Source of the DNA: Spirochaetota bacterium
GTDB taxonomy: Bacteria; Spirochaetota; Brachyspiria; Brachyspirales; JACRPF01
Length of the DNA stretch: 64,000 bases
Direction: 5' to 3'
Assembly (NCBI GenBank): GCA_016214035.1
Contig: JACRPF010000020.1
Location: 256,800 to 320,799, forward strand
Shown here: positions 1-64,000 of the stretch, one piece after another
How positions within the stretch are numbered: the stretch's first letter is position 1
Layout of the letters: each line of letters starts with the position of its first letter
Made by a program: the position numbers and the translations under genes
The notes under the pieces: generated by a model
What the model was told of the DNA's origin: nothing
The model's input: only the letters and a program-made list of their open reading frames with translations
Databases searched by the model: none

Positions 1-130
1 AATGCTTATGGAGTTTTTCATAACCCCAGTTGTCGCACATCTCCGAATGCACCATGTACTGATTGATCGCCGTCAGTTCGTCGGCGAGCAGTCCGTTGAG
101 CGCCGCAATGAGTTTGTCGTTGCCTTTCAT
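1..130 (-). CDS. bfr: Bacterioferritin, N-terminal part (cut by window edge)
   Basis: The 43 visible codons start at an ATG at 130-128 preceded by a strong GAGGAGAAAG ribosome site. The peptide begins MKGNDKLIAALN and continues through LLADELTAINQYM, the first helix of bacterioferritin, with the conserved Glu of the ferroxidase centre (DELTAINQY). Bacterioferritins are cytoplasmic 24-subunit cages that oxidise and store iron. The gene runs off the left end, so heme-binding Met and the rest cannot be checked. It lies 96 bases below cheD in the same direction without an obvious terminator between them, so read-through from the chemotaxis operon is possible, though a function in chemotaxis is not implied. 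A Dps-like or rubrerythrin-like protein is less likely given this N-terminus. Confidence 0.85.
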   Translation of the reverse strand, partial: MKGNDKLIAALNGLLADELTAINQYMVHSEMCDNWGYEKLHKH

Positions 131-226
131 TTCTTTCTCCTCGTTCGTTTTTATATCTGCTTCCGATACAGATTTCAGTACATTGACGCGCATGCCTCTC
201 GAGAACCACGCTACTATATATGCACC

Positions 227-775
227 CTACTCTATGACCACGCCTTTTGTTACAAGTTCAGGATCGTTTTTCGCCAGCATACGCACATAGACATCCCCGT
301 TAGCCGTATCAATGAGCACTTTCCGTCCCTCACTGCCGCCGAGATCACGGGCGGCGATGTTCAACTTCTCACGGGCGACAATACTGTCAAAAACATCGAT
401 ATTACGAGCTCCGACGCTCGGCATACCGGTATGAAACGAACTCGCGCAACCGAACGCCTTCATCTCGATACTGCTTACCGGAACACCGGCGTCTTTGAAT
501 TTTTCCAGCATCATGTAGAACAGGAACGTGACGCAGTTCGCCTGATGCACTCCGCCGTACCGTGAGCTCGTGTGATGATTGCAGTGCGGAAGCACCGCAT
601 GCAGCATGCCCGCCATATGAATCGACGGCGCATACATCGTGAGCGCAAGACATGAACCGACAACGGTGATGATACGTTCCGGCTCCGTTGTCAGATAGTA
701 TTCCCCGATACCGAGATAATGTTTTTTGGTAAGCGATGCGGCAGGTACCGTGCCTGGCGGCTGTCCGATGTTCAT
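227..775 (-). CDS. cheD: CheD chemoreceptor glutamine deamidase
   Basis: 182 residues, slightly longer than usual for CheD because of about 15 extra N-terminal residues. The family core is visible: IITVVGSCLALTMY with the catalytic Cys42, then His59 in GMLHAVLP, 17 residues on as in characterised CheD enzymes, and a nearby Thr. CheD deamidates selected glutamines in chemoreceptor methylation helices and in some species binds CheC or receptor tails. No cheC, cheB or cheR lies in this window, so adaptation enzymes must be encoded elsewhere or CheD may act mainly by deamidation. It starts only 5 bases after cheW and is almost certainly translated from the same mRNA. A secreted or other cysteine hydrolase is unlikely because the whole CheD signature is present. 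Confidence 0.93.
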   Translation of the reverse strand: MNIGQPPGTVPAASLTKKHYLGIGEYYLTTEPERIITVVGSCLALTMYAPSIHMAGMLHAVLPHCNHHTSSRYGGVHQANCVTFLFYMMLEKFKDAGVPVSSIEMKAFGCASSFHTGMPSVGARNIDVFDSIVAREKLNIAARDLGGSEGRKVLIDTANGDVYVRMLAKNDPELVTKGVVIE

Positions 776-780
776 AGTGT

Positions 781-1284
781 TTATACCACAGCCTCCGCAG
801 CCACCGCGTTCTGGGCGAATGCAAGTTCATGCTCAGAGAACACCTTATCCGCATTCAGGATGATGACGAATGCGTCGTTATGCTTGCCGATGGCGTCGAT
901 ATACTCGCCGCTCACGTTCATCCCCACTTTCGGCGGCGGTTCCGTCTGCGATGCATCGAGGCGTATTACCTCGCGGACGCTGTCGACGAGCGCACCGATG
1001 ACGATCGCTTCCCCGTCATATGCCGTCTCCACGATGATGATCGCAGAATCGACGTTAAGCTCTTTTGCCGCAAGTTCGAATTTGAGCCTCAGATCGACCA
1101 CCGGCACCACGCTCCCGCGCAGATTGATGACGCCGGGCATGAACGCCGGGGTCTTCGGCACCTTGGTTATCCGCGCCACCTCGAGCACTTCCTTCACCTT
1201 GAGCACCTCGAACGCGAATGCCTCATCGTTCAACCCGAAGGTAAGATACTGCTTTGATGCCGCGTCAGTTGTCTTTGTTTCCAT
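781..1284 (-). CDS. cheW: CheW chemotaxis coupling protein
   Basis: 167 residues, usual CheW size. It shows the SH3-like CheW fold motifs: QYLTFGLNDEAFAF, VKEVLEVARITKVPKTP, then GVINLRGSVVPVVDLR and a second subdomain with IIIVE and ALVDSVREV. CheW links receptor tips to the CheA P5 domain in the cytoplasmic array. It has an AAGGAG site upstream of its ATG and sits between a receptor gene and cheD in the cheY-cheA operon, so it is the natural partner of the receptors at 1330 and 3720. It is clearly homologous to the second CheW at 52560 (same VPKTP, INLRG and PPPKVGMN / APPKVGMN blocks), which suggests a duplication with specialisation to two receptor sets. Confidence 0.95.
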   Translation of the reverse strand: METKTTDAASKQYLTFGLNDEAFAFEVLKVKEVLEVARITKVPKTPAFMPGVINLRGSVVPVVDLRLKFELAAKELNVDSAIIIVETAYDGEAIVIGALVDSVREVIRLDASQTEPPPKVGMNVSGEYIDAIGKHNDAFVIILNADKVFSEHELAFAQNAVAAEAVV

Positions 1285-1329
1285 GCGTACACTCCTTTAT
1301 ACCGCGTTCATAATTTCATTGAACTGCGT

Positions 1330-3075
1330 TCAGAACTTTTTATACACGCCGCCGGTTCCGGACGTACCGGAAACATCGTGATCTGTCTTCGATATTGTCT
1401 GCGATACTGCCGACTGGTCAGACTTTCCGTTCGTCTCTCCCTCCGGCAGTTGCGGCACTTCCTTCCGTTCCAGTCTCGCGCCGGCGTCCGTCTTGAAAAA
1501 CGCTATGGTGTCCTCAAGCTGCATCGACTGTGATGAAAGCTCCTCAGCCGTGGACGCGACCTCCTCGGAACCCGCAGCAGCATCCTGGGCCGCGGCATTC
1601 ACGTTCTGCACGGCGGCGGAAACCTGCTGCACTGAATTATTTATCTGCTGAACCGAATTATTAATCTGCTGCGCGCTGCTGCTCTGTTCAGAACTTGCGG
1701 CGCTGATCTCGGCGACAAGCTCGGACGTTTTCTGTATATCGGGCACCAGTTTCGTGAGCATCTCGCCCGCCTTCTCGGCAACCTGGACGCTTTTCTTGGA
1801 AAGTACGCCAATCTCACCCGCCGCGCGCTGGCTTCTGTCCGCAAGTTTCTGCACCTCGCTCGCGACAACCGCAAACCCCTTGCCGTGCTCGCCGGCACGC
1901 GCAGCCTCGATGGATGCGTTGAGCGACAGAAGATTCGTCTGCCGCGCTATTTCCTGTATAATCATGACCTTGTCCGCGATCTCTTTCATCGCCGCAACCG
2001 TTTCGTTGAACGCATTTCCTCCGTCCTTGGCGTCATTGGCGCTTTTCGCCGCAATCTTTTCCGTTTGGCGCGCATTGTCATAGTTCTGTTTTATGGTAGC
2101 GGTCATTACCTGCAGCGAAGTAGAAACGTCATCAATGGATGCTGAGACCTCCTGCACGGATGATGACACCTCCTCAACGCTTGTCGCCTGTCCCGCGGCG
2201 CTCGCCGATAACGTGTTGGCAGAATCGGAAAGCTGATTACTTCCCGCGCTCACCGTGGCGACTACATTTCGGATATCTTCAACGATCCGTGCAAGCTGCT
2301 CCGCCATCGACTGCGTCATGCGCGCAAGATCGCCGATTTCATCGTTCGCCCGCAGATGTTTTTCATTAATCTGAAGTGTTTCGCGCGCAGACCATATATC
2401 GCCCGATGCCACCATGCCGAGTGTGGACGTGAGGCTTCCGATAGGCATAAGTATGGCGCGTACAAGCAGGCTCACGATCGCAAGCGACAGGGCGCTCACG
2501 ATGATCATGATCAGCACAAGCAGGCGCACGAGCTCAAACCCGTGCCTGTTCATCTCCGATTCCCGGATCTGATATCCGATACGCCACTCCCAGGTATCGA
2601 ATGCGTTATAGGTGATCCAGTACTTCACGCCTTTATTCACATAGACGCCGCTGCCTTTTGATTTTTTTCCCGCGAAAGCGATAAAATCCATATTGTTGAA
2701 CGTATTATTGTCGCCGCGCCGGACATCGGGGTGCATCAACAAATCGCCGTTCGCATCCACGATGATTGGGAATGCGGTAAGCGCATCTCCCCGCTTGTCC
2801 CCGTAATGGATCTGCTCAAGGCGCTGCAGCACGTTATTCTGAAATGCCGATTTAAAACCGTCATACATGCCGGTGTCGGTCAATTCGGCATCCTTTTTCT
2901 CAAGCTCAGCTATAATCAGATGAACCTTGCCCTCAAACTCCTGCCCGAGCACTTTCTTGAACGATCCGGTGACCATCACGAACGTTAGAACCGATACGAT
3001 GACGATGAGCGCCAGAAAAGCGGCGCTGATGGCACCGATGATGCGCCATACAAGGGATATTTTTTTTTGCGACAT
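1330..3075 (-). CDS. Methyl-accepting chemotaxis protein with periplasmic Cache-like domain
   Basis: 581 residues. A membrane segment (about 12-36) is followed by a periplasmic sensor region (about 40-180) with [16 protein letters not shown] and WRIGYQI, typical of a Cache fold, a second membrane segment (about 183-207), HAMP, and the long cytoplasmic hairpin. The tip has [21 protein letters not shown] and [16 protein letters not shown]. Between the TSVEE block and MTATI there are 26 residues, the same as in the receptor at 3720 and 14 fewer than in that at 53071. The protein ends in VYKKF, a Lys-rich aromatic tail shared in type with the other two receptors. An AAGGAT site precedes the ATG. 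It lies directly below a secreted Cache-only protein and above cheW. The ligand cannot be read from sequence. Confidence 0.93.
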
Positions 3076-3119
3076 ACTACCACATCCTTACTGCGTTACC
3101 GATGGTGAACGCCGGAATA

Positions 3120-3584
3120 TTACTCCAAATAGGTCCCGCTGCCGAAGAAAAAGTCCTTACCGGCAACGACTTTGATAAACGATGTTTTCTTCTCGATCTT
3201 TTTCGTCGTCGGATTACGGAAGCTGTATTCATCCCAACCCTCGCCTTTCGCCGACTTCGCCACTTTTATATGCTGCACGATGATCTTGACGCCGTTCGGG
3301 TCTGTGGACTCAAGGAAATTCTTACCCACGCGGTCCTTGAACTGCCCGTGCGCAAGACATTTTCCCATATTATCATACGCGAACACATAATACTCCCCGT
3401 CGACAAACTGACCCTTGGGGTCGCTTATGTCAAAAAATGCCTTATCAGCGCCGACCTTTGCATAGTGGGCAACCGCCTTGTTGACAAGATCAATACATTT
3501 CTGTTTACGTTCGGCAAGTGATGCCCCGAAAACGACGGCCGTTACAGCCGCCATAAGAATAAGAAAACGTACTCTCGTGTTCAT
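3120..3584 (-). CDS. Secreted single Cache-domain protein
   Basis: 154 residues with a short signal peptide (hydrophobic stretch about 7-20, ending near VFGAS). The mature part is one complete single Cache domain: YYVFAYDNMGKCLAHG, VGKNFLESTDPNG, GWDEYSFRNP and FFFGSGTYLE, in the order known for sCache_2 ligand-binding domains. It has no membrane anchor and no signalling domain, so it should be a soluble periplasmic protein. It is placed between two receptor genes of the chemotaxis operon and has its own AAAAAGGAG site. By position it may be a periplasmic binding partner that loads a ligand onto a receptor, or a decoy for the ligand. That role is inference; the domain call is secure. Cytochrome c is excluded since there is no CxxCH. 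Confidence 0.8.
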   Translation of the reverse strand: MNTRVRFLILMAAVTAVVFGASLAERKQKCIDLVNKAVAHYAKVGADKAFFDISDPKGQFVDGEYYVFAYDNMGKCLAHGQFKDRVGKNFLESTDPNGVKIIVQHIKVAKSAKGEGWDEYSFRNPTTKKIEKKTSFIKVVAGKDFFFGSGTYLE

Positions 3585-3719
3585 TGTGTTTCTCCTTTTT
3601 ACTATGCCTGCATGCAGACCATGCGTTCACCGACAACAGATCCAAGAACATCAAACGAATACAGACTGTATCATAATTATCCTCCACGTTAACCATCCGC
3701 GGCACTGACCGCGATGGGA

Positions 3720-5543
3720 CTAATACCTCTTGAACTCACCATCCTCGTCATCCACCGGATTCGTCATATCGATATGCGCGCCCTTCGGCTTATCCGGAGT
3801 AACTGCGGCATGAGATCCGCCTACGGCGATTTTCGGTTTCGGTTTCACCGGCGCCACATGAGCCGGACTATGCGCCGCCGCCCTGGACGAGGGTATTCCG
3901 CCGACCGTATGCGTCAGCAGTTTTTTCTGTTCGGCCTGCGTCTTCGGAAGCGACCGCTGCACTGTTCCTTCGTCAAGTTTGAAGAACGCGGTGGCATCCT
4001 GCATCTGCGATGCCTGCGCGTTGAGTTCCTCCGCCGTTGACGCCACTTCTTCTGCGTTGGCCGAGTTCTGCTGCACCACGCTGCTCAGCTGCTGCACGGC
4101 GCCGTTGACCTGCTGCACGACGGTGTTCACCTGCTGTATCGCGTTGTTTATCTGCTTTGCGCCGTTGTTCTGCTCGCTGCTTGCCGCGCTTATCTCGGCT
4201 ACGAGTTCAGCGGTCTTCTGTATATCGGGCACGAGTTTCGAAAGCATCTCACCCGCCTTTTCGGCTACACCCACACTCTTCTTTGAAAGCATGCCTATCT
4301 CGCCGGCCGCCCGCTGACTTCTGTCCGCAAGTTTCTGCACCTCGCTCGCGACCACCGCAAATCCCTTGCCCTGTTCGCCCGCCCGCGCCGCCTCGATGGA
4401 CGCATTGAGCGACAGGAGATTGGTCTGCCGCGCGATCTCCTGGATGATGGTCACCTTGTCGGCTATTTCTTTCATCGCCGCGACGGTCTCGCTCACGGCG
4501 GAACCGCCGTCCTTCGCGTCGTTCGCACTTTTCGCGGCTATCTTTTCCGTCTGGCTTGCGTTATCGAAATTCTGCTGAATGGTCGCGGTCATCTGCTCAA
4601 CCGACGACGACACCTCTTCGATGGACGATGAAACCTCCTCCACCGACGACGAAATCTCCTCAACGCTTGCCGCCTGCTCGTTGGCGCCCTGCGAAAGCAT
4701 CTCGCTCGATGAACTCATCTGCCCGCTTCCAGAAGCCACATTCGTCGCCGACGTCTGCACCGTATCCACCACTTCGCGGAGTTTCACGAGCATGGCGCTG
4801 AGGGCGTTGGCAAGAAGCCCTATTTCGTCTTTCATCGCGATATATTTCGCATCGACAACGATGGTCAGGTCGCCCCGGGCCACGGTATCCGCAATGCCGA
4901 CGGCAGCATTCAACGGCCTCGTGATGCTGCGCGTAATTATAAGCGCGATCATTATCGCAAGAATCGCGCCGAGCAGCGCCAGAACAACGCTCACTACGAT
5001 GATCGTCGCAATAGTGGCATCGTACACCGCATCTGCTTTATGCTGCTCATTAAGTATCGACGCGGCAATCTTTTCCTGCGGTTCCCGGTAGCCGCTGATA
5101 TAGCCATCCATTTCATCATCGAGCGTCCGTATGAGCTTGATATCGTTCGCTATGGCAGCCGGAAGAATTTTTTTTTCATAATGCGCTATTATCGCCGCCA
5201 GCTGAACTTCGGCTTCGCGCTGCAACCGCTTCTCCACATCGGTATCGACGATGGACGCTATCGTCTTTATGTCTTCCAGCGCTTCCGTTTTTATCGTATC
5301 CCAATCTTTTTCCGACGATTTAAAATCACGGTTGATAATAGTGTCGGCGATAACCTGGTACATTTTTGCGCCCATATCAGCGGACTCCTGCGCGATGATA
5401 CCGTCTTTAGCGCGTTCCGCCCCTTCATCCTGCAGCGTTTGCAATATCCTCAGCTGTGTATAATTATACACGACGAGCGCCGCCATAATCGCGACCACGA
5501 CACCGAACCCGAGTGCAAGCTTCTTCCCGATCGTCATTCTCAT
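3720..5543 (-). CDS. Methyl-accepting chemotaxis protein with four-helix-bundle sensor
   Basis: 607 residues. An N-terminal membrane helix (about 8-27) starts [12 protein letters not shown], typical of 4HB_MCP receptors. The helical periplasmic part (about 30-185) has no Cache motifs, a second membrane segment follows (about 187-210), then HAMP ([10 protein letters not shown]) and the signalling hairpin with [21 protein letters not shown] at the tip. Four-helix-bundle sensors bind amino acids and other small ligands. The methylation arms contain repeated EEVSSS heptads. The C-terminus is rich in Pro/Lys and ends EFKRY, similar to FKKY of the receptor at 53071, probably a flexible tether for adaptation enzymes. 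The ATG follows an AGGAGCGAAGT site, 21 bases after cheA. A second in-frame ATG two codons on is also possible. Confidence 0.93.
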
Positions 5544-5564
5544 ACTTCGCTCCTATTGAAAATA

Positions 5565-7697
5565 TTATAATGCATTGTAAGTGCCGCCGCTGAATTCCTG
5601 CCGACGAAAGGCGCTCTCGCTTGCGCCGCCTGCCGCCTGCGTATTCCGTATATGGTTTTTTATAATGATATTTACATCAAGAATAAGCGCTATGGTGCCG
5701 TCACCGAGAATGGTGGCGCCGGAAACCTCGTCGACATCACGAAACGTGCGGCCTATCGACTTTATCACCGTCTGCTGTTTACCGAGCACATCATCCACGA
5801 CGAGGCCGATGCGCCGATCCTCATACTGCGTGATTATCATACGCTCAACCGCCACACGCTCGCTGTCGATGGCGAAGAGATTGCGCAGACGTATGAATGG
5901 CACCATCTCGCCGCGGAGATTCACCACATCACTGCCGGTATCAACACCCAGAACATCGGCAGTAAGATCCACACATTCGTCGGCATTCGAAAGATTCAGT
6001 ATGAATTGCGACCCGCCGATACGCGCCAGAAGTCCGTCGACGATGGCAAGCGTGAGCGGAATACGCAGCAGCATCTTCGTGCCTTCCGGTGACGATTCAA
6101 TCGCTATGGTGCCGCGCAGGCGCTCAACGTTCTTTTTCACCACATCCATACCCACGCCGCGGCCGGAAACACTTGTCGCTTTTTCCGCCGTGGAAAACCC
6201 CGGCAGGAAGATGAGTTCCTGTATTTCACGGCCGGACAGTTCGGCGCCTTCGGCAACCAGTCCGCGTTCAACCGCTTTCGCCAGTATACGCTGACGGTTC
6301 AATCCCGCGCCGTCGTCTGACACCGCTATCACCACGTGCGCGCCCTCGTGCCGCGCCGAAAGCGTAACCGTTCCTTTCGCGGGCTTTCCGGCTTTTACAC
6401 GCACCCCGGGCGATTCGATGCCGTGATCAAGCGCATTGCGGAGAATATGCATGAGCGGGTCTTTGAGCGATTCAATGACCGTTTTGTCGAGTTCGGTTTC
6501 CTTGCCGACTGTGACAAGGTCGATCTCCTTGCCGAGTTCATGGGCAAGATCGCGTACCGGGCGGACAAAACTCTTGAAGAGTTCATCCACCGGCACCATG
6601 CGCATCACCATCGACGTGTCGCGAAGGTCGCCGATGAGCCGCTCGAATGACTGCGCCATTGAGATGAGATCAAGATCATCCCTAGTGACGGCGGTCTGCA
6701 TGAACTGCGCCTCTAGCGTCACCAATTCACCAACGAGATTCATGAGATGATCAAGCTTTTCGCTCTGCACCCGGATTGTCGCACGCGCAGTCTGCTGCCG
6801 CTGCTCCTCACGTACCTCCCGTACATGCCGCTGCTCGGCAACTGCCGCTTCCACATCATGCGGGGCGACAATTCCTTTCTCGACTGCCTGCTCCCCGATG
6901 CGTTTGTGCGAGGATATCAGCGCTGCAAGTTCTTCACGCGTTATCGATCCGCGTTCAAGCAATATGTCTCCGATGCGTTTATAATCACCTTCAACGAACG
7001 ATCCTTCCTCGTCAATAAGTTCGATTGAAAGCTCACTGCCGTCCTCGACAAAAATGAAGATGTCTCGTACGCCGTGTACATCTTTTACGGTTGTGAGCAC
7101 AATATTCCATGTCGTGCAGCAGACTTCGGGATCGAACTCGTCAAGCGGCGGCGTATGAGGGTCGGCTACGATGACCGCCCTTCCGGCCGCATGTATTTCA
7201 TTGAACAGCGGTGTAAGCTTCACGCCCCGTTTAAAGATATCCTCGGACGGTTTAAAGATAATGCGATATGTCCACTGCTTTTCCGGAACCGGTTTTTTAT
7301 CGGGTGCGACTACAGTTCCCGCACGTACGGGAAGGAACTTCACGATCCTGCCTACCAGATGAGCGGTTGCTGCCTCCGGCACACCGGGTTCATCGGCCAA
7401 AAGCGTTTTTATATGATCGCGGGCGGCAAGCGTTACATCGATGATGTCTCGGGAAACCGCAAGCGTTCCCTTGCGTATAAGATCGAACATGGTCTCACAC
7501 TCATGCGCGAACGCGCTCACGCGGGTGAACCCGAACATGGCGCCCGAACCCTTGATGGTGTGCATGGCGCGGAATATATCGTTGACGATCTCGCTGTTTT
7601 CGGGCGTCTGCTCGAGCGCCACGAGCGACTGCTCTATCTTCTCAAGAAGCTCGGCTGCTTCCTCACGGTAGGTGTCAGCAAACCTCGACGCATCCAT
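5565..7697 (-). CDS. cheA: Chemotaxis histidine kinase CheA
   Basis: 710 residues with the full CheA layout. P1/Hpt has phosphorylatable His46 in AMHTIKGSGAMFG. A ferredoxin-like regulatory region (about 148-240) contains YRIIFKPSEDIFKRG. Next comes a short helical module (about 249-300; GDILLERGSITREELA, GEQAVEKGIV) resembling the MshEN/T2SS-E N-terminal family. P3 dimerisation follows (LDHLMNLVGELV), then P4 ATPase with HILRNALDHGIE, DDGAGL and GRGVGMDVVK, and the CheW-like P5. CheA autophosphorylates in receptor arrays and passes phosphate to CheY. P2 for CheY docking is not of the E. coli kind. cheA is 54 bases after cheY and heads the receptor genes in the same operon. It is the only CheA in the window and could serve both CheW proteins. 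Confidence 0.96.
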   Translation of the reverse strand: MDASRFADTYREEAAELLEKIEQSLVALEQTPENSEIVNDIFRAMHTIKGSGAMFGFTRVSAFAHECETMFDLIRKGTLAVSRDIIDVTLAARDHIKTLLADEPGVPEAATAHLVGRIVKFLPVRAGTVVAPDKKPVPEKQWTYRIIFKPSEDIFKRGVKLTPLFNEIHAAGRAVIVADPHTPPLDEFDPEVCCTTWNIVLTTVKDVHGVRDIFIFVEDGSELSIELIDEEGSFVEGDYKRIGDILLERGSITREELAALISSHKRIGEQAVEKGIVAPHDVEAAVAEQRHVREVREEQRQQTARATIRVQSEKLDHLMNLVGELVTLEAQFMQTAVTRDDLDLISMAQSFERLIGDLRDTSMVMRMVPVDELFKSFVRPVRDLAHELGKEIDLVTVGKETELDKTVIESLKDPLMHILRNALDHGIESPGVRVKAGKPAKGTVTLSARHEGAHVVIAVSDDGAGLNRQRILAKAVERGLVAEGAELSGREIQELIFLPGFSTAEKATSVSGRGVGMDVVKKNVERLRGTIAIESSPEGTKMLLRIPLTLAIVDGLLARIGGSQFILNLSNADECVDLTADVLGVDTGSDVVNLRGEMVPFIRLRNLFAIDSERVAVERMIITQYEDRRIGLVVDDVLGKQQTVIKSIGRTFRDVDEVSGATILGDGTIALILDVNIIIKNHIRNTQAAGGASESAFRRQEFSGGTYNAL

Positions 7698-7751
7698 CTT
7701 GCGTTCCAGCCTTTCTCGTTAATCGAACGAATTGAACAGAGCCTTCGCCGA

Positions 7752-8111
7752 TTATCCTATCAATTTCTTAACCGTCTCCTTCAGTACTTCCGGCGTGAAC
7801 GGCTTGACAAGCCATGCCGTCGCTCCGGCCGCCTTGCCTTCATCCTTCTTGACGTCCTCGTGTTCCGTTGTCAGCATGATAATGGGGGTGAACTTTGTCG
7901 CAGCCTGTGCGCGTACCCCTTTGATGAACGCGATGCCGTTCATCTCCGGCATATTGTAGTCGGTGATGATGAGCGAACAGCCGTCGGTGCGTGTCAGCCC
8001 CACCTTACCGTCCTCGGCCTCTACGGTTTCATAACCGTCCTCGGTAAGCGTGAACTTCACCATTTGACGCATTGAGGGGGAATCATCGACAATAAGTATT
8101 TTTTTCGGCAT
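7752..8111 (-). CDS. cheY: CheY single-domain response regulator
   Basis: 119 residues from the ATG at 8111, chosen because AAAGAGGT lies just upstream; a start 27 bases earlier would overlap this site. The receiver fold is complete: KILIVDDSPSMRQMV with the acidic pair, the phosphoacceptor Asp in LIITDYNMPEMNG, the conserved Thr in IIMLTTE and the Lys in WLVKPFTPE. Phosphorylated CheY binds the flagellar motor switch. It is the first gene of the chemotaxis operon, directly behind the promoter at 8130-8157, and is followed by cheA. A non-chemotactic receiver is possible in principle, but the position and the short stand-alone form argue for CheY. Confidence 0.95.
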   Translation of the reverse strand: MPKKILIVDDSPSMRQMVKFTLTEDGYETVEAEDGKVGLTRTDGCSLIITDYNMPEMNGIAFIKGVRAQAATKFTPIIMLTTEHEDVKKDEGKAAGATAWLVKPFTPEVLKETVKKLIG

Positions 8112-8129
8112 GCATACCTCTTTAATTGA

Positions 8130-8157
8130 AAGATACACAATAAATCCCGATTGTCAA
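8130..8157 (-). promoter_or_regulatory. Sigma-70-type promoter of the chemotaxis operon
   Basis: On the minus strand TTGACA (8157-8152), a 16-base spacer and TATCTT (8135-8130) precede cheY. The predicted start is near 8123, giving a short leader that contains the AAAGAGGT ribosome site. No flagellar sigma-28 motif was seen. Confidence 0.7.
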
Positions 8158-8232
8158 TACCTGATGTTAAACAGAACATGCGGCCTTTGTTATGTAAACA
8201 TGAACCCGTGCCGCTATTCCATACAAAAAACG

Positions 8233-8260
8233 TTGACATTTTCACTGATATATATAGAAT
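8233..8260 (+). promoter_or_regulatory. Promoter of ilvC
   Basis: TTGACA (8233-8238), a 16-base spacer and TAGAAT (8255-8260). The predicted start near 8267 leaves a leader of about 33 bases before the ATG. That is too short for a T-box or a peptide-type attenuator. Confidence 0.7.
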
Positions 8261-8299
8261 AAGGCCCTGATTTCGAGATAATTTTGAGGAGAAAGAATC

Positions 8300-9400
8300 A
8301 TGGCCAAAATCAATTTCGGCGGTGAAACGGAAACCGTCATCACGAGAAAGGAATTCCCGCTTGCGAAAGCGCGCAAGGTATTGAAGAACGAAACCATCGC
8401 CATCATCGGCTACGGTGTTCAGGGTCCTGCACAGGCGCTTAACCTTAAGGACAACGGATTCAACGTCATCATCGGCCAGTCAAGCGCATTTAAAACGGAC
8501 TGGAACCGCGCCATCAAGGACGGATGGAAACCCGGAAAGACTTTGTTCGAAATCGACGAAGCCGTTCGCCGCGCCACCATCATCCAGTTCCTCGTTTCCG
8601 ACGCCGCACAGCGCAAAGTGTGGCCGGTCATCAAAGAAAATCTGAAAGAAGGCGATGCGCTTTATTTCTCGCACGGCTTCTCGATTGTTTATAAAGAACA
8701 GACCGGCGTCATCCCGCCGAAGAACGTGGATGTCATCCTCGTGGCACCGAAAGGTTCGGGACTCAACGTCCGCCGCAACTTCCTCTCGGGAGCCGGCATC
8801 AATTCAAGCTTCGCGGTTTTCCAGGATTACACCGGCCGCGCGGAAGAGCGCACCAAGGCTCTCGGCATCGGCATCGGTTCGGGCTATCTCTTCCCGACAA
8901 CGTTCCAGAACGAAGTATACAGCGACCTCACCGGCGAACGCGGCGTGCTCATGGGCGCTCTCGCGGGCATGATGCACGCTCAGTACGATGTGCTCCGCAA
9001 GAACGGCCACAGCCCGAGCGAAGCGTTCAATGAAACGGTTGAAGAACTCACCCAGAGCCTCATCCGTCTCGTCGACGAGAACGGCATGGACTGGATGTAT
9101 GCGAACTGCTCGGTCACCGCGCAGCACGGTGCGCTCAAATGGCGCCCCATTTTCTACAAAGCGAATCTTCCGGTGTTTGATAAGCTCTATAAATCGGTGA
9201 AAACCGGTCAGGAGACCCGCGAAGTCATCCGCGACTGCGGCGGCGCGAACTATCAGCAGTTCCTCGCGAAAAAACTCGCCGAACTCCACGATTCAGAGAT
9301 GTGGAAAGCAGGCGCGGCAGCACGTTCGCTGCGCCCGGCCGAACAGGTCAAGGCGAAAGCGAAAGGCAAAACCGGCACGTCCGGACGCGGCGCGAACTGA
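8300..9400 (+). CDS. ilvC: Ketol-acid reductoisomerase
   Basis: 366 residues. The enzyme isomerises and reduces 2-acetolactate or 2-aceto-2-hydroxybutyrate in branched-chain amino acid synthesis. The N-terminal Rossmann domain has IIGYGVQGPAQALNLKDNG, the dinucleotide loop. The C-terminal knotted domain has the metal-binding acids in VYSDLTGERGVLMG and FNETVEELTQSL. The protein is a little longer than short (class I) enzymes and ends in a Lys/Gly-rich tail (KAKAKGKTGTSGRGAN) that looks disordered. A GAGGAGAAAG site precedes the ATG. It has its own promoter and terminator. No ilvB, ilvN or ilvD is adjacent, so the pathway genes are dispersed. Confidence 0.96.
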   Translation: MAKINFGGETETVITRKEFPLAKARKVLKNETIAIIGYGVQGPAQALNLKDNGFNVIIGQSSAFKTDWNRAIKDGWKPGKTLFEIDEAVRRATIIQFLVSDAAQRKVWPVIKENLKEGDALYFSHGFSIVYKEQTGVIPPKNVDVILVAPKGSGLNVRRNFLSGAGINSSFAVFQDYTGRAEERTKALGIGIGSGYLFPTTFQNEVYSDLTGERGVLMGALAGMMHAQYDVLRKNGHSPSEAFNETVEELTQSLIRLVDENGMDWMYANCSVTAQHGALKWRPIFYKANLPVFDKLYKSVKTGQETREVIRDCGGANYQQFLAKKLAELHDSEMWKAGAAARSLRPAEQVKAKAKGKTGTSGRGAN

Positions 9401-9431
9401 TACTGCGTTCAGCAGCATAGACGATACAAGA

Positions 9432-9467
9432 CCCCGGTTCCGGCATCGCCGGTGCCGGGGTTTTTTT
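9432..9467 (+). terminator. Rho-independent terminator of ilvC
   Basis: CCCCGGTTCCGGC, loop ATC, GCCGGTGCCGGGG form a long stem (9432-9460) with one internal mismatch pair, followed by seven T. On the other strand no T-run follows, so it acts for ilvC only; it abuts the Nudix stop codon. Confidence 0.92.
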
Positions 9468-9470
9468 ATT

Positions 9471-9977
9471 TCACATCAAATGCCGTTCAAGCATCTCGAA
9501 TTCGTGTTCGAAATTCGGCGTAAAAACGTTTTTGCCGAGCGATGCGCGTATCTCATCGAATGTCCAGAACCGGCCGTCGTCTATCTCATGCGCATCCCAT
9601 GTCGGCGTACCGTCAACCGTAACGGCGTAACTTGCGACAAGTTCGCTTTCGATATCGTTCCGGTGTATATAGGTGAAGAGCGGCTTCGGCGATATGCCGG
9701 CAAGACCGAGTTCCTCACGCGCTTCGCGGAACACCGCGTCCGGCACCGCTTCACCGTGATCCACATGCCCGCCGACGCTTGTGTCCCATTTCCCGGGCTG
9801 CACATCCTTGTGCGCGGAACGCTTCTGCAGAAAAAGGTTGCCGTTGCGCGAGAACACATGAACGTGCACCACGCGATGGAGCAGTGCGGGATTACCGTGA
9901 CATACGGAACGTTTCGCCGAACCGATAATCGTGCCTTGTTCGTTCACGATATCAAGGAGTTCATCACCGGAATTCAT
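9471..9977 (-). CDS. Nudix hydrolase (YfcD/IDI-like subgroup)
   Basis: 168 residues. The Nudix box is complete: GGHVDHGEAVPDAVFREARE followed by ELG, with the metal-binding REAREE glutamates. The N-terminal ELLDIVNEQGTIIGSAKR and HRVVHVHVFSRNGNLFLQKRS match the YfcD and isopentenyl-diphosphate-isomerase-like group, whose members hydrolyse nucleotide or isoprenoid diphosphates; the substrate cannot be assigned. The ATG at 9977 overlaps the TGA of a nine-codon upstream reading frame that has its own AAGGAAAAA site, so translation may be coupled. It faces ilvC convergently across the ilvC terminator. Confidence 0.88.
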   Translation of the reverse strand: MNSGDELLDIVNEQGTIIGSAKRSVCHGNPALLHRVVHVHVFSRNGNLFLQKRSAHKDVQPGKWDTSVGGHVDHGEAVPDAVFREAREELGLAGISPKPLFTYIHRNDIESELVASYAVTVDGTPTWDAHEIDDGRFWTFDEIRASLGKNVFTPNFEHEFEMLERHLM

Positions 9978-10201
9978 GTGCTCACCGATGCATGCGATTT
10001 CATTTTTTCCTTAATGACCATGGGGTTAAGTATAGCTGCTGCGGATAACATCGTCAAGTCCACATATGAGCGTCATCGCCGGAATTCTATCCATCATTGC
10101 TGTCGGCACTGGCACAGACGATACAAATGCCGGGCCTGTCGCCGTCAGCATAACCGTAAGCGAAATGCCGCACATGATGTCTGATGGCGGCGTTCGATCC
10201 A

Positions 10202-11284
10202 TTACTCACCCGGGTGCATCTGCACCATCGGCGCGCTGTTTTTCGACGATGCCCCGGTGAACAACAACGAACAGAATTCGGCGTCCGAATAGATTTTGGC
10301 ATTCCGCCGCTCCAAGAGGATTTTACGTATATCTCCCTTATCTTTGCCTTTCACCGCCGATAATGCCTTCAGGTCAATATTCCGCTGCCGCACCGCCACC
10401 GTCTTCAGCGACGGGCATATATACATGCGTTGATCACCGGCGCCACCGGCTATCACGAGATCGGCGGGCAGTTCTTTCCGGGTGTTGAGCCACCAGGTAA
10501 GCCCGTATGACGGATTCGCTTTGCTCCCGATGAAACAGGCTTTCAGCGATGCCGCGGGGATTATCTCCTTTCCTTTCCATACCCCGCCCATGCGTATCAG
10601 TTCGCCGTATTTCATCCATTCCCCGGCTGTAAGATGCGCTCCCCAGGGGAGTATTGGATTTCCGTCTGAACCATTATTCCAGTCGTTCACGGAAAGACCG
10701 ATAGGCTCAAAGATACGCGACTTGAGATAATCGAGCGGAGACATCTTTACCGACGCGAACTTGCGTTTTAGGAATTCGCCGAGGCATTGATATGACACCG
10801 CGGTGTATTCAAAAGCTTCTCCCGGTGTGTGCTTCGTCGTGAACCGTATCGCATCGAGGTACGGCGGCGAAAGCTCCTTGCAGTGCGGAAGTCCTGAGGT
10901 AAGCGACAGGATATGCCGTACGGTAATGCGCGACCGCATCGGGTCTCCCTTCCATTCGGTTATCGTATCAGAAACAAGCTCATCAAGCGTCAGCAGGCCT
11001 TCCTTCTCCGCGATGAGCGTGAGCGGCCCCCAGAAACTTTTCGTGCCGCTGGCAAGCTGCCACGCCTTGTCATGACTGCCGCCGTTGGGGTATTCTTCGA
11101 TCGTCGTCACGCCGTCTATCACAACGAGCATCGAAACACCGCCGTTCAATGCGCTGTACACGGCCGCTTTTCTCTGCCACTCAGGTTTCGGTGTTGAAAA
11201 ATCTTCTGCAGAAGAAAACGCCGATACCAAGAGGATCATGGCGCACATGACGGTCGCCTTCAATAAACATCCTTGCACACGCAT
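10202..11284 (-). CDS. Secreted serine hydrolase, beta-lactamase/PBP-like
   Basis: 360 residues with a clear signal peptide (MRVQGCLLKATVMCAMILLVSAFSSA written in parts: positively charged start, hydrophobic core 9-22). The class C beta-lactamase fold is suggested by LASGTKSFWGPL with the SxxK nucleophile, ILSLTSGLPH, and YTAVSYQCLGEFLK at the second motif. It contains LDYLKSRIFEPIGL, common in esterases and DD-peptidases of this family. The protein probably acts in the periplasm on peptidoglycan peptides or esters; no antibiotic resistance role is implied. CGGAGG precedes the ATG. The gene below 11359 encodes a related enzyme, so this is a tandem pair, but the two are strongly diverged. Confidence 0.8.
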   Translation of the reverse strand: MRVQGCLLKATVMCAMILLVSAFSSAEDFSTPKPEWQRKAAVYSALNGGVSMLVVIDGVTTIEEYPNGGSHDKAWQLASGTKSFWGPLTLIAEKEGLLTLDELVSDTITEWKGDPMRSRITVRHILSLTSGLPHCKELSPPYLDAIRFTTKHTPGEAFEYTAVSYQCLGEFLKRKFASVKMSPLDYLKSRIFEPIGLSVNDWNNGSDGNPILPWGAHLTAGEWMKYGELIRMGGVWKGKEIIPAASLKACFIGSKANPSYGLTWWLNTRKELPADLVIAGGAGDQRMYICPSLKTVAVRQRNIDLKALSAVKGKDKGDIRKILLERRNAKIYSDAEFCSLLFTGASSKNSAPMVQMHPGE

Positions 11285-11358
11285 GAATCCTCCGTACCTT
11301 TACCTATAGAACAACCATGTACCATATCGGCGTTTGCACGTCTGCCTTTTCACTGCTG

Positions 11359-12471
11359 CTATGGTGTAGTCGCCCACGCCTCTATCTGTGTCCTGACCGC
11401 CCGTTCAATGTTGACTCCGATGAATCCCGATGCATTTGAACCCTGACGGGCAAGAAAACCTATCAGATCCTTACTCCGGTCCCAATACGGATAGGCGCCG
11501 TATGATCCCGCGCTTGATATCCGATCCCCGGGAATCGGAATGGTGTCGGGAGGGCGAACCTCCTGCCAGAAACCAAAGCCGTAGTGCCAATCCTCATTGA
11601 TTTGAAGCTTTGCCGGTGAATATTCAATAGTCACCCCGGCACCGGTCCTGTCCTGCAGGAGCTCAGCCATCATTGCCGGAGACAACAGCTGCCCGCCTTG
11701 CAGGGCTTTGAGAAATGCAAAATACTCCTCCCCTGTCCAATGCATGCCGCCGGCCAATCGGGGATTATTTGTTGATGGAAGATCATAATCACCATTGGGG
11801 AATAGCCCGGTTTCCGCCTGGAACTCCCTGAACAGCTCCTGCCAGGATGTTTTGCCCCTGGCTTTTATTGCCATTGCGCCTGCCACCTGAAGGTGCGCGC
11901 TGCCGTAGTAAAAACCAGCGCCGGGGATTCTGCCGTTGCCTGCATTTGATTGCCCGATGAGATTGACCACTACAAAAAAACCGGTACTGCCCGAATCCAT
12001 TGCGGCGGGCTCTGTCTTGAGCCCTGATGTGAAGCTTAACAATTGGGACAGTGTGATATCTTTGAGTGTAGGATCATTCCCGATTGTCCATATAGTCGGC
12101 GACAGCCAGTTACTGGGATGGTCACTCAGACTCAGTGCACATTTATCCAACTGCCGGAGAATGATGACAGCGCTGACAAGTTTTGAGGTTGACGCTGATT
12201 GATATAACGTATTGAGCGTTGATGTTCCCCGTTCGTACCGGAATGTTCTGCCGTCGGTCCGCTTGACAATGAATGAAAAATCGACACCATCGGCAACCAC
12301 CACCGCATCCAAGGCCGCACGAAGATCAGCCTCCCGTTGCTCCACGGCGGGGCCGGTGTTCGTACTCACGGGGGGAGACAGGGGGGGAGACGTGGGGGAT
12401 GTGCATGAAAGGAGAAAAAATCCCGCGGCAGCTGCCCCCGACACGATAATTGCCTTTGTTCTCTTCATCAT
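11359..12471 (-). CDS. Serine hydrolase lipoprotein, beta-lactamase-like
   Basis: Starting at the ATG ATG pair at 12471, the protein has 370 residues. The start is chosen because AAGGGT lies upstream and because it gives a perfect lipoprotein signal: MMKRTK, a hydrophobic run, and the lipobox FFLLSC. A Pro/Ser-rich linker follows. The catalytic domain shows SASTSKLVSAVI (SxxK), LLSFTSGL and GFYYGSAHLQVAGAMA, as in class C-like hydrolases. It should be anchored in a membrane and face the periplasm. The C-terminal third has GSYGAYPYWDRSKDLIG, where the usual active-site Lys/His-x-Gly motif would lie. Substrate unknown. It is a neighbour and distant paralogue of the gene at 10202. Confidence 0.78.
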   Translation of the reverse strand: MMKRTKAIIVSGAAAAGFFLLSCTSPTSPPLSPPVSTNTGPAVEQREADLRAALDAVVVADGVDFSFIVKRTDGRTFRYERGTSTLNTLYQSASTSKLVSAVIILRQLDKCALSLSDHPSNWLSPTIWTIGNDPTLKDITLSQLLSFTSGLKTEPAAMDSGSTGFFVVVNLIGQSNAGNGRIPGAGFYYGSAHLQVAGAMAIKARGKTSWQELFREFQAETGLFPNGDYDLPSTNNPRLAGGMHWTGEEYFAFLKALQGGQLLSPAMMAELLQDRTGAGVTIEYSPAKLQINEDWHYGFGFWQEVRPPDTIPIPGDRISSAGSYGAYPYWDRSKDLIGFLARQGSNASGFIGVNIERAVRTQIEAWATTP

Positions 12472-12821
12472 GAAATTTATACCCTTACATGCAAAATCTT
12501 TTTTGTGACAGCCGCATCTTTTGAACAATGTACATGTCAGCGGCAACTCATTTATTTCCACGTGAGACGCTTTCAATGCTCAATAAGTTCCGTACCTTTT
12601 ATTTATCGAACAGGACACCCCGATTCCGAATCGTACCGCACCACTTCGTGATCGCCCGTTGCACAACGATCGGCATCGAATCATCGGTTATTCCGGCATC
12701 GGGATGCCGGGGGTTTTGTGCCGCGTTTTGCCAATGGCCTCAGTGACAATGGGAGGCGCCCGTACTGGTTTCTTTTGTTATGAATAGGTAAAAATAGTGC
12801 CGCTATCGCCGTATCCGGTGC
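12472..12821. other. Intergenic region between serine hydrolase and GH78 gene
   Basis: About 350 bases with no convincing gene. On the minus strand at about 12584-12607 there is a segment TGTTCGATAAATAAAAGG followed by TACGGA, nearly the same as the sequence just above the start of the 10202 gene (11291-11313). A G-rich stretch ATGCCGGGGGTTTTGTG at about 12703 resembles the remains of a hairpin. Nothing else was recognised. Confidence 0.4.
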
Positions 12822-12850
12822 TTGACCGGAACAGCGCTCTCGTGTACTTT
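12822..12850 (+). promoter_or_regulatory. Promoter of the GH78 gene
   Basis: TTGACC (12822-12827), 17-base spacer, TACTTT (12845-12850). The predicted start near 12857 leaves a leader of about 40 bases that contains the GGGAG ribosome site. Confidence 0.55.
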
Positions 12851-12897
12851 ATAACCACGCCCGCGGACCGAACCGCGCGCGAACGGGAGCAACGACG

Positions 12898-15312
12898 ATG
12901 AACGCAACAATCGCAAAAGACCATCCGCTGCGCAAGGCCGTCTGGATTTGGCCGCAGGGATACATGTATCTCTACAACCATTACGCGCATTTCAGAAAAG
13001 ATTTTGATCTTGCCGTGGTACCGGCAAAAGCGCCATTGTTCATCACCGCCGACAAAGCGTATAAGCTCTATGTGAACGGAACATACATCTGCCGCGGACC
13101 GGCGCGCGGGTATCAGTCGCACTGGCCGTTCGATGAAATCGACGCTGCTCCGTATCTCAAAACCGGACACAACTGGATAGCCGTTGAGGCGTATAATCCC
13201 GGCATCAGCACGTTCCAATATCTGCATCAGACAAGCGCGGGCATGCTCTGCGCGGCGGAATGGGGCGATGTGAAACTGTATTCCAATCAGCAATGGCTTA
13301 TGCGGCGTTCGCCCGCGCACAAACGTGAGACGGCCCGTTACTCGCTGCAGATAGATTTTCAGGAACACGTGGACGCCCGCGAGGACGACCGGAGCTGGAT
13401 AACCTCGGCAACGCCGCCGACCGGCTGGCGCGCGGAAATATTCCCCGACGGCGGCCAGCAGTTCCTTTCGGCGCCGTTCGGACGGCCGCCGTACACGTCG
13501 GTTGAGGAACGCGGCATTCCGCTCATGCGCGAAACGGTGATGATACCCGATCGTATCGGTGCTCATATCTCCGGGACCTGCGGAGAACGATATCGCGAGT
13601 GGAAAAACGTCTCCTGGGGCTTCGTACGCGAAGTGCTCGGCGCCTCATGGGATAACGGCTCCGGCGTCACCGGAAAAAAAACTGATGAAGGATTTACGGT
13701 CACCATGGAAAGCGCCGGCGAGGGTAAATTCAACGCAGTATCGCTCATCATGCCGAAGTACGCGGTGGGCAATGTCATCCTCACTGCACAGAATGCGCGG
13801 GGCGGGGAGATCATCGACCTGCAGTTCCATGAATGCATGGTGAACGAACGTCCGGCGATACACGAACCCGGACGCGGCTGCGTTGCCGCCATGGCCAACC
13901 GCATCGTGCTCCGCGAGGGGACAACCGCACACGAGTTCTATCACCATCTCGGATTCACCGTGGTGACCATAATCGGCCGCGACATCACATCGCCGGTAAC
14001 GCTCACCGTCGCGGTGCGTAACGTAGGGTATCCCTTCACAATGCGCGGCGTATTCGAGTGTTCCGACGCGGCGCTCAACAGCATACATGCGATCTCCCGC
14101 CACACGCAGCAGATCTGCGCACTCGACTCCTATGTTGATACGCCGTGGCGCGAACAGGCGCAGTGGTGGGGCGACGCACGTGTGCAGGCGAAGAACACGT
14201 TCTTCATCGACGGTGACGCGCGGCTTCTCCGGCGCGGCATACGTTCCATTGCCGGACAGCGCACCGACGATGGCCTCACCTACGGCCACGCCCCCACGAG
14301 CGCGCACAACTGCATACTGCCTGACTTCGCGCTCACGTGGATACTCACCATTTGGGATTACTATTATCAGACGGGCGACATATCGCTCTTCACGGAACAG
14401 TACTCACGGATAAAGGAAGTGCTCGGTTATTTCGACATCCCCGAGGCGCGCCATGAAACGGGGCTCCTCCGCTACGACCGGCGACTCTGGCTCTTCGAGG
14501 ACTGGTCAACGCTCTACAAGGGCGAGATTCCCACATTCCTCAACCTCTGGTACATCGTAGCTATGCGTTCGCTTGCAGACATGTCGGCAGCGGCAAAGAT
14601 GTCCGATGAGGCGAAACACTATGCACGAATAGTCCAGACGCATGAGCAGCTTGCCGTGGAAAATCTCTTCGACGCATCCCAGCAGCTTTTCATCGGCGGT
14701 CTTGATGACAATCTCGCGCAGGTGAAGGAATCATCGGTACACGACCAGACGCTGGCGCTCATGCTCGGCATATGCCCGAAAGCGCATGAGACGATGCTTC
14801 AGAAAAAGATACTGCCGTTTCTCCGCGACGAAAAGACCGAAGGTCCGGTGCCGTCGGCATTCTGGGTGACCTATGTATTTGAAGAGGCCGGCAAACGCGG
14901 ATACGGAGCCGACGTTATCGAGTTCATACGCAGAAAATGGTCGCCGATGATACAGACCGGCACCACCTGGGAAGGCTACGACTGGAGCGACGGCAAGGGC
15001 GGCGGCACCGTGTCGCACGCATGGACGGCGCACCCGTCATTCCATTTCGTCAACATTCTCGCCGGGGTGTCGCAGACAGCCGCAGCATGGGAAAAAGTGC
15101 ATTTTGCGCCGACGTTCATTCCCGGTATACAGCAGGTAAAAACGCTGATACCTACGCCCAAAGGCGATATTACCGCTTCGTGGGAACGCAATACCGGCGG
15201 AATAACCGTGCGTCTTGCGGTCCCCGCAGGAGTCAACGCGGAAGGCATGATCGGCGGCAGGGCGGTACACGTCACCGGCCCGGATTCTCTTGAACTCATG
15301 GTGAACGCATAG
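12898..15312 (+). CDS. Alpha-L-rhamnosidase-like glycoside hydrolase (GH78)
   Basis: 804 residues, no signal peptide, so probably cytoplasmic. The N-terminal beta domain has AVWIWPQG, FRKDFDL and ADKAYKLYVNGTYICRGPARG, the sugar-binding jelly-roll common in GH78. The catalytic (alpha/alpha)6 barrel begins near 390 with DSYVDTPWREQAQWWGDARVQ; acidic residues in this DxPxRE-type block and in WEGYDWSDGKGG fit the known acid/base and catalytic positions of rhamnosidases. The C-terminal beta domain ends near GPDSLELMVNA. It would release terminal L-rhamnose from imported oligosaccharides. The MFS transporter that follows after 42 bases may carry the substrate or product. A GGGAG site precedes the ATG. 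Confidence 0.8.
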   Translation: MNATIAKDHPLRKAVWIWPQGYMYLYNHYAHFRKDFDLAVVPAKAPLFITADKAYKLYVNGTYICRGPARGYQSHWPFDEIDAAPYLKTGHNWIAVEAYNPGISTFQYLHQTSAGMLCAAEWGDVKLYSNQQWLMRRSPAHKRETARYSLQIDFQEHVDAREDDRSWITSATPPTGWRAEIFPDGGQQFLSAPFGRPPYTSVEERGIPLMRETVMIPDRIGAHISGTCGERYREWKNVSWGFVREVLGASWDNGSGVTGKKTDEGFTVTMESAGEGKFNAVSLIMPKYAVGNVILTAQNARGGEIIDLQFHECMVNERPAIHEPGRGCVAAMANRIVLREGTTAHEFYHHLGFTVVTIIGRDITSPVTLTVAVRNVGYPFTMRGVFECSDAALNSIHAISRHTQQICALDSYVDTPWREQAQWWGDARVQAKNTFFIDGDARLLRRGIRSIAGQRTDDGLTYGHAPTSAHNCILPDFALTWILTIWDYYYQTGDISLFTEQYSRIKEVLGYFDIPEARHETGLLRYDRRLWLFEDWSTLYKGEIPTFLNLWYIVAMRSLADMSAAAKMSDEAKHYARIVQTHEQLAVENLFDASQQLFIGGLDDNLAQVKESSVHDQTLALMLGICPKAHETMLQKKILPFLRDEKTEGPVPSAFWVTYVFEEAGKRGYGADVIEFIRRKWSPMIQTGTTWEGYDWSDGKGGGTVSHAWTAHPSFHFVNILAGVSQTAAAWEKVHFAPTFIPGIQQVKTLIPTPKGDITASWERNTGGITVRLAVPAGVNAEGMIGGRAVHVTGPDSLELMVNA

Positions 15313-15319
15313 CCGTTGC

Positions 15320-15347
15320 TTGATTTTTATCATGCGCATCCTATAAT
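15320..15347 (+). promoter_or_regulatory. Promoter giving a leaderless start for the MFS-HEAT gene
   Basis: TTGATT (15320-15325), 16-base spacer and a perfect TATAAT (15342-15347). The predicted transcription start, 6-8 bases below the -10, is 15353-15355, exactly the ATG at 15355. There is no Shine-Dalgarno in the interval. Confidence 0.65.
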
Positions 15348-15354
15348 ACCGCGC

Positions 15355-17622
15355 ATGAAAGCAGCATCTCCCGCCGAGCTCAAAGAGAAACGGCAGTGCG
15401 TCCTGGGACGCCGCATATCGCATGTGGAGGCGTTCGTTCAGACCATCGGCATCTCCATGGGCGGCATCTTCGCCCCGAACTTCGTGCTCGCCGGCATGCT
15501 CATCAACGTCATGCATGCGGGGAACGTGCTCATCGGTTTCACCAACGCCATACCCGCGCTCATCGGGCCGCTGCAGCTTATCACCAACATCATCGCCGGC
15601 CGCGTGTCGCGGAGAAAGCCGCTGGTACTCGTATCATCGCTCATGGGACGGTCGCTCTTCATAATCGCGATATTCATCGGCATGTTCGGTACTTTCGTAC
15701 ACCGTGACGCGCTCTTCCTCACGCTCCTCGTAATCGCCGCGTTCGCCATGGCGTTCACGCCGTCGGCATGGGGCGCATGGATGGCGGACATCGTCCCGGA
15801 AAACATACGCGGTAATTATTTTGCGCTACGAAATGCGTTCGCGGGTGCGGCGAGCATCATCGGCATCCTTGTCGCGGGGATGCTCCTCACTGCACTCCCC
15901 GGAAAGACCGGCTTCACCGTCATCTATGCCGTGGCACTCGGAGCGGCACTCCTCGGCGCGTTCGTGCTCCTGGCACAGCACGAGCCGAAGAACGCCGTCA
16001 GCGTCCACACCTCGGTGGGTGCAGCATACCGGACGATACTGCGCGATAAAAACTTCCTCACCTTCACCGGCATGGTTGTCTTCATCAACACCGCGCTCAC
16101 TGTCGCGGGGCCGTTCTACAGCGTTCATTTTCTCACGCATCTGGCCATGCCGTACGGCACGTTCGCGCTTGCCGCGGCCATATCGGCCGTCGCCGCAATC
16201 GCGGGTTTCATCTTTTTCGGAAAACTGTCCGATATCATCGGCAACCGGCCGGTGATACGGCTCTGTTTCGCGGCACTCATCATCCCGGCGCTCCTCTGCA
16301 TACTCGCGACCAGAGAAACGGCGCTCGCCTTCGTGATACCGGCGCTCTGCGTGAACGCGTTTTTCAACAGCGGCCTCATGCTCGCCGTATTCAACACCTC
16401 GCTTGCCGTGTCGCCGCGCGACGAACGGCTCACGTATCTCGGGGTGTTCACCGGCGTCACCGCGTTTGCCGCCATCGTCGCGCCTCCCGTCGGCGGCTTC
16501 ATCATCGACCTCTATCAGCATCACCCCGTCGCGTTCTTCTCGTTCACCTTCCCCGGCACCTCGGTGATTTTCGCGGTGAGCATGGTACTGATACTCATCG
16601 GCCTCATCATATTCCCGTCATACCGCGACAGCGACCGGAGCATAGAACTGTCCGCGCGCGATATTTTCCGGCCGGACTTCGCCGCCGCGCTCTATCACCT
16701 TTTCATCGCATCGTTCCTGCCCTACATCCCGCAGCGGAGCAAGCTTGCCGAGGACATCGGCGATACGAAAAGCCCCGCGACCGTGACGACACTGGCGAAA
16801 CTCCTCGGTGACGTTGACCCCGATGTACGGCTCTCGGCCATTGAAGGACTCGGCACCGTAGGGGGCCGGTTCGCGCAGCGCATTCTCTTTGCGCATTACG
16901 CCGACGCCCCGCTCCTGGAAAAAAAGGAGATAGTCCGCGCACTCAGATGTATCCCCAACGAAGAAACAAAACAGTTCCTTATCGATATGCTTGACGTAAA
17001 AGACCAGCTGCTCCGCGCCGAAACGATACGCTCGCTCTCCGCCATGACGGACGTCGAGGTGAAAGATACCGTGCTTGCGCGCATCACAAAGGAGCGCGAT
17101 GCTGACATGTTCATACTCTACCTTGAAATACTCGCGCGCTACCATGTCATCGAGATAGTGCCGATCGTACTCGCCCGTTATGCGGCAACCTCATCGCCGC
17201 AGCGGAAAAACAACATGCTCTATCAGATGGCCGTCATGCTCAACATACGCGACGATTACTATCATTTCGCAAGCATCGCCACCGAGGACGCCCGTCTCGC
17301 GCGGCTGGGCGATTACACCCGGCGCATCGCGAAGCTGCTCCGTCAGTCCAAGCAGGGACATGAAGATTACAGCATACGCGACATGATTGCCGGCTTTGAA
17401 ATTGAACTCCGCGCGTTCGTTGAGGACAGCGCCGCCGTGACGCTCCGCCCGCTCAGAAAACAGTTCCGCTCGCTCGTGACGCGGGTGACGACGAATCCGA
17501 ACAAGGACATACTCGCATTCATCGATTATTTCCTCAACAAACGGGTGATGAACAACAATGAAACGGCGCTTTTTTTTCTTGAGATAATAGCGTATCTGAG
17601 GATCAGATCGAGAATCGGCTGA
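15355..17622 (+). CDS. MFS transporter with C-terminal HEAT-like repeats
   Basis: 755 residues from the ATG at 15355; a TTG 13 codons earlier lies inside the promoter and is rejected. Residues 1-420 form about 12 membrane segments of the major facilitator type, with MADIVPENIRGNYFALRNAF resembling the loop motif of sugar or unknown-substrate MFS proteins, and KLSDIIGNRPVIR a second loop motif. Residues about 470-640 are soluble helices with HEAT features: LAKLLGDVDPDVRLSAIEGLGTVG and LLRAETIRSLSAM. An additional basic helical tail follows. Such MFS-HEAT fusions are uncommon; the repeats probably bind a protein partner on the cytoplasmic side. It follows the GH78 gene by 42 bases but has its own promoter. 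Substrate is not known; a rhamnose-containing sugar is a guess from context. Confidence 0.82.
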   Translation: MKAASPAELKEKRQCVLGRRISHVEAFVQTIGISMGGIFAPNFVLAGMLINVMHAGNVLIGFTNAIPALIGPLQLITNIIAGRVSRRKPLVLVSSLMGRSLFIIAIFIGMFGTFVHRDALFLTLLVIAAFAMAFTPSAWGAWMADIVPENIRGNYFALRNAFAGAASIIGILVAGMLLTALPGKTGFTVIYAVALGAALLGAFVLLAQHEPKNAVSVHTSVGAAYRTILRDKNFLTFTGMVVFINTALTVAGPFYSVHFLTHLAMPYGTFALAAAISAVAAIAGFIFFGKLSDIIGNRPVIRLCFAALIIPALLCILATRETALAFVIPALCVNAFFNSGLMLAVFNTSLAVSPRDERLTYLGVFTGVTAFAAIVAPPVGGFIIDLYQHHPVAFFSFTFPGTSVIFAVSMVLILIGLIIFPSYRDSDRSIELSARDIFRPDFAAALYHLFIASFLPYIPQRSKLAEDIGDTKSPATVTTLAKLLGDVDPDVRLSAIEGLGTVGGRFAQRILFAHYADAPLLEKKEIVRALRCIPNEETKQFLIDMLDVKDQLLRAETIRSLSAMTDVEVKDTVLARITKERDADMFILYLEILARYHVIEIVPIVLARYAATSSPQRKNNMLYQMAVMLNIRDDYYHFASIATEDARLARLGDYTRRIAKLLRQSKQGHEDYSIRDMIAGFEIELRAFVEDSAAVTLRPLRKQFRSLVTRVTTNPNKDILAFIDYFLNKRVMNNNETALFFLEIIAYLRIRSRIG

Positions 17623-17664
17623 GACGCGGGCTGGTTAAACGCTACCTGGAATCGGTTAGCATTA

Positions 17665-18651
17665 CTAAAGTACGAAATCACCCTTCAGTTCAAGGCCGCA
17701 ATGCCGGCATTTTATTCCGTCAAATCCCGTCACTGTCGTCAGATATCCCTGCCGTTCGATAAGTATATGACCGCACTGCGGACAGCAGGTGTTGCATTCA
17801 TCGCTCAGGATATTACCGGTATACACATACTGCACACGTTCTCTCGCCCGCCGGACGAACCCGATGAGCCGTTCCTCGGGCATCGGCAGTGCCGTATACC
17901 GGTATGCGGGACGATACGCTGAAATATGCCAGGGTATGTTCCTGTTCACCGATGCGATGAAGGATCCGATACCGTCGATGACATCGTCACGGTCATTGAG
18001 CCCCGGCACGAGCAGCGTGGTGAGCTCCACATGGCAGACCGGCGCCGAAAGCCGTATCGTGCGCCGCACATCGTCCGCAACACCCTTGGCCGACTGTTTG
18101 TAGAACGCATCGTCGCCTTTGATATCGATGTTCATGGCGCTGATATACGGCAGGAGTTTCATAAGCGGCGCTTCGTCGATAAAACCGTTCGTGACCAGCA
18201 CGGTGTCGATGCCTTCCTGCCGGAGCGCCTGTGCGGCGTCGTACACATACTCATACCACACGAGCGGTTCAGCGTACGTAAAGGCGACCATACGCGCGGA
18301 ACGTTTAGCCTCGCGCACCAGATCGGCTATGGAGAGTTCCTCCGTGGGCGGGAACGGCTTCTGCGAGATGTGATAGTTCTGGCAGAACGGGCATTTGAAA
18401 TTGCAGCCGATGCTCCCGAGCGACAGTATCTGTTCACCCGGATGAAAGTGATAGAGCGGTTTCTTCTCCACCGGATCCATGGCGACGGCTGACACCTTTC
18501 CATATATCAGCGAGTGTATCTTCCCGTTATGATTGGTGCGGACACCGCAGATTCCGTCAGCGCCCTCGCGGATGCGGCAAAGATGAGGACAGAGCAGACA
18601 GCGCGGAACGTCGCCGGAATAATCGGCTAACCATGAAAACGTCTCTGTCAT
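17665..18651 (-). CDS. amrS: AmmeMemoRadiSam system radical SAM enzyme (AmrS type)
   Basis: 328 residues. The radical SAM cluster motif is GCNFKCPFCQNY (CxxxCxxC). The N-terminal CPHLCRIREGADGICGVRTN block and KKPLYHFHPGEQILSLGS are specific to the AmrS/PflA-like family. A C-terminal zinc-ribbon-like end has CCPQCGH and CRHCGL. Family members usually sit with AmrA and AmrB (Memo) genes, which are not visible here. The reaction is not established for most members. It starts 6 bases after the stop of the FecR-barrel gene without a clear Shine-Dalgarno, so translation is probably coupled. It ends convergently with the MFS-HEAT gene. A pyruvate-formate-lyase activase is the main alternative, but no PFL gene is near. 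Confidence 0.9.
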   Translation of the reverse strand: MTETFSWLADYSGDVPRCLLCPHLCRIREGADGICGVRTNHNGKIHSLIYGKVSAVAMDPVEKKPLYHFHPGEQILSLGSIGCNFKCPFCQNYHISQKPFPPTEELSIADLVREAKRSARMVAFTYAEPLVWYEYVYDAAQALRQEGIDTVLVTNGFIDEAPLMKLLPYISAMNIDIKGDDAFYKQSAKGVADDVRRTIRLSAPVCHVELTTLLVPGLNDRDDVIDGIGSFIASVNRNIPWHISAYRPAYRYTALPMPEERLIGFVRRARERVQYVYTGNILSDECNTCCPQCGHILIERQGYLTTVTGFDGIKCRHCGLELKGDFVL

Positions 18652-18657
18652 GGCGGA

Positions 18658-21018
18658 TCAGAATGCAAACACCAGGTTTGCATCAACACTGTTGACCGGC
18701 GTGAGTCCGCCGGCACCGTCCGACACAAAGCGCCGCGTATACGTTCCGGTCACCTTGACGGGACCGAAGATGGTATAGGTCACCGTGAGCCCGAGCACCG
18801 TGGTCACATCGAAAATATCCTCGATGAGCCGGTCGAAGACGATGTGCGTACGGTCATAGGTGAATTTGCCGCTCATATTGGGTATCACTTTTTCGTCGAC
18901 GACGATCTCGAAATGCAGTTTGTTCCCCGACGACGAGAGCGTATCCATGCTGTAATATTCAGAATAGGTAAGAAAAACGCCGCCCACTTTGCTGAACGAA
19001 AGACCGGTCTCGACCAGAAAACCGAGCGAATCGTCCATCTTGTGGCCCATGAGCTCATAAAAACGGCCCGCGCGCGTGTACTCATCGTAATACTGGCCGT
19101 CGAATATCTCCGGGTAATTGCCGCCGGCATTGTAGCGGAGTTCCGCACGCCAGGGCAGAATTGACGCATACCCCTTGGCGCCCACAGCCCAGCCGGTACC
19201 GTAATTGAAACCCGCGATATCCTTCACGACGCCGTTGGTGCCGGTGAGAAAACTCGCGATATGCGCTGCCTGCAGATACGCCAGCCGCTGATCATATCCG
19301 TAATTCGTCCAGAATCCCGCCGGCAGCGCGTTCGTCGACACCTTCGCAAACCCGAGGCCCTGCATGCCGATGTCGGCGTACAAGAGCACGCTGAACATCT
19401 CGTTTTTAAATATCGGATAGCCGACATCAAGGCCGATGGCGTACATACTCACTTCGTTGCTCTTGTTGCCGCCGAATACAATATCCATACTGGGGACCCA
19501 GGTGTTCGTGGTGAACGGATTGAAATCGGCGATATAGGAAAAGCCGACATACAGCTTGCGGAGCGGGTCGTCCTTGCGTTCGATAGTGAACGTGAACGGG
19601 CGTACAAAGGCGCGCGCGGCGATAAAATTATTGCGGCTGAAGTCTTCGTCGAAAAATTCCGCGCCCGCATAGTCGAAATCAAGATTCGCATAGATGCCGT
19701 TCTTACGGATAGACGGAAAGAGTTTCGCATTATTGTATTTATTGAGATAATAACCATTACCGAACGTTATTTCATGAAGCGACCCGAAACGGACCCATAC
19801 CGGTTCCTTCTTGTACTGCGCATAATAGAGTTTGATGTACAGGTCATGAAGCGTATCATACGTGCCGCGCATGTCCCACTCATCATAGTTGTGCCAGTTG
19901 GGCGCGGCATAGAAATCCCTGATAATGGGGATATAGAACGGAAGATAGAACCCGAAACCGACGGGGCCGTAGGTGAACTCCGGTATGAGATACAACGACA
20001 GCCAGAATTTCCATCCATTGTTGTAGGCTTTGTCGTCGAAATATGCCACGCCGATGCCGGTGGACATTTTGAAACTCCACTCCCACGGTTTTTCCGGCTC
20101 CTTCGGTTTTTCTTCTTTCTTGGGTTCCTCTTTCTTCGGCTCTTCCTTTTTAGGCGCCTCTTTTTTCTCTTCCTTCTTCGGTTCTTCTTTCGGCGCTTCC
20201 TTTTTCTCTTCCGGCTTCACTTCCTTTTTGGGCTCTTCTTTCACCGTTTCAGCAACCGGTGCCGCTGCCGGTTTGTTCGTGGCGGGTTTTTCCTCTACCT
20301 TCTGCCAGCGTATCTCCTCGGTCTTTTTCTTTTCAGTTTCAGCCGCGGTATCATCGGCCTCTTTCGGCGGATCGTTCTTCTTTTCAATGGAATTCCATTC
20401 AATGTACACCGTGTCGGGAACAGTCGCCGGCATCGTGGGCGGCGTGTCGGGGCCGGTGGTGCTGGTCTTGCCTGCGGGTACGGTCACCGGTTTACCGAGT
20501 CCGGTGATATTCGCGCTCAGCACCGAACCGTCGAATACTGAGAGTGTTGAAAAACGGTCGCGCACCTCGACGACGATATCGGTGCCGGTGAGCAGATTCG
20601 ACTGATGCGGCGTGGCCACGTACAGCTTGCTCGCCGGGTTGAACTTGTCGCGACGCAGGCGTATTTTGCCGTAGCGGACGAGAATGCGCGTGGTCTCGAT
20701 GCGGAACACCGAGTCGTACTCGTGCAGGTCAAAGAGGAGCACGCTTTCCTCACGAAGAAGGATATTCCCGCCCTTTGTTATGGTAAGCGTAGCCGTGCTG
20801 TTGCGGTCGGTGCGGATGACGTCGTTCTTTTTAAGCACATCGCCGATCTTCGCATCGCGCCATTGCGGCGTCTTGCTGCGCAGCTGTACGCGGCCCTCAA
20901 CATAGGTGACCACCAGATACGGCTCTTCCCGCGTATCAGCAGCCCCGCCGAGACCTTCATCGGCCGCATATGTGAGGGCGCACAGGAGCGCAAAGCTTAT
21001 ACACCACAGATATTTCAT
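18658..21018 (-). CDS. FecR-domain protein with Lys/Glu-rich linker and C-terminal beta barrel
   Basis: 786 residues. A signal peptide (1-18, ending in LTYA) is followed by a FecR domain (about 30-180): WRDAKIGDVLKKNDVIRTD, SATLTITKGG and VRYGKIRLRRDKF. Residues about 215-320 are a low-complexity stretch of KKEEPKKEE units. The rest (about 325-786) alternates aromatic and polar residues and ends in DANLVFAF, with a terminal Phe typical of outer-membrane barrels. It may be an envelope protein whose periplasmic FecR domain is linked by a charged rod to a large barrel. FecR domains in spirochaetes are often in envelope proteins rather than iron signalling, and no FecI-type sigma factor is nearby. 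AAAGGAA precedes the ATG. It is in an operon with amrS. Confidence 0.72.
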   Translation of the reverse strand: MKYLWCISFALLCALTYAADEGLGGAADTREEPYLVVTYVEGRVQLRSKTPQWRDAKIGDVLKKNDVIRTDRNSTATLTITKGGNILLREESVLLFDLHEYDSVFRIETTRILVRYGKIRLRRDKFNPASKLYVATPHQSNLLTGTDIVVEVRDRFSTLSVFDGSVLSANITGLGKPVTVPAGKTSTTGPDTPPTMPATVPDTVYIEWNSIEKKNDPPKEADDTAAETEKKKTEEIRWQKVEEKPATNKPAAAPVAETVKEEPKKEVKPEEKKEAPKEEPKKEEKKEAPKKEEPKKEEPKKEEKPKEPEKPWEWSFKMSTGIGVAYFDDKAYNNGWKFWLSLYLIPEFTYGPVGFGFYLPFYIPIIRDFYAAPNWHNYDEWDMRGTYDTLHDLYIKLYYAQYKKEPVWVRFGSLHEITFGNGYYLNKYNNAKLFPSIRKNGIYANLDFDYAGAEFFDEDFSRNNFIAARAFVRPFTFTIERKDDPLRKLYVGFSYIADFNPFTTNTWVPSMDIVFGGNKSNEVSMYAIGLDVGYPIFKNEMFSVLLYADIGMQGLGFAKVSTNALPAGFWTNYGYDQRLAYLQAAHIASFLTGTNGVVKDIAGFNYGTGWAVGAKGYASILPWRAELRYNAGGNYPEIFDGQYYDEYTRAGRFYELMGHKMDDSLGFLVETGLSFSKVGGVFLTYSEYYSMDTLSSSGNKLHFEIVVDEKVIPNMSGKFTYDRTHIVFDRLIEDIFDVTTVLGLTVTYTIFGPVKVTGTYTRRFVSDGAGGLTPVNSVDANLVFAF
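20085..20350 (-). repeat. Low-complexity Lys/Glu-Pro coding repeat in the FecR-barrel gene
   Basis: The coding strand repeats AAGAAGGAAGAG-like and CCGAAGAAAGAG-like units that encode KKEE, PKKE and KPEE blocks. The composition (A and G on the coding strand) produces long spurious antisense frames. Such units can slip in replication, so linker length may vary between strains. Confidence 0.75.
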
Positions 21019-21141
21019 CGATGTTCCTTTACCGGAATGCTTGTTTCTACATTATATAACAATCGGCATTCAGTATAATGAAATTCAGTGATATCGCAAG
21101 GCTTGGGGAGCCTGATATTTAAGAAAAAGGCCTGTTTAGCG

Positions 21142-22032
21142 CTACTGCACTTTGCTCACAGTGAAATCGAACGAGCGCATCACGCTGACGCCGTCGGTTC
21201 CGAGCACGTCCACTTTCCACTGGCCTTCGCTGACGTTGATCCAGTAATACGTGGGCCATACCTTGCCTTTGACGGCGACATCGGAATAATGATGGATGAC
21301 ATAGTCATGCGTGCCGTCAACCGATGTTGCGAGCCGGCTCCAGCGAAGCGCCACTGCGGCGGGAGGTGTGTCGCAGGTAAACGAGCCCCAGAAATACACG
21401 CGCATCGATTCTCCGTTCAGCGAAAATGCGAGTGCATCGTTCACGGGTTTGCCCTTATCAACCGATTCGCAGAGTTTCGCATCGGTAAGCGTTACTTTTG
21501 CCTTGTTCGTCTTCCCGATAAGCGGATTCACTTTCTCGGCGGAAGTGCCTTTTACGTTAAAGATGTAGCCCTGCATGACGGTCTTTTTATCCGGCGCAAG
21601 AACGTCGGCGCGCCATGAACCCGCGGAAGCATCCACATACGTCCATGTCTTCGCGTTGGTGGACTTTATCTGAAGCTCGACCGTGCTCACTTCCTGCCAG
21701 ATGCCGTTGCCCGTAAGCGTCGGGATGAGGCGTGAAAAGCGATGATATATTGTGTTCGTTGCTTCGGTGGTTATACGCGTAAAGATATACACGCGTGCCG
21801 TTCCTTCGGCACCGGCAGTATATTCGGTGCCCGGCATAACGGGCGTTCCGTTCTGTACGCTCTCGGCGGGCGTGCCTTCCGCAACAGCCATACCGAAATC
21901 CGCTTTCGCTTTTCCGGGATTCGCGGGAATGCTGCCGCCGGTTTGACCTGCGGGCTTGCCTTTGGCGCAGCTCATCATTGCCATGGCGGCGCACAATGCA
22001 AGTACGGGTAAAAACAGTACTTTGTGGGACAT
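21142..22032 (-). CDS. Lipoprotein with two DUF2914 domains
   Basis: 296 residues from the ATG at 22032, chosen because AAGGAG is 7 bases upstream and a lipoprotein signal follows directly (MSHKVLFLPVLALCAAMAMM, then SC at the lipobox). Two similar domains follow (about 95-185 and 200-296). Each has the DUF2914 pattern: YIFTRI...TIYHRFSRL, WTYVDASAGSWRADVL and the second VYFWGSFTC, YVIHHYSDVA, WINVSEGQWKVDVLG with a final FDFTVSKVQ. The family has no firm function; the fold resembles surface or polysaccharide-binding beta domains. The internal duplication is clear by eye. It has its own promoter (22074-22101) and lies upstream of the FecR gene, suggesting an envelope-related set. Confidence 0.78.
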   Translation of the reverse strand: MSHKVLFLPVLALCAAMAMMSCAKGKPAGQTGGSIPANPGKAKADFGMAVAEGTPAESVQNGTPVMPGTEYTAGAEGTARVYIFTRITTEATNTIYHRFSRLIPTLTGNGIWQEVSTVELQIKSTNAKTWTYVDASAGSWRADVLAPDKKTVMQGYIFNVKGTSAEKVNPLIGKTNKAKVTLTDAKLCESVDKGKPVNDALAFSLNGESMRVYFWGSFTCDTPPAAVALRWSRLATSVDGTHDYVIHHYSDVAVKGKVWPTYYWINVSEGQWKVDVLGTDGVSVMRSFDFTVSKVQ

Positions 22033-22073
22033 CGGGAAACTCCTTAACTGTTGAATTTTTGCCTTACACCAAC

Positions 22074-22101
22074 AGTATATCGCGGCAAAACTGAGCGTCA
22101 A
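22074..22101 (-). promoter_or_regulatory. Promoter of the DUF2914 lipoprotein gene
   Basis: TTGACG (22101-22096), 16-base spacer, TATACT (22079-22074) on the minus strand. Predicted start near 22067, a leader of about 35 bases including AAGGAG. Confidence 0.65.
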
Positions 22102-22154
22102 GAGCCGGATGCGGTCATTTCACCGGAAAGTCGGATTGCCCGTCACACCCCCGC

Positions 22155-23522
22155 TTATTTTTTACATGTACCGATATAAAAGCCGTATGCACCAAGGATG
22201 AAATCGCCTTTGTCCTGCGCCGTCATCGTGCATGTTGTCCCGCGTGTCATGAGCGGTTCGAATGCGGATATGTTTTCCACAGCAATGCTTGTCTTCACCG
22301 GCAGCTTTGAAAGATTTACAATAACCGCAATCTGTTCATTACCGATTGCACGTATGAATGAAAGTACTGAGTCCGGCTGATTGTTATCAATCCAGACGAC
22401 ATCGCCCTGCGAAAGCGCCCGTTCCGTACCGCGAAGCCGGCAGAGGTCTCTGCAGAACGCAAGCCTTGACTTCGCCTTCGCTTGCGTCATCAGTTCCCAG
22501 TGAACCGGAAGCCGTGTATAGATGCTCTGCGGCGACGCGTCGGCTATCTCCTGTCCGTTATAAATGAACGGCACACCGTCGAGTGTGAAGTTCACCGCGA
22601 GCATCGCTTCCGCTCCGGCACTCCCCCACATTGTCTCAACGCGGTTTGTTCCCGTGTCATTGGCGAAATCATGGTTCTCGGTGAATCTGAGCACACGGTT
22701 TCCCCGAGGACGTTCGCTTGCAACACGCTGCCACAGTGTACGCATTTCCGATGCGTTCTTTTTTCCGGCAAACACATCGCGCGTGACATAATACCAAGAA
22801 AAGCCGTAATCGATATCGAATGCGGAAAGCTGGTCGGCCGCCCGTTCACCCTCGGCGAGAATAACAAGATCCGGACGTAACGGCGTGAGCCGCGCGCGGG
22901 CCTCTTCCCAGAAATCGAGCGGCACGGCGTCGGAGACATCGCAGCGGAAACCGTCCATATCGAAGTCCGTTATCCAACGCTCCATGTTCTTCCACATATA
23001 TTCCCTGAGTTCCGGACTCTCATAATTCAGGACCGGGAAATGCCATTCGCCGGTCGCTATGGTCCCATCGGGATTTTTCTTGAAGTATCCGGGGTGCTCC
23101 ATCAGAACCGACGTGGGCCCGCAATGAAAATAGACGAGATCAAGCAGTACACGCATACCGAGACGATGTGCCTCGTTTACAAAAGCGCGGAGATCGTCAT
23201 CGGTGCCGTATTCGGGATCGACGGCATTATAGTCCTTTATCCGGTACGGGTTTTTCGGATTATTAAAGCCGCATTTCTTCTGGCGTTCGCTCCAGAACTC
23301 CTGCCGAATATCGTCATCCTGAAGGCAGACCGGGCTCAGATAGATGATGGTAGCCCCGGTGCCGGCGACATGCGCGAGTTTTTCCGTCGCCGCGCGGAGC
23401 GTGCCCTCGGGCGTGAATGAGCGCAGCCACACCTGATACATCACGCCGCGCGTGAGCCATTCGGGGGACTGACGTGCGATACGGGAATGCAGTGCGTTAT
23501 TCGATGATGTAGTTGCAGCCAT
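22155..23522 (-). CDS. GH13 alpha-amylase-family glycoside hydrolase
   Basis: 455 residues from the ATG at 23522, preceded by AAGGAGCATATC; an earlier start at 23570 would cover this site. The (beta/alpha)8 barrel motifs are present: VLLDLVYFHCG (region I), FRCDVSDAVP with the nucleophile Asp (II), LVILAEGE with the acid/base Glu (III), and FTENHDFANDTG with the transition-state Asp (IV). There is no signal peptide, so it acts in the cytoplasm on alpha-glucans or maltooligosaccharides. The region II-III spacing is normal; the replaced YFHCG after LVY where most enzymes have NH or NHT is unusual. It lies 99 bases below the AraC regulator in the same direction, which may control it. Confidence 0.88.
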   Translation of the reverse strand: MAATTSSNNALHSRIARQSPEWLTRGVMYQVWLRSFTPEGTLRAATEKLAHVAGTGATIIYLSPVCLQDDDIRQEFWSERQKKCGFNNPKNPYRIKDYNAVDPEYGTDDDLRAFVNEAHRLGMRVLLDLVYFHCGPTSVLMEHPGYFKKNPDGTIATGEWHFPVLNYESPELREYMWKNMERWITDFDMDGFRCDVSDAVPLDFWEEARARLTPLRPDLVILAEGERAADQLSAFDIDYGFSWYYVTRDVFAGKKNASEMRTLWQRVASERPRGNRVLRFTENHDFANDTGTNRVETMWGSAGAEAMLAVNFTLDGVPFIYNGQEIADASPQSIYTRLPVHWELMTQAKAKSRLAFCRDLCRLRGTERALSQGDVVWIDNNQPDSVLSFIRAIGNEQIAVIVNLSKLPVKTSIAVENISAFEPLMTRGTTCTMTAQDKGDFILGAYGFYIGTCKK

Positions 23523-23621
23523 GATATGCTCCTTGCCGGTATCGTTCCGGAATAGGTATATGATACGCATATACGCCCGGTGCGTCTTTATACGAAACTG
23601 CTGTTTACGTATATCCCGCTG

Positions 23622-24527
23622 CTACGCCACCGGACCGCCGTGTTCGACACGCGCGACGCGGCGCTGTGCGGTTTTGTCAGACAGACGCATACGATATTCG
23701 CTGGGTGGTATTCCGACGACAGCGGTGAACAGTTTGGTGAAATGATGTATCGATGAAAAACCGAGCGCGTCGGCGACATCGGTCACGCGAGCATCGGAGC
23801 CCGCAAGCAATGTCTTCGCCTTCTCGATCTTTACCAGATGATAGTAATGCCGCGGCGTGGTCCCGGTCTCCTCCCGGAAAAGGTGCGAGAAGCGCGAGGG
23901 ACTCATGCGCATGGCCTCGGCGACTCTTGCCAGCGAGAACGGTTTATCAATGGATGCGCGGATGATCTCCTCCGCCCGATATGAGCGCGATACGCTGCCG
24001 CTCGCTTTACCGCCGTACGCATAACCGATAATATCGATGAGCAGATGTTTTGCCGTCAGTTCATCGAACGGCGTTTTTCCCGCAAGCGCCGCGAGCATCC
24101 CCGCCGCATGACGCACCGCATCCAGTGACGGTTCGGGAAATTCCACGGAAAGCCTGTCGGCGTTCCCCGTCGCGAAACGGAGAATCAGCGTCCGGTAGTC
24201 GGCATACGGGGGATTATTATGCGCATGATACGGCGTGTGCGGCGGGTAGAGCAGCACCGCCCCCCGGCATGCACTATGTTTTTTTCCGCCCACGAATACC
24301 GTTGCATTCCCCTCCTGAACAAAACTGACCGTATAGCAGTCATGCCGCAGCTTCGGCACATACCATCGTCCGACCGACGTATATTCGGCGATGAGGACAA
24401 GCCGTGGAGTCAGTGCCGCAAATCCGTCAGCACCCGCGACGGGACGATAGATAAGCCGCTCACGCGTGGTGTTTAACCGTGTCTCTGCCGGCATGTTCAT
24501 ATCCCGATTTTTTGTGTTCCTGCTCAT
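23622..24527 (-). CDS. AraC-family transcriptional regulator
   Basis: 301 residues. The N-terminal half (about 25-165) is a cupin-like sensor with HDCYTVSFVQEGNATVFVGG and LYPPHTPYHAHNN, typical of sugar-sensing AraC proteins. The C-terminal third (about 185-285) has two helix-turn-helix units: FSLARVAEAMRMSPSRFSHLFREETG and VTDVADALGFSSIHHFTKLF. It probably regulates the GH13 gene just below or the divergent propeller gene. The ATG at 24527 coincides with the predicted transcription start of the promoter at 24534-24561 and has no Shine-Dalgarno; internal ATGs at codons 10 and 12 are alternatives. The intergenic region to the divergent gene is only 111 bases. Confidence 0.9.
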   Translation of the reverse strand: MSRNTKNRDMNMPAETRLNTTRERLIYRPVAGADGFAALTPRLVLIAEYTSVGRWYVPKLRHDCYTVSFVQEGNATVFVGGKKHSACRGAVLLYPPHTPYHAHNNPPYADYRTLILRFATGNADRLSVEFPEPSLDAVRHAAGMLAALAGKTPFDELTAKHLLIDIIGYAYGGKASGSVSRSYRAEEIIRASIDKPFSLARVAEAMRMSPSRFSHLFREETGTTPRHYYHLVKIEKAKTLLAGSDARVTDVADALGFSSIHHFTKLFTAVVGIPPSEYRMRLSDKTAQRRVARVEHGGPVA

Positions 24528-24533
24528 CCGCTG

Positions 24534-24561
24534 AGTATACCGTGCAGCGGCAACGAGTCAA
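24534..24561 (-). promoter_or_regulatory. Promoter giving a leaderless start for the AraC gene
   Basis: TTGACT (24561-24556), 16-base spacer, TATACT (24539-24534). The ATG begins 7 bases below the -10, which is the expected start site. No ribosome site fits in the six bases between. Confidence 0.65.
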
Positions 24562-24603
24562 GCGCAGCCGGCATCACTTGTCAAGCCGGCATACCCGGCG
24601 CTA

Positions 24604-24632
24604 TTGTTGCCCCACCCCGCCTGTGGTATAAT
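24604..24632 (+). promoter_or_regulatory. Promoter giving a leaderless start for the propeller gene
   Basis: TTGTTG (24604-24609), 17-base spacer, TATAAT (24627-24632). The ATG at 24639 lies 7 bases below the -10. It is divergent from the AraC promoter, with about 40 bases between the two -35 boxes. Confidence 0.6.
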
Positions 24633-24638
24633 AGAAGC

Positions 24639-26036
24639 ATGCTGTACTTATCATACCGGGCTGTTATCATCGCGGTCATCGTGTCCGCAGGCATTATAGC
24701 GAACGGTTACGCCGTCAACAGGAATGCCGCGGTCATTGCGGCACCGAAACCGCTGTCAACCTCGGCACGAACGGAAGACTGGCCGCATTATCTCGGACCT
24801 GCGTTTGACATGACATCGCGCGAGACAAAACTGCAGAAAGATCTCGCCGGTTCGCTGCGCGTTGTATGGGCGCTTGAAAAAGGCGACGGCTATGCAACAC
24901 CTGCTGTTGCAGGCGACAGGCTCATCCTGTTTCACCGCATCGACGACGAATCCGTCATCGAGTGCCGAAACACCGTCAACGGCAGTCTCATGTGGGAATA
25001 CCGGTATCCCACCGCATATCGCGATCGCTATGGATATCACGGCGGGCCGCGGGCGGGGGCTGTTATCGGCAACGGCATGGTATTCGCACTCGGCGCCGAC
25101 GGCGAGCTTTTCGCGCTCTCGCTCACAAGCGGCGGTCTGCACTGGCGGCATAACATCATGACTATGTTCAATGTCAGACAGAATTTCTTCGGCGTTGGCG
25201 CTTCACCGCTCATTTACGGAGATACGCTCATCGTGAACGTGGGTGCGGCGGATGCAGCGGCTGTCGCGTTCGACTGTAAAACGGGCGCGGTACGCTGGAG
25301 CGCGGGCAACGGCTGGGGTGCAAGCTACGCGATGCCCGTTCCCGCGGATATCGCCGGCAGAAAACTCATCGCGCTCTTTGCCGGCGGTGAAAGCAATCCC
25401 CCCACGGGCGGTCTCCTCATGTTCGATCCGAAATCCGGCACCATAGCCGCATCATTTCCGTGGCGCGGCACGCGCGTTGAATCGGTGAACGCAACACCGC
25501 CGGTCGTCATCGGCGGAAATATTTTCATCTCCGAATGCTACGGCGCGGGGACTGCCCTTGTTTCGCCATCGGGGGCCGCAGTCTGGACGAACGAGGATGT
25601 CGGCATACATTTCATGACGCCGATAGTACGCGACGGGCACCTCTACGGTGTTGACGGGCACGGCCCGGGAAACGCATTTCTTTTCTGCATGGATACCGCA
25701 ACCGGCGCAGTGCTCTGGAAAGAAAAACCGCAGTGGAAAGACATCATCACCAACAGCGACGGAGAGGCCGCCGAGGTGAACACCGGAACGGTTCGCTGCT
25801 CGTTCATCTATGCCGATAACGCATTCCTCTGCCTCGGAGAATTCGGTCATCTGCTGTGGATGGATATGACGCGCGACGGTTACCGCATCACCTCACGCAC
25901 ACGGCTGTTCTACGCGGGAGAGACGTGGTCGCCGCCGGTGGTGTCGAAGGGACTCCTCTATGTATGTCAGAATAGGCGGGACAAGTACAGCGGAAAGCCG
26001 GCACGGATTATATGTTATGACCTGCGGGGACAGTGA
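24639..26036 (+). CDS. Exported PQQ-type beta-propeller repeat protein
   Basis: 465 residues. The N-terminus (SYRAVIIAVIVSAGIIANGYA) is a signal peptide or a membrane anchor. The rest is a beta propeller of the quinoprotein/BamB type: DWPHYLGPAFDMTSRETKL at the start is the usual opening of secreted PQQ-like repeat proteins, followed by VECRNTVNGSLMWEYRYP-type blades (YATPAVAGDRLILF, LFALSLTSGGLHWRHN, AAVAFDCKTGAVRWSAG, LFCMDTATGAVLWKEKP). No PQQ-binding or calcium residues of true dehydrogenases could be recognised, so an enzymatic role is uncertain; it may be a scaffold or binding protein in the periplasm. It is transcribed divergently from the AraC regulator. Confidence 0.82.
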   Translation: MLYLSYRAVIIAVIVSAGIIANGYAVNRNAAVIAAPKPLSTSARTEDWPHYLGPAFDMTSRETKLQKDLAGSLRVVWALEKGDGYATPAVAGDRLILFHRIDDESVIECRNTVNGSLMWEYRYPTAYRDRYGYHGGPRAGAVIGNGMVFALGADGELFALSLTSGGLHWRHNIMTMFNVRQNFFGVGASPLIYGDTLIVNVGAADAAAVAFDCKTGAVRWSAGNGWGASYAMPVPADIAGRKLIALFAGGESNPPTGGLLMFDPKSGTIAASFPWRGTRVESVNATPPVVIGGNIFISECYGAGTALVSPSGAAVWTNEDVGIHFMTPIVRDGHLYGVDGHGPGNAFLFCMDTATGAVLWKEKPQWKDIITNSDGEAAEVNTGTVRCSFIYADNAFLCLGEFGHLLWMDMTRDGYRITSRTRLFYAGETWSPPVVSKGLLYVCQNRRDKYSGKPARIICYDLRGQ

Positions 26037-26058
26037 GCACGGATCTGCGGCGCCGGTG

Positions 26059-26910
26059 TCAGGTCAATGCGTCGAGAAGCGGCTGCACTCGTGCCGGATC
26101 GATCGCGCGTTCCACCAGCGGTATTTTTGACCGCCCATATGCCGCGGTGCCGTCGCCGAACACCGGTTTTTCGTGAACATAGAATACGCCCAAGGGATAG
26201 CGTTCGGTCTCGCATGCGCGCGCGAACGCCGATTGCCGATCCGCAGACTGATGCGCCGCGTCAAGATAATAGGAATTTTTCCTGAACCACATGAACGTGT
26301 TCATCTTGTTGAACGAAACACAGGGCTGAAAAATATCGACGAGTGAAAACCCGCGGTGACGCACCGCTTTCATGATGATGTCTTTTGTCTGTTCGTGATC
26401 GCCGGAATTGGCGCGGGCCACGAATGAACAGTCGAGCGCGATGGCGACGGCAAGGGGATTGAACGGCTCATTGAAGACTCCGTCAACCTGGAGCGGCGTA
26501 TGCATCCCTTTCAGCGTCGTCGGGGATGCCTGTCCCTTGGTGAGACCGTATATCATGTTATTGTGCACCAGCACGGTGATGTCGGGATTCCTGCGTATCG
26601 CGTGCATGAAATGATTGCCGCCTTCCCCGTACATATCGCCGTCACCGCTTTCCACGAGCACCGTGAGATTCGGGTTCACCGCCTTGATGGCGGTTGCCGG
26701 CGGAAGCGCCCGCCCGTGCAGCCCGTTGAAATAATGCACATCAAGATATTGCGGTGATTTAGCCGCCTGTCCGATGCCGGAAACCATGACAAAATGCCTT
26801 CTGTCGATGGAAAGTTCTGCAAGTGCAGCCGCAACGATATCACGTATCGCAAAGTTGCCGCAGCCGGGGCACCAGGCGATATCGCATTCTTTTTTTTCGA
26901 TCAACTGCAT
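26059..26910 (-). CDS. 2-oxoacid:ferredoxin oxidoreductase, beta subunit
   Basis: 283 residues from the ATG at 26910, which follows GAAGGAGCATAAT; a start 24 codons earlier would overlap the alpha gene. It has the iron-sulfur and thiamine diphosphate features of the family: [14 protein letters not shown] at the start, and [20 protein letters not shown] with the GDG...N motif that binds TPP-Mg. [17 protein letters not shown] is diagnostic for the KorB/PorB group. With the alpha subunit it would oxidatively decarboxylate 2-oxoglutarate, pyruvate or a branched 2-oxoacid to the acyl-CoA, reducing ferredoxin. Substrate choice cannot be fixed from sequence. Suitable for anaerobic or facultative life. 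Confidence 0.9.
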
Positions 26911-26911
26911 A

Positions 26912-28597
26912 TTATGCTCCTTCACCGATCGCGCGGACGATCTCTTCCGCCGAGAACGGGAGTCCGTTCGACTTGAGGACACGGCGAGTTACTGCAGTAC
27001 CATATGTCTTTATCAGAAGATCCGCGAATTGTCCTGTCACATTGTTCTCGATGACGACGATACGCTCCGCGCGTTCAAAATATCCGCGGGCGCTTTCAGG
27101 CAGCGGATACACCTGCGAAAAATGCAGAATACCTATCGTGCTGTCGTTAAGGCGCGCATATGCTTCGGCGATCACCGATTTTGTAGATCCCCATCCGACG
27201 AGCAGCGTGGCATATCGTTCGCCACCGGTAAACACCGGCGGCACGACGCGTTCAAGGACTGCCTTGCTCTTTTTCAAACGCTTGTCGACCATGCGGTCTC
27301 GAACGGCAAGATCCTCGGTGATATACCCGCTCTCATCATGCTCGTCGCTGTCCACACGCACCAGCCCGTCGCCGAAACCCGGTATGCCTCGCGGCGAGAC
27401 GCCGGTATCGGTGAATGCATACCGCCGGTATTCGGGGTTTGTCCCGTGTATGTGCCGCTCGCTGTGAATCCGGGAAACATCGAACGGGGCGGTATCGTAA
27501 TAGGTATCGACGAAATATTGGTCGGCAAGTATGAACACCGGCACCTGATAACGCTCGGCGAGGTCGAACGCTTCAGCGGTGAGCGTGAATGCCTCTTCGG
27601 CATCACCCGGCGCGAGAATGATGCGCGGAAAATCACCGTGTCCTGCATAGAGGACAAGCGACAGATCACCCTGTTCGGTGCGTGTGGGAAGTCCCGTTGC
27701 CGGTCCGGGGCGCTGCGCGATAAAGATAACAGCCGGCGTCTCGATCATACCCGCAAGGCTCACCGCCTCGGTCATGAGCGCAAACCCGCCGCCCGATGTC
27801 GTCACCATCGAACGCGCACCGGCATATGAAGCGCCGAGCGCCATGTTGAGCGCGCCCACTTCATCCTCTATCTGTTCAACGATGATGTCGATTGTTTTTG
27901 AATATTCGGCAAGCATGGTGAGTACACCGGTTGACGGCGACATGGGATATGAACAGGCAAAGGTGCACCCGCCGGCTATAGCCCCAAGCGCGATAGCCTC
28001 CGTCCCGCTCACCAGCGCACGGGCGTCCGTCGTCCGGTCCGGCGGTAGTATCGCAACGGAGCATCTGTCGGCAAGCGCAGCCGCCAGTGCATAACCCTTA
28101 CCCGCGGCAAGCACATTGCCGTCGATAACCGGCCGCAGTTTTCCGGCGAAATTCGCTGCAATCGCTTTTTCCACGAGAGCGCTGTCGATTTTCACTATTC
28201 CCGCAAGGAGCCCCACGGCAACCGAGTTCGCATACAGCGTGTTGCCGCATTCCTTTGCAATGTCAGCGAACGGTATCTCGATGATATCGGGATAGCCGGC
28301 GTTCTTCTCGCCGATGACAACCGTATCCCGCGATCTGCGCGCCGACAGATGCGCGGTGGTATCCGCGGTGAGCGGCACGAGAATGTCCATCTTCTCGATA
28401 TACGCGCGCACCGGATAACGTGCTATTCTGATCGATGTACTGTTGACACCGCCGCGTACGCGCGACATATATTCTTTGGTCGCATACACATGATAGCCGG
28501 CATTTTTTACCAGTGCAACCAGTATCTTCTCGATCGATTGAATTCCCTGCCCGGCTTCTCCGGCGAGGACGATGGAAACTTCATCGGTAAACGGCAT
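26912..28597 (-). CDS. 2-oxoacid:ferredoxin oxidoreductase, fused gamma-alpha subunit
   Basis: 561 residues. The N-terminal 185 residues are the gamma domain ([29 protein letters not shown]). The alpha domain follows: [49 protein letters not shown] (in parts), and [23 protein letters not shown] in similar form. The C-terminal part ([33 protein letters not shown]) binds coenzyme A in related enzymes. This gamma-alpha fusion with a separate beta is the usual KorAB form. AAGGACATCC precedes the ATG. The stop codon TAA is one base above the beta ATG, so the two subunits are translationally coupled. Confidence 0.92.
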
Positions 28598-28780
28598 GGA
28601 TGTCCTTCTTCATACGTATTCTTATTTTTAAGTTTAATCATTATCCGATAAAAGGCAACTTGATGCCGAACGATTTTATGGCAGACCCCGGAGCAGTTCA
28701 GCGCAAACAACATTACCGGATATTGCCCAAAATGGAAAAATAATTATATTAGTATTATAGAAAAATATCCGCGGGGCACA

Positions 28781-29740
28781 ATGGGAAAATTCATATCGTT
28801 TTTAAAATCACTTTTTGTAACCTGGTTCAGCTCGGACTATTCCGTTCTCGCTGATGTCCCCGCTGACAATAAAAAAGGGATCGACTGGGCCGCAGCCGCT
28901 CCGTTCATCCTGTTCCACCTCATGTGTTTCGGCATCATCTGGGTCGGCTGGAGCCCGTTTGCGGTCATCTTTGCCGCCGCCTTCTATGTCGTCCGCATGT
29001 TCGGGATCACTGCATTTTATCACCGATACTTTGCGCACCGCGCCTTCAAATCGAACCGGTTTTTCACATTCCTTTTCGCATTTCTGGGCTGCTCCGCCAT
29101 GCAGAAAGGTCCGCTCTGGTGGGCCGCGATTCACCGCCATCATCACATCTACGCCGACACGAAAGATGATATACACTCGCCGAAGATCCACGGATTCCTC
29201 TGGAGTCATATCGGATGGATACTTGCGCACGAGAACAAACGCACCCGCGTGGAATATATAAAGGACTGGCAGAAATTCCCCGAGATCGTTTTTATCGATA
29301 AATTCGCTCTCGCTATCCCCTTTGTCGTCGCCGTCGGCGTTTTTTTATTAGGTCACGTACTTTTTTATTATGCGCCGTGGCTTCACACCAACGGCATGCA
29401 GCTCCTTGTCTGGGGCGTGTTCGTATCCACGGTGGTGTGCAGCCACGCGACATTCTCGATCAACTCTATCGACCATATGTTCGGAAGCCGAAGATACGAA
29501 ATGCCGAACACCAGCCGCAACAATGTGCTGATGGCGATACTGACACTGGGCGAAGGATGGCACAACAATCATCACCATTATGCCATCACCGCCCGTGCGG
29601 GATTCTACTGGTGGGAAATCGATATAACATACTATGTGCTCGTTATCCTTTCATGGATAGGCATCGTTAAAGATCTTCGCCCGCTGCCGAAAAATATACG
29701 GGACAGCGGCCAGTATGTAAAAACAGCACCGCCCGCTTGA
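28781..29740 (+). CDS. Acyl-CoA/acyl-lipid delta-9-type fatty acid desaturase
   Basis: 319 residues of a membrane di-iron desaturase. The three histidine boxes are present in order: HRYFAH, HRHHH and, near the C-terminus, EGWHNNHHHY (HNxHH). Hydrophobic stretches at about 35-75 and 178-225 form the four membrane segments. Such enzymes insert a cis double bond using oxygen and reduced electron carriers, so the host must meet oxygen at least at times, in contrast to the oxygen-sensitive oxidoreductase next door. GGGG is 5 bases above the ATG. TATTAT at 28753-28758 could be a -10 but no good -35 was found. A delta-9 position is likely from family membership only. Confidence 0.9.
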   Translation: MGKFISFLKSLFVTWFSSDYSVLADVPADNKKGIDWAAAAPFILFHLMCFGIIWVGWSPFAVIFAAAFYVVRMFGITAFYHRYFAHRAFKSNRFFTFLFAFLGCSAMQKGPLWWAAIHRHHHIYADTKDDIHSPKIHGFLWSHIGWILAHENKRTRVEYIKDWQKFPEIVFIDKFALAIPFVVAVGVFLLGHVLFYYAPWLHTNGMQLLVWGVFVSTVVCSHATFSINSIDHMFGSRRYEMPNTSRNNVLMAILTLGEGWHNNHHHYAITARAGFYWWEIDITYYVLVILSWIGIVKDLRPLPKNIRDSGQYVKTAPPA

Positions 29741-29961
29741 AACTCAACCCCTGTATATCATTCACGTTTCCTGAAAAAATTCAAAACGACCGCGAGATTG
29801 GCGAAGGAGGAAATGTCTTTCGAGAAATCGCAAATCTGTTTGAGCAACATAAACACACATCGGAGAACAGGCGTTTATTCGATAATACTGCCATATATAT
29901 TTATTATGCAGTATGCGAGTTATTTGCCGATTTCGAGAAAGATATTTCCCCCGAGCAATAA
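29737..29961 (+). CDS. Possible small hypothetical protein overlapping the desaturase stop
   Basis: A 74-codon frame starts at a TTG that overlaps the desaturase TGA. Its residues look protein-like and helical (NVFREIANLFEQHKH, YIYYAVCELFADFEKD) and richer in Phe, Tyr and Glu than random antisense frames. There is no Shine-Dalgarno for the TTG. An internal GAAGGAGGAA followed by ATG (29813) opens another frame that collides with the fucosidase gene on the other strand. It may be a remnant of a degraded gene rather than a working one. Confidence 0.25.
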   Translation: MKLNPCISFTFPEKIQNDREIGEGGNVFREIANLFEQHKHTSENRRLFDNTAIYIYYAVCELFADFEKDISPEQ

Positions 29962-29983
29962 CGCGCGCGACTCAGTTCCCCGC

Positions 29984-31423
29984 TCACTCCACCCCGAACT
30001 TCACCACCGCTCCCTTCCGCGACGGCCGTTTTTCCTCATCCCTGAACCATTCGGGAATATTGACGGTAACGCTTGTATCGTCCTGCTTGAAACGCAGCGA
30101 TTCCTCGGTGCCAAGCAGCGATGCCGATGTCATTTTTTTTCCGTTGAGCGCCGCAATCCTGAGCGAATCGACGGAGAAGTGCCCGCCCGGCCAGCGGAGG
30201 AATATCGCGTAGACCGTTTTCCCGTCCTTGCTCCGGGTGAAACGCATATGCCTTCCTTCCTGATAAGTGTCGAACGGTCGCGTCGCATAGATAGCCTCGC
30301 CGTAGGCGCGAAGCCATGCACCGGTATATTCGAAACGGTCCTTGACGTCCTTATGGAAACTGCCGTCGGGGCCTGGACCGTAACCAACCTGAAACGTACC
30401 TCCCTTGGCGGTGGCATCCACAAGATTGTCGATGATCCATTCGCCCGGTTTGTACTCGTCGGTGCTCATGTACGAGAAGTTCGTACTTCCCGGATAGATC
30501 GCTTTCCACGGACGTCCCATCTTGGAAAGATTGAGCTGATCGTAATGTTCCGCGCCCGCAGCAGTCTCGCTCGGAAGTTTACGCTCGGGCGTGTGATGGT
30601 CGCCGTATGCGCCGATGCCGCGGTTACGGAAAAGTGCGTCGGGCTGCAGCCGCCGTATCATTTTTATCGTGGCGATGATGTCCTTTGTGAAACCGAACTT
30701 CTCGTCCGGCAAATTCATATCGAGCGAAAGCACGTCGAGCGGTCCGTAGTTCGAGCATACCTCGAGAAGCTGTGCGCGATGACGGTCAAGAAGCCGCGCG
30801 TAACCCTCGGGGTCGCTCTCCGGCGTGTATGTTTTATCGAGATACGGATTCCACTGGTCGCAGCGGTAATCCATATTGAACCAGTCGATATGCGAGAAAT
30901 AGAGGCCGATGCCGAGGTCGTGCCTGCGTCCGGCGTCTACTAGTTCGCGCACCACATCGCGTTTGAACGGAGTCTCCATTATCGAATATGCAAGATCGCA
31001 CTCAACGATACGTCCGCGATCCGCTCCGGTGTGTCCCATGCGCCGGCGCACACGCGTCTTCGTGTCGAACATCGAAAACCCGTCGAGATGTTTCGTGGTG
31101 AACGAGAAGAACTGCGCACCGCCGTTCTTGATCATCGTCATCCATTCGTCGGCGTCGAATTTCTGCGGATTCCACTCGAGCGCGCGCCGCTCATACTCGG
31201 CCTGAAGCCCGTGACCGGCCTGCGTAAGCCCCCACGACTCCTTGAAGTTGAACATGCAGTACGGACCCCAGTGTATGCGAAGACCGAATTTCCGGTCGAG
31301 AAAGCGTTCAATACCCGCCTCGCTTGCATGAACATAGTCCCTGTCCACGCCGCGATAATCGGAATATTTATCCTGTTTGCGCTGTTCCGCCGCAAGCTGT
31401 TCGGAAGTAGGAAAATCGTTCAT
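29984..31423 (-). CDS. Alpha-L-fucosidase-like glycoside hydrolase (GH29)
   Basis: 479 residues, no signal peptide. GH29 features are FGLRIHWGPYCMFNFKES near the start, WMTMIKNGGAQFFSFTTKHLDGFSMFD (in parts) with the conserved KHLDGF/KHHDGF block, and YFSHIDWFN. The expected nucleophile Asp is in LDVLSLDMNLPDEK, but the surrounding LWFDG of classical fucosidases is changed to LSLD, so specificity may differ. The C-terminal part is a beta domain (DKTVYAIFLRWPGGHFSV). It would remove terminal L-fucose or a similar deoxy sugar from imported oligosaccharides. GGAG lies 10 bases above the ATG. It follows the LacZ-type gene by 124 bases in the same direction and may be co-transcribed. Confidence 0.82.
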   Translation of the reverse strand: MNDFPTSEQLAAEQRKQDKYSDYRGVDRDYVHASEAGIERFLDRKFGLRIHWGPYCMFNFKESWGLTQAGHGLQAEYERRALEWNPQKFDADEWMTMIKNGGAQFFSFTTKHLDGFSMFDTKTRVRRRMGHTGADRGRIVECDLAYSIMETPFKRDVVRELVDAGRRHDLGIGLYFSHIDWFNMDYRCDQWNPYLDKTYTPESDPEGYARLLDRHRAQLLEVCSNYGPLDVLSLDMNLPDEKFGFTKDIIATIKMIRRLQPDALFRNRGIGAYGDHHTPERKLPSETAAGAEHYDQLNLSKMGRPWKAIYPGSTNFSYMSTDEYKPGEWIIDNLVDATAKGGTFQVGYGPGPDGSFHKDVKDRFEYTGAWLRAYGEAIYATRPFDTYQEGRHMRFTRSKDGKTVYAIFLRWPGGHFSVDSLRIAALNGKKMTSASLLGTEESLRFKQDDTSVTVNIPEWFRDEEKRPSRKGAVVKFGVE

Positions 31424-31547
31424 AGCTGATACTCCGCTGTTGTATTATCAATACAATGCGTACGGATATGGCCGTATACGTTCATCAGATTCAGATGCAT
31501 GTATACAGGATTATGATAATCCGATTCCCCTTGACTATTTCACGCGA

Positions 31548-35128
<3,581 letters not shown>

Positions 35129-35155
35129 AAAAAAAGTCAAGCTGCTGACAGCAGC
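35129..35155 (-). terminator. Second hairpin below the rRNA operon, probable back-up terminator
   Basis: Minus strand GCTGC-TGTCA-GCAGC (35155-35141) is followed after TTGAC by seven T (35135-35129). The stem is short and the T-run is separated by five bases, so this is a weaker terminator than the one just upstream. Confidence 0.5.
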
Positions 35156-35169
35156 CTGATGCTCTGGAT

Positions 35170-35209
35170 AAAAAAAGAGTCAGCGCCGGACTTACGCCCG
35201 GCGCTGACA
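35170..35209 (-). terminator. Rho-independent terminator of the rRNA operon
   Basis: Minus strand GTCAGCGCCGG, loop, CCGGCGCTGAC, an 11-base-pair perfect stem (about 35208-35179), followed by TC and seven T. It lies about 10 bases after the 5S gene. Confidence 0.93.
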
Positions 35210-35218
35210 TATAAAAAA

Positions 35219-35333
35219 CCCGGCAACGTTCTACTCTCCCGCACAGCTACCCATGCAGTACCATTGACGATGAGAGGCTTAACTGCCGTGTTCGGAATGG
35301 GAACGGGTGTTTCCCTCTCTCCATGGTCACCGG
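35219..35333 (-). rRNA. rrf: 5S ribosomal RNA
   Basis: 115 bases beginning CCGGTGACCATGG and ending GTTGCCGGG, with complementary ends forming helix I. The internal CCCATTCCGAACACGGCAGT block is the universally conserved loop B/helix III segment. Last gene of the rRNA operon. Confidence 0.95.
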
Positions 35334-35361
35334 ATTAATTAACAAATTTAGCAAAGAACAC

Positions 35362-35422
35362 GTTCTTTGACAAATGAATGAGAGCAATAGTACGAATGTT
35401 TTACAAAAGAGAATGATAATAT

Positions 35423-35430
<8 letters not shown>
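35362..35430 (-). other. 3' arm of the 23S processing stems
   Basis: Bases 35408-35430 are a perfect 23-base complement of 38337-38359 at the other end of 23S. Further out, 35362-35387 pairs with 38519-38544 over 26 bases with one G-U pair. Together they form the long stem expected to be cut by RNase III to release pre-23S. Confidence 0.85.
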
Positions 35431-38336
<2,906 letters not shown>

Positions 38337-38344
<8 letters not shown>

Positions 38345-38544
38345 ATATTATCATTCTCTTCACGGTTTCCCGTGCTTCGAACTAAAATATTAGTCCCGGA
38401 CAATACTTTCCTACATTCGCCAATTTTTTTTTATTCTAAGACGCAAAATGAATTATTAATGATACCAACACTTACAGTCTATTGTAAGATAAAATTCTCT
38501 GGTATCTTCATAAATACTTTGCTCTCATTCACTTGTCAAAGAAC
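38337..38544 (-). other. 5' arms of the 23S processing stems and 23S-tRNA spacer
   Basis: The 5' partner strands of the two stems lie at 38337-38359 and 38519-38544. The 160 bases between are AT-rich and hold no gene. This places the RNase III double-strand cut in the 23S leader between the tRNA-Ala gene and 23S. Confidence 0.8.
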
Positions 38545-38602
38545 TCCCGATATAGTAAAGAAAACTAACCGGCAACATTAAACACCCTGGCGCAGCAGTA
38601 AT

Positions 38603-38675
<73 letters not shown>

Positions 38676-38697
38676 ATTCTCGTTATCCAAGAATGTG

Positions 38698-38771
38698 TGG
38701 GCCTAAGTGGGTTTGAACCACTGACCTTTCGATTATCAGTCGAACGCTCATACCAACTGAGCTATAGGCCC
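38698..38771 (-). tRNA. tRNA-Ile (GAU)
   Basis: 74 bases. Acceptor GGGCCTA pairs with TAGGCCC, the anticodon loop CTGATAA carries GAT and the T-loop is GGTTCAAACCC. CCA is not encoded. It lies 22 bases from tRNA-Ala. The order 16S, Ile, Ala, 23S is the common bacterial arrangement. Confidence 0.96.
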
Positions 38772-38824
38772 AATATCACTAAAGCCCCGGGGTTGTTCAC
38801 ATCAAAGATCAAAAAAATTCGCTC

Positions 38825-38840
38825 AAAAATGAATAGCAAA
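38825..38840 (-). other. 3' arm of the 16S processing stem
   Basis: Minus strand TTTGCTATTCATTTTT here is the exact complement of the segment at 40516-40531 in the 16S leader, giving a 16-base-pair stem around pre-16S. Confidence 0.8.
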
Positions 38841-38874
38841 TAAAAGTACCTGCACAGATAAATAAGGTCTCCTA

Positions 38875-40391
<1,517 letters not shown>

Positions 40392-40515
40392 CAAATTTTA
40401 TTGGTCGTTATCCTATTACGGATAACTAATATTCAGGGAAATAGAGTATGTATCTAAACGGCATTGCTGCCGTTCGATAACACACCAAAATTAACTTTAC
40501 CTGTGCTTCGTCTCA

Positions 40516-40531
40516 TTTGCTATTCATTTTT
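40516..40531 (-). other. 5' arm of the 16S processing stem in the rRNA leader
   Basis: Minus strand AAAAATGAATAGCAAA pairs exactly with 38825-38840. It lies between the promoter and the mature 16S 5' end. The leader 40392-40583 holds no gene. Confidence 0.8.
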
Positions 40532-40583
40532 CAAAGAACTTCGGCCACCGTTCAAGCGTTTCCGCTTTTCTCAGTGGGGGTGT

Positions 40584-40612
40584 AATATACTACATGAAAG
40601 ACCTAATGTCAA
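40584..40612 (-). promoter_or_regulatory. rRNA operon promoter with AT-rich upstream element
   Basis: Minus strand TTGACA (40612-40607), 17-base spacer, TATATT (40589-40584). Upstream (about 40620-40660) is a T/A-rich run (AACTTTTTTTTGTCTATTTT) that looks like an UP element. Predicted start near 40577, about 186 bases above mature 16S. Confidence 0.85.
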
Positions 40613-40848
40613 GCACGCTGCCATAAAATAGACAAAAAAAAGTTAAAAAAACGACCACTGAAGGCTGTTTTGACCATAATTACCGAAATAGTGATACATA
40701 TAATACATGCGGCACTTTTATTTTTTCTGAAACGATACTATCGCAACGAATGTATGCCATAACCATGTGTGCTTTCTTTGATTTTTTAAGAATTTCGCTG
40801 TTCGCTTTCGGAAAATACGAATCATGTCAACTGAAAAATGACGCCGCG

Positions 40849-41736
40849 CTATTTTTTTGCAACTGTCCCGCGCGTGATTATCAGAACGCTGTTGATGATG
40901 TGATGACTGATCAAATACAACACCACGGGAACCGCCGCAAGCGGCGAAAAATTATTGAGTGCAACGAGCATACCGAGCCCGACATTTTTCTGACCGAGAC
41001 TCACCGCAAGCGATCTGCGATGCGACGGATCTTTTCCGATGATGAATCCGGCGGCGTACAACACAGACGCAACGCAAAAAACAAAACCGAATATTCCCAG
41101 AGCGGTGAGCAACGGCAATGCGCGGAACCGCGGACTTGCGACCGCGATACTGGTGTACACGATGAATATCATCGCGAGCGGATTATAGAACGGCGCGATG
41201 TTTTTTGATATTCTGTCAACCGCAGGAAGACGCCGCACGATGATTGATATGACAAACGGAATTATCACAACGCTTCCGACCTCGGTAAGTATTGCCTTTA
41301 CCGGAACCGCAACGGCAGCGGCTGAAAGCCACACGCCGGTAAGAACGGTGTATGCAATCGGCGAGAGCAGATTATATATCACCGCATTGACAACCGGCAA
41401 TTCCTTTTCGCCGCCCATAAGCGACGCCATCACAACGCCGCTCACCGCCGGGGGCGTTATCACCGCGAGAAAAAAGCCTGTTGCTATCTCGCCGGGGAGC
41501 ATTCGCCCGGCCAAAAGTGCCAACGGCGGCAGTATGCCCCACACGATGACCGGGAAAGCCGCGAGTTCATAGCGCACAAAACTTTTCAGCTCAAGCGTGA
41601 GCGCAAGAAAATTAAAATAGAGCATGGCCCCGAGAACAAACGGTATCACCGGCTTGCCGGCACTGCCCTGCGGGAATAGAAATCCCGCTATGACCGCGGC
41701 GATGAGACCGATACCGGTAACTGTTGCGCTGTTCAT
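40849..41736 (-). CDS. BASS-family (bile acid:Na+ symporter-like) membrane transporter
   Basis: 295 residues, almost entirely hydrophobic with about nine to ten membrane segments. The repeat architecture and the SLGQKNVGLGM segment near residue 240 match the crossover region of bile-acid/sodium symporters and the related ArsB/ACR3 group, where Na+ and substrate bind. The ATG overlaps the stop of the radical SAM gene by four bases (ATGA), so translation is coupled. Natural substrates of bacterial BASS proteins are organic acids rather than bile acids; here the substrate is unknown. It is the last gene of the FkbM-kinase-SPL-transporter operon. Confidence 0.78.
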   Translation of the reverse strand: MNSATVTGIGLIAAVIAGFLFPQGSAGKPVIPFVLGAMLYFNFLALTLELKSFVRYELAAFPVIVWGILPPLALLAGRMLPGEIATGFFLAVITPPAVSGVVMASLMGGEKELPVVNAVIYNLLSPIAYTVLTGVWLSAAAVAVPVKAILTEVGSVVIIPFVISIIVRRLPAVDRISKNIAPFYNPLAMIFIVYTSIAVASPRFRALPLLTALGIFGFVFCVASVLYAAGFIIGKDPSHRRSLAVSLGQKNVGLGMLVALNNFSPLAAVPVVLYLISHHIINSVLIITRGTVAKK

Positions 41737-42824
41737 GAATGCAGCATTCCTTTTTTTCTGAGCGATGCTTCGAAATCAGCAAACGAGAATTTCCTGTCGA
41801 AAACAGAACTCCACATCGCCGGTGTTTCCATGCACATATAGAGATACGTTTTCCGATCATGGGCGCGAATAGCTGATATCATCTCGCGGTACAGCGCTTC
41901 CCGCAGCGGGCGCAGGTATCGCCGTTTGCCGTCTTCACACGGAACAAACTCATCAAAGAGAAATTCGTAGCCTTTGCCTGAAGCAAACCTGCACTCCTCC
42001 ATGGCGCGCGGGAAACGCACACCTCCCATGCTGATCCAGGCGATATCGGCAGGCGTTACCGACCGGTATATCGCGTTGACAACGGCGCGATACGAGCGCT
42101 GCCATTGCGGAAAACGGATGATCGGATCGAAATGGAATGCCACGGAATATCCGGCGCGGGCACAGCGTTTGGCAGCGGCAAGGCGCTCGACCAGTGATGC
42201 CGTGCCGTGCTCATGCCGCTCGATATGCGTCTGCGGATTCAGCGAAAAGGCGAACACGATACGCCGTGAATGCTCCGGCACGTCGCGTGCAAGTATATGA
42301 TCGATATTCGCGGATTTCGTCTTGAACTCGAGGAACATATTCGGATGATCCGCGGCCATGGTTATCAGTGCTTCCGAAAGACCGGTGATGTCGTCATACG
42401 CGAGGCTGTCGATAAGTTCACCGGTGCCGATGCGGCAGAACCGATCATCAAGCGCTGCCGCTTCATCGATTATCACCTGCGTATTCGTATAGACTACCGT
42501 CAGCTTTGTATTGTCATACACATGAAGAAAACAGTAGTCGCATGAGAACGGACATTGAAAACCGGCGTCGATGACACGATATCCGCAGCAGACGAAATAT
42601 TTCGTTCCGGGACAGTGCCGGATGAACGCGCCCTGATTGCGGCAGAGAAAAACCGCCTGCTTGGCACGCAGATCCGATGGAGGGAGTATCGCATCAATTG
42701 CTTCACGGTCTTTGACTATATGTACTTTTGCGCGCGGGAATGCACGGCGAAATCGTTTGACAACGGGACTCGCAAGGACATCCGGAACGTCCTCGACGAA
42801 CAGGTACCGCACCCTTCGTATCAT
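41733..42824 (-). CDS. Spore-photoproduct-lyase-family radical SAM protein
   Basis: 363 residues. The radical SAM cluster is CPFSCDYCFLHVY (CxxxCxxC, residues about 100-110), preceded by CPGTKYFVCCGYRVIDAGFQCP in pieces, the signature of the SPL group. Typical SPL flanking segments follow: DSLAYDDITGLSEALI, FLEFKTKS, VVFAFSLNPQ-like, and FHFDPIIRF. True spore photoproduct lyase repairs thymine dimers of spores, but spirochaetes do not sporulate. This is a broad SPL-like enzyme whose role in non-sporing bacteria is unknown. The start overlaps the histidine kinase stop by four bases. A missing terminal Cys141-equivalent could not be judged by eye. Confidence 0.82.
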   Translation of the reverse strand: MIRRVRYLFVEDVPDVLASPVVKRFRRAFPRAKVHIVKDREAIDAILPPSDLRAKQAVFLCRNQGAFIRHCPGTKYFVCCGYRVIDAGFQCPFSCDYCFLHVYDNTKLTVVYTNTQVIIDEAAALDDRFCRIGTGELIDSLAYDDITGLSEALITMAADHPNMFLEFKTKSANIDHILARDVPEHSRRIVFAFSLNPQTHIERHEHGTASLVERLAAAKRCARAGYSVAFHFDPIIRFPQWQRSYRAVVNAIYRSVTPADIAWISMGGVRFPRAMEECRFASGKGYEFLFDEFVPCEDGKRRYLRPLREALYREMISAIRAHDRKTYLYMCMETPAMWSSVFDRKFSFADFEASLRKKGMLHS

Positions 42825-44650
42825 GCCGATGTGACAGACCTGAAATCTATTGAAAATACCGAGCCTTTGCCGGGCACACTGTCAACCCGGAGTACGGCGT
42901 GATGGTCATGTACGATCTTCTCTACGACTGAAAGACCGAGACCGCTGCCTTTTTCCTTGGTTGTATAATACGGTTCGAAGATGCGCGTGAGAAGATGATC
43001 GGGAATACCCGCACCCGTGTCCGCAACGGATACGGTGAAACATTCACCCATGGCGTCCTGCCTGTACGAAGTACGCACCGTCACCGTGCCGGTGTTCTCA
43101 ATGGATTCCACGGCGTTTTTCATGAGATTCACGAGTACGCTCGCAAATTTCTTGCTGTCGAGCGGCGCCTTAAAGTCACGTTTGGACAGTTCAAGCTGCA
43201 TACTGATACGCCGTGAGGCGTGTTTATACGACGAAAAAGCGCTTTTTACACTGGAATTCACCGATATCGGCTGCGATGACAGTTCGGTGACAAACGAGAA
43301 TTGGGAAAAATCACGCACGAGCGACAATATCGTATTGCTCTGCGAGAGTATCGCGGCTGCCGCATCGCCCACCTGGCGCTGCCATCCCCGCTTTCGCCGG
43401 CGCACCGCGCGGGTGATGAGCTCGGCATTGAGGTTTATCGGCGTCAGCGGGTTTTTTATTTCATGGGCGAGACGCAGCGCCACATCGCGCCAGGCTATCA
43501 TCCGTTCATGCGCCGCGGAAAGCTCGCGGTTGTGCCTGAGTGAACGCACCATCATGTTGAAACGCTCCATAAGATTCCGCACATCCTTGGTGCCCTGCGG
43601 CCGCACGATGAATGACAGATCATCCTCGGCGATCTTTTTTGTCCCGCGTGCAAGCGCCATGATGGGCGTGGTGATGCTCCGGGACATGAGAAACGATATA
43701 AAGATGACGATGACGGAAACCGCGGCGGCGCCGAAAATAACAAGCATATTCATGATAAACTCGAAATCCTGGCGGGTTGTCCGCAGTTGCTTATAGAACT
43801 GCAGTGACCCGACGATCTCATTGCGTTTTTCGACACTGTCGCGCGGCGGCTCCATGACGGCGGCAATATAACCCACCGCGGCAGAACCCCGGTCGATACG
43901 CCGTAATAAAAAACGATACGTCCTGCCGCCGTAGGCACGTTCGGCTGCGAATGTTCTTCCGGCCGGCATGGTATGATAACTGCGGAGCATGAGCGCCGCG
44001 ATATTGTCGCGCCCGGAAGGATATACGGCGGCACCGTTCGTTGCGACCGCCATCACGGTTTCATTCGAAAACCTGCCGTTCATAGCCGCATTCACGCGCG
44101 CCCACTCGCCCGCCTGCGCACGGACAAATGCGGCATCGGCATTGAGAAGCGCGTTATAATCATCGAGCAGTTTTGCGGTTTTTTCTTTCCAGACGTCATA
44201 CTCCTGCCGGAGCACCGCAACCGATTTTTCAAGCGACGCCTCGCCGTTCCCCGTAAGCCATATCTGATAATTGAAGCGGATAACGCGCATGGAGACAACG
44301 GCGACAAGAACGGTGGGCGTGAGTATCGCGATGAGGAGGAGCATGGTAACCTGCAGGCGGAACATGGCGCCGGCCTCTTTTTTTATCACGCTGATGAAAA
44401 GCTGCACCAGCATGCTGACACCGATAAGCACGCTCGTCAGCGGCAGCACCAGTGAGAAAAAAATCAAAAACGGGTTATTCCAGCGCAGTGTCGTTATATG
44501 CGGCTCATAGATGATACTGGTGACCCATAGTGAAAAAAGCACGATAATGCCGAAAAACACGATATATACCGGCTGAAACACCGTCTCCTGCACCTGTTTT
44601 CTCAGACGGTTCAAGCGGGCCAGCGTGATCAGTCGTTGTCGATTGAGCAT
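42821..44650 (-). CDS. NtrY-like membrane sensor histidine kinase
   Basis: 609 residues. Several membrane segments occur in the first 130 residues (VYIVFFGIIVLFSLWV, LVLPLTSVLIGVSMLVQ, LLIAILTPTVLVAVV), then a periplasmic region (about 135-290), another segment (about 300-325), HAMP (RSITTPIMALARGTK), the phosphoacceptor His in RLAHEIKNPLTPINLNAEL, and the ATPase domain with NLMKNAVESI, DTGAGIPDHL, FEPYYTTKEKGSGLGL. The combination is that of NtrY-type kinases. No response regulator is adjacent, so it is an orphan kinase whose partner lies elsewhere, possibly the NtrC-like protein at 56313. It starts 6 bases after FkbM with no good ribosome site, implying coupling. Confidence 0.9.
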   Translation of the reverse strand: MLNRQRLITLARLNRLRKQVQETVFQPVYIVFFGIIVLFSLWVTSIIYEPHITTLRWNNPFLIFFSLVLPLTSVLIGVSMLVQLFISVIKKEAGAMFRLQVTMLLLIAILTPTVLVAVVSMRVIRFNYQIWLTGNGEASLEKSVAVLRQEYDVWKEKTAKLLDDYNALLNADAAFVRAQAGEWARVNAAMNGRFSNETVMAVATNGAAVYPSGRDNIAALMLRSYHTMPAGRTFAAERAYGGRTYRFLLRRIDRGSAAVGYIAAVMEPPRDSVEKRNEIVGSLQFYKQLRTTRQDFEFIMNMLVIFGAAAVSVIVIFISFLMSRSITTPIMALARGTKKIAEDDLSFIVRPQGTKDVRNLMERFNMMVRSLRHNRELSAAHERMIAWRDVALRLAHEIKNPLTPINLNAELITRAVRRRKRGWQRQVGDAAAAILSQSNTILSLVRDFSQFSFVTELSSQPISVNSSVKSAFSSYKHASRRISMQLELSKRDFKAPLDSKKFASVLVNLMKNAVESIENTGTVTVRTSYRQDAMGECFTVSVADTGAGIPDHLLTRIFEPYYTTKEKGSGLGLSVVEKIVHDHHAVLRVDSVPGKGSVFSIDFRSVTSA

Positions 44651-44656
44651 TGACTG

Positions 44657-45421
44657 TCAGTTTCCGTTTTTGGTGCAGTAGATATGACCGGAACGCAATG
44701 AGGCTGCGGCGGCTGCATCTGTGATCATCGCCGCCTGTTCGATATGCCGGATGGAGTATCCGTACTTCATCAACAATGAGATGACGGCCGCGGTATCATT
44801 ATCATACAAAGCGATTATGAGCGCGCAATTCCCTTTTCGTAAGACCGTCGTCATGCCTTTCAGGACCTGTAAACCGTACCCGGGGGCGTCAACAGCAACG
44901 AGATCGGGCGCGGGCACACCTTCCTTGACCAGGCTGTCGACGGTGCGCACGGTGACGGCGAATTTCGAATTCGCCGCGGCATTTTTACGCAGTGTTCCTG
45001 CCGCCGCCCGGTCCGGTTCGACATACATCTCCGCCTGACCGTCCGCTTCACCCACGGCGATATTCATTATCTCAAGCCAGTACATTTTGTTGCTGCGTTT
45101 GTTTTTACGAATAAGCCGTACCAGCACCGGATTTGGCTCACAGCAGATGACATTCCCTTTCTCTCCGGTCTTTCGCGCAAACGCGATTCCCGTGATGCCG
45201 ATATATCCGCCGATATCGTACACCGTTTTCCCGGCAAGCGTGAGTTCATCAAGGAAACGTTCCGCCGGGCTTTCATCCCTGAATATATCGGTATATGCCA
45301 GCGCGCCGACCGATATCAATCCCGCCGCAGGTCCGCGCCAGAGGCGGACGGGAATACGGCTTAGTAGCGGCATTGATGCACTGTGAATACGCTGCAGTAT
45401 CGATCGAAAAAAGGTGTCCAT
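44657..45421 (-). CDS. FkbM-type SAM-dependent methyltransferase
   Basis: 254 residues. Motif I is TVYDIGGYIGITGIAFAR; the following VICCEPNPVLVRLIRKN, VTVRTVDSLVKEG and LVAVDAPGYGLQVLKGM are the motifs of the FkbM family, though the usual KIDVEGxE is here AVDAPGYGL, a changed active-site block. These enzymes O-methylate sugars or other small molecules. There is no Shine-Dalgarno: the ATG lies four bases below the predicted transcription start of the promoter at 45432-45460. It opens the operon with the NtrY-like kinase, SPL-like protein and transporter. Membrane association is possible through the hydrophobic N-terminus. Confidence 0.75.
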   Translation of the reverse strand: MDTFFRSILQRIHSASMPLLSRIPVRLWRGPAAGLISVGALAYTDIFRDESPAERFLDELTLAGKTVYDIGGYIGITGIAFARKTGEKGNVICCEPNPVLVRLIRKNKRSNKMYWLEIMNIAVGEADGQAEMYVEPDRAAAGTLRKNAAANSKFAVTVRTVDSLVKEGVPAPDLVAVDAPGYGLQVLKGMTTVLRKGNCALIIALYDNDTAAVISLLMKYGYSIRHIEQAAMITDAAAAASLRSGHIYCTKNGN

Positions 45422-45431
45422 ATCTTATGCA

Positions 45432-45460
45432 AGTATAGTTTTAAAAGGGTAAATTGTCAA
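45432..45460 (-). promoter_or_regulatory. Consensus promoter with near-leaderless start for the FkbM operon
   Basis: Perfect TTGACA (45460-45455), 17-base spacer, TATACT (45437-45432). The predicted start is near 45425, three to four bases above the ATG at 45421. The strongest promoter match in the window outside the rRNA operon. Confidence 0.75.
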
Positions 45461-45495
45461 CGCGCGCACGGAAAATGTGTACGCCGAAGCCCGCG

Positions 45496-46761
45496 TTATT
45501 GCGTAAACCCTTTTGTCTTCTCGAACAGACGCACATAACGCACCACGCCCGCGGCAACCGCCTGCATCATCTGCTCCTGATATTCCTTTGAGGAGAGCAG
45601 TTTCGCCTCGACGGGATTCGTGATGAAACCTATCTCGACAAGCACCGCCGGCATGAGCACGCCTTTGAGCACATAGAAGAGCGCGCTCTGCACCGGCTTG
45701 GTGCGCTTGACGACGTCCTTCACCGACAGAGATATCTCCTCCTCGACGAAGCCCGACATCATGCTCGATTCCTTCTGATACTGCTCGATAATCATCTTGT
45801 AGTAGATGCCTTCCGCATAGTTCGTGTACGTATACCGGTTGCGCTCGAAATCAACCGCAACGCTGTTCTCAAACGACGCGACAGCACGAGCGGCCTCACT
45901 TGACTCCTCCGCGGACACGAAGTACACCTCGAACCCGCGCGACGAACGGTTGAACGACGCGTTCGCATGCACACTGATGAACAATCCGTTCTTCTGCTCT
46001 TTCGTCCCGATGCCGACGGCATTATTGGCATAGAGCGACCGTTCCTCAAGCGACATGAACGCATCTTCGCCGCGCGTGAGCACGACCTTGGTACGAGGCG
46101 ACAGCGCGCGCGTAAGCGCATCGCGCAGAAGTATTGCGGCATCGAGCACGAGATCCTTTTCCCGGATGTCGCTGTATCCGATGGCGCCCGGATCGCGGCC
46201 GCCGTGACCGGGGTCGATGATGATAACATCTATTGTCGTGTCGGCGGGCGGTGCCGACTGCGCGATGATGAAACGCTCCGAACGTTCGATATTCCGCGCC
46301 GTTTTGTTCGACACCGCATCCGGTGCCGTATCAAGTGTGCGCGGAACCGGAACGACAACACCGTTACGCGACAGATACGCCCGGTCTCCGCGTTCGATGA
46401 ATGACAGGAGCGCGGCATCGCGTTCATTTTTGAACAGGAGCGGCAGCAGCCGGTTCATAATATCGATGGGGACATAGAAGACGCTGTGCGCGATGAATAC
46501 GGCATTATCCGCGGTGTAAAGCTGATTATTCACCAGGAATATGCGCTCCCCGCACGCGAGCGAAACGATGACGCCGTCATGCTGCATGATGAGCCGCTGT
46601 TCAACGGGCTGGTAACGCCAGGATATGTTGTAGGTATCGCAGAATTCCAAGACGGGAATTGCGAATTGATATGACGCAAACGAGCTTGTCGGAATCTCCG
46701 CGTAAACACCCGCCGCCGCGATGAAAAACAGCAGTGTCAGCCATCGACGCGGCAGCATCAT
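45496..46761 (-). CDS. N-acetylmuramoyl-L-alanine amidase (Amidase_3)
   Basis: 421 residues with a signal peptide (1-21). Residues about 25-150 resemble a copper-amine-oxidase N-like stalk domain (FASYQFAIPVLEFCDTYN, FLVNNQLYTADNA, FYVPIDIMNRLLP). The catalytic domain (about 177-410) has the zinc ligands in IIIDPGHGGRDPGA (His), IREKDLVLDAA (Glu) and FISVHANASFN (His), and the catalytic Glu in LVEIGFITNPVEA. The enzyme cleaves the amide between MurNAc and the stem peptide in the periplasm, needed for cell separation and recycling. GGAGCG precedes the ATG pair. It is 17 bases after the YhcH-family gene and probably in its transcript. Confidence 0.92.
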   Translation of the reverse strand: MMLPRRWLTLLFFIAAAGVYAEIPTSSFASYQFAIPVLEFCDTYNISWRYQPVEQRLIMQHDGVIVSLACGERIFLVNNQLYTADNAVFIAHSVFYVPIDIMNRLLPLLFKNERDAALLSFIERGDRAYLSRNGVVVPVPRTLDTAPDAVSNKTARNIERSERFIIAQSAPPADTTIDVIIIDPGHGGRDPGAIGYSDIREKDLVLDAAILLRDALTRALSPRTKVVLTRGEDAFMSLEERSLYANNAVGIGTKEQKNGLFISVHANASFNRSSRGFEVYFVSAEESSEAARAVASFENSVAVDFERNRYTYTNYAEGIYYKMIIEQYQKESSMMSGFVEEEISLSVKDVVKRTKPVQSALFYVLKGVLMPAVLVEIGFITNPVEAKLLSSKEYQEQMMQAVAAGVVRYVRLFEKTKGFTQ

Positions 46762-46778
46762 CGCTCCGGCGTCCGATA

Positions 46779-47228
46779 TCAGACGCGCACCTTCACCACG
46801 CAGACGCGTATGGTCTGAACGGCGTCGTCCATGCAGAGCGGCCGGTGCGCATCGTCGGGAAAGAATATCGCCACAACGCCGCCGCCGAGCTTGAGTCCGG
46901 TACCCTTGGGATGTGCGGTGTATTTGATGACATCCTTTTCCGCATCATACGGCGCGTCGTTCATGGCGCTTCGCGGCAGCCATTCTATTATCTGCGACCC
47001 TTTCATGACATATTGAACGTCGATATACTCGCGGTGTGTCTCGTAAAAGCGTTTATCCCGCGGTTCGGTTGTCACCGTCATAATGCGGGCGAACACGTTC
47101 TTCCCGTCGATGGGATACTCGCCGTCGGCGATATCGGGCGGGAGCTTTGCGATGTACGCAAGACCTGCCGCTATACGCTCGTTCAGCCGATGCGACGCGT
47201 TTATCTCTGAAAGTGTTGAGAGTATCAT
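46779..47228 (-). CDS. YhcH/YjgK/YiaL-family protein (DUF386)
   Basis: 149 residues of the DUF386 cupin-like family: LAYIAKLPPDIADGEYPIDGKN, the core FETHREYIDVQYVMKGSQIIEWLPRS-type segment (here YETHREYIDVQYVMKG), and a C-terminal FFPDDAHRPLCM, with conserved His and Glu for metal binding. Family members are linked to sialic acid or other sugar acid metabolism (YhcH, EbgC), with isomerase or anomerase roles suggested. It starts 6 bases after the nuoM stop with TAGGTC as ribosome site. The link with nuoM is likely only co-transcription. Confidence 0.85.
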   Translation of the reverse strand: MILSTLSEINASHRLNERIAAGLAYIAKLPPDIADGEYPIDGKNVFARIMTVTTEPRDKRFYETHREYIDVQYVMKGSQIIEWLPRSAMNDAPYDAEKDVIKYTAHPKGTGLKLGGGVVAIFFPDDAHRPLCMDDAVQTIRVCVVKVRV

Positions 47229-47234
47229 AATGAC

Positions 47235-48776
47235 CTACTTCATGACCGTTGGATAATGTGACGCAAGCATCGCTTTCACGCCGGGTTCGATAAGCGAGAG
47301 CACCGGCTTCGGGTACACGCCGATGATGATGACGAGGATGAGCATAACGGCAAGCGGCGCTGCCTCACGCGCTTTGATGTCTCCGAGCGAGGCGTCGCTC
47401 TGACGCGACAGGGGCCCGAAGACGGTCTTTCTGACGAGTGTGAGCGCATATACCGCGGAAAGCACGGGGCCGAGCACGGCGATGACGCCCATCCACACGC
47501 GGTACTGCATGATGCCCATGAGCGACAGTATCTCGGCGATGAAGTTACCCGTCATCGGAAGTCCGATGACCGCAAGCGCCGACACGACAAAAAAGATGCT
47601 GAACAAGGGCATTGCTTTCGCCAGACCGCCGTGTTCATCGACCGAGAAACGCATACTGCGGCGGAAGAGCATGCCGGCAAGGAGGAATATCATGCCGATG
47701 GCGATGCCGTGCACGACAAGCTGCAGTATGCCGCCGGTAATACCGGTGACTGTGAGTGAGAACATCGCAGCCACGGCAAGACCGATGTGGCTCACCGACG
47801 CGTATGCGATGACGCGCTTGATGTTCTTTTCAGTTATTGCGATGACCGCGGCATACACGATGCCGATGACACCGAGCATCATGACATAGGGACGCGCGGC
47901 GATGACCGCATCGGGGAACAGCGGCAGTATGAAGCGCCAGATGCCGTAGCCGCCCATTTTCAGGAGCACGGCGGCGAGTACTACGGTGACGAACGTAGGC
48001 GCCTGTGAATACGTATCGGGCGCCCAGATATGCAGCGGGAAAAGCGCGGTTTTCACGGCAAATGCGGCCATGAAACCGAGAAACAGGAGCAGTTGGAATG
48101 TGAAGAAAGCCTGGGGCGCAAGCGACGACCTGAGCGCCAGTATTGTCTGCGGCGCGTCGGCGATGGCGAACGAAACCGTTCCGCCGGCAAGGACATGCTG
48201 ATTGGCGAGCACAATCATGGCGATGAGCATGAATATGGAGCCTGCAAATGTGAAAAAGAAAAACGTATATGCGGCGCGTATGCGTTCCGCACCGCCCCAC
48301 ACGGCGATAAGGAGTGCCGCGGGGATGAGCATGGCCTCCCAGAACACATAGAACAGGAGCATGTCGCTGGCCGAAAACACGCCGATGACAGCGGCCTCAA
48401 GGATGCAGAGAGCCACGGCATATTCCTTCTGAAGCGATTCAACGGAGCCGGTGGCGATTGCGCCCGCAAGAAATACGAATGTGGTGAGAACGATGAGAAG
48501 CACCGCCACGCCGTCGGCAGCTACCGCATAGGATATGCCGAACGTCGATATCCAGTTGACCGAAAGGGCAAACTGCATGCCGCCCGCGCCGATATCATAC
48601 CGGAACGGCAGGTGCAGCGAGCAGATGAACGTGAGCGTGAACACGGCGATTGAAAACCCGTAGATAAGCCTCCGCGACGCCTTCGGCAGGAACGCGATGA
48701 CGAGCGCACCGGCTATCGGCAGCACGATGAGTATGGTGAGAATATACGGATTGAACGCTGATGCGAATGCTGACAT
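47235..48776 (-). CDS. nuoM: NADH-quinone oxidoreductase subunit M (NuoM/MrpD-like), isolated
   Basis: 513 residues, about 14 membrane helices. FYVFWEAMLIPAALLIAVWGG carries the conserved Glu of NuoM, LFPLHIWAPDTYSQAPTFVTVVLAAVLLKMGGYG (quoted in parts) carries the conserved Lys and His-containing channel helices, and TGNFIAEILSLMG matches helix 12. In complex I NuoM is one of the proton-pumping subunits. No other nuo gene lies next to it, and it has its own promoter (48810-48838) and CTGGAG ribosome site, so it is either a displaced subunit or part of another antiporter-like complex (Mrp, hydrogenase). No key residue appears lost. It leads the YhcH and amidase genes. Confidence 0.88.
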   Translation of the reverse strand: MSAFASAFNPYILTILIVLPIAGALVIAFLPKASRRLIYGFSIAVFTLTFICSLHLPFRYDIGAGGMQFALSVNWISTFGISYAVAADGVAVLLIVLTTFVFLAGAIATGSVESLQKEYAVALCILEAAVIGVFSASDMLLFYVFWEAMLIPAALLIAVWGGAERIRAAYTFFFFTFAGSIFMLIAMIVLANQHVLAGGTVSFAIADAPQTILALRSSLAPQAFFTFQLLLFLGFMAAFAVKTALFPLHIWAPDTYSQAPTFVTVVLAAVLLKMGGYGIWRFILPLFPDAVIAARPYVMMLGVIGIVYAAVIAITEKNIKRVIAYASVSHIGLAVAAMFSLTVTGITGGILQLVVHGIAIGMIFLLAGMLFRRSMRFSVDEHGGLAKAMPLFSIFFVVSALAVIGLPMTGNFIAEILSLMGIMQYRVWMGVIAVLGPVLSAVYALTLVRKTVFGPLSRQSDASLGDIKAREAAPLAVMLILVIIIGVYPKPVLSLIEPGVKAMLASHYPTVMK

Positions 48777-48809
48777 ACATGCTCCAGAGGATTACCGGTG
48801 TTGGAAATG

Positions 48810-48838
48810 ATTATATACATTCCATATCAAATATTCAA
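48810..48838 (-). promoter_or_regulatory. Promoter of nuoM
   Basis: TTGAAT (48838-48833), 17-base spacer, TATAAT (48815-48810). Predicted start near 48803, leader about 26 bases with CTGGAG. Confidence 0.7.
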
Positions 48839-48846
48839 GTACAGCA

Positions 48847-50469
48847 TCACCGTTCTTTTATCAGTACGACACCGTTCGGCAGTTTCCCGATCTCGACATA
48901 ATCCTTTGCTGCGAACAGCGCCATGCGTTCTCGTGAGGTTATTACAACATCCGCCCGTACCGCGGCCGAACCCGCGGGCTGACAGACCCACTGGTTATAG
49001 CTGATATATTTTGAGAACAGCCAGTTCCTGAGACGATTATCCCAATCGAAAATATCCTGTTTATCCACATCGAACGAAATGCTCACATTTACCGAGCGTG
49101 AACTGTTCGTATACCTGCGCGCGGTCATGGCATCGGAAGACTGCGGATAGATGCGCGGCAGATGCACCGGACGGATATCATAATGCCGGAGGATAGTATC
49201 CTCTATTTTTTCAAAATACATGAGCGACGGCACGATGCGGTATGCTGACCCGTTATTGGGATTGCGCTGATATGCGATGACAGCAACGCTCATGTATGCG
49301 GCGAACACGAGCATGAAGATAAAAACACCCCGAAGCCACGGGGCCCGCCATCGCTGGAACGCTCCCGCGATGCCGAGCGCCAGCATATAAAACAGTATCG
49401 GCCATATTATCACCATATAGCGCTCTTCGTTCGGCCGGAATGTCAACAAAAACAAGGCAGAGGTGAATATCGCGAAGAAGAGCAGGAGCTGATCGACACG
49501 GGACTTCATAACAAACGCGCGCCGGCAGAACAGATAACATCCGTATATCGCGGCAAGGGCATACGGCACCACGCCGATGATAACCACCGACGGATGAAGG
49601 AAAAACCGCTTTGCGAATTCGGTATACTGCGTCATGGTGTGCCCGACAAATCTGCTGCCGTCGGGAAAAAGGACGATGAACGGATTGGTAAGCCCCTTGA
49701 GCGATTCGACGGTAAACTGCACGGCGGTCTTTGCCTGATGAAAATAGCCGCCGATGATCATATATCCTTTCTGCGCATCAAAATATATGAACGGGATGTA
49801 CAGCGCCGCTGCGGCAAGCACTCCCGCCGCAAGCCACTGCCAGTGAAGACGCGGACGATAGATGATGCACAGCAGTACAACGGCGACACCCGCGAACAGA
49901 CTGATGCCGTGGAAAAACGGCATACAGCCGAACAGGAAAATAAACGGCACAATCTTCCATGACCGTTTTGTATCGAAAATATCGAGCATAAGAATCAACG
50001 CTCCGGTAATGAGCGGTATGATGAAGTAGGGATTCCAGAACGAACTTCCATATCCGACCGCCCACGGATGAACGGCATACACGAGCAGACCGATACGGAC
50101 AATGGTGCCGTCAGCGATCTTTTTTAAAAACAGGTACAGCAGTATCAGCGTCAGAATCTGCAGCAGAAACGAAAGTATATACATACCGGCGACAGAACCG
50201 AACGCGTGAACGGACAGGAAACCGGCAAGGTTTTCAAACGGCCCCGGCAGTTTGGTGAAAAAACTCGCGTGACTGAAGTGGAATAAATTGAAGCTGAAAA
50301 TGTAAGCGTCTGTTTCGTCGATCAGGGTAAACGGGCATGCGCCGAGCCCCCAGAATACCCTGACGGCGCGCAATACGACCGCAAGAAGTATTATCAGCGG
50401 AATATCGATTTTTTTTAAACCGCTGAAGAAGCCGATTTTGCCGTTGCTTACATTGCCTGAGCTGTCCAT
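48847..50469 (-). CDS. Polytopic membrane protein, probable GT-C (PMT/ArnT-like) glycosyltransferase
   Basis: 540 residues from the ATG at 50469, which follows GAGGGCAT; the TTG nine codons up is less likely. About eleven to thirteen membrane segments and a soluble C-terminal domain of about 130 residues. After the first segment the loop FTLIDETDAYIFSF carries an acidic Asp-Glu pair in the place of the catalytic DE/ED of GT-C mannosyl-like transferases. The mid-part has HPWAVGYGSSFWNPYF, typical of ArnT/YfhO-like proteins. It would use lipid-linked sugars on the periplasmic side. The acceptor is unknown. It is upstream of nuoM with 70 bases between, and that interval holds the nuoM promoter. 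Confidence 0.65.
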   Translation of the reverse strand: MDSSGNVSNGKIGFFSGLKKIDIPLIILLAVVLRAVRVFWGLGACPFTLIDETDAYIFSFNLFHFSHASFFTKLPGPFENLAGFLSVHAFGSVAGMYILSFLLQILTLILLYLFLKKIADGTIVRIGLLVYAVHPWAVGYGSSFWNPYFIIPLITGALILMLDIFDTKRSWKIVPFIFLFGCMPFFHGISLFAGVAVVLLCIIYRPRLHWQWLAAGVLAAAALYIPFIYFDAQKGYMIIGGYFHQAKTAVQFTVESLKGLTNPFIVLFPDGSRFVGHTMTQYTEFAKRFFLHPSVVIIGVVPYALAAIYGCYLFCRRAFVMKSRVDQLLLFFAIFTSALFLLTFRPNEERYMVIIWPILFYMLALGIAGAFQRWRAPWLRGVFIFMLVFAAYMSVAVIAYQRNPNNGSAYRIVPSLMYFEKIEDTILRHYDIRPVHLPRIYPQSSDAMTARRYTNSSRSVNVSISFDVDKQDIFDWDNRLRNWLFSKYISYNQWVCQPAGSAAVRADVVITSRERMALFAAKDYVEIGKLPNGVVLIKER

Positions 50470-50601
50470 TATGCCCTCAATTTTTTGTTCTATCAATCAA
50501 GTAAAACCGGATATACATTATCTGAACCGTCGCACATCACTGTTACATATATACTGTATTACACTCTTTTACTCAAGACTCGGCGGTGTACAACACTGCG
50601 T

Positions 50602-52008
50602 TCATGCCAAATATTCATCCAGTGCTAGCGTCAATTCCTCAAGCGCCAAGGAGTGATCCCGACCAAAGCGTGCATACAGCCAATCTGAAAACACAAGAAA
50701 GTCCTCAAAGGCCCTGGAAGAATCCGGTAATAAGTCCGGCACATACGACACAAAGCGCTTGCGGTTGACGATCAATTCCCAGAACCTTGCTGCGCGCTTT
50801 AACCGGGTCATCGCGGCCCGTTCCAGCAGGCTGCTTTCCATGATCTCATAGGGTGGTTCGGGGTTGAACACCAATCCCCATGCTTCGCAATGCCGTTTCA
50901 TCGGCGTTCCGGGCAATGATTTCAAGATCCCGAGCTGGATCTCGTCGGGTGAAGCGCCCCAAACGCGATTGAAACCCGCGGCTAATTGTTCAAGACCTTC
51001 TCCGGGCAGGCCTGCGATCAGGTCTACATGCACCTTGGCCCCGGTATTGCCGCAGAGGAGCGACAGGCTTTCCAGTACCAGCTGCGGTTCAAAATTCCTT
51101 TGAATCAAACGGGCCGTAGGCGCGTGCAGGGTTTGCACGCCGATCTCCAGATTCAGGACACCTGCCGGGAAACGGGAAAGCGTTTCCAGAAAGCCCGATG
51201 GCCAGGCGCCGGGGGTAAGTTCAAAATGGATGCGTAAACCCGGGCGCAAGCGCTTCAAAAAGAATTCCAGTATGGCCAGGGCGCGCACGGCATTTACATT
51301 GAACGTGCGATCGACAAATTTGAAATTCACAACGCCGCGGTCCAGAAGCTGTTGTATCTCTTCCAGAAAAGGATCCAGCGGAAAAAACCGCACCGTTCTG
51401 TCGCGGGAACTAAGGCAGTATTCGCAGGAATACGGGCAGCCGCGTGAAGATTCCACATACACCAGACGATGGGCAATGTCCCCGGCAGTGTATTCCTTAT
51501 AGGGAAGGACGAGTGTTTCAAGCTCCGGCTCACCGGCGGTAATGACTTTTGCATGAACGGTCTCATCCGCCCGGTGCAAAGACGCTGCATACGCCGACGC
51601 CTCAGGCGCTGACAGCAATCCAACACAAAGTTTCCTGAATTCGATTTCGCCCTCACCCTGAATCACAAAATCCGCCAATGTAAGGATAATGGCATCGCTA
51701 TCAAGAAAAGACACCTCAGGACCGCCAAGGACGATGTACGGCCGCTGCATCCAGGTGCAAATTGTTTTTAACAGCGGAATAAGCCGAAGATGATTCCAGA
51801 TGTATACACCCACGCCCAGGATAGCGGGACGTTCCCGTTGTATGGCCGCCAGTATCTCCTCGTCCGTGCTTCGCAGTGAAAATTCCATTATCCGGGCCCT
51901 GTCAGCGAGCATTCCCAAATTGGCTTTTAAATAACGCAAACCAAAAGCGCAATGGGCGTATTTGGCGTTCAGCCCTAAAAGCAGAATATCATACTTGTTT
52001 TGCGTCAT
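50602..52008 (-). CDS. B12-binding-domain radical SAM protein (DUF4080 type)
   Basis: 468 residues. The N-terminal Rossmann part (about 6-140) has LLLGLNAKYAHCAFGLRYLKAN and IVLGGPEVSF, typical of B12-binding domains. The radical SAM motif is VESSRGCPYSCEYCLSSRDRTVRFFP (cited in parts: CPYSCEYC, CxxxCxxC), and the TIM-barrel includes LNLEIGVQTLHAPTARLIQR. The C-terminal DUF4080 part has LGILKSLPGTPMKR. Members use SAM and often cobalamin to methylate or modify unactivated carbon; the substrate is not known. No usual DxHxxG cobalamin His loop was seen, as in many such proteins. The ATG has no good ribosome site. Not linked to neighbours by distance. Confidence 0.82.
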   Translation of the reverse strand: MTQNKYDILLLGLNAKYAHCAFGLRYLKANLGMLADRARIMEFSLRSTDEEILAAIQRERPAILGVGVYIWNHLRLIPLLKTICTWMQRPYIVLGGPEVSFLDSDAIILTLADFVIQGEGEIEFRKLCVGLLSAPEASAYAASLHRADETVHAKVITAGEPELETLVLPYKEYTAGDIAHRLVYVESSRGCPYSCEYCLSSRDRTVRFFPLDPFLEEIQQLLDRGVVNFKFVDRTFNVNAVRALAILEFFLKRLRPGLRIHFELTPGAWPSGFLETLSRFPAGVLNLEIGVQTLHAPTARLIQRNFEPQLVLESLSLLCGNTGAKVHVDLIAGLPGEGLEQLAAGFNRVWGASPDEIQLGILKSLPGTPMKRHCEAWGLVFNPEPPYEIMESSLLERAAMTRLKRAARFWELIVNRKRFVSYVPDLLPDSSRAFEDFLVFSDWLYARFGRDHSLALEELTLALDEYLA

Positions 52009-52559
52009 TTGATTATTTGTTGGAAAGAAATATTCGGCTTGATTTTACCGCGCAAATAATGGATAGTAATTTCCTTTTTCGTTGCCTATCATTGCGTATA
52101 GTCTAATGCAACATATCCAGCGCGTCAAGCCGCATTTATAGCCGGATTGCCGGCGAAGCATTCGCGCGCTTCGTTCTGGAAAAAATGTACTTTCATCGCA
52201 CACGCACACGTCTGTCCATCCGTTGCAGCAGCTGCTTATAATGGATTACATACGCCTCCTGCACTATTTGCACAACCCGCATTTTCTTCCCGCACGCTTC
52301 GACAGCCCGCTCAGCACAAGTCGCGGACATACCAAAGGGTCCACTTCCCATATTTTTTTGATCAACACCGCCAGGGACGCTTGGAAGAGCAGTGAGCGAA
52401 GCTAACGACCAGCCCAATTCTTCGCGCACATGTGCTGTACAGCTGTGTCGGCGTTCTCATCACATGTTTTACCGTCGCATTCAGCCCATGTTATTTGCTG
52501 GAATAAAGTGTTATAATCAAATACTCCAAAGAGCACTATCGAGACAATGCATCAGTCGC
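52009..52559. other. Gene-free region between the B12-radical SAM gene and cheW
   Basis: 551 bases. A 78-codon GTG-start frame on the minus strand (52193-52429) has ordinary composition but no ribosome site and no family resemblance I know, and may be decayed coding DNA. AT-rich stretches near 52070-52110 could hold the promoter of the radical SAM gene (TTGCAT and TATACG are present but badly spaced). No clear terminator for the second chemotaxis operon was found. Confidence 0.35.
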
Positions 52560-53060
52560 TTACGCGTTCGTCTGGGCGTCCTCCTTCACGTATTCGAGCT
52601 CTTTCTGCGAAAAAACATTGGCAGAATCCAAGATAATGATGAAATCATTTCCTTTCTTGCCGATGCTGCCGATGTACTCGCCGCTGATATTCATTCCCAC
52701 CTTGGGCGGCGCTTCGATCTGTGAAGCGTCAAAACGTACTACCTCCCTCACCGCGTCAACGAGTGCGCCGATGACTAATGTCTCGCCGTCCGAATCCACC
52801 TCAACGATAATAATGGCGGTATCGACATTTTGTTCCGCGCAGGTGAGATCGAATTTCAGACGGAGATCTATCACCGGAACAACGCAGCCTCGCAAATTGA
52901 TGACGCCGGCCATGAAGGGCGGCGTTTTCGGGACCTTAGTAACCCGCGTCACCTCCAGCACCTCTTTCACATGCAGCACCTCAAAAGCGAAAAGCTCTTT
53001 TTCAAGATTGAAGGTGAGATATTGTTTCGATTCACGTGTTGTTTGCCTTGTTGTTTCCAT
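52560..53060 (-). CDS. cheW: Second CheW coupling protein
   Basis: 166 residues, clearly paralogous to the CheW at 781. It has QYLTFNLEKELFAFEVLHV, VTKVPKTPPFMAGVINLRG, VIDLRLKFDLT and VGALVDAVREVVRFD in the same order. AGGGGG is 8 bases above the ATG, and the ATG is 10 bases below the stop of the receptor at 53071. Because that receptor has a longer signalling stalk than the two in the main operon, this CheW may be tuned to it. It would link the receptor to CheA (probably the CheA at 5565, as none is encoded here). Last gene of the putative sigma-54 operon. Confidence 0.94.
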   Translation of the reverse strand: METTRQTTRESKQYLTFNLEKELFAFEVLHVKEVLEVTRVTKVPKTPPFMAGVINLRGCVVPVIDLRLKFDLTCAEQNVDTAIIIVEVDSDGETLVIGALVDAVREVVRFDASQIEAPPKVGMNISGEYIGSIGKKGNDFIIILDSANVFSQKELEYVKEDAQTNA

Positions 53061-53070
53061 ATATTACCCC

Positions 53071-55098
53071 CTAATACTTTTTAAAATCGCCATCCTCGCC
53101 ATCGAGCGGATTTGACATCTCATATGCAAATCCACCCGGCTTCACCTTGCCTGCGGCGTTCACCGTTTCTTTTATCTCTATTTTTTTTGCTTTTACGTCA
53201 TGACCATTCCCGTGCGGAGCCGCTGCAGGGTGAGTAGTTATTGCCACGTGTATGGGAGCAGGATGCGCAGATGCAACAGTTATGGGGGCGTGGATATATT
53301 TTCCGACAGCCAGATGATTCCCGCGGAACGCCTGCGTTTTCCGATCCTCTTCTCCGATTCTGAAGAACGATATTGTGTCCTGAAGCTGCTGAGCCTGTGA
53401 CGACAGTTCCTCGGCCGTCGAAGCGACCTCTTCGGAACCGGATGCATTCTGCTGGGCGATCTGCGATATCTGTTGTGTTGATGCGTTCACCTGCTGAATT
53501 GCCGTCGACACCTGCGTAATGGAGCCCGAGACCTGCTGAATTGCGCTTGACACCTGCTGCACGGCATTGTTGATCTGAAGCGATCCGTTACGCTGTTCGG
53601 CACTTGCGGCGTTGATCTCCGCAACAAGTTCAGCGGTCCGCTGAATGTCCGGCACAAGCTTTTCAAGCATTGCACCCGCACGCTCGGCGACATCCACACT
53701 CGACTTTGACAGTTCGCCTATCTCGCCCGCTGCCGCCTGGCTGCGCTCGGCCAGTTTCTGAACCTCGCTGGCGACCACCGCGAATCCTTTACCGTGTTCT
53801 CCAGCTCGGGCCGCTTCGATGGACGCATTAAGCGAAAGGAGATTTGTCTGACGCGCTATCTCCTGTATTATGGTTACTTTGTCCGCGATCTCTTTCATCG
53901 CCTTCACGGTTTCCTTCACCGCTGAACCGCCATCCTTGGCATCAGTTGCGCTTTTTGCCGCTATCTTTTCGGTCTGGCTTGCGTTGTCCGCGTTCTGCTG
54001 TATCGTCGCAGTCATCTCCTCCACAGACGCCGATACTTCCTCTATTGATGAAGACACCTGCTCAACCGATGATGATACCTCCTCCACGGACGATGACACC
54101 TCTTCAATGGATGCCGATGCTTCCTCGACACTCGCCGCCTGTTCATTAGCTCCCTGTGACAATTCCTCGGACGACGAAGACATTTGTTCACCCCCCGAGT
54201 TTACGTTCGCGGCGGCTGTTTTCACCGTACCGACAACCTCGATAAGTTTTTTCGCCATCGTATCGAGTGCCCGCGATAAATCGCCGGTTTCATCCTTCGC
54301 CCTGCCGTATTTAGCGTCAAGGTCAGTGGTAAGGTCTCCGGAGGCAATTGATCCTGCGTAGGTAACGGCAATGCGTAACGGTGTGACAATGCCGCGTGCT
54401 ATCAGATAGAATATAATTGCAGCAATACCCAGCATGAGGACTGTAATGGTGGAGATAAGTATGATAATACGGTTCAGATCATTATCAATTTTTGCCTTTT
54501 TTTTCGCGACTGCGGTATCAATATCATCAATATAGACCCCCGCGCCGATGATCCAGTTCAGTGGTTTATACGCACGCACATACGATAGTTTCGGGACGGT
54601 CTTCGTCGTACCAGGACGCGGCCAGTTATACACGACATATCCTTCACCCTGTCGTTCGCAAAGGTCTACCATGACGGTGAAGAAATTGATGTTGCTGCCG
54701 AATGCGCAGTTATACTTTGGGTCGTCCATGATGGCACCGTTGAGTCCCGGGGCCATCGGATGTATCACCATTCGCGGTACAGGTCGACCGGTATCATTGA
54801 TCCAGAAGTAATTACCGCCGTTTTCGAACCGGAAGATCGTCAATGACTTGTTTATTTCAGCTAGTGTCAATTCATTGTCTTTTCCATAACGTTCATGCTT
54901 GGCTTTCACATCGTTATATACAACCTCCACAAGATCCCTCAACTGCTTTTCATACATCGCTGTCATCTCGGCGCGAAATGACCGTACGATTGATTCTCCC
55001 GATGAGATAAAATTCGCGATAGAAATGGACGCTATCACAATGGCAACCACCGTGATGAAACCGATACCGCTCAACAGAACCTTTGGTTTAATTTTCAT
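53071..55098 (-). CDS. Methyl-accepting chemotaxis protein with single Cache domain and extended stalk
   Basis: 675 residues. After a membrane helix (about 9-30) comes a single Cache domain (about 35-205): [32 protein letters not shown] and [13 protein letters not shown], as in sCache_2. A second membrane helix (about 208-238), HAMP, and the hairpin follow. The tip is [21 protein letters not shown]. Counted residues between the ASVEE block and MTATI number 40, against 26 in the receptors at 1330 and 3720, and the return arm is also 14 longer: two extra heptads on each arm. It ends in DFKKY. AAGGAGTGTAGT precedes the ATG, 27 bases after the 57-residue gene. A dedicated CheW follows. Ligand may be a small carboxylate, as for many sCache_2 domains, but this is inference. 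Confidence 0.93.
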
Positions 55099-55125
55099 AC
55101 TACACTCCTTATGTCTTTATTATAT

Positions 55126-55299
55126 CTATACCAGCATCAGCTGGATTGTTTTCACGCTGCGACGCAAATTGTATGCAGTATGTATTACACTCGACAATGA
55201 CAATTCTTGATGCAATTCCATTGCGAGGTCGATGATCATATCGTCCTTGATTTTCGTAGCTAGAACGTCCTGCAATGTCACGATTACCATGGCAAACAT
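55126..55299 (-). CDS. 57-residue small protein in the second chemotaxis operon
   Basis: Starts at an ATG with an excellent GGAGGTAATT ribosome site and ends in TAG 27 bases above the receptor gene. The peptide runs MFAMVIVTLQDVLATKIKDD, then a helical part MIIDLAMELHQELSLSS and a basic end (YNLRRSVKTIQLMLV). It looks amphipathic and has no cysteine. No family recognised. The position between the truncated receptor and the full receptor, and the strong ribosome site, argue that it is real and made in good amount. A small regulator of receptor assembly would fit, but that is a guess. It was too short for usual gene finders. Confidence 0.65.
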   Translation of the reverse strand: MFAMVIVTLQDVLATKIKDDMIIDLAMELHQELSLSSVIHTAYNLRRSVKTIQLMLV

Positions 55300-55323
55300 A
55301 ATTACCTCCGTACATCCGTTTTC

Positions 55324-55926
55324 CTATCCGGAATCATTTGAATCAGACTTATTGCCGTTATACGTATCAATTCCGACTCTGTCGTGTGCAGCGGATGCAC
55401 AAACAATCACATTCGCGCATACATCGTTTATCTCCCTCGCCGCGTCATCGGTCAAACGCGCCAGTTTGCGGACCTCGTGCGCAACAATTGCCAGCCTGCG
55501 TTCACACTCATCCGGACGCGCCGCCTCGATAGTCGCTTTGACGGCGAGCACATTTGTGCGTGTGGCAATGTCGCCGACGACCGCAACGACATCAGCGATG
55601 CTTGCGGTCTTTCCGAAATATGTAACGGTATCATCGTCACGTTTCTGGCGAGTATCCTTCTCGTTTTGTATAACCGAAATCATATCGGTGGTATTTCCCA
55701 TAGCCGTCGACTCAACCTCAAGCCTCTTCAGTTCATTTTCATATTTTATTCGTATTGTTTTTGCCTGCGCGCACTTCTTCGAGGCATACTGCAATTGGAA
55801 CAACGTAATCGCGGCGGCGGCTAGTACGATAGTCAACCGCAAAAGCGCGTTCGGTATAATTGCCGCCGCCAGCGCAAAAGCGACAACGAATCCGAATGGA
55901 ATCATGATTCGCGAAAATGTTTTCAT
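55324..55926 (-). CDS. Truncated receptor-like membrane protein keeping only a chemoreceptor tip
   Basis: 200 residues. Two close membrane segments (about 7-25 and 29-45) are followed by a coiled coil (about 50-110) and then a region plainly related to the receptor signalling tip: DIATRTNVLAVKATIEAARP, LAIVAHEVRKLARLTDDAAREI, which align without gaps with [20 protein letters not shown] and [22 protein letters not shown] of the neighbouring receptors. The turn itself is changed: the glycines of AGEHGKGF are replaced (PDECERRL). There is no ligand domain, HAMP or methylation heptads. GGGAGG is just above the ATG. It could insert into or cap receptor clusters, or be a degenerated receptor; the intact frame over 200 codons with good ribosome site argues for function. 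Confidence 0.72.
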   Translation of the reverse strand: MKTFSRIMIPFGFVVAFALAAAIIPNALLRLTIVLAAAAITLFQLQYASKKCAQAKTIRIKYENELKRLEVESTAMGNTTDMISVIQNEKDTRQKRDDDTVTYFGKTASIADVVAVVGDIATRTNVLAVKATIEAARPDECERRLAIVAHEVRKLARLTDDAAREINDVCANVIVCASAAHDRVGIDTYNGNKSDSNDSG

Positions 55927-55968
55927 ATGCCTCCCGTATGGCGCTATCGTTATTCTGGCGGTTTTTTT

Positions 55969-56154
55969 CTACTCCCTACCAGACTTGGCTATATCGTCAC
56001 ACTCGTTATTTTTATCACGTATATCAAGAGACAAGACGTTAAAATGCTCGACATAGCAATCAAGACATAACCACGAGTATTCTTTCGAGATTAATGAAAC
56101 ATCATAAAGCGTACCCTCGCTGTTTCTGCAGCAATCACATCTTCGTGGTTTCAT
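55969..56154 (-). CDS. Small zinc-ribbon-like protein
   Basis: 61 residues from the ATG at 56154, selected because GGAGGCGAT is directly upstream; a start 21 codons earlier has no ribosome site. The peptide has two CxxC-type knuckles: MKPRRCDCCRNSEG and WLCLDCYVEHFN, spaced as in a small zinc ribbon, then an acidic, probably disordered tail (IRDKNNECDDIAKSGRE). It is the first gene below the sigma-54-type promoter at 56201-56216. Zinc ribbons of this size often bind proteins or nucleic acid; no function can be named. Confidence 0.7.
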   Translation of the reverse strand: MKPRRCDCCRNSEGTLYDVSLISKEYSWLCLDCYVEHFNVLSLDIRDKNNECDDIAKSGRE

Positions 56155-56200
56155 ATCGCCTCCATAATGTTGCATGCGGTCAAAGACACACCTATCACGA

Positions 56201-56216
56201 TGCAAGATATATGCCA
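56201..56216 (-). promoter_or_regulatory. Sigma-54 (-24/-12) promoter candidate
   Basis: Minus strand TGGCATATATCTTGCA matches TGGCAC-N5-TTGCA with one mismatch in the named positions; GG and GC are at the correct ten-base separation. Predicted start near 56190, 36 bases above the zinc-ribbon ATG. The adjacent gene (56313) encodes a sigma-54 activator. rpoN itself is not in the window. Confidence 0.68.
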
Positions 56217-56257
56217 CGAGAATTCAAGGAAATAATGTATTTCGGGGTGGTTTTAGT

Positions 56258-56303
56258 TTCGGGTATCCGAATTTGACCGATCGATATGAGAAAAGTATCC
56301 GGA
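56258..56303 (-). promoter_or_regulatory. Possible activator-binding repeats upstream of the sigma-54 promoter
   Basis: GTATCCGAA (56263-56271, + strand) and GTATCCGGA (56295-56303, + strand) repeat 32 bases apart, about three helical turns. The first sits in the palindrome TTCGGGTATCCGAA. They are about 75 and 108 bases above the predicted start, where NtrC-type proteins usually bind. Confidence 0.45.
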
Positions 56304-56312
56304 AATAAGATA

Positions 56313-57686
56313 CTACTTTATCACATGAAGCTTTTTCAACTTTCGATAAAGCGATTGGGGTGATATCTTTAGAAGTTTTGCGGTTGCAAGTTTATTATTT
56401 CCTGACATCGCTAGTGCTTGACTTATCAGATCGCGTACGGCTTCGTCGAGACCGCCTTCGGGTATGCGAGGCACGGGTGAAACGGCGGAAGATATCTCAT
56501 TATCCGATATGGGAAAATGCTTTGCTTCCAGTTGGTTCCCGTCACAGAGTATGATGGCACGTTCAATCATGTTCTTCAGTTCCCTGATATTGCCCGGATA
56601 CGAATAGTTCCGTAGAACATCGAGGGCATGTTGATGAATGTTTACGTCAGGTTTTCCCAGTGCTCGACCGATCTTTTTACAGAAATGTGCTGCCAATAGC
56701 GGAATATCCTCAGGATGGGCACGTAGCGGCGGAACCGTGATCTCGAACGTATTGAGCCGGTGGAAGAGGTCCTGCCTGAACCTGCCGGTCTTCACCATGT
56801 CGTGAATATCGGCATTCGTGGCGGAGATAATGCGCACATCAAACGGTATTTCCTTATGACATCCCAGCCGTTTGATCGTATGTTCTTCAAGCGCGCGGAG
56901 TATCTTCGACTGCATCATCAGAGGCATGTCACCGATCTCGTCGAGGAACAGCGTTCCGCCGTCTGCAGCCTCAAAACAGCCGGCCTTATCTGTTTCAGCG
57001 CCGGTAAACGCCCCTTTCAGATGACCGAAAAACTCGCTCTCCATAAGACTTTCGGGAATGGCGCTCGCATTGAGCGCGTAAAAACTGCGTTTACTACGCT
57101 CACTTGCATAATGAATGGTCCGCGCCACCAGTTCCTTACCGGTACCGCTTTCCCCGGTAATCAACACCGAAGTAGTGGACGCTGCGGCCGCTTTTAAAGC
57201 CAGATGCATCACCGCTTTCATCGCCCCGCTTTCTCCGACCAGATCTCCCACATACGATCGCAACTCATCAGACGCAAGGATATATGCGGAATGTATCTCC
57301 TTATATCGGGAATTCAATTCGATATATTTTCGCGTGCGCTGAATGGCGCCCTTGATCTCCGAAAGGCTTAGCGGTTTGAAAAAGAAATCGAAAGCGCCAA
57401 GCCGTAATGCGGTAAGGACACTGGTGCTATCCCCGTGTCCGGTCATCATTATCACTTCGCATTCAGGGTAGTCTTTCTTGATCTGTTCCAGTATGGAAAA
57501 CCCATCCCGTTCCGGAAGTCGAATATCGAGTATCGCGATGTCAATTCGTTCACGGGCAAATACAGCGAATGCGTCGTCGGCTTTCCCCGCCTCGAAAAGA
57601 CGAAAGGCGGGACCGTCAAGACTTGTGATAATCGCTTTACGCACGATCTCTTCATCATCGATTATCAGCACGCCGATACTGTTCAT
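56313..57686 (-). CDS. NtrC-family sigma-54-dependent response regulator
   Basis: 457 residues. A receiver domain (about 5-120) has [12 protein letters not shown], the phosphoacceptor Asp in [13 protein letters not shown], and Lys in FFFKPLS. The AAA+ domain (about 145-375) has Walker A GESGTGKE, the sigma-54-contacting GAFTGAE loop, Walker [13 protein letters not shown] and [12 protein letters not shown] Fis-type helix-turn-helix ends the protein ([25 protein letters not shown]). It would activate sigma-54 promoters when phosphorylated, probably by the kinase at 57683, with which its start overlaps by four bases. The nearest target is the promoter at 56201. Confidence 0.95.
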
Positions 57687-59737
57687 AGCGCACTCGCTTG
57701 TTCTGTTACGGGGAGTTTGATGATAAACTCCGTACCAACGCCGACTTCGCTGGACACTGTTATCTCTCCCCGCATTCCTTTAATAATACCATAACTGATC
57801 GACAACCCAAGTCCCGTTCCTTTTTCCTCCGCCTTGGTTGAATAGAACGGGTCGAATATCCTGGGGATTATTTCCGGGGGGATACCGGTACCGTTATCCC
57901 TGATATGAACTTCGACAATTCGTTCTTCCCGCTGTACGGTAATGGTAATATTTTTCTCGGCTCGCGCAGCGTCTTCAAGCGCATCCCGCGCGTTCGTGAG
58001 CATATTGATGATGACCTGTTCAAGCCGATACGTATTGCCGGTCGTGGAACACGCGGTCTGTTCCGGCAATTGCACGGAAACGGTAACCCCCCGTTTGGCG
58101 AGTTGTGTTCCCATAAGTGACAGTGCATTGGATACTGAGGTGCGTACATCAAATACATGCTGCACGTCGTCTTTCTGTTCTCGCGAGAACAAACGAACAT
58201 GCTCGATGAGCTTTTTCATCCGCTCCGTATAGGTAAGAAATTCCTTGAGTTTCTGAACAATCAGCTCCCGTTCAACATCTCCCTCGGACATCCTTACCAA
58301 CATGCTCTCCGAATTGAGTGAAAGCGCGGTAAGCGGCTGGGTCAATTCATGCGCAATGCCTGCCGCGAGCTCCCCGAGCGAAGCCAGTTTCTCCGTCTGC
58401 AGCATCTTCATACGCTGTGCTTCTGCAGCCCGTCGTTCGGTAATATCACGTCCGATAGCAGACGCGGATACTATGCGGCCTGCTGTATCCCTGACGGGCG
58501 AAACCATGAGCGACACGTGGACCTCACACCCGTCCTTTCTGCGGCGCACTACATCAGAGTATTCAATATATTCACCTTTCCTGATCTTCTTGAGTATCAC
58601 CGCCCGATCATTCTTGAACTCCGGCGGCATCAATATATCGATTGACTTGCCGAGCACTTCTTGTTCCGAATAGCCATAGATCTTTTCTGCCCCCTTGTTC
58701 CAGCTCGTAATTACTCCATCCAGAGTTTTGCCGATGATCGCATCTTCAGACGATTGAACGATAGCCGCAAGTTGACTCGCTTTTTCAAGCGCATGTTTTC
58801 GTTCGATGCGTGTACGAAGCGTGGTAATACCGTAAGCCAGATCGCCTGCCAGTTCTTCTAAAAGCCTCGTCTCTTCCACGGTAAACGAATGGGGTTCCGT
58901 GGAGTAAATATTGAGCACACCGAAGGTTTTACCTTTTTCTTTCTTAAGAGGAAGCGCAATACTGGAACGAAAGCCGCGTTGTAACGCATCCTGCCGCCAC
59001 GGAACTGCCAACGGATCGATTGCAAAATCCTGAATGCTGACACTCGTACCGTTTCTTATGGCGGAGCCTGACGGTCCTCTTCCCCGTTCCGTGTCATCCC
59101 ACGTAATGCGAGCGGTTGCAAGATATCCGTTCTCGGTCCCTGCCCAAGCGACCGGTCGTATCGTTTTCAGCGCATCGTCTTCGGCATATCCGACCCAGAC
59201 AAAAATATACCCCGCCTTCTCGTTGATTATTTTGCAGATATCACCCAGCAAACACTGCTCATTTTCAGCCCGCACAAGCGACTCATTGCACTCGCTGATG
59301 GCACGTAGTTCACGGTTCAAACGCTGCTGCGCCTTCTCGGCCCGTCTGCGCTCCCGACGGTCATCCGCTTCTTGAAGTGCTCGATGCAGCGCTGGTACAA
59401 GCCTGATCAGCTTCTGTTTCAGCACATAGTCGGTGGCGCCCTTTGTTAAAGCATCGATCGCGGCATCCTCGCCGATGACACCGGAGACGAAGATGAATGG
59501 AACATCCGGGCAGCACTCCAATGCCAAGCGTAACGCGGACATGCCGTCATATCCGGGAATTTTATAATCAGCCAAAATAATGTCGAAACACCCCTGCCGC
59601 AGCGCATGTATATATTCTGCCCTCGTCCGCACACAGATTATGTTGAAACGCAGCGTGGATGCATCGAGTGTGGCGCGCACCAACTCCATATCCATCGCAT
59701 CATCTTCCAGATGCAGAATTACTATTTCACGTTCCAT
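57683..59737 (-). CDS. REC-GAF-PAS histidine kinase
   Basis: 684 residues from the ATG at 59737 (GCAGGAGATGGC upstream); a TTG 11 codons earlier is less likely. Order: receiver (about 5-120; phosphoacceptor Asp in IILADYKIPGYDG), GAF (about 165-310; FRSSIALPLKKEKGKTFGV), PAS (about 325-440; IIGKTLDGVITSWNKGAEKIYGYSEQEV in parts), then HisKA with GELAAGIAHELTQPLTALSL, and the ATPase domain with DNGTGIPPEI and FYSTKAEEKGTGLGLSI. It has no membrane segment, so it senses in the cytoplasm and is itself controlled by phosphate on the N-terminal receiver. It is the expected phosphodonor of the NtrC-like protein. Confidence 0.93.
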   Translation of the reverse strand: MEREIVILHLEDDAMDMELVRATLDASTLRFNIICVRTRAEYIHALRQGCFDIILADYKIPGYDGMSALRLALECCPDVPFIFVSGVIGEDAAIDALTKGATDYVLKQKLIRLVPALHRALQEADDRRERRRAEKAQQRLNRELRAISECNESLVRAENEQCLLGDICKIINEKAGYIFVWVGYAEDDALKTIRPVAWAGTENGYLATARITWDDTERGRGPSGSAIRNGTSVSIQDFAIDPLAVPWRQDALQRGFRSSIALPLKKEKGKTFGVLNIYSTEPHSFTVEETRLLEELAGDLAYGITTLRTRIERKHALEKASQLAAIVQSSEDAIIGKTLDGVITSWNKGAEKIYGYSEQEVLGKSIDILMPPEFKNDRAVILKKIRKGEYIEYSDVVRRRKDGCEVHVSLMVSPVRDTAGRIVSASAIGRDITERRAAEAQRMKMLQTEKLASLGELAAGIAHELTQPLTALSLNSESMLVRMSEGDVERELIVQKLKEFLTYTERMKKLIEHVRLFSREQKDDVQHVFDVRTSVSNALSLMGTQLAKRGVTVSVQLPEQTACSTTGNTYRLEQVIINMLTNARDALEDAARAEKNITITVQREERIVEVHIRDNGTGIPPEIIPRIFDPFYSTKAEEKGTGLGLSISYGIIKGMRGEITVSSEVGVGTEFIIKLPVTEQASAL

Positions 59738-59771
59738 GCCATCTCCTGCCGTCGATACATCACTCTGCAAC

Positions 59772-60224
59772 TCATTGTATTTTCATGCTCCCCGGAGGGG
59801 GTTCATTTATCATCGCCCAAAAAACACCGATCTGCCGGACCGCCTCGATGAATTCAGTAAAATGCACCGGTTTGACGACATATGCATTCACACCGATCTT
59901 GTAGCATTCATTGAGATCATGCTCCTCCCGCGATGAGGTGAGTATAACCACCGGTATTGAACTCATGTGCACATCCGATTTTAACTGCCGCAGAACCTGG
60001 ATGCCGCCCATCCTGGGCATCTTGAGGTCGAGGAGAATCACGATAGGGTTTCCTTCGGGGCGCTCTGCAAATATGCCCCGACGATAAAGGTAATCCAGCG
60101 CCTCAACACCGTCACGCGCCACCGCTATCTCGTTGACAAGATTATATTTGCCGAGTGCGTTGAATGTCAACTCGATATCCTTTGAGTCGTCTTCAACGAG
60201 AAGAATACGCTTGAATGTGTTCAT
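59772..60224 (-). CDS. Rcp1-type single-domain response regulator
   Basis: 150 residues. Receiver features are RILLVEDDSKDIELTFNAL, the phosphoacceptor Asp in VILLDLKMPRMGG and Lys in AYVVKPVHFTEF, with the extended GVEALDYLYRRG loop of the phytochrome-associated Rcp1 group. Such regulators carry phosphate from a kinase to another protein. Here it lies between the membrane kinase (60221, four-base overlap) and the REC-GAF-PAS kinase (59737), so it may transfer phosphate between them as a relay. The mosaic at 63022 begins with a close copy of the same receiver, so the gene was duplicated. Confidence 0.93.
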   Translation of the reverse strand: MNTFKRILLVEDDSKDIELTFNALGKYNLVNEIAVARDGVEALDYLYRRGIFAERPEGNPIVILLDLKMPRMGGIQVLRQLKSDVHMSSIPVVILTSSREEHDLNECYKIGVNAYVVKPVHFTEFIEAVRQIGVFWAMINEPPPGSMKIQ

Positions 60225-63000
60225 AAAATAGATACACTCCTTGTCTGTATTTTCGGCAGTGAAAAATAAATTGTTGCGCCCCGATCGTTATTCCCTTCTG
60301 CCCAGGTCCTGCCGCCATGACGGCTGATAATGCGCCGTACATTCGCCAGCCCCACACCATTGCCCTCGAATTCCTCATCGCTGTGTAATCGTTGAAAAAC
60401 ACCGAATAAATTATCCATATAATTCGGATCAAACCCCACTCCATTGTCACGTACAAAAATGACGATCTCCGCATCCTCGCTGCGGTAACCAATTTCAATC
60501 TCCGCCTGTTCGCGGTGCCGTGTGAATTTGATGGCGTTTGAGACCAGATTTACCATCACCGTATGCAGAAGTGACTGGTCCCCCATGACTGTCGGCAGTT
60601 GTGCAATGCACCACGATATATGCCTTCCTTTTACATCCTGAGAAAACTCCTTGATAACATCGTGTGTAATATCATCCATATCCACCGGACGTATATTCAT
60701 CCCATATCGTCCAAGCCGTGAAAAAGCGAGAAGGTCGTCGATCAAGGTCCCCATTTTATTTGTTGAATCAAGGATGTTATGCATATAGCGGCGACATTGC
60801 TCATCAAGTTTACCTTCTGTCATATTCTGCAGCATTTCCATGAATCCGTCGATATGACGCAGCGGCGCGCGCAGATCATGCGAGACGGTATAGGAAAACG
60901 CCTCCAGCTCTTGGTTTATCACATTGAGTTCCATAGTTCTCTCCTTGACTAATTCCTCCAAGTGGTTGCGGTATTTCTCTAACTCATCATCAGATTTTTT
61001 ACGCTCAGTAATATCCTGCACACTGCCCAAACAATAGATTGGTGTACCATTTGAATCCAAAGTCATTTCCCCAACATCACTCACCCATCTTATTTGTCCG
61101 TTCTTATGTGTGAATCGATATTCAAAATGAATCTTACCTCCTCCATTTGCAACAGCAGTGCGTAATGCCTGTTGAATAGTATGAACATCATCGGGATTAA
61201 TTAATGCATTTACTTCTTCAACCGACATCGATATCAGTTCTTCTGATGTATAGCCGGTAATATTTTTAATAACCGGACTCATATATTCATAGGTATTTGA
61301 AGCATAATCTCTCTTATATAGGGCAACTTGTGAATTTTCCAATACGGCTCTGAAACGTGCTTCGTTAGCGCGCACAACTTCCTCCACTCGCTTGCGCTCG
61401 GTGATATCCAACAATATCCCATTAAAAACTATTTCGCCTTTCTGCCTTTTGGATACAGATGCTCCTCTTACATATTTCTCTTCTTTTACCGTAGGAGTAA
61501 TGAGTTTTCCTTCAAAGTCCCAACTACTTTCACAACTAATTGCTTCTTTAATTGATGTAATAAACCTTTCCTTATCTTCTTCAGCCACACATTCGAGAAA
61601 GCGAGTAAAATAAGTTTCCAATGGCTCAGCCTTTACACCAAATATGTCATCTGAACGTTCGCTTACAAAATATAAGCCCCATTCACCATTGTCTTTTGCA
61701 AAAAATTGATATACAACACCCGGCACTTTGTTGGCGATATCCCTTAAGCGTTCATTCGCTTTGCGAATCACATCTTCCGCTAATTGGAGTTCGCTTACAC
61801 GCTTTTCAAGTACACCGTACAGATCCCGTAGGCTCCGTGTCATATGATTGAAATCATTTGCCAGCATGCCCAGCTCATCGTAGCGCGGCCCTATTGTTAC
61901 CATTTGTTCAAGATTGCCGGCTGCAACTACACGTGCAACACCTGCAATCTGCTTGATGGGATGGGCGATTTGTCCGGCAACAAACCATAGAGCTCCCACC
62001 CCCGCCATGAGCATAGTGATGGATAATCCGATTAATTGCCACATAAGGACATTGGCCGGAGCAACAATCACTTTCGATGGCAGCAGTATCATCGCCGCCC
62101 AACGGTTATCCGCATGACCAAACCTGATGGGCACTATAGCTACCAGATAGTCTTTTGTTAATTGATATCTTTCTCGTCCTGTTTTTACCGTATTCAAGTA
62201 TACTGCATAATCACCACTGCTAATCAAATCAGAGAGTGATCTCCCTCTTACTTGAGGCTGACCGGTTGCAGCAACCACCTTCCCATTGTTGCCGATCAAA
62301 TATAGTTTCCCAGTCCCATGATAAATGTTCACCCTATCTGCAACTTCCTGAAGAAAATCCACAGGGATGTCTCTCCTGCGACTCCATAGAAGACATCATT
62401 AACCACAATTGGAGCTACAACCGAGATCATCAGCACAGCTTTACCCATAACTGGATAAGTGTACAAATCGGTAACATATTCCCGCTTGGTGCTTTTAGGC
62501 ACTTGGTACCAGTCACCGGTATCGAAATCAACAATCGGTTCTACCGAAATAACTCCCGTGCCACGGTTCCAGTAAGGAAAATAGCGCCCGCTCTTGCCAT
62601 ATTCTTTCGTATTGGCATACCGCGAATCCTGACCGTCAAAAGCATTCGGCTCCCACAAGGTCCATACGCCTATGTACTGCGGATTCTCGATTAGCACCTG
62701 TTTCATCATGGCATTGACCTGTTCGCGACTAATTTTCAGCGTGTTTCCCGGTTGTTTCACAGCCATCAATTCCTGAGCCCTAGCACGAGCTGTATCAAGA
62801 CTCACCTCAATTTCCGCCTTCACGATACCAGCTTGAGTTCGCGCTTCTGATAAGGCCCTCTCCTCTGCGGCGCTAATTGCCGATGACCTAGAAATAATTA
62901 CCACATAGACTACGACAGCCATACCGCTAATCATCAGACATATGCTTGTCCATATTACTATTGTTATCTTGATTGATTTGATTTTAAATTGTCCATTCAT
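60221..63000 (-). pseudogene. Cache-HAMP-PAS-PAS histidine kinase split by a frameshift
   Basis: A single gene of about 926 codons read in two frames. From 63000 the first frame codes a membrane helix, a dCache periplasmic part (NPQYIGVWTLWEPNAFDGQD, VAPIVVNDVFYGVAG) and then runs into a stop; the second frame begins just where the first fails (DIPVDFLQEVADRVN continues the domain). The switch is near 62372-62374, consistent with one missing base in GGAGAGACATCC. The second part holds HAMP (AHPIKQIAGVARVVAAGN), two PAS domains, HisKA with YTVSHDLRAPLRHIDG and an ATPase with NLVSNAIKFT and GVGLANVRRI. It heads the kinase-regulator operon. The break may be a real mutation or a sequencing error; the downstream gene order is intact. 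Confidence 0.8.
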
Positions 63001-63021
63001 GTAACGTCAGTTTACCTTTAT

Positions 63022-64000
63022 TCAGTGTTGAACTATGTCGCGGACCTTTAGCATCAAGTACATGTCGGATCTTTGCTGCAAATCCCATATCGAAAACAGC
63101 TTCTGTATTAGTGCAAGTTTCATCAATAATGCCATAGTGTATACAACATCGCTGGTATATCCGGAAATATAAAGCAATTTCATAGATGGATAAATAGTCA
63201 TACGCTGACCATACATTTCAATGTGGTTCATACTAGACATCATGGCACCGGATAACAGAATATTGACATCTCCTTTGTGCTCCTGTGTCATTTCAAGACT
63301 GCGAGCTGGGTATTCAGCACAAATTATATTATTTGCAAGAACTATAAAAATTATAAAAACCACGCCATCTGATGGGTTCTGCGAGTTAAGTAAAGCGATA
63401 CTTATGAGCCCGTTCAACATGCTTCCATCCTTATTGCACATCAAGGCTTCAGCTGTTGTTTTGCCATTTTGTTTCAAGTTTGTATTGAGGCGCGTGTTAT
63501 TTCGCCCATATTCTTCATCGTTCGCATACAGAATGCGGATATCGCTTCCGATAAGTTCCTTTTTTGAAAAACCAAAAATGATCTCGGCACCGGTGTTGAT
63601 GTCGATAATTTTCCGGTCAAGCGTTGCCATTCCGATGCCTACAGGAGCTACATAAAAGATGCTGTTTCGTACTGCTTCGTTATGCTGTATATGCCGATTC
63701 ACGCTCATTATGGTATAAGACATCTGGTTGAAGGATTGCGCAAGCATTCCAAGTTCATCACGGGAGGACACGATAGTGCGTGCACACAAGTCACCGGCGG
63801 TGATCTTCTGCCGCACGTCCATGCGGGGCATTTTAAGATCGAGCAATATAACCACAGGATTACCCTCGGGACGCTCGGCATAGGTACCGCGGCGATAAAG
63901 AGAATCCAACGACTCCACCCCATCCCGCGAAATGACGATATAATTAGCCAGCTTGTATTTACTGAGCGCATTGACCGTCAACTCGATATCTTTGAGGTCA
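63022..64000 (-). pseudogene. Mosaic REC-HAMP-PAS-REC remnant (cut by window edge)
   Basis: One open frame runs from the right edge (codons before the first ATG at 63981 also fit a receiver) to 63022. It starts with a receiver half nearly identical to that of 59772 (GVESLDSLYRRGTYAERPEG, LLDLKMPRM), breaks directly after the phosphoacceptor strand into a HAMP helix (DVRQKITAGDL, DELGMLAQSFNQM) and PAS (VAPVGIGMATLDRKIIDINTG), then a hydrophobic junction and a decayed second receiver (VNILLSGAMMSSMNHIEMYG, LLYISGYTSDVV). In that receiver the Asp of the usual LLSDVMMPG is Gly. HisKA and ATPase domains are missing. It looks like a fusion left by recombination between paralogous signalling genes. 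Whether it is expressed is unknown. Confidence 0.75.

Follow-up and report, generated by a model that had tools for sequence, protein, structure and literature searches.

The window, by which we mean the whole 64 000-nucleotide stretch of Spirochaetota bacterium DNA analysed here, encodes on its minus strand a 200-aa protein (P0001) that resembles the tip of a chemoreceptor joined to a membrane anchor. The question raised by this locus is whether such a protein is a new kind of regulator of chemoreceptor arrays or what is left of a larger receptor. A first-pass annotation, made from the sequence alone, had suggested that it could act as a capping or decoy unit in CheA/CheW arrays.

Frame, membrane hairpin and tip of P0001

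The gene and its parts are as follows.

55324–55926, minus strand: P0001, tip-only receptor-like membrane protein of 200 aa, with an intact ORF and an MCPsignal match of 65.3 bits
55930–55935, minus strand: Shine-Dalgarno-like GGGAGG of P0001, with the same layout as in the paralogue L010
55786–55917, minus strand: membrane hairpin, residues 4–47, with an identity of 0.59 to the paralogue L009 over residues 5–60
55609–55701, minus strand: site of an in-frame deletion inside the protein, residues 76–106, where ∼104–114 arm residues are missing
55402–55608, minus strand: tip hairpin, residues 107–175, gap-free to Tsr and to 425-aa paralogues, accelerated
55492–55515, minus strand: turn PDECERRL, residues 138–145, which replaces AGESGRGF in the alignment

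The ORF starts with ATG, contains zero internal stops over its 200 aa and corresponds exactly to 55324–55926, in agreement with the first-pass description of an intact protein. The GGGAGG upstream of the start is placed as in L010 (GGGAGGATTATG versus GGGAGGCATATG), and the in-frame codon usage of residues 1–175 is like that of the neighboring genes, with the codon fit being lost in the final 25 codons. An ORF of 274 aa on the opposite strand (55232–56056, plus strand) was rejected as a gene because the homology is carried by the minus frame and the paralogues have similar antisense ORFs; it looks like an antisense shadow.

In an HMM search, the Pfam MCPsignal domain (PF00015) was detected at residues 75–174 with an E-value of 7.9e-18 and 65.3 bits, well above the gathering cut-off of 34.6, the match covering only positions 17–99 of the 172 in the profile. 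Residues 107–171 were aligned to the Tsr structure 1qu7 with no gap (E = 1.8e-10), a match that is far above chance and that bears out the gap-free similarity to receptor tip helices noted earlier. The two membrane helices of the first-pass annotation correspond to a hydrophobic stretch from about residue 4 to residue 47, which is interrupted at Pro25 according to hydropathy, and an AlphaFold model of low confidence (mean pLDDT of only 60) places helices at residues 8–21, 27–100, 110–136 and 141–190. Hydropathy and this low-confidence model both point to long helices after the membrane hairpin with a turn near residues 137–140.

The replacement of the tip glycines was also confirmed. The conserved AGExGxGF turn is not kept, its glycines and Phe being gone, and the PDECERRL sequence found there occurs in no other tip recovered from this genome. 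K130 aligns with a near-invariant tip Asn, which we take to be N381 of Tsr, and the tip segments IEAAR and VAHEVRKL are kept.

Parent family and operon context

Searching the whole genome with P0001, we obtained after the self-match three loci in the same genome (L009 on contig C12, L010 on C1 and L013 on C18), each encoding a protein of 424–429 aa. The matches begin at P0001 residue 1 or cover the tip, and the proteins are 37–43% identical to P0001 across the membrane hairpin and the tip. They belong to a wider family.

L009:1288–2565, L010:871–2160, L013:1282–2556, L030, L172, L177:5610–6899 and L137: members of the 425-aa sensorless receptor-like family

P0001 shares the membrane hairpin and a homologous tip with L009, L010, L013, L030, P0003, L172 and L137. 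It also resembles its 425-aa relatives in its slot after a histidine kinase, an NtrC-type regulator and Cys-rich mini-proteins, and in a ribosome-binding-site layout that is the same as that of L010. Unlike them, it is without ∼104–114 residues of the arm that leads to the tip in the parent proteins and without ∼110 residues after the tip in alignments with the paralogues, its turn glycines are replaced, and no CheY or CheA gene follows it. The methylation helices that flank the signaling hairpin are absent from P0001, the corresponding arms having been deleted. The Qx[HQ]DxxxQ motif and the C-terminal YTM..E helix, both invariant in eight relatives, are gone as well. The loss of a sensor and a HAMP region, which had also been claimed, did not occur in P0001, because the parent family itself has neither: MCPsignal is the sole Pfam match above the curated cut-off in L009, a membrane hairpin without a sensor or HAMP is common to P0001 and the 425-aa family, and its closest relatives, the three paralogues, never had either region.

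Judged by its sequence, P0001 is a trimmed paralogue of a sensorless receptor and is confined to its lineage, both the homology and the trimming being evident in the alignments. Its nearest homologues are longer proteins of receptor type, which is one of the two outcomes named on first pass as refuting the proposed reading; the other, the lack of any homologue with this layout, was also observed. The same annotation had pointed to orthologues in other species as a check. Neither the one other genome of the family, which belongs to a sister genus, nor 296 genomes of the phylum, searched with the N-terminal 106 residues, yielded a homologue of this layout; scans of GTDB and viral contigs were also negative for this layout, using short exact peptide patterns that would miss distant orthologues. 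P0001 was found in one genome only. A viral origin was rejected as there was no related viral contig, and the plasmid matches to P0001 were ordinary MCPs aligned in the tip only. A short open frame in L060 of the sister genome was likewise rejected as a parallel tip-only protein, since the locus, which ends nearby at an apparent contig edge, contains an ordinary MCP of which only the C-terminal half is present, with CheW after it.

The genes around P0001, and their counterparts in sister operons, are listed below.

52560–53060, minus strand: CheW, 166 aa
53071–55098, minus strand: full-length MCP (Cache-HAMP-MCPsignal), 675 aa
55126–55299, minus strand: 57-aa orphan ORF preceded by a GGAGG of its own, in the CheY/CheA slot of intact operons, no homologue found
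55969–56154, minus strand: Cys-rich (CxxC...CxxC) mini-protein, 61 aa, weakly DUF7685-like
56313–57686, minus strand: NtrC-type response regulator, sharing 78% identity with its counterpart in the C1 sister operon
57683–59770, minus strand: histidine kinase (REC-GAF-PAS-HisKA)
L069:3850–4400 and L070:8960–9580: Cys-rich mini-proteins in sister operons

The gene order in the window is histidine kinase, NtrC-type regulator, Cys-rich ORF, P0001, 57-aa ORF, MCP and CheW. In the C1 operon (L069) it is histidine kinase, NtrC-type regulator, Cys-rich mini-ORFs, 425-aa receptor, CheY, CheA, MCP and CheW; the C18 copy (L070) resembles that on C1, and the C12 copy (L068) has MCP and CheW upstream instead. 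While the receptor, CheY and CheA unit is intact in the C1, C12 and C18 copies, the window copy is without CheY and CheA, and P0001 accordingly shares only the upstream half of the slot of the 425-aa family. Positions 56508–57699 of the window are 75.6% identical in DNA sequence to the C1 operon. Between 55099 and 55323, a search for traces of CheY, of CheA or of the missing C-terminal part of the receptor detected none. A special closeness of the MCP/CheW half of the window to the C1 operon was rejected given CheW values of 0.73 versus 0.72, and the window operon may therefore be a mosaic. The genome carries five CheA-type genes, one of them ∼49 kb off within the same window, which makes CheA available in trans.

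Further observations were made on these loci. The 57-aa ORF has an ideal GGAGG and coding-like codon usage, with no homologue in its own genome or in relatives. In several sister operons, one to three weakly DUF7685-like Cys-rich mini-ORFs stand in tandem after the NtrC-type regulator and before the receptor. A second chemotaxis operon with two MCPs and CheA lies at the window start (1330–7697, minus strand), ∼45 kb from P0001.

The retention of the histidine kinase, the regulator and the Cys-rich mini-protein beside P0001, the good conservation of the regulator and the loss of the Che-specific CheY and CheA would all suit a protein repurposed as a partner of the adjacent kinase or NtrC-type regulator, that is, a membrane coiled-coil disconnected from chemotaxis arrays. 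However, this adjacency is inherited, since the same type of kinase adjoins the full receptor in the sister operons, and we regard such a partnership as highly improbable.

Constraint and array assembly

In the membrane region (56 codons), the identity of P0001 was 0.59 to L009 and 0.52 to L010, which share 0.62 with each other, and in the tip (69 codons) it was 0.49–0.51 identical to paralogues that share 0.86–0.96. Tajima chi-square values were 15.7–32 for the tip, and those for the membrane region were mixed and weaker (0.1–8.3), so the membrane part is at most mildly accelerated. A dN/dS comparison, which the first-pass annotation had put forward, was run as a codon branch test and rejected omega = 1 on the P0001 branch with 2dlnL of 21.0 for both blocks, 15.6 for the tip and 7.6 for the membrane region, in a model where synonymous sites were saturated, several branch lengths were at their bound and the branch also spans time before the truncation. 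No higher omega than the background was needed for this branch.

Two controls bear on the time after the truncation. The tip replacements of P0001 had a mean BLOSUM62 score of +0.23 to +0.37, compared with about −0.46 in neutral simulations (p = 0.000–0.006), and when neutral drift was simulated to the excess divergence of the tip, the frame was stop-free in only ∼6–13% of the runs. Such drift would also have affected membrane region and tip alike, but the membrane part of P0001 is much less eroded. Given the conservative tip changes, the stop-free frame and the less eroded membrane region, we concluded that constraint on P0001 is reduced and shifted, not absent.

These results bear on whether P0001 is a plain pseudogene in early decay, the frame of which is open by chance and recency only. 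Such a state would account for the lack of an orthologue, the missing operon partners, the strong acceleration of the tip and the codon fit lost in the last 25 codons, but not for conservative tip changes, normal codon usage over residues 1–175 or a membrane part with far less erosion than expected from uniform neutral change; with the frame intact and neutrality rejected, albeit over a branch that includes pre-truncation time, we consider it quite unlikely. The earlier remark that decay is not obvious thus holds, in that simple neutral decay is disfavored by both the omega test and the simulations. The intact frame, start and ribosome-binding site together with the rarity of stop-free neutral runs mean that a plain dead relict is not the simplest interpretation of the locus.

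The dimensions of P0001 were then set against those of other receptors. By hydropathy estimate, there are 93 residues from the membrane to the tip and 61 after the tip, compared with 112–233 and 173–250, respectively, in the remaining receptors of the genome that were measured. P0001 is short by ∼19 residues (∼3 nm of helix) relative to the shortest of these and by ∼95 residues (∼14 nm) relative to the MCP of its own operon. Membrane-to-baseplate distances of 24–40 nm have been reported for gammaproteobacterial arrays (PMC7184735), and in one survey chemoreceptors are reported to span 12–32 paired heptads, with receptors differing in length sorting into separate arrays (PMC6628036). The P0001 hairpin has at most 8–9 paired heptads; it shares with MCP signaling domains (PF00015; Tsr 1qu7, 3g67) a gap-free tip scoring above the gathering threshold, but it has no methylation helices, no AGExGxGF turn and fewer paired heptads than the published range. 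Receptors without an extra-cytoplasmic domain (PMC6628036) and soluble single-chain signaling domains (PMC4692393) are sensorless like P0001, yet these forms are described with signaling hairpins of the usual length, whereas that of P0001 is shorter.

As the hairpin is too short and receptors of different lengths segregate, co-assembly of P0001 into receptor arrays is unlikely, and the proposed capping or decoy unit is not supported, its own operon also having lost CheA and CheY. Titration of free soluble CheW is possible. A functional small modulator, in which the membrane-inserted hairpin would bind CheW (or CheA P5) and cap array edges or titrate CheW, would be in keeping with the intact frame and ribosome-binding site, the retained IEAAR and VAHEVRKL segments, a CheW gene two genes downstream and the constraint on the P0001 branch. 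We nevertheless judge it unlikely, given that the turn glycines and Phe are gone, Lys occupies the near-invariant Asn position, the hairpin is shorter than in every other measured receptor of the genome, receptors of unequal length are found in separate arrays (PMC6628036), the operon is without CheA and no orthologue was found.

A new kind of array regulator is a less likely reading of P0001 than a fragment that is fading or has been repurposed. We consider it probable that the protein is a lineage-specific, trimmed relict of a receptor operon that was duplicated, under constraint that is residual or has shifted, and without kinase control. We infer the following order of events and present role. 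An operon of histidine kinase, NtrC-type regulator, Cys-rich mini-proteins, 425-aa receptor, CheY, CheA, MCP and CheW would have existed in several copies, of which the window copy, as synteny shows, is without CheY and CheA. The alignment shows that its receptor is shorter by ∼114 residues ahead of the tip and by ∼110 behind it, and that the CheZ-like DxxxQ near the C-terminus is among what was lost. Once its partner genes had disappeared, the tip would have come under relaxed selection; the near-invariant AGExGxGF turn would have eroded, and weaker constraint would have continued to act on the membrane hairpin and on the helical character of the tip. P0001 would now be a membrane-anchored helical hairpin, which may be a relict that is disappearing or may be kept for some minor task, for instance the local binding of CheW or scaffolding at the membrane. 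The near-equal loss from the two arms (114 and 110 residues) argues against a relict, as it would suit a hairpin kept in register.

A CheZ-like motif in the parent family

Across eight diverse sequences of the parent family, Q355, D358 and Q362 (L009 numbering) are invariant within [A/S]xQx[HQ]DxxxQ, as is YTM..E near the C-terminus. E. coli CheZ reads AQDFQDLTGQ at the corresponding motif, and the family motif matches the CheZ phosphatase pattern AXXF(Y)Q-DXXXQ (PMC7750401); P0001 differs from CheZ in that DxxxQ is absent. A profile comparison between the parent family and E. coli CheZ gave no similarity, and no CheZ gene was found in the genome of P0001, where CheX-type genes exist. In several of the loci examined, the parent family is encoded beside CheY and CheA. 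The parent family may be a receptor-phosphatase hybrid.

A paralogue from the sister genus shows the opposite deletion.

L174:817–1779 (G001:C58): tip-less paralogue, 272–320 aa

L174 keeps the membrane hairpin, the arm, DxxxQ and the C-terminus and has the MCP tip deleted, and is therefore the mirror image of P0001, in which the tip is kept. It is located directly upstream of genes for a response regulator, a CheW-like protein, a STAS protein and CheA. DxxxQ is thus kept where CheY is kept and lost where CheY is lost, in two cases only, which makes this a lead and not a result. That the parent family is a membrane-anchored hybrid of a receptor tip and a CheZ-like CheY-phosphatase hairpin that was split both ways, into L174 and P0001, with P0001 as the half that docks to arrays, kept as a stand-alone docking competitor, seems to us very doubtful.

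P0001 represents a natural experiment in the dismantling of a chemoreceptor once the kinase and messenger genes go, in which the kinase-control turn is lost before the membrane anchor. As a lead, the parent family is more useful than P0001 itself. If its DxxxQ motif dephosphorylates CheY, receptor docking and signal termination would be joined in one membrane protein, and the tip-less L174 would allow a direct test of which half of the parent protein matters.
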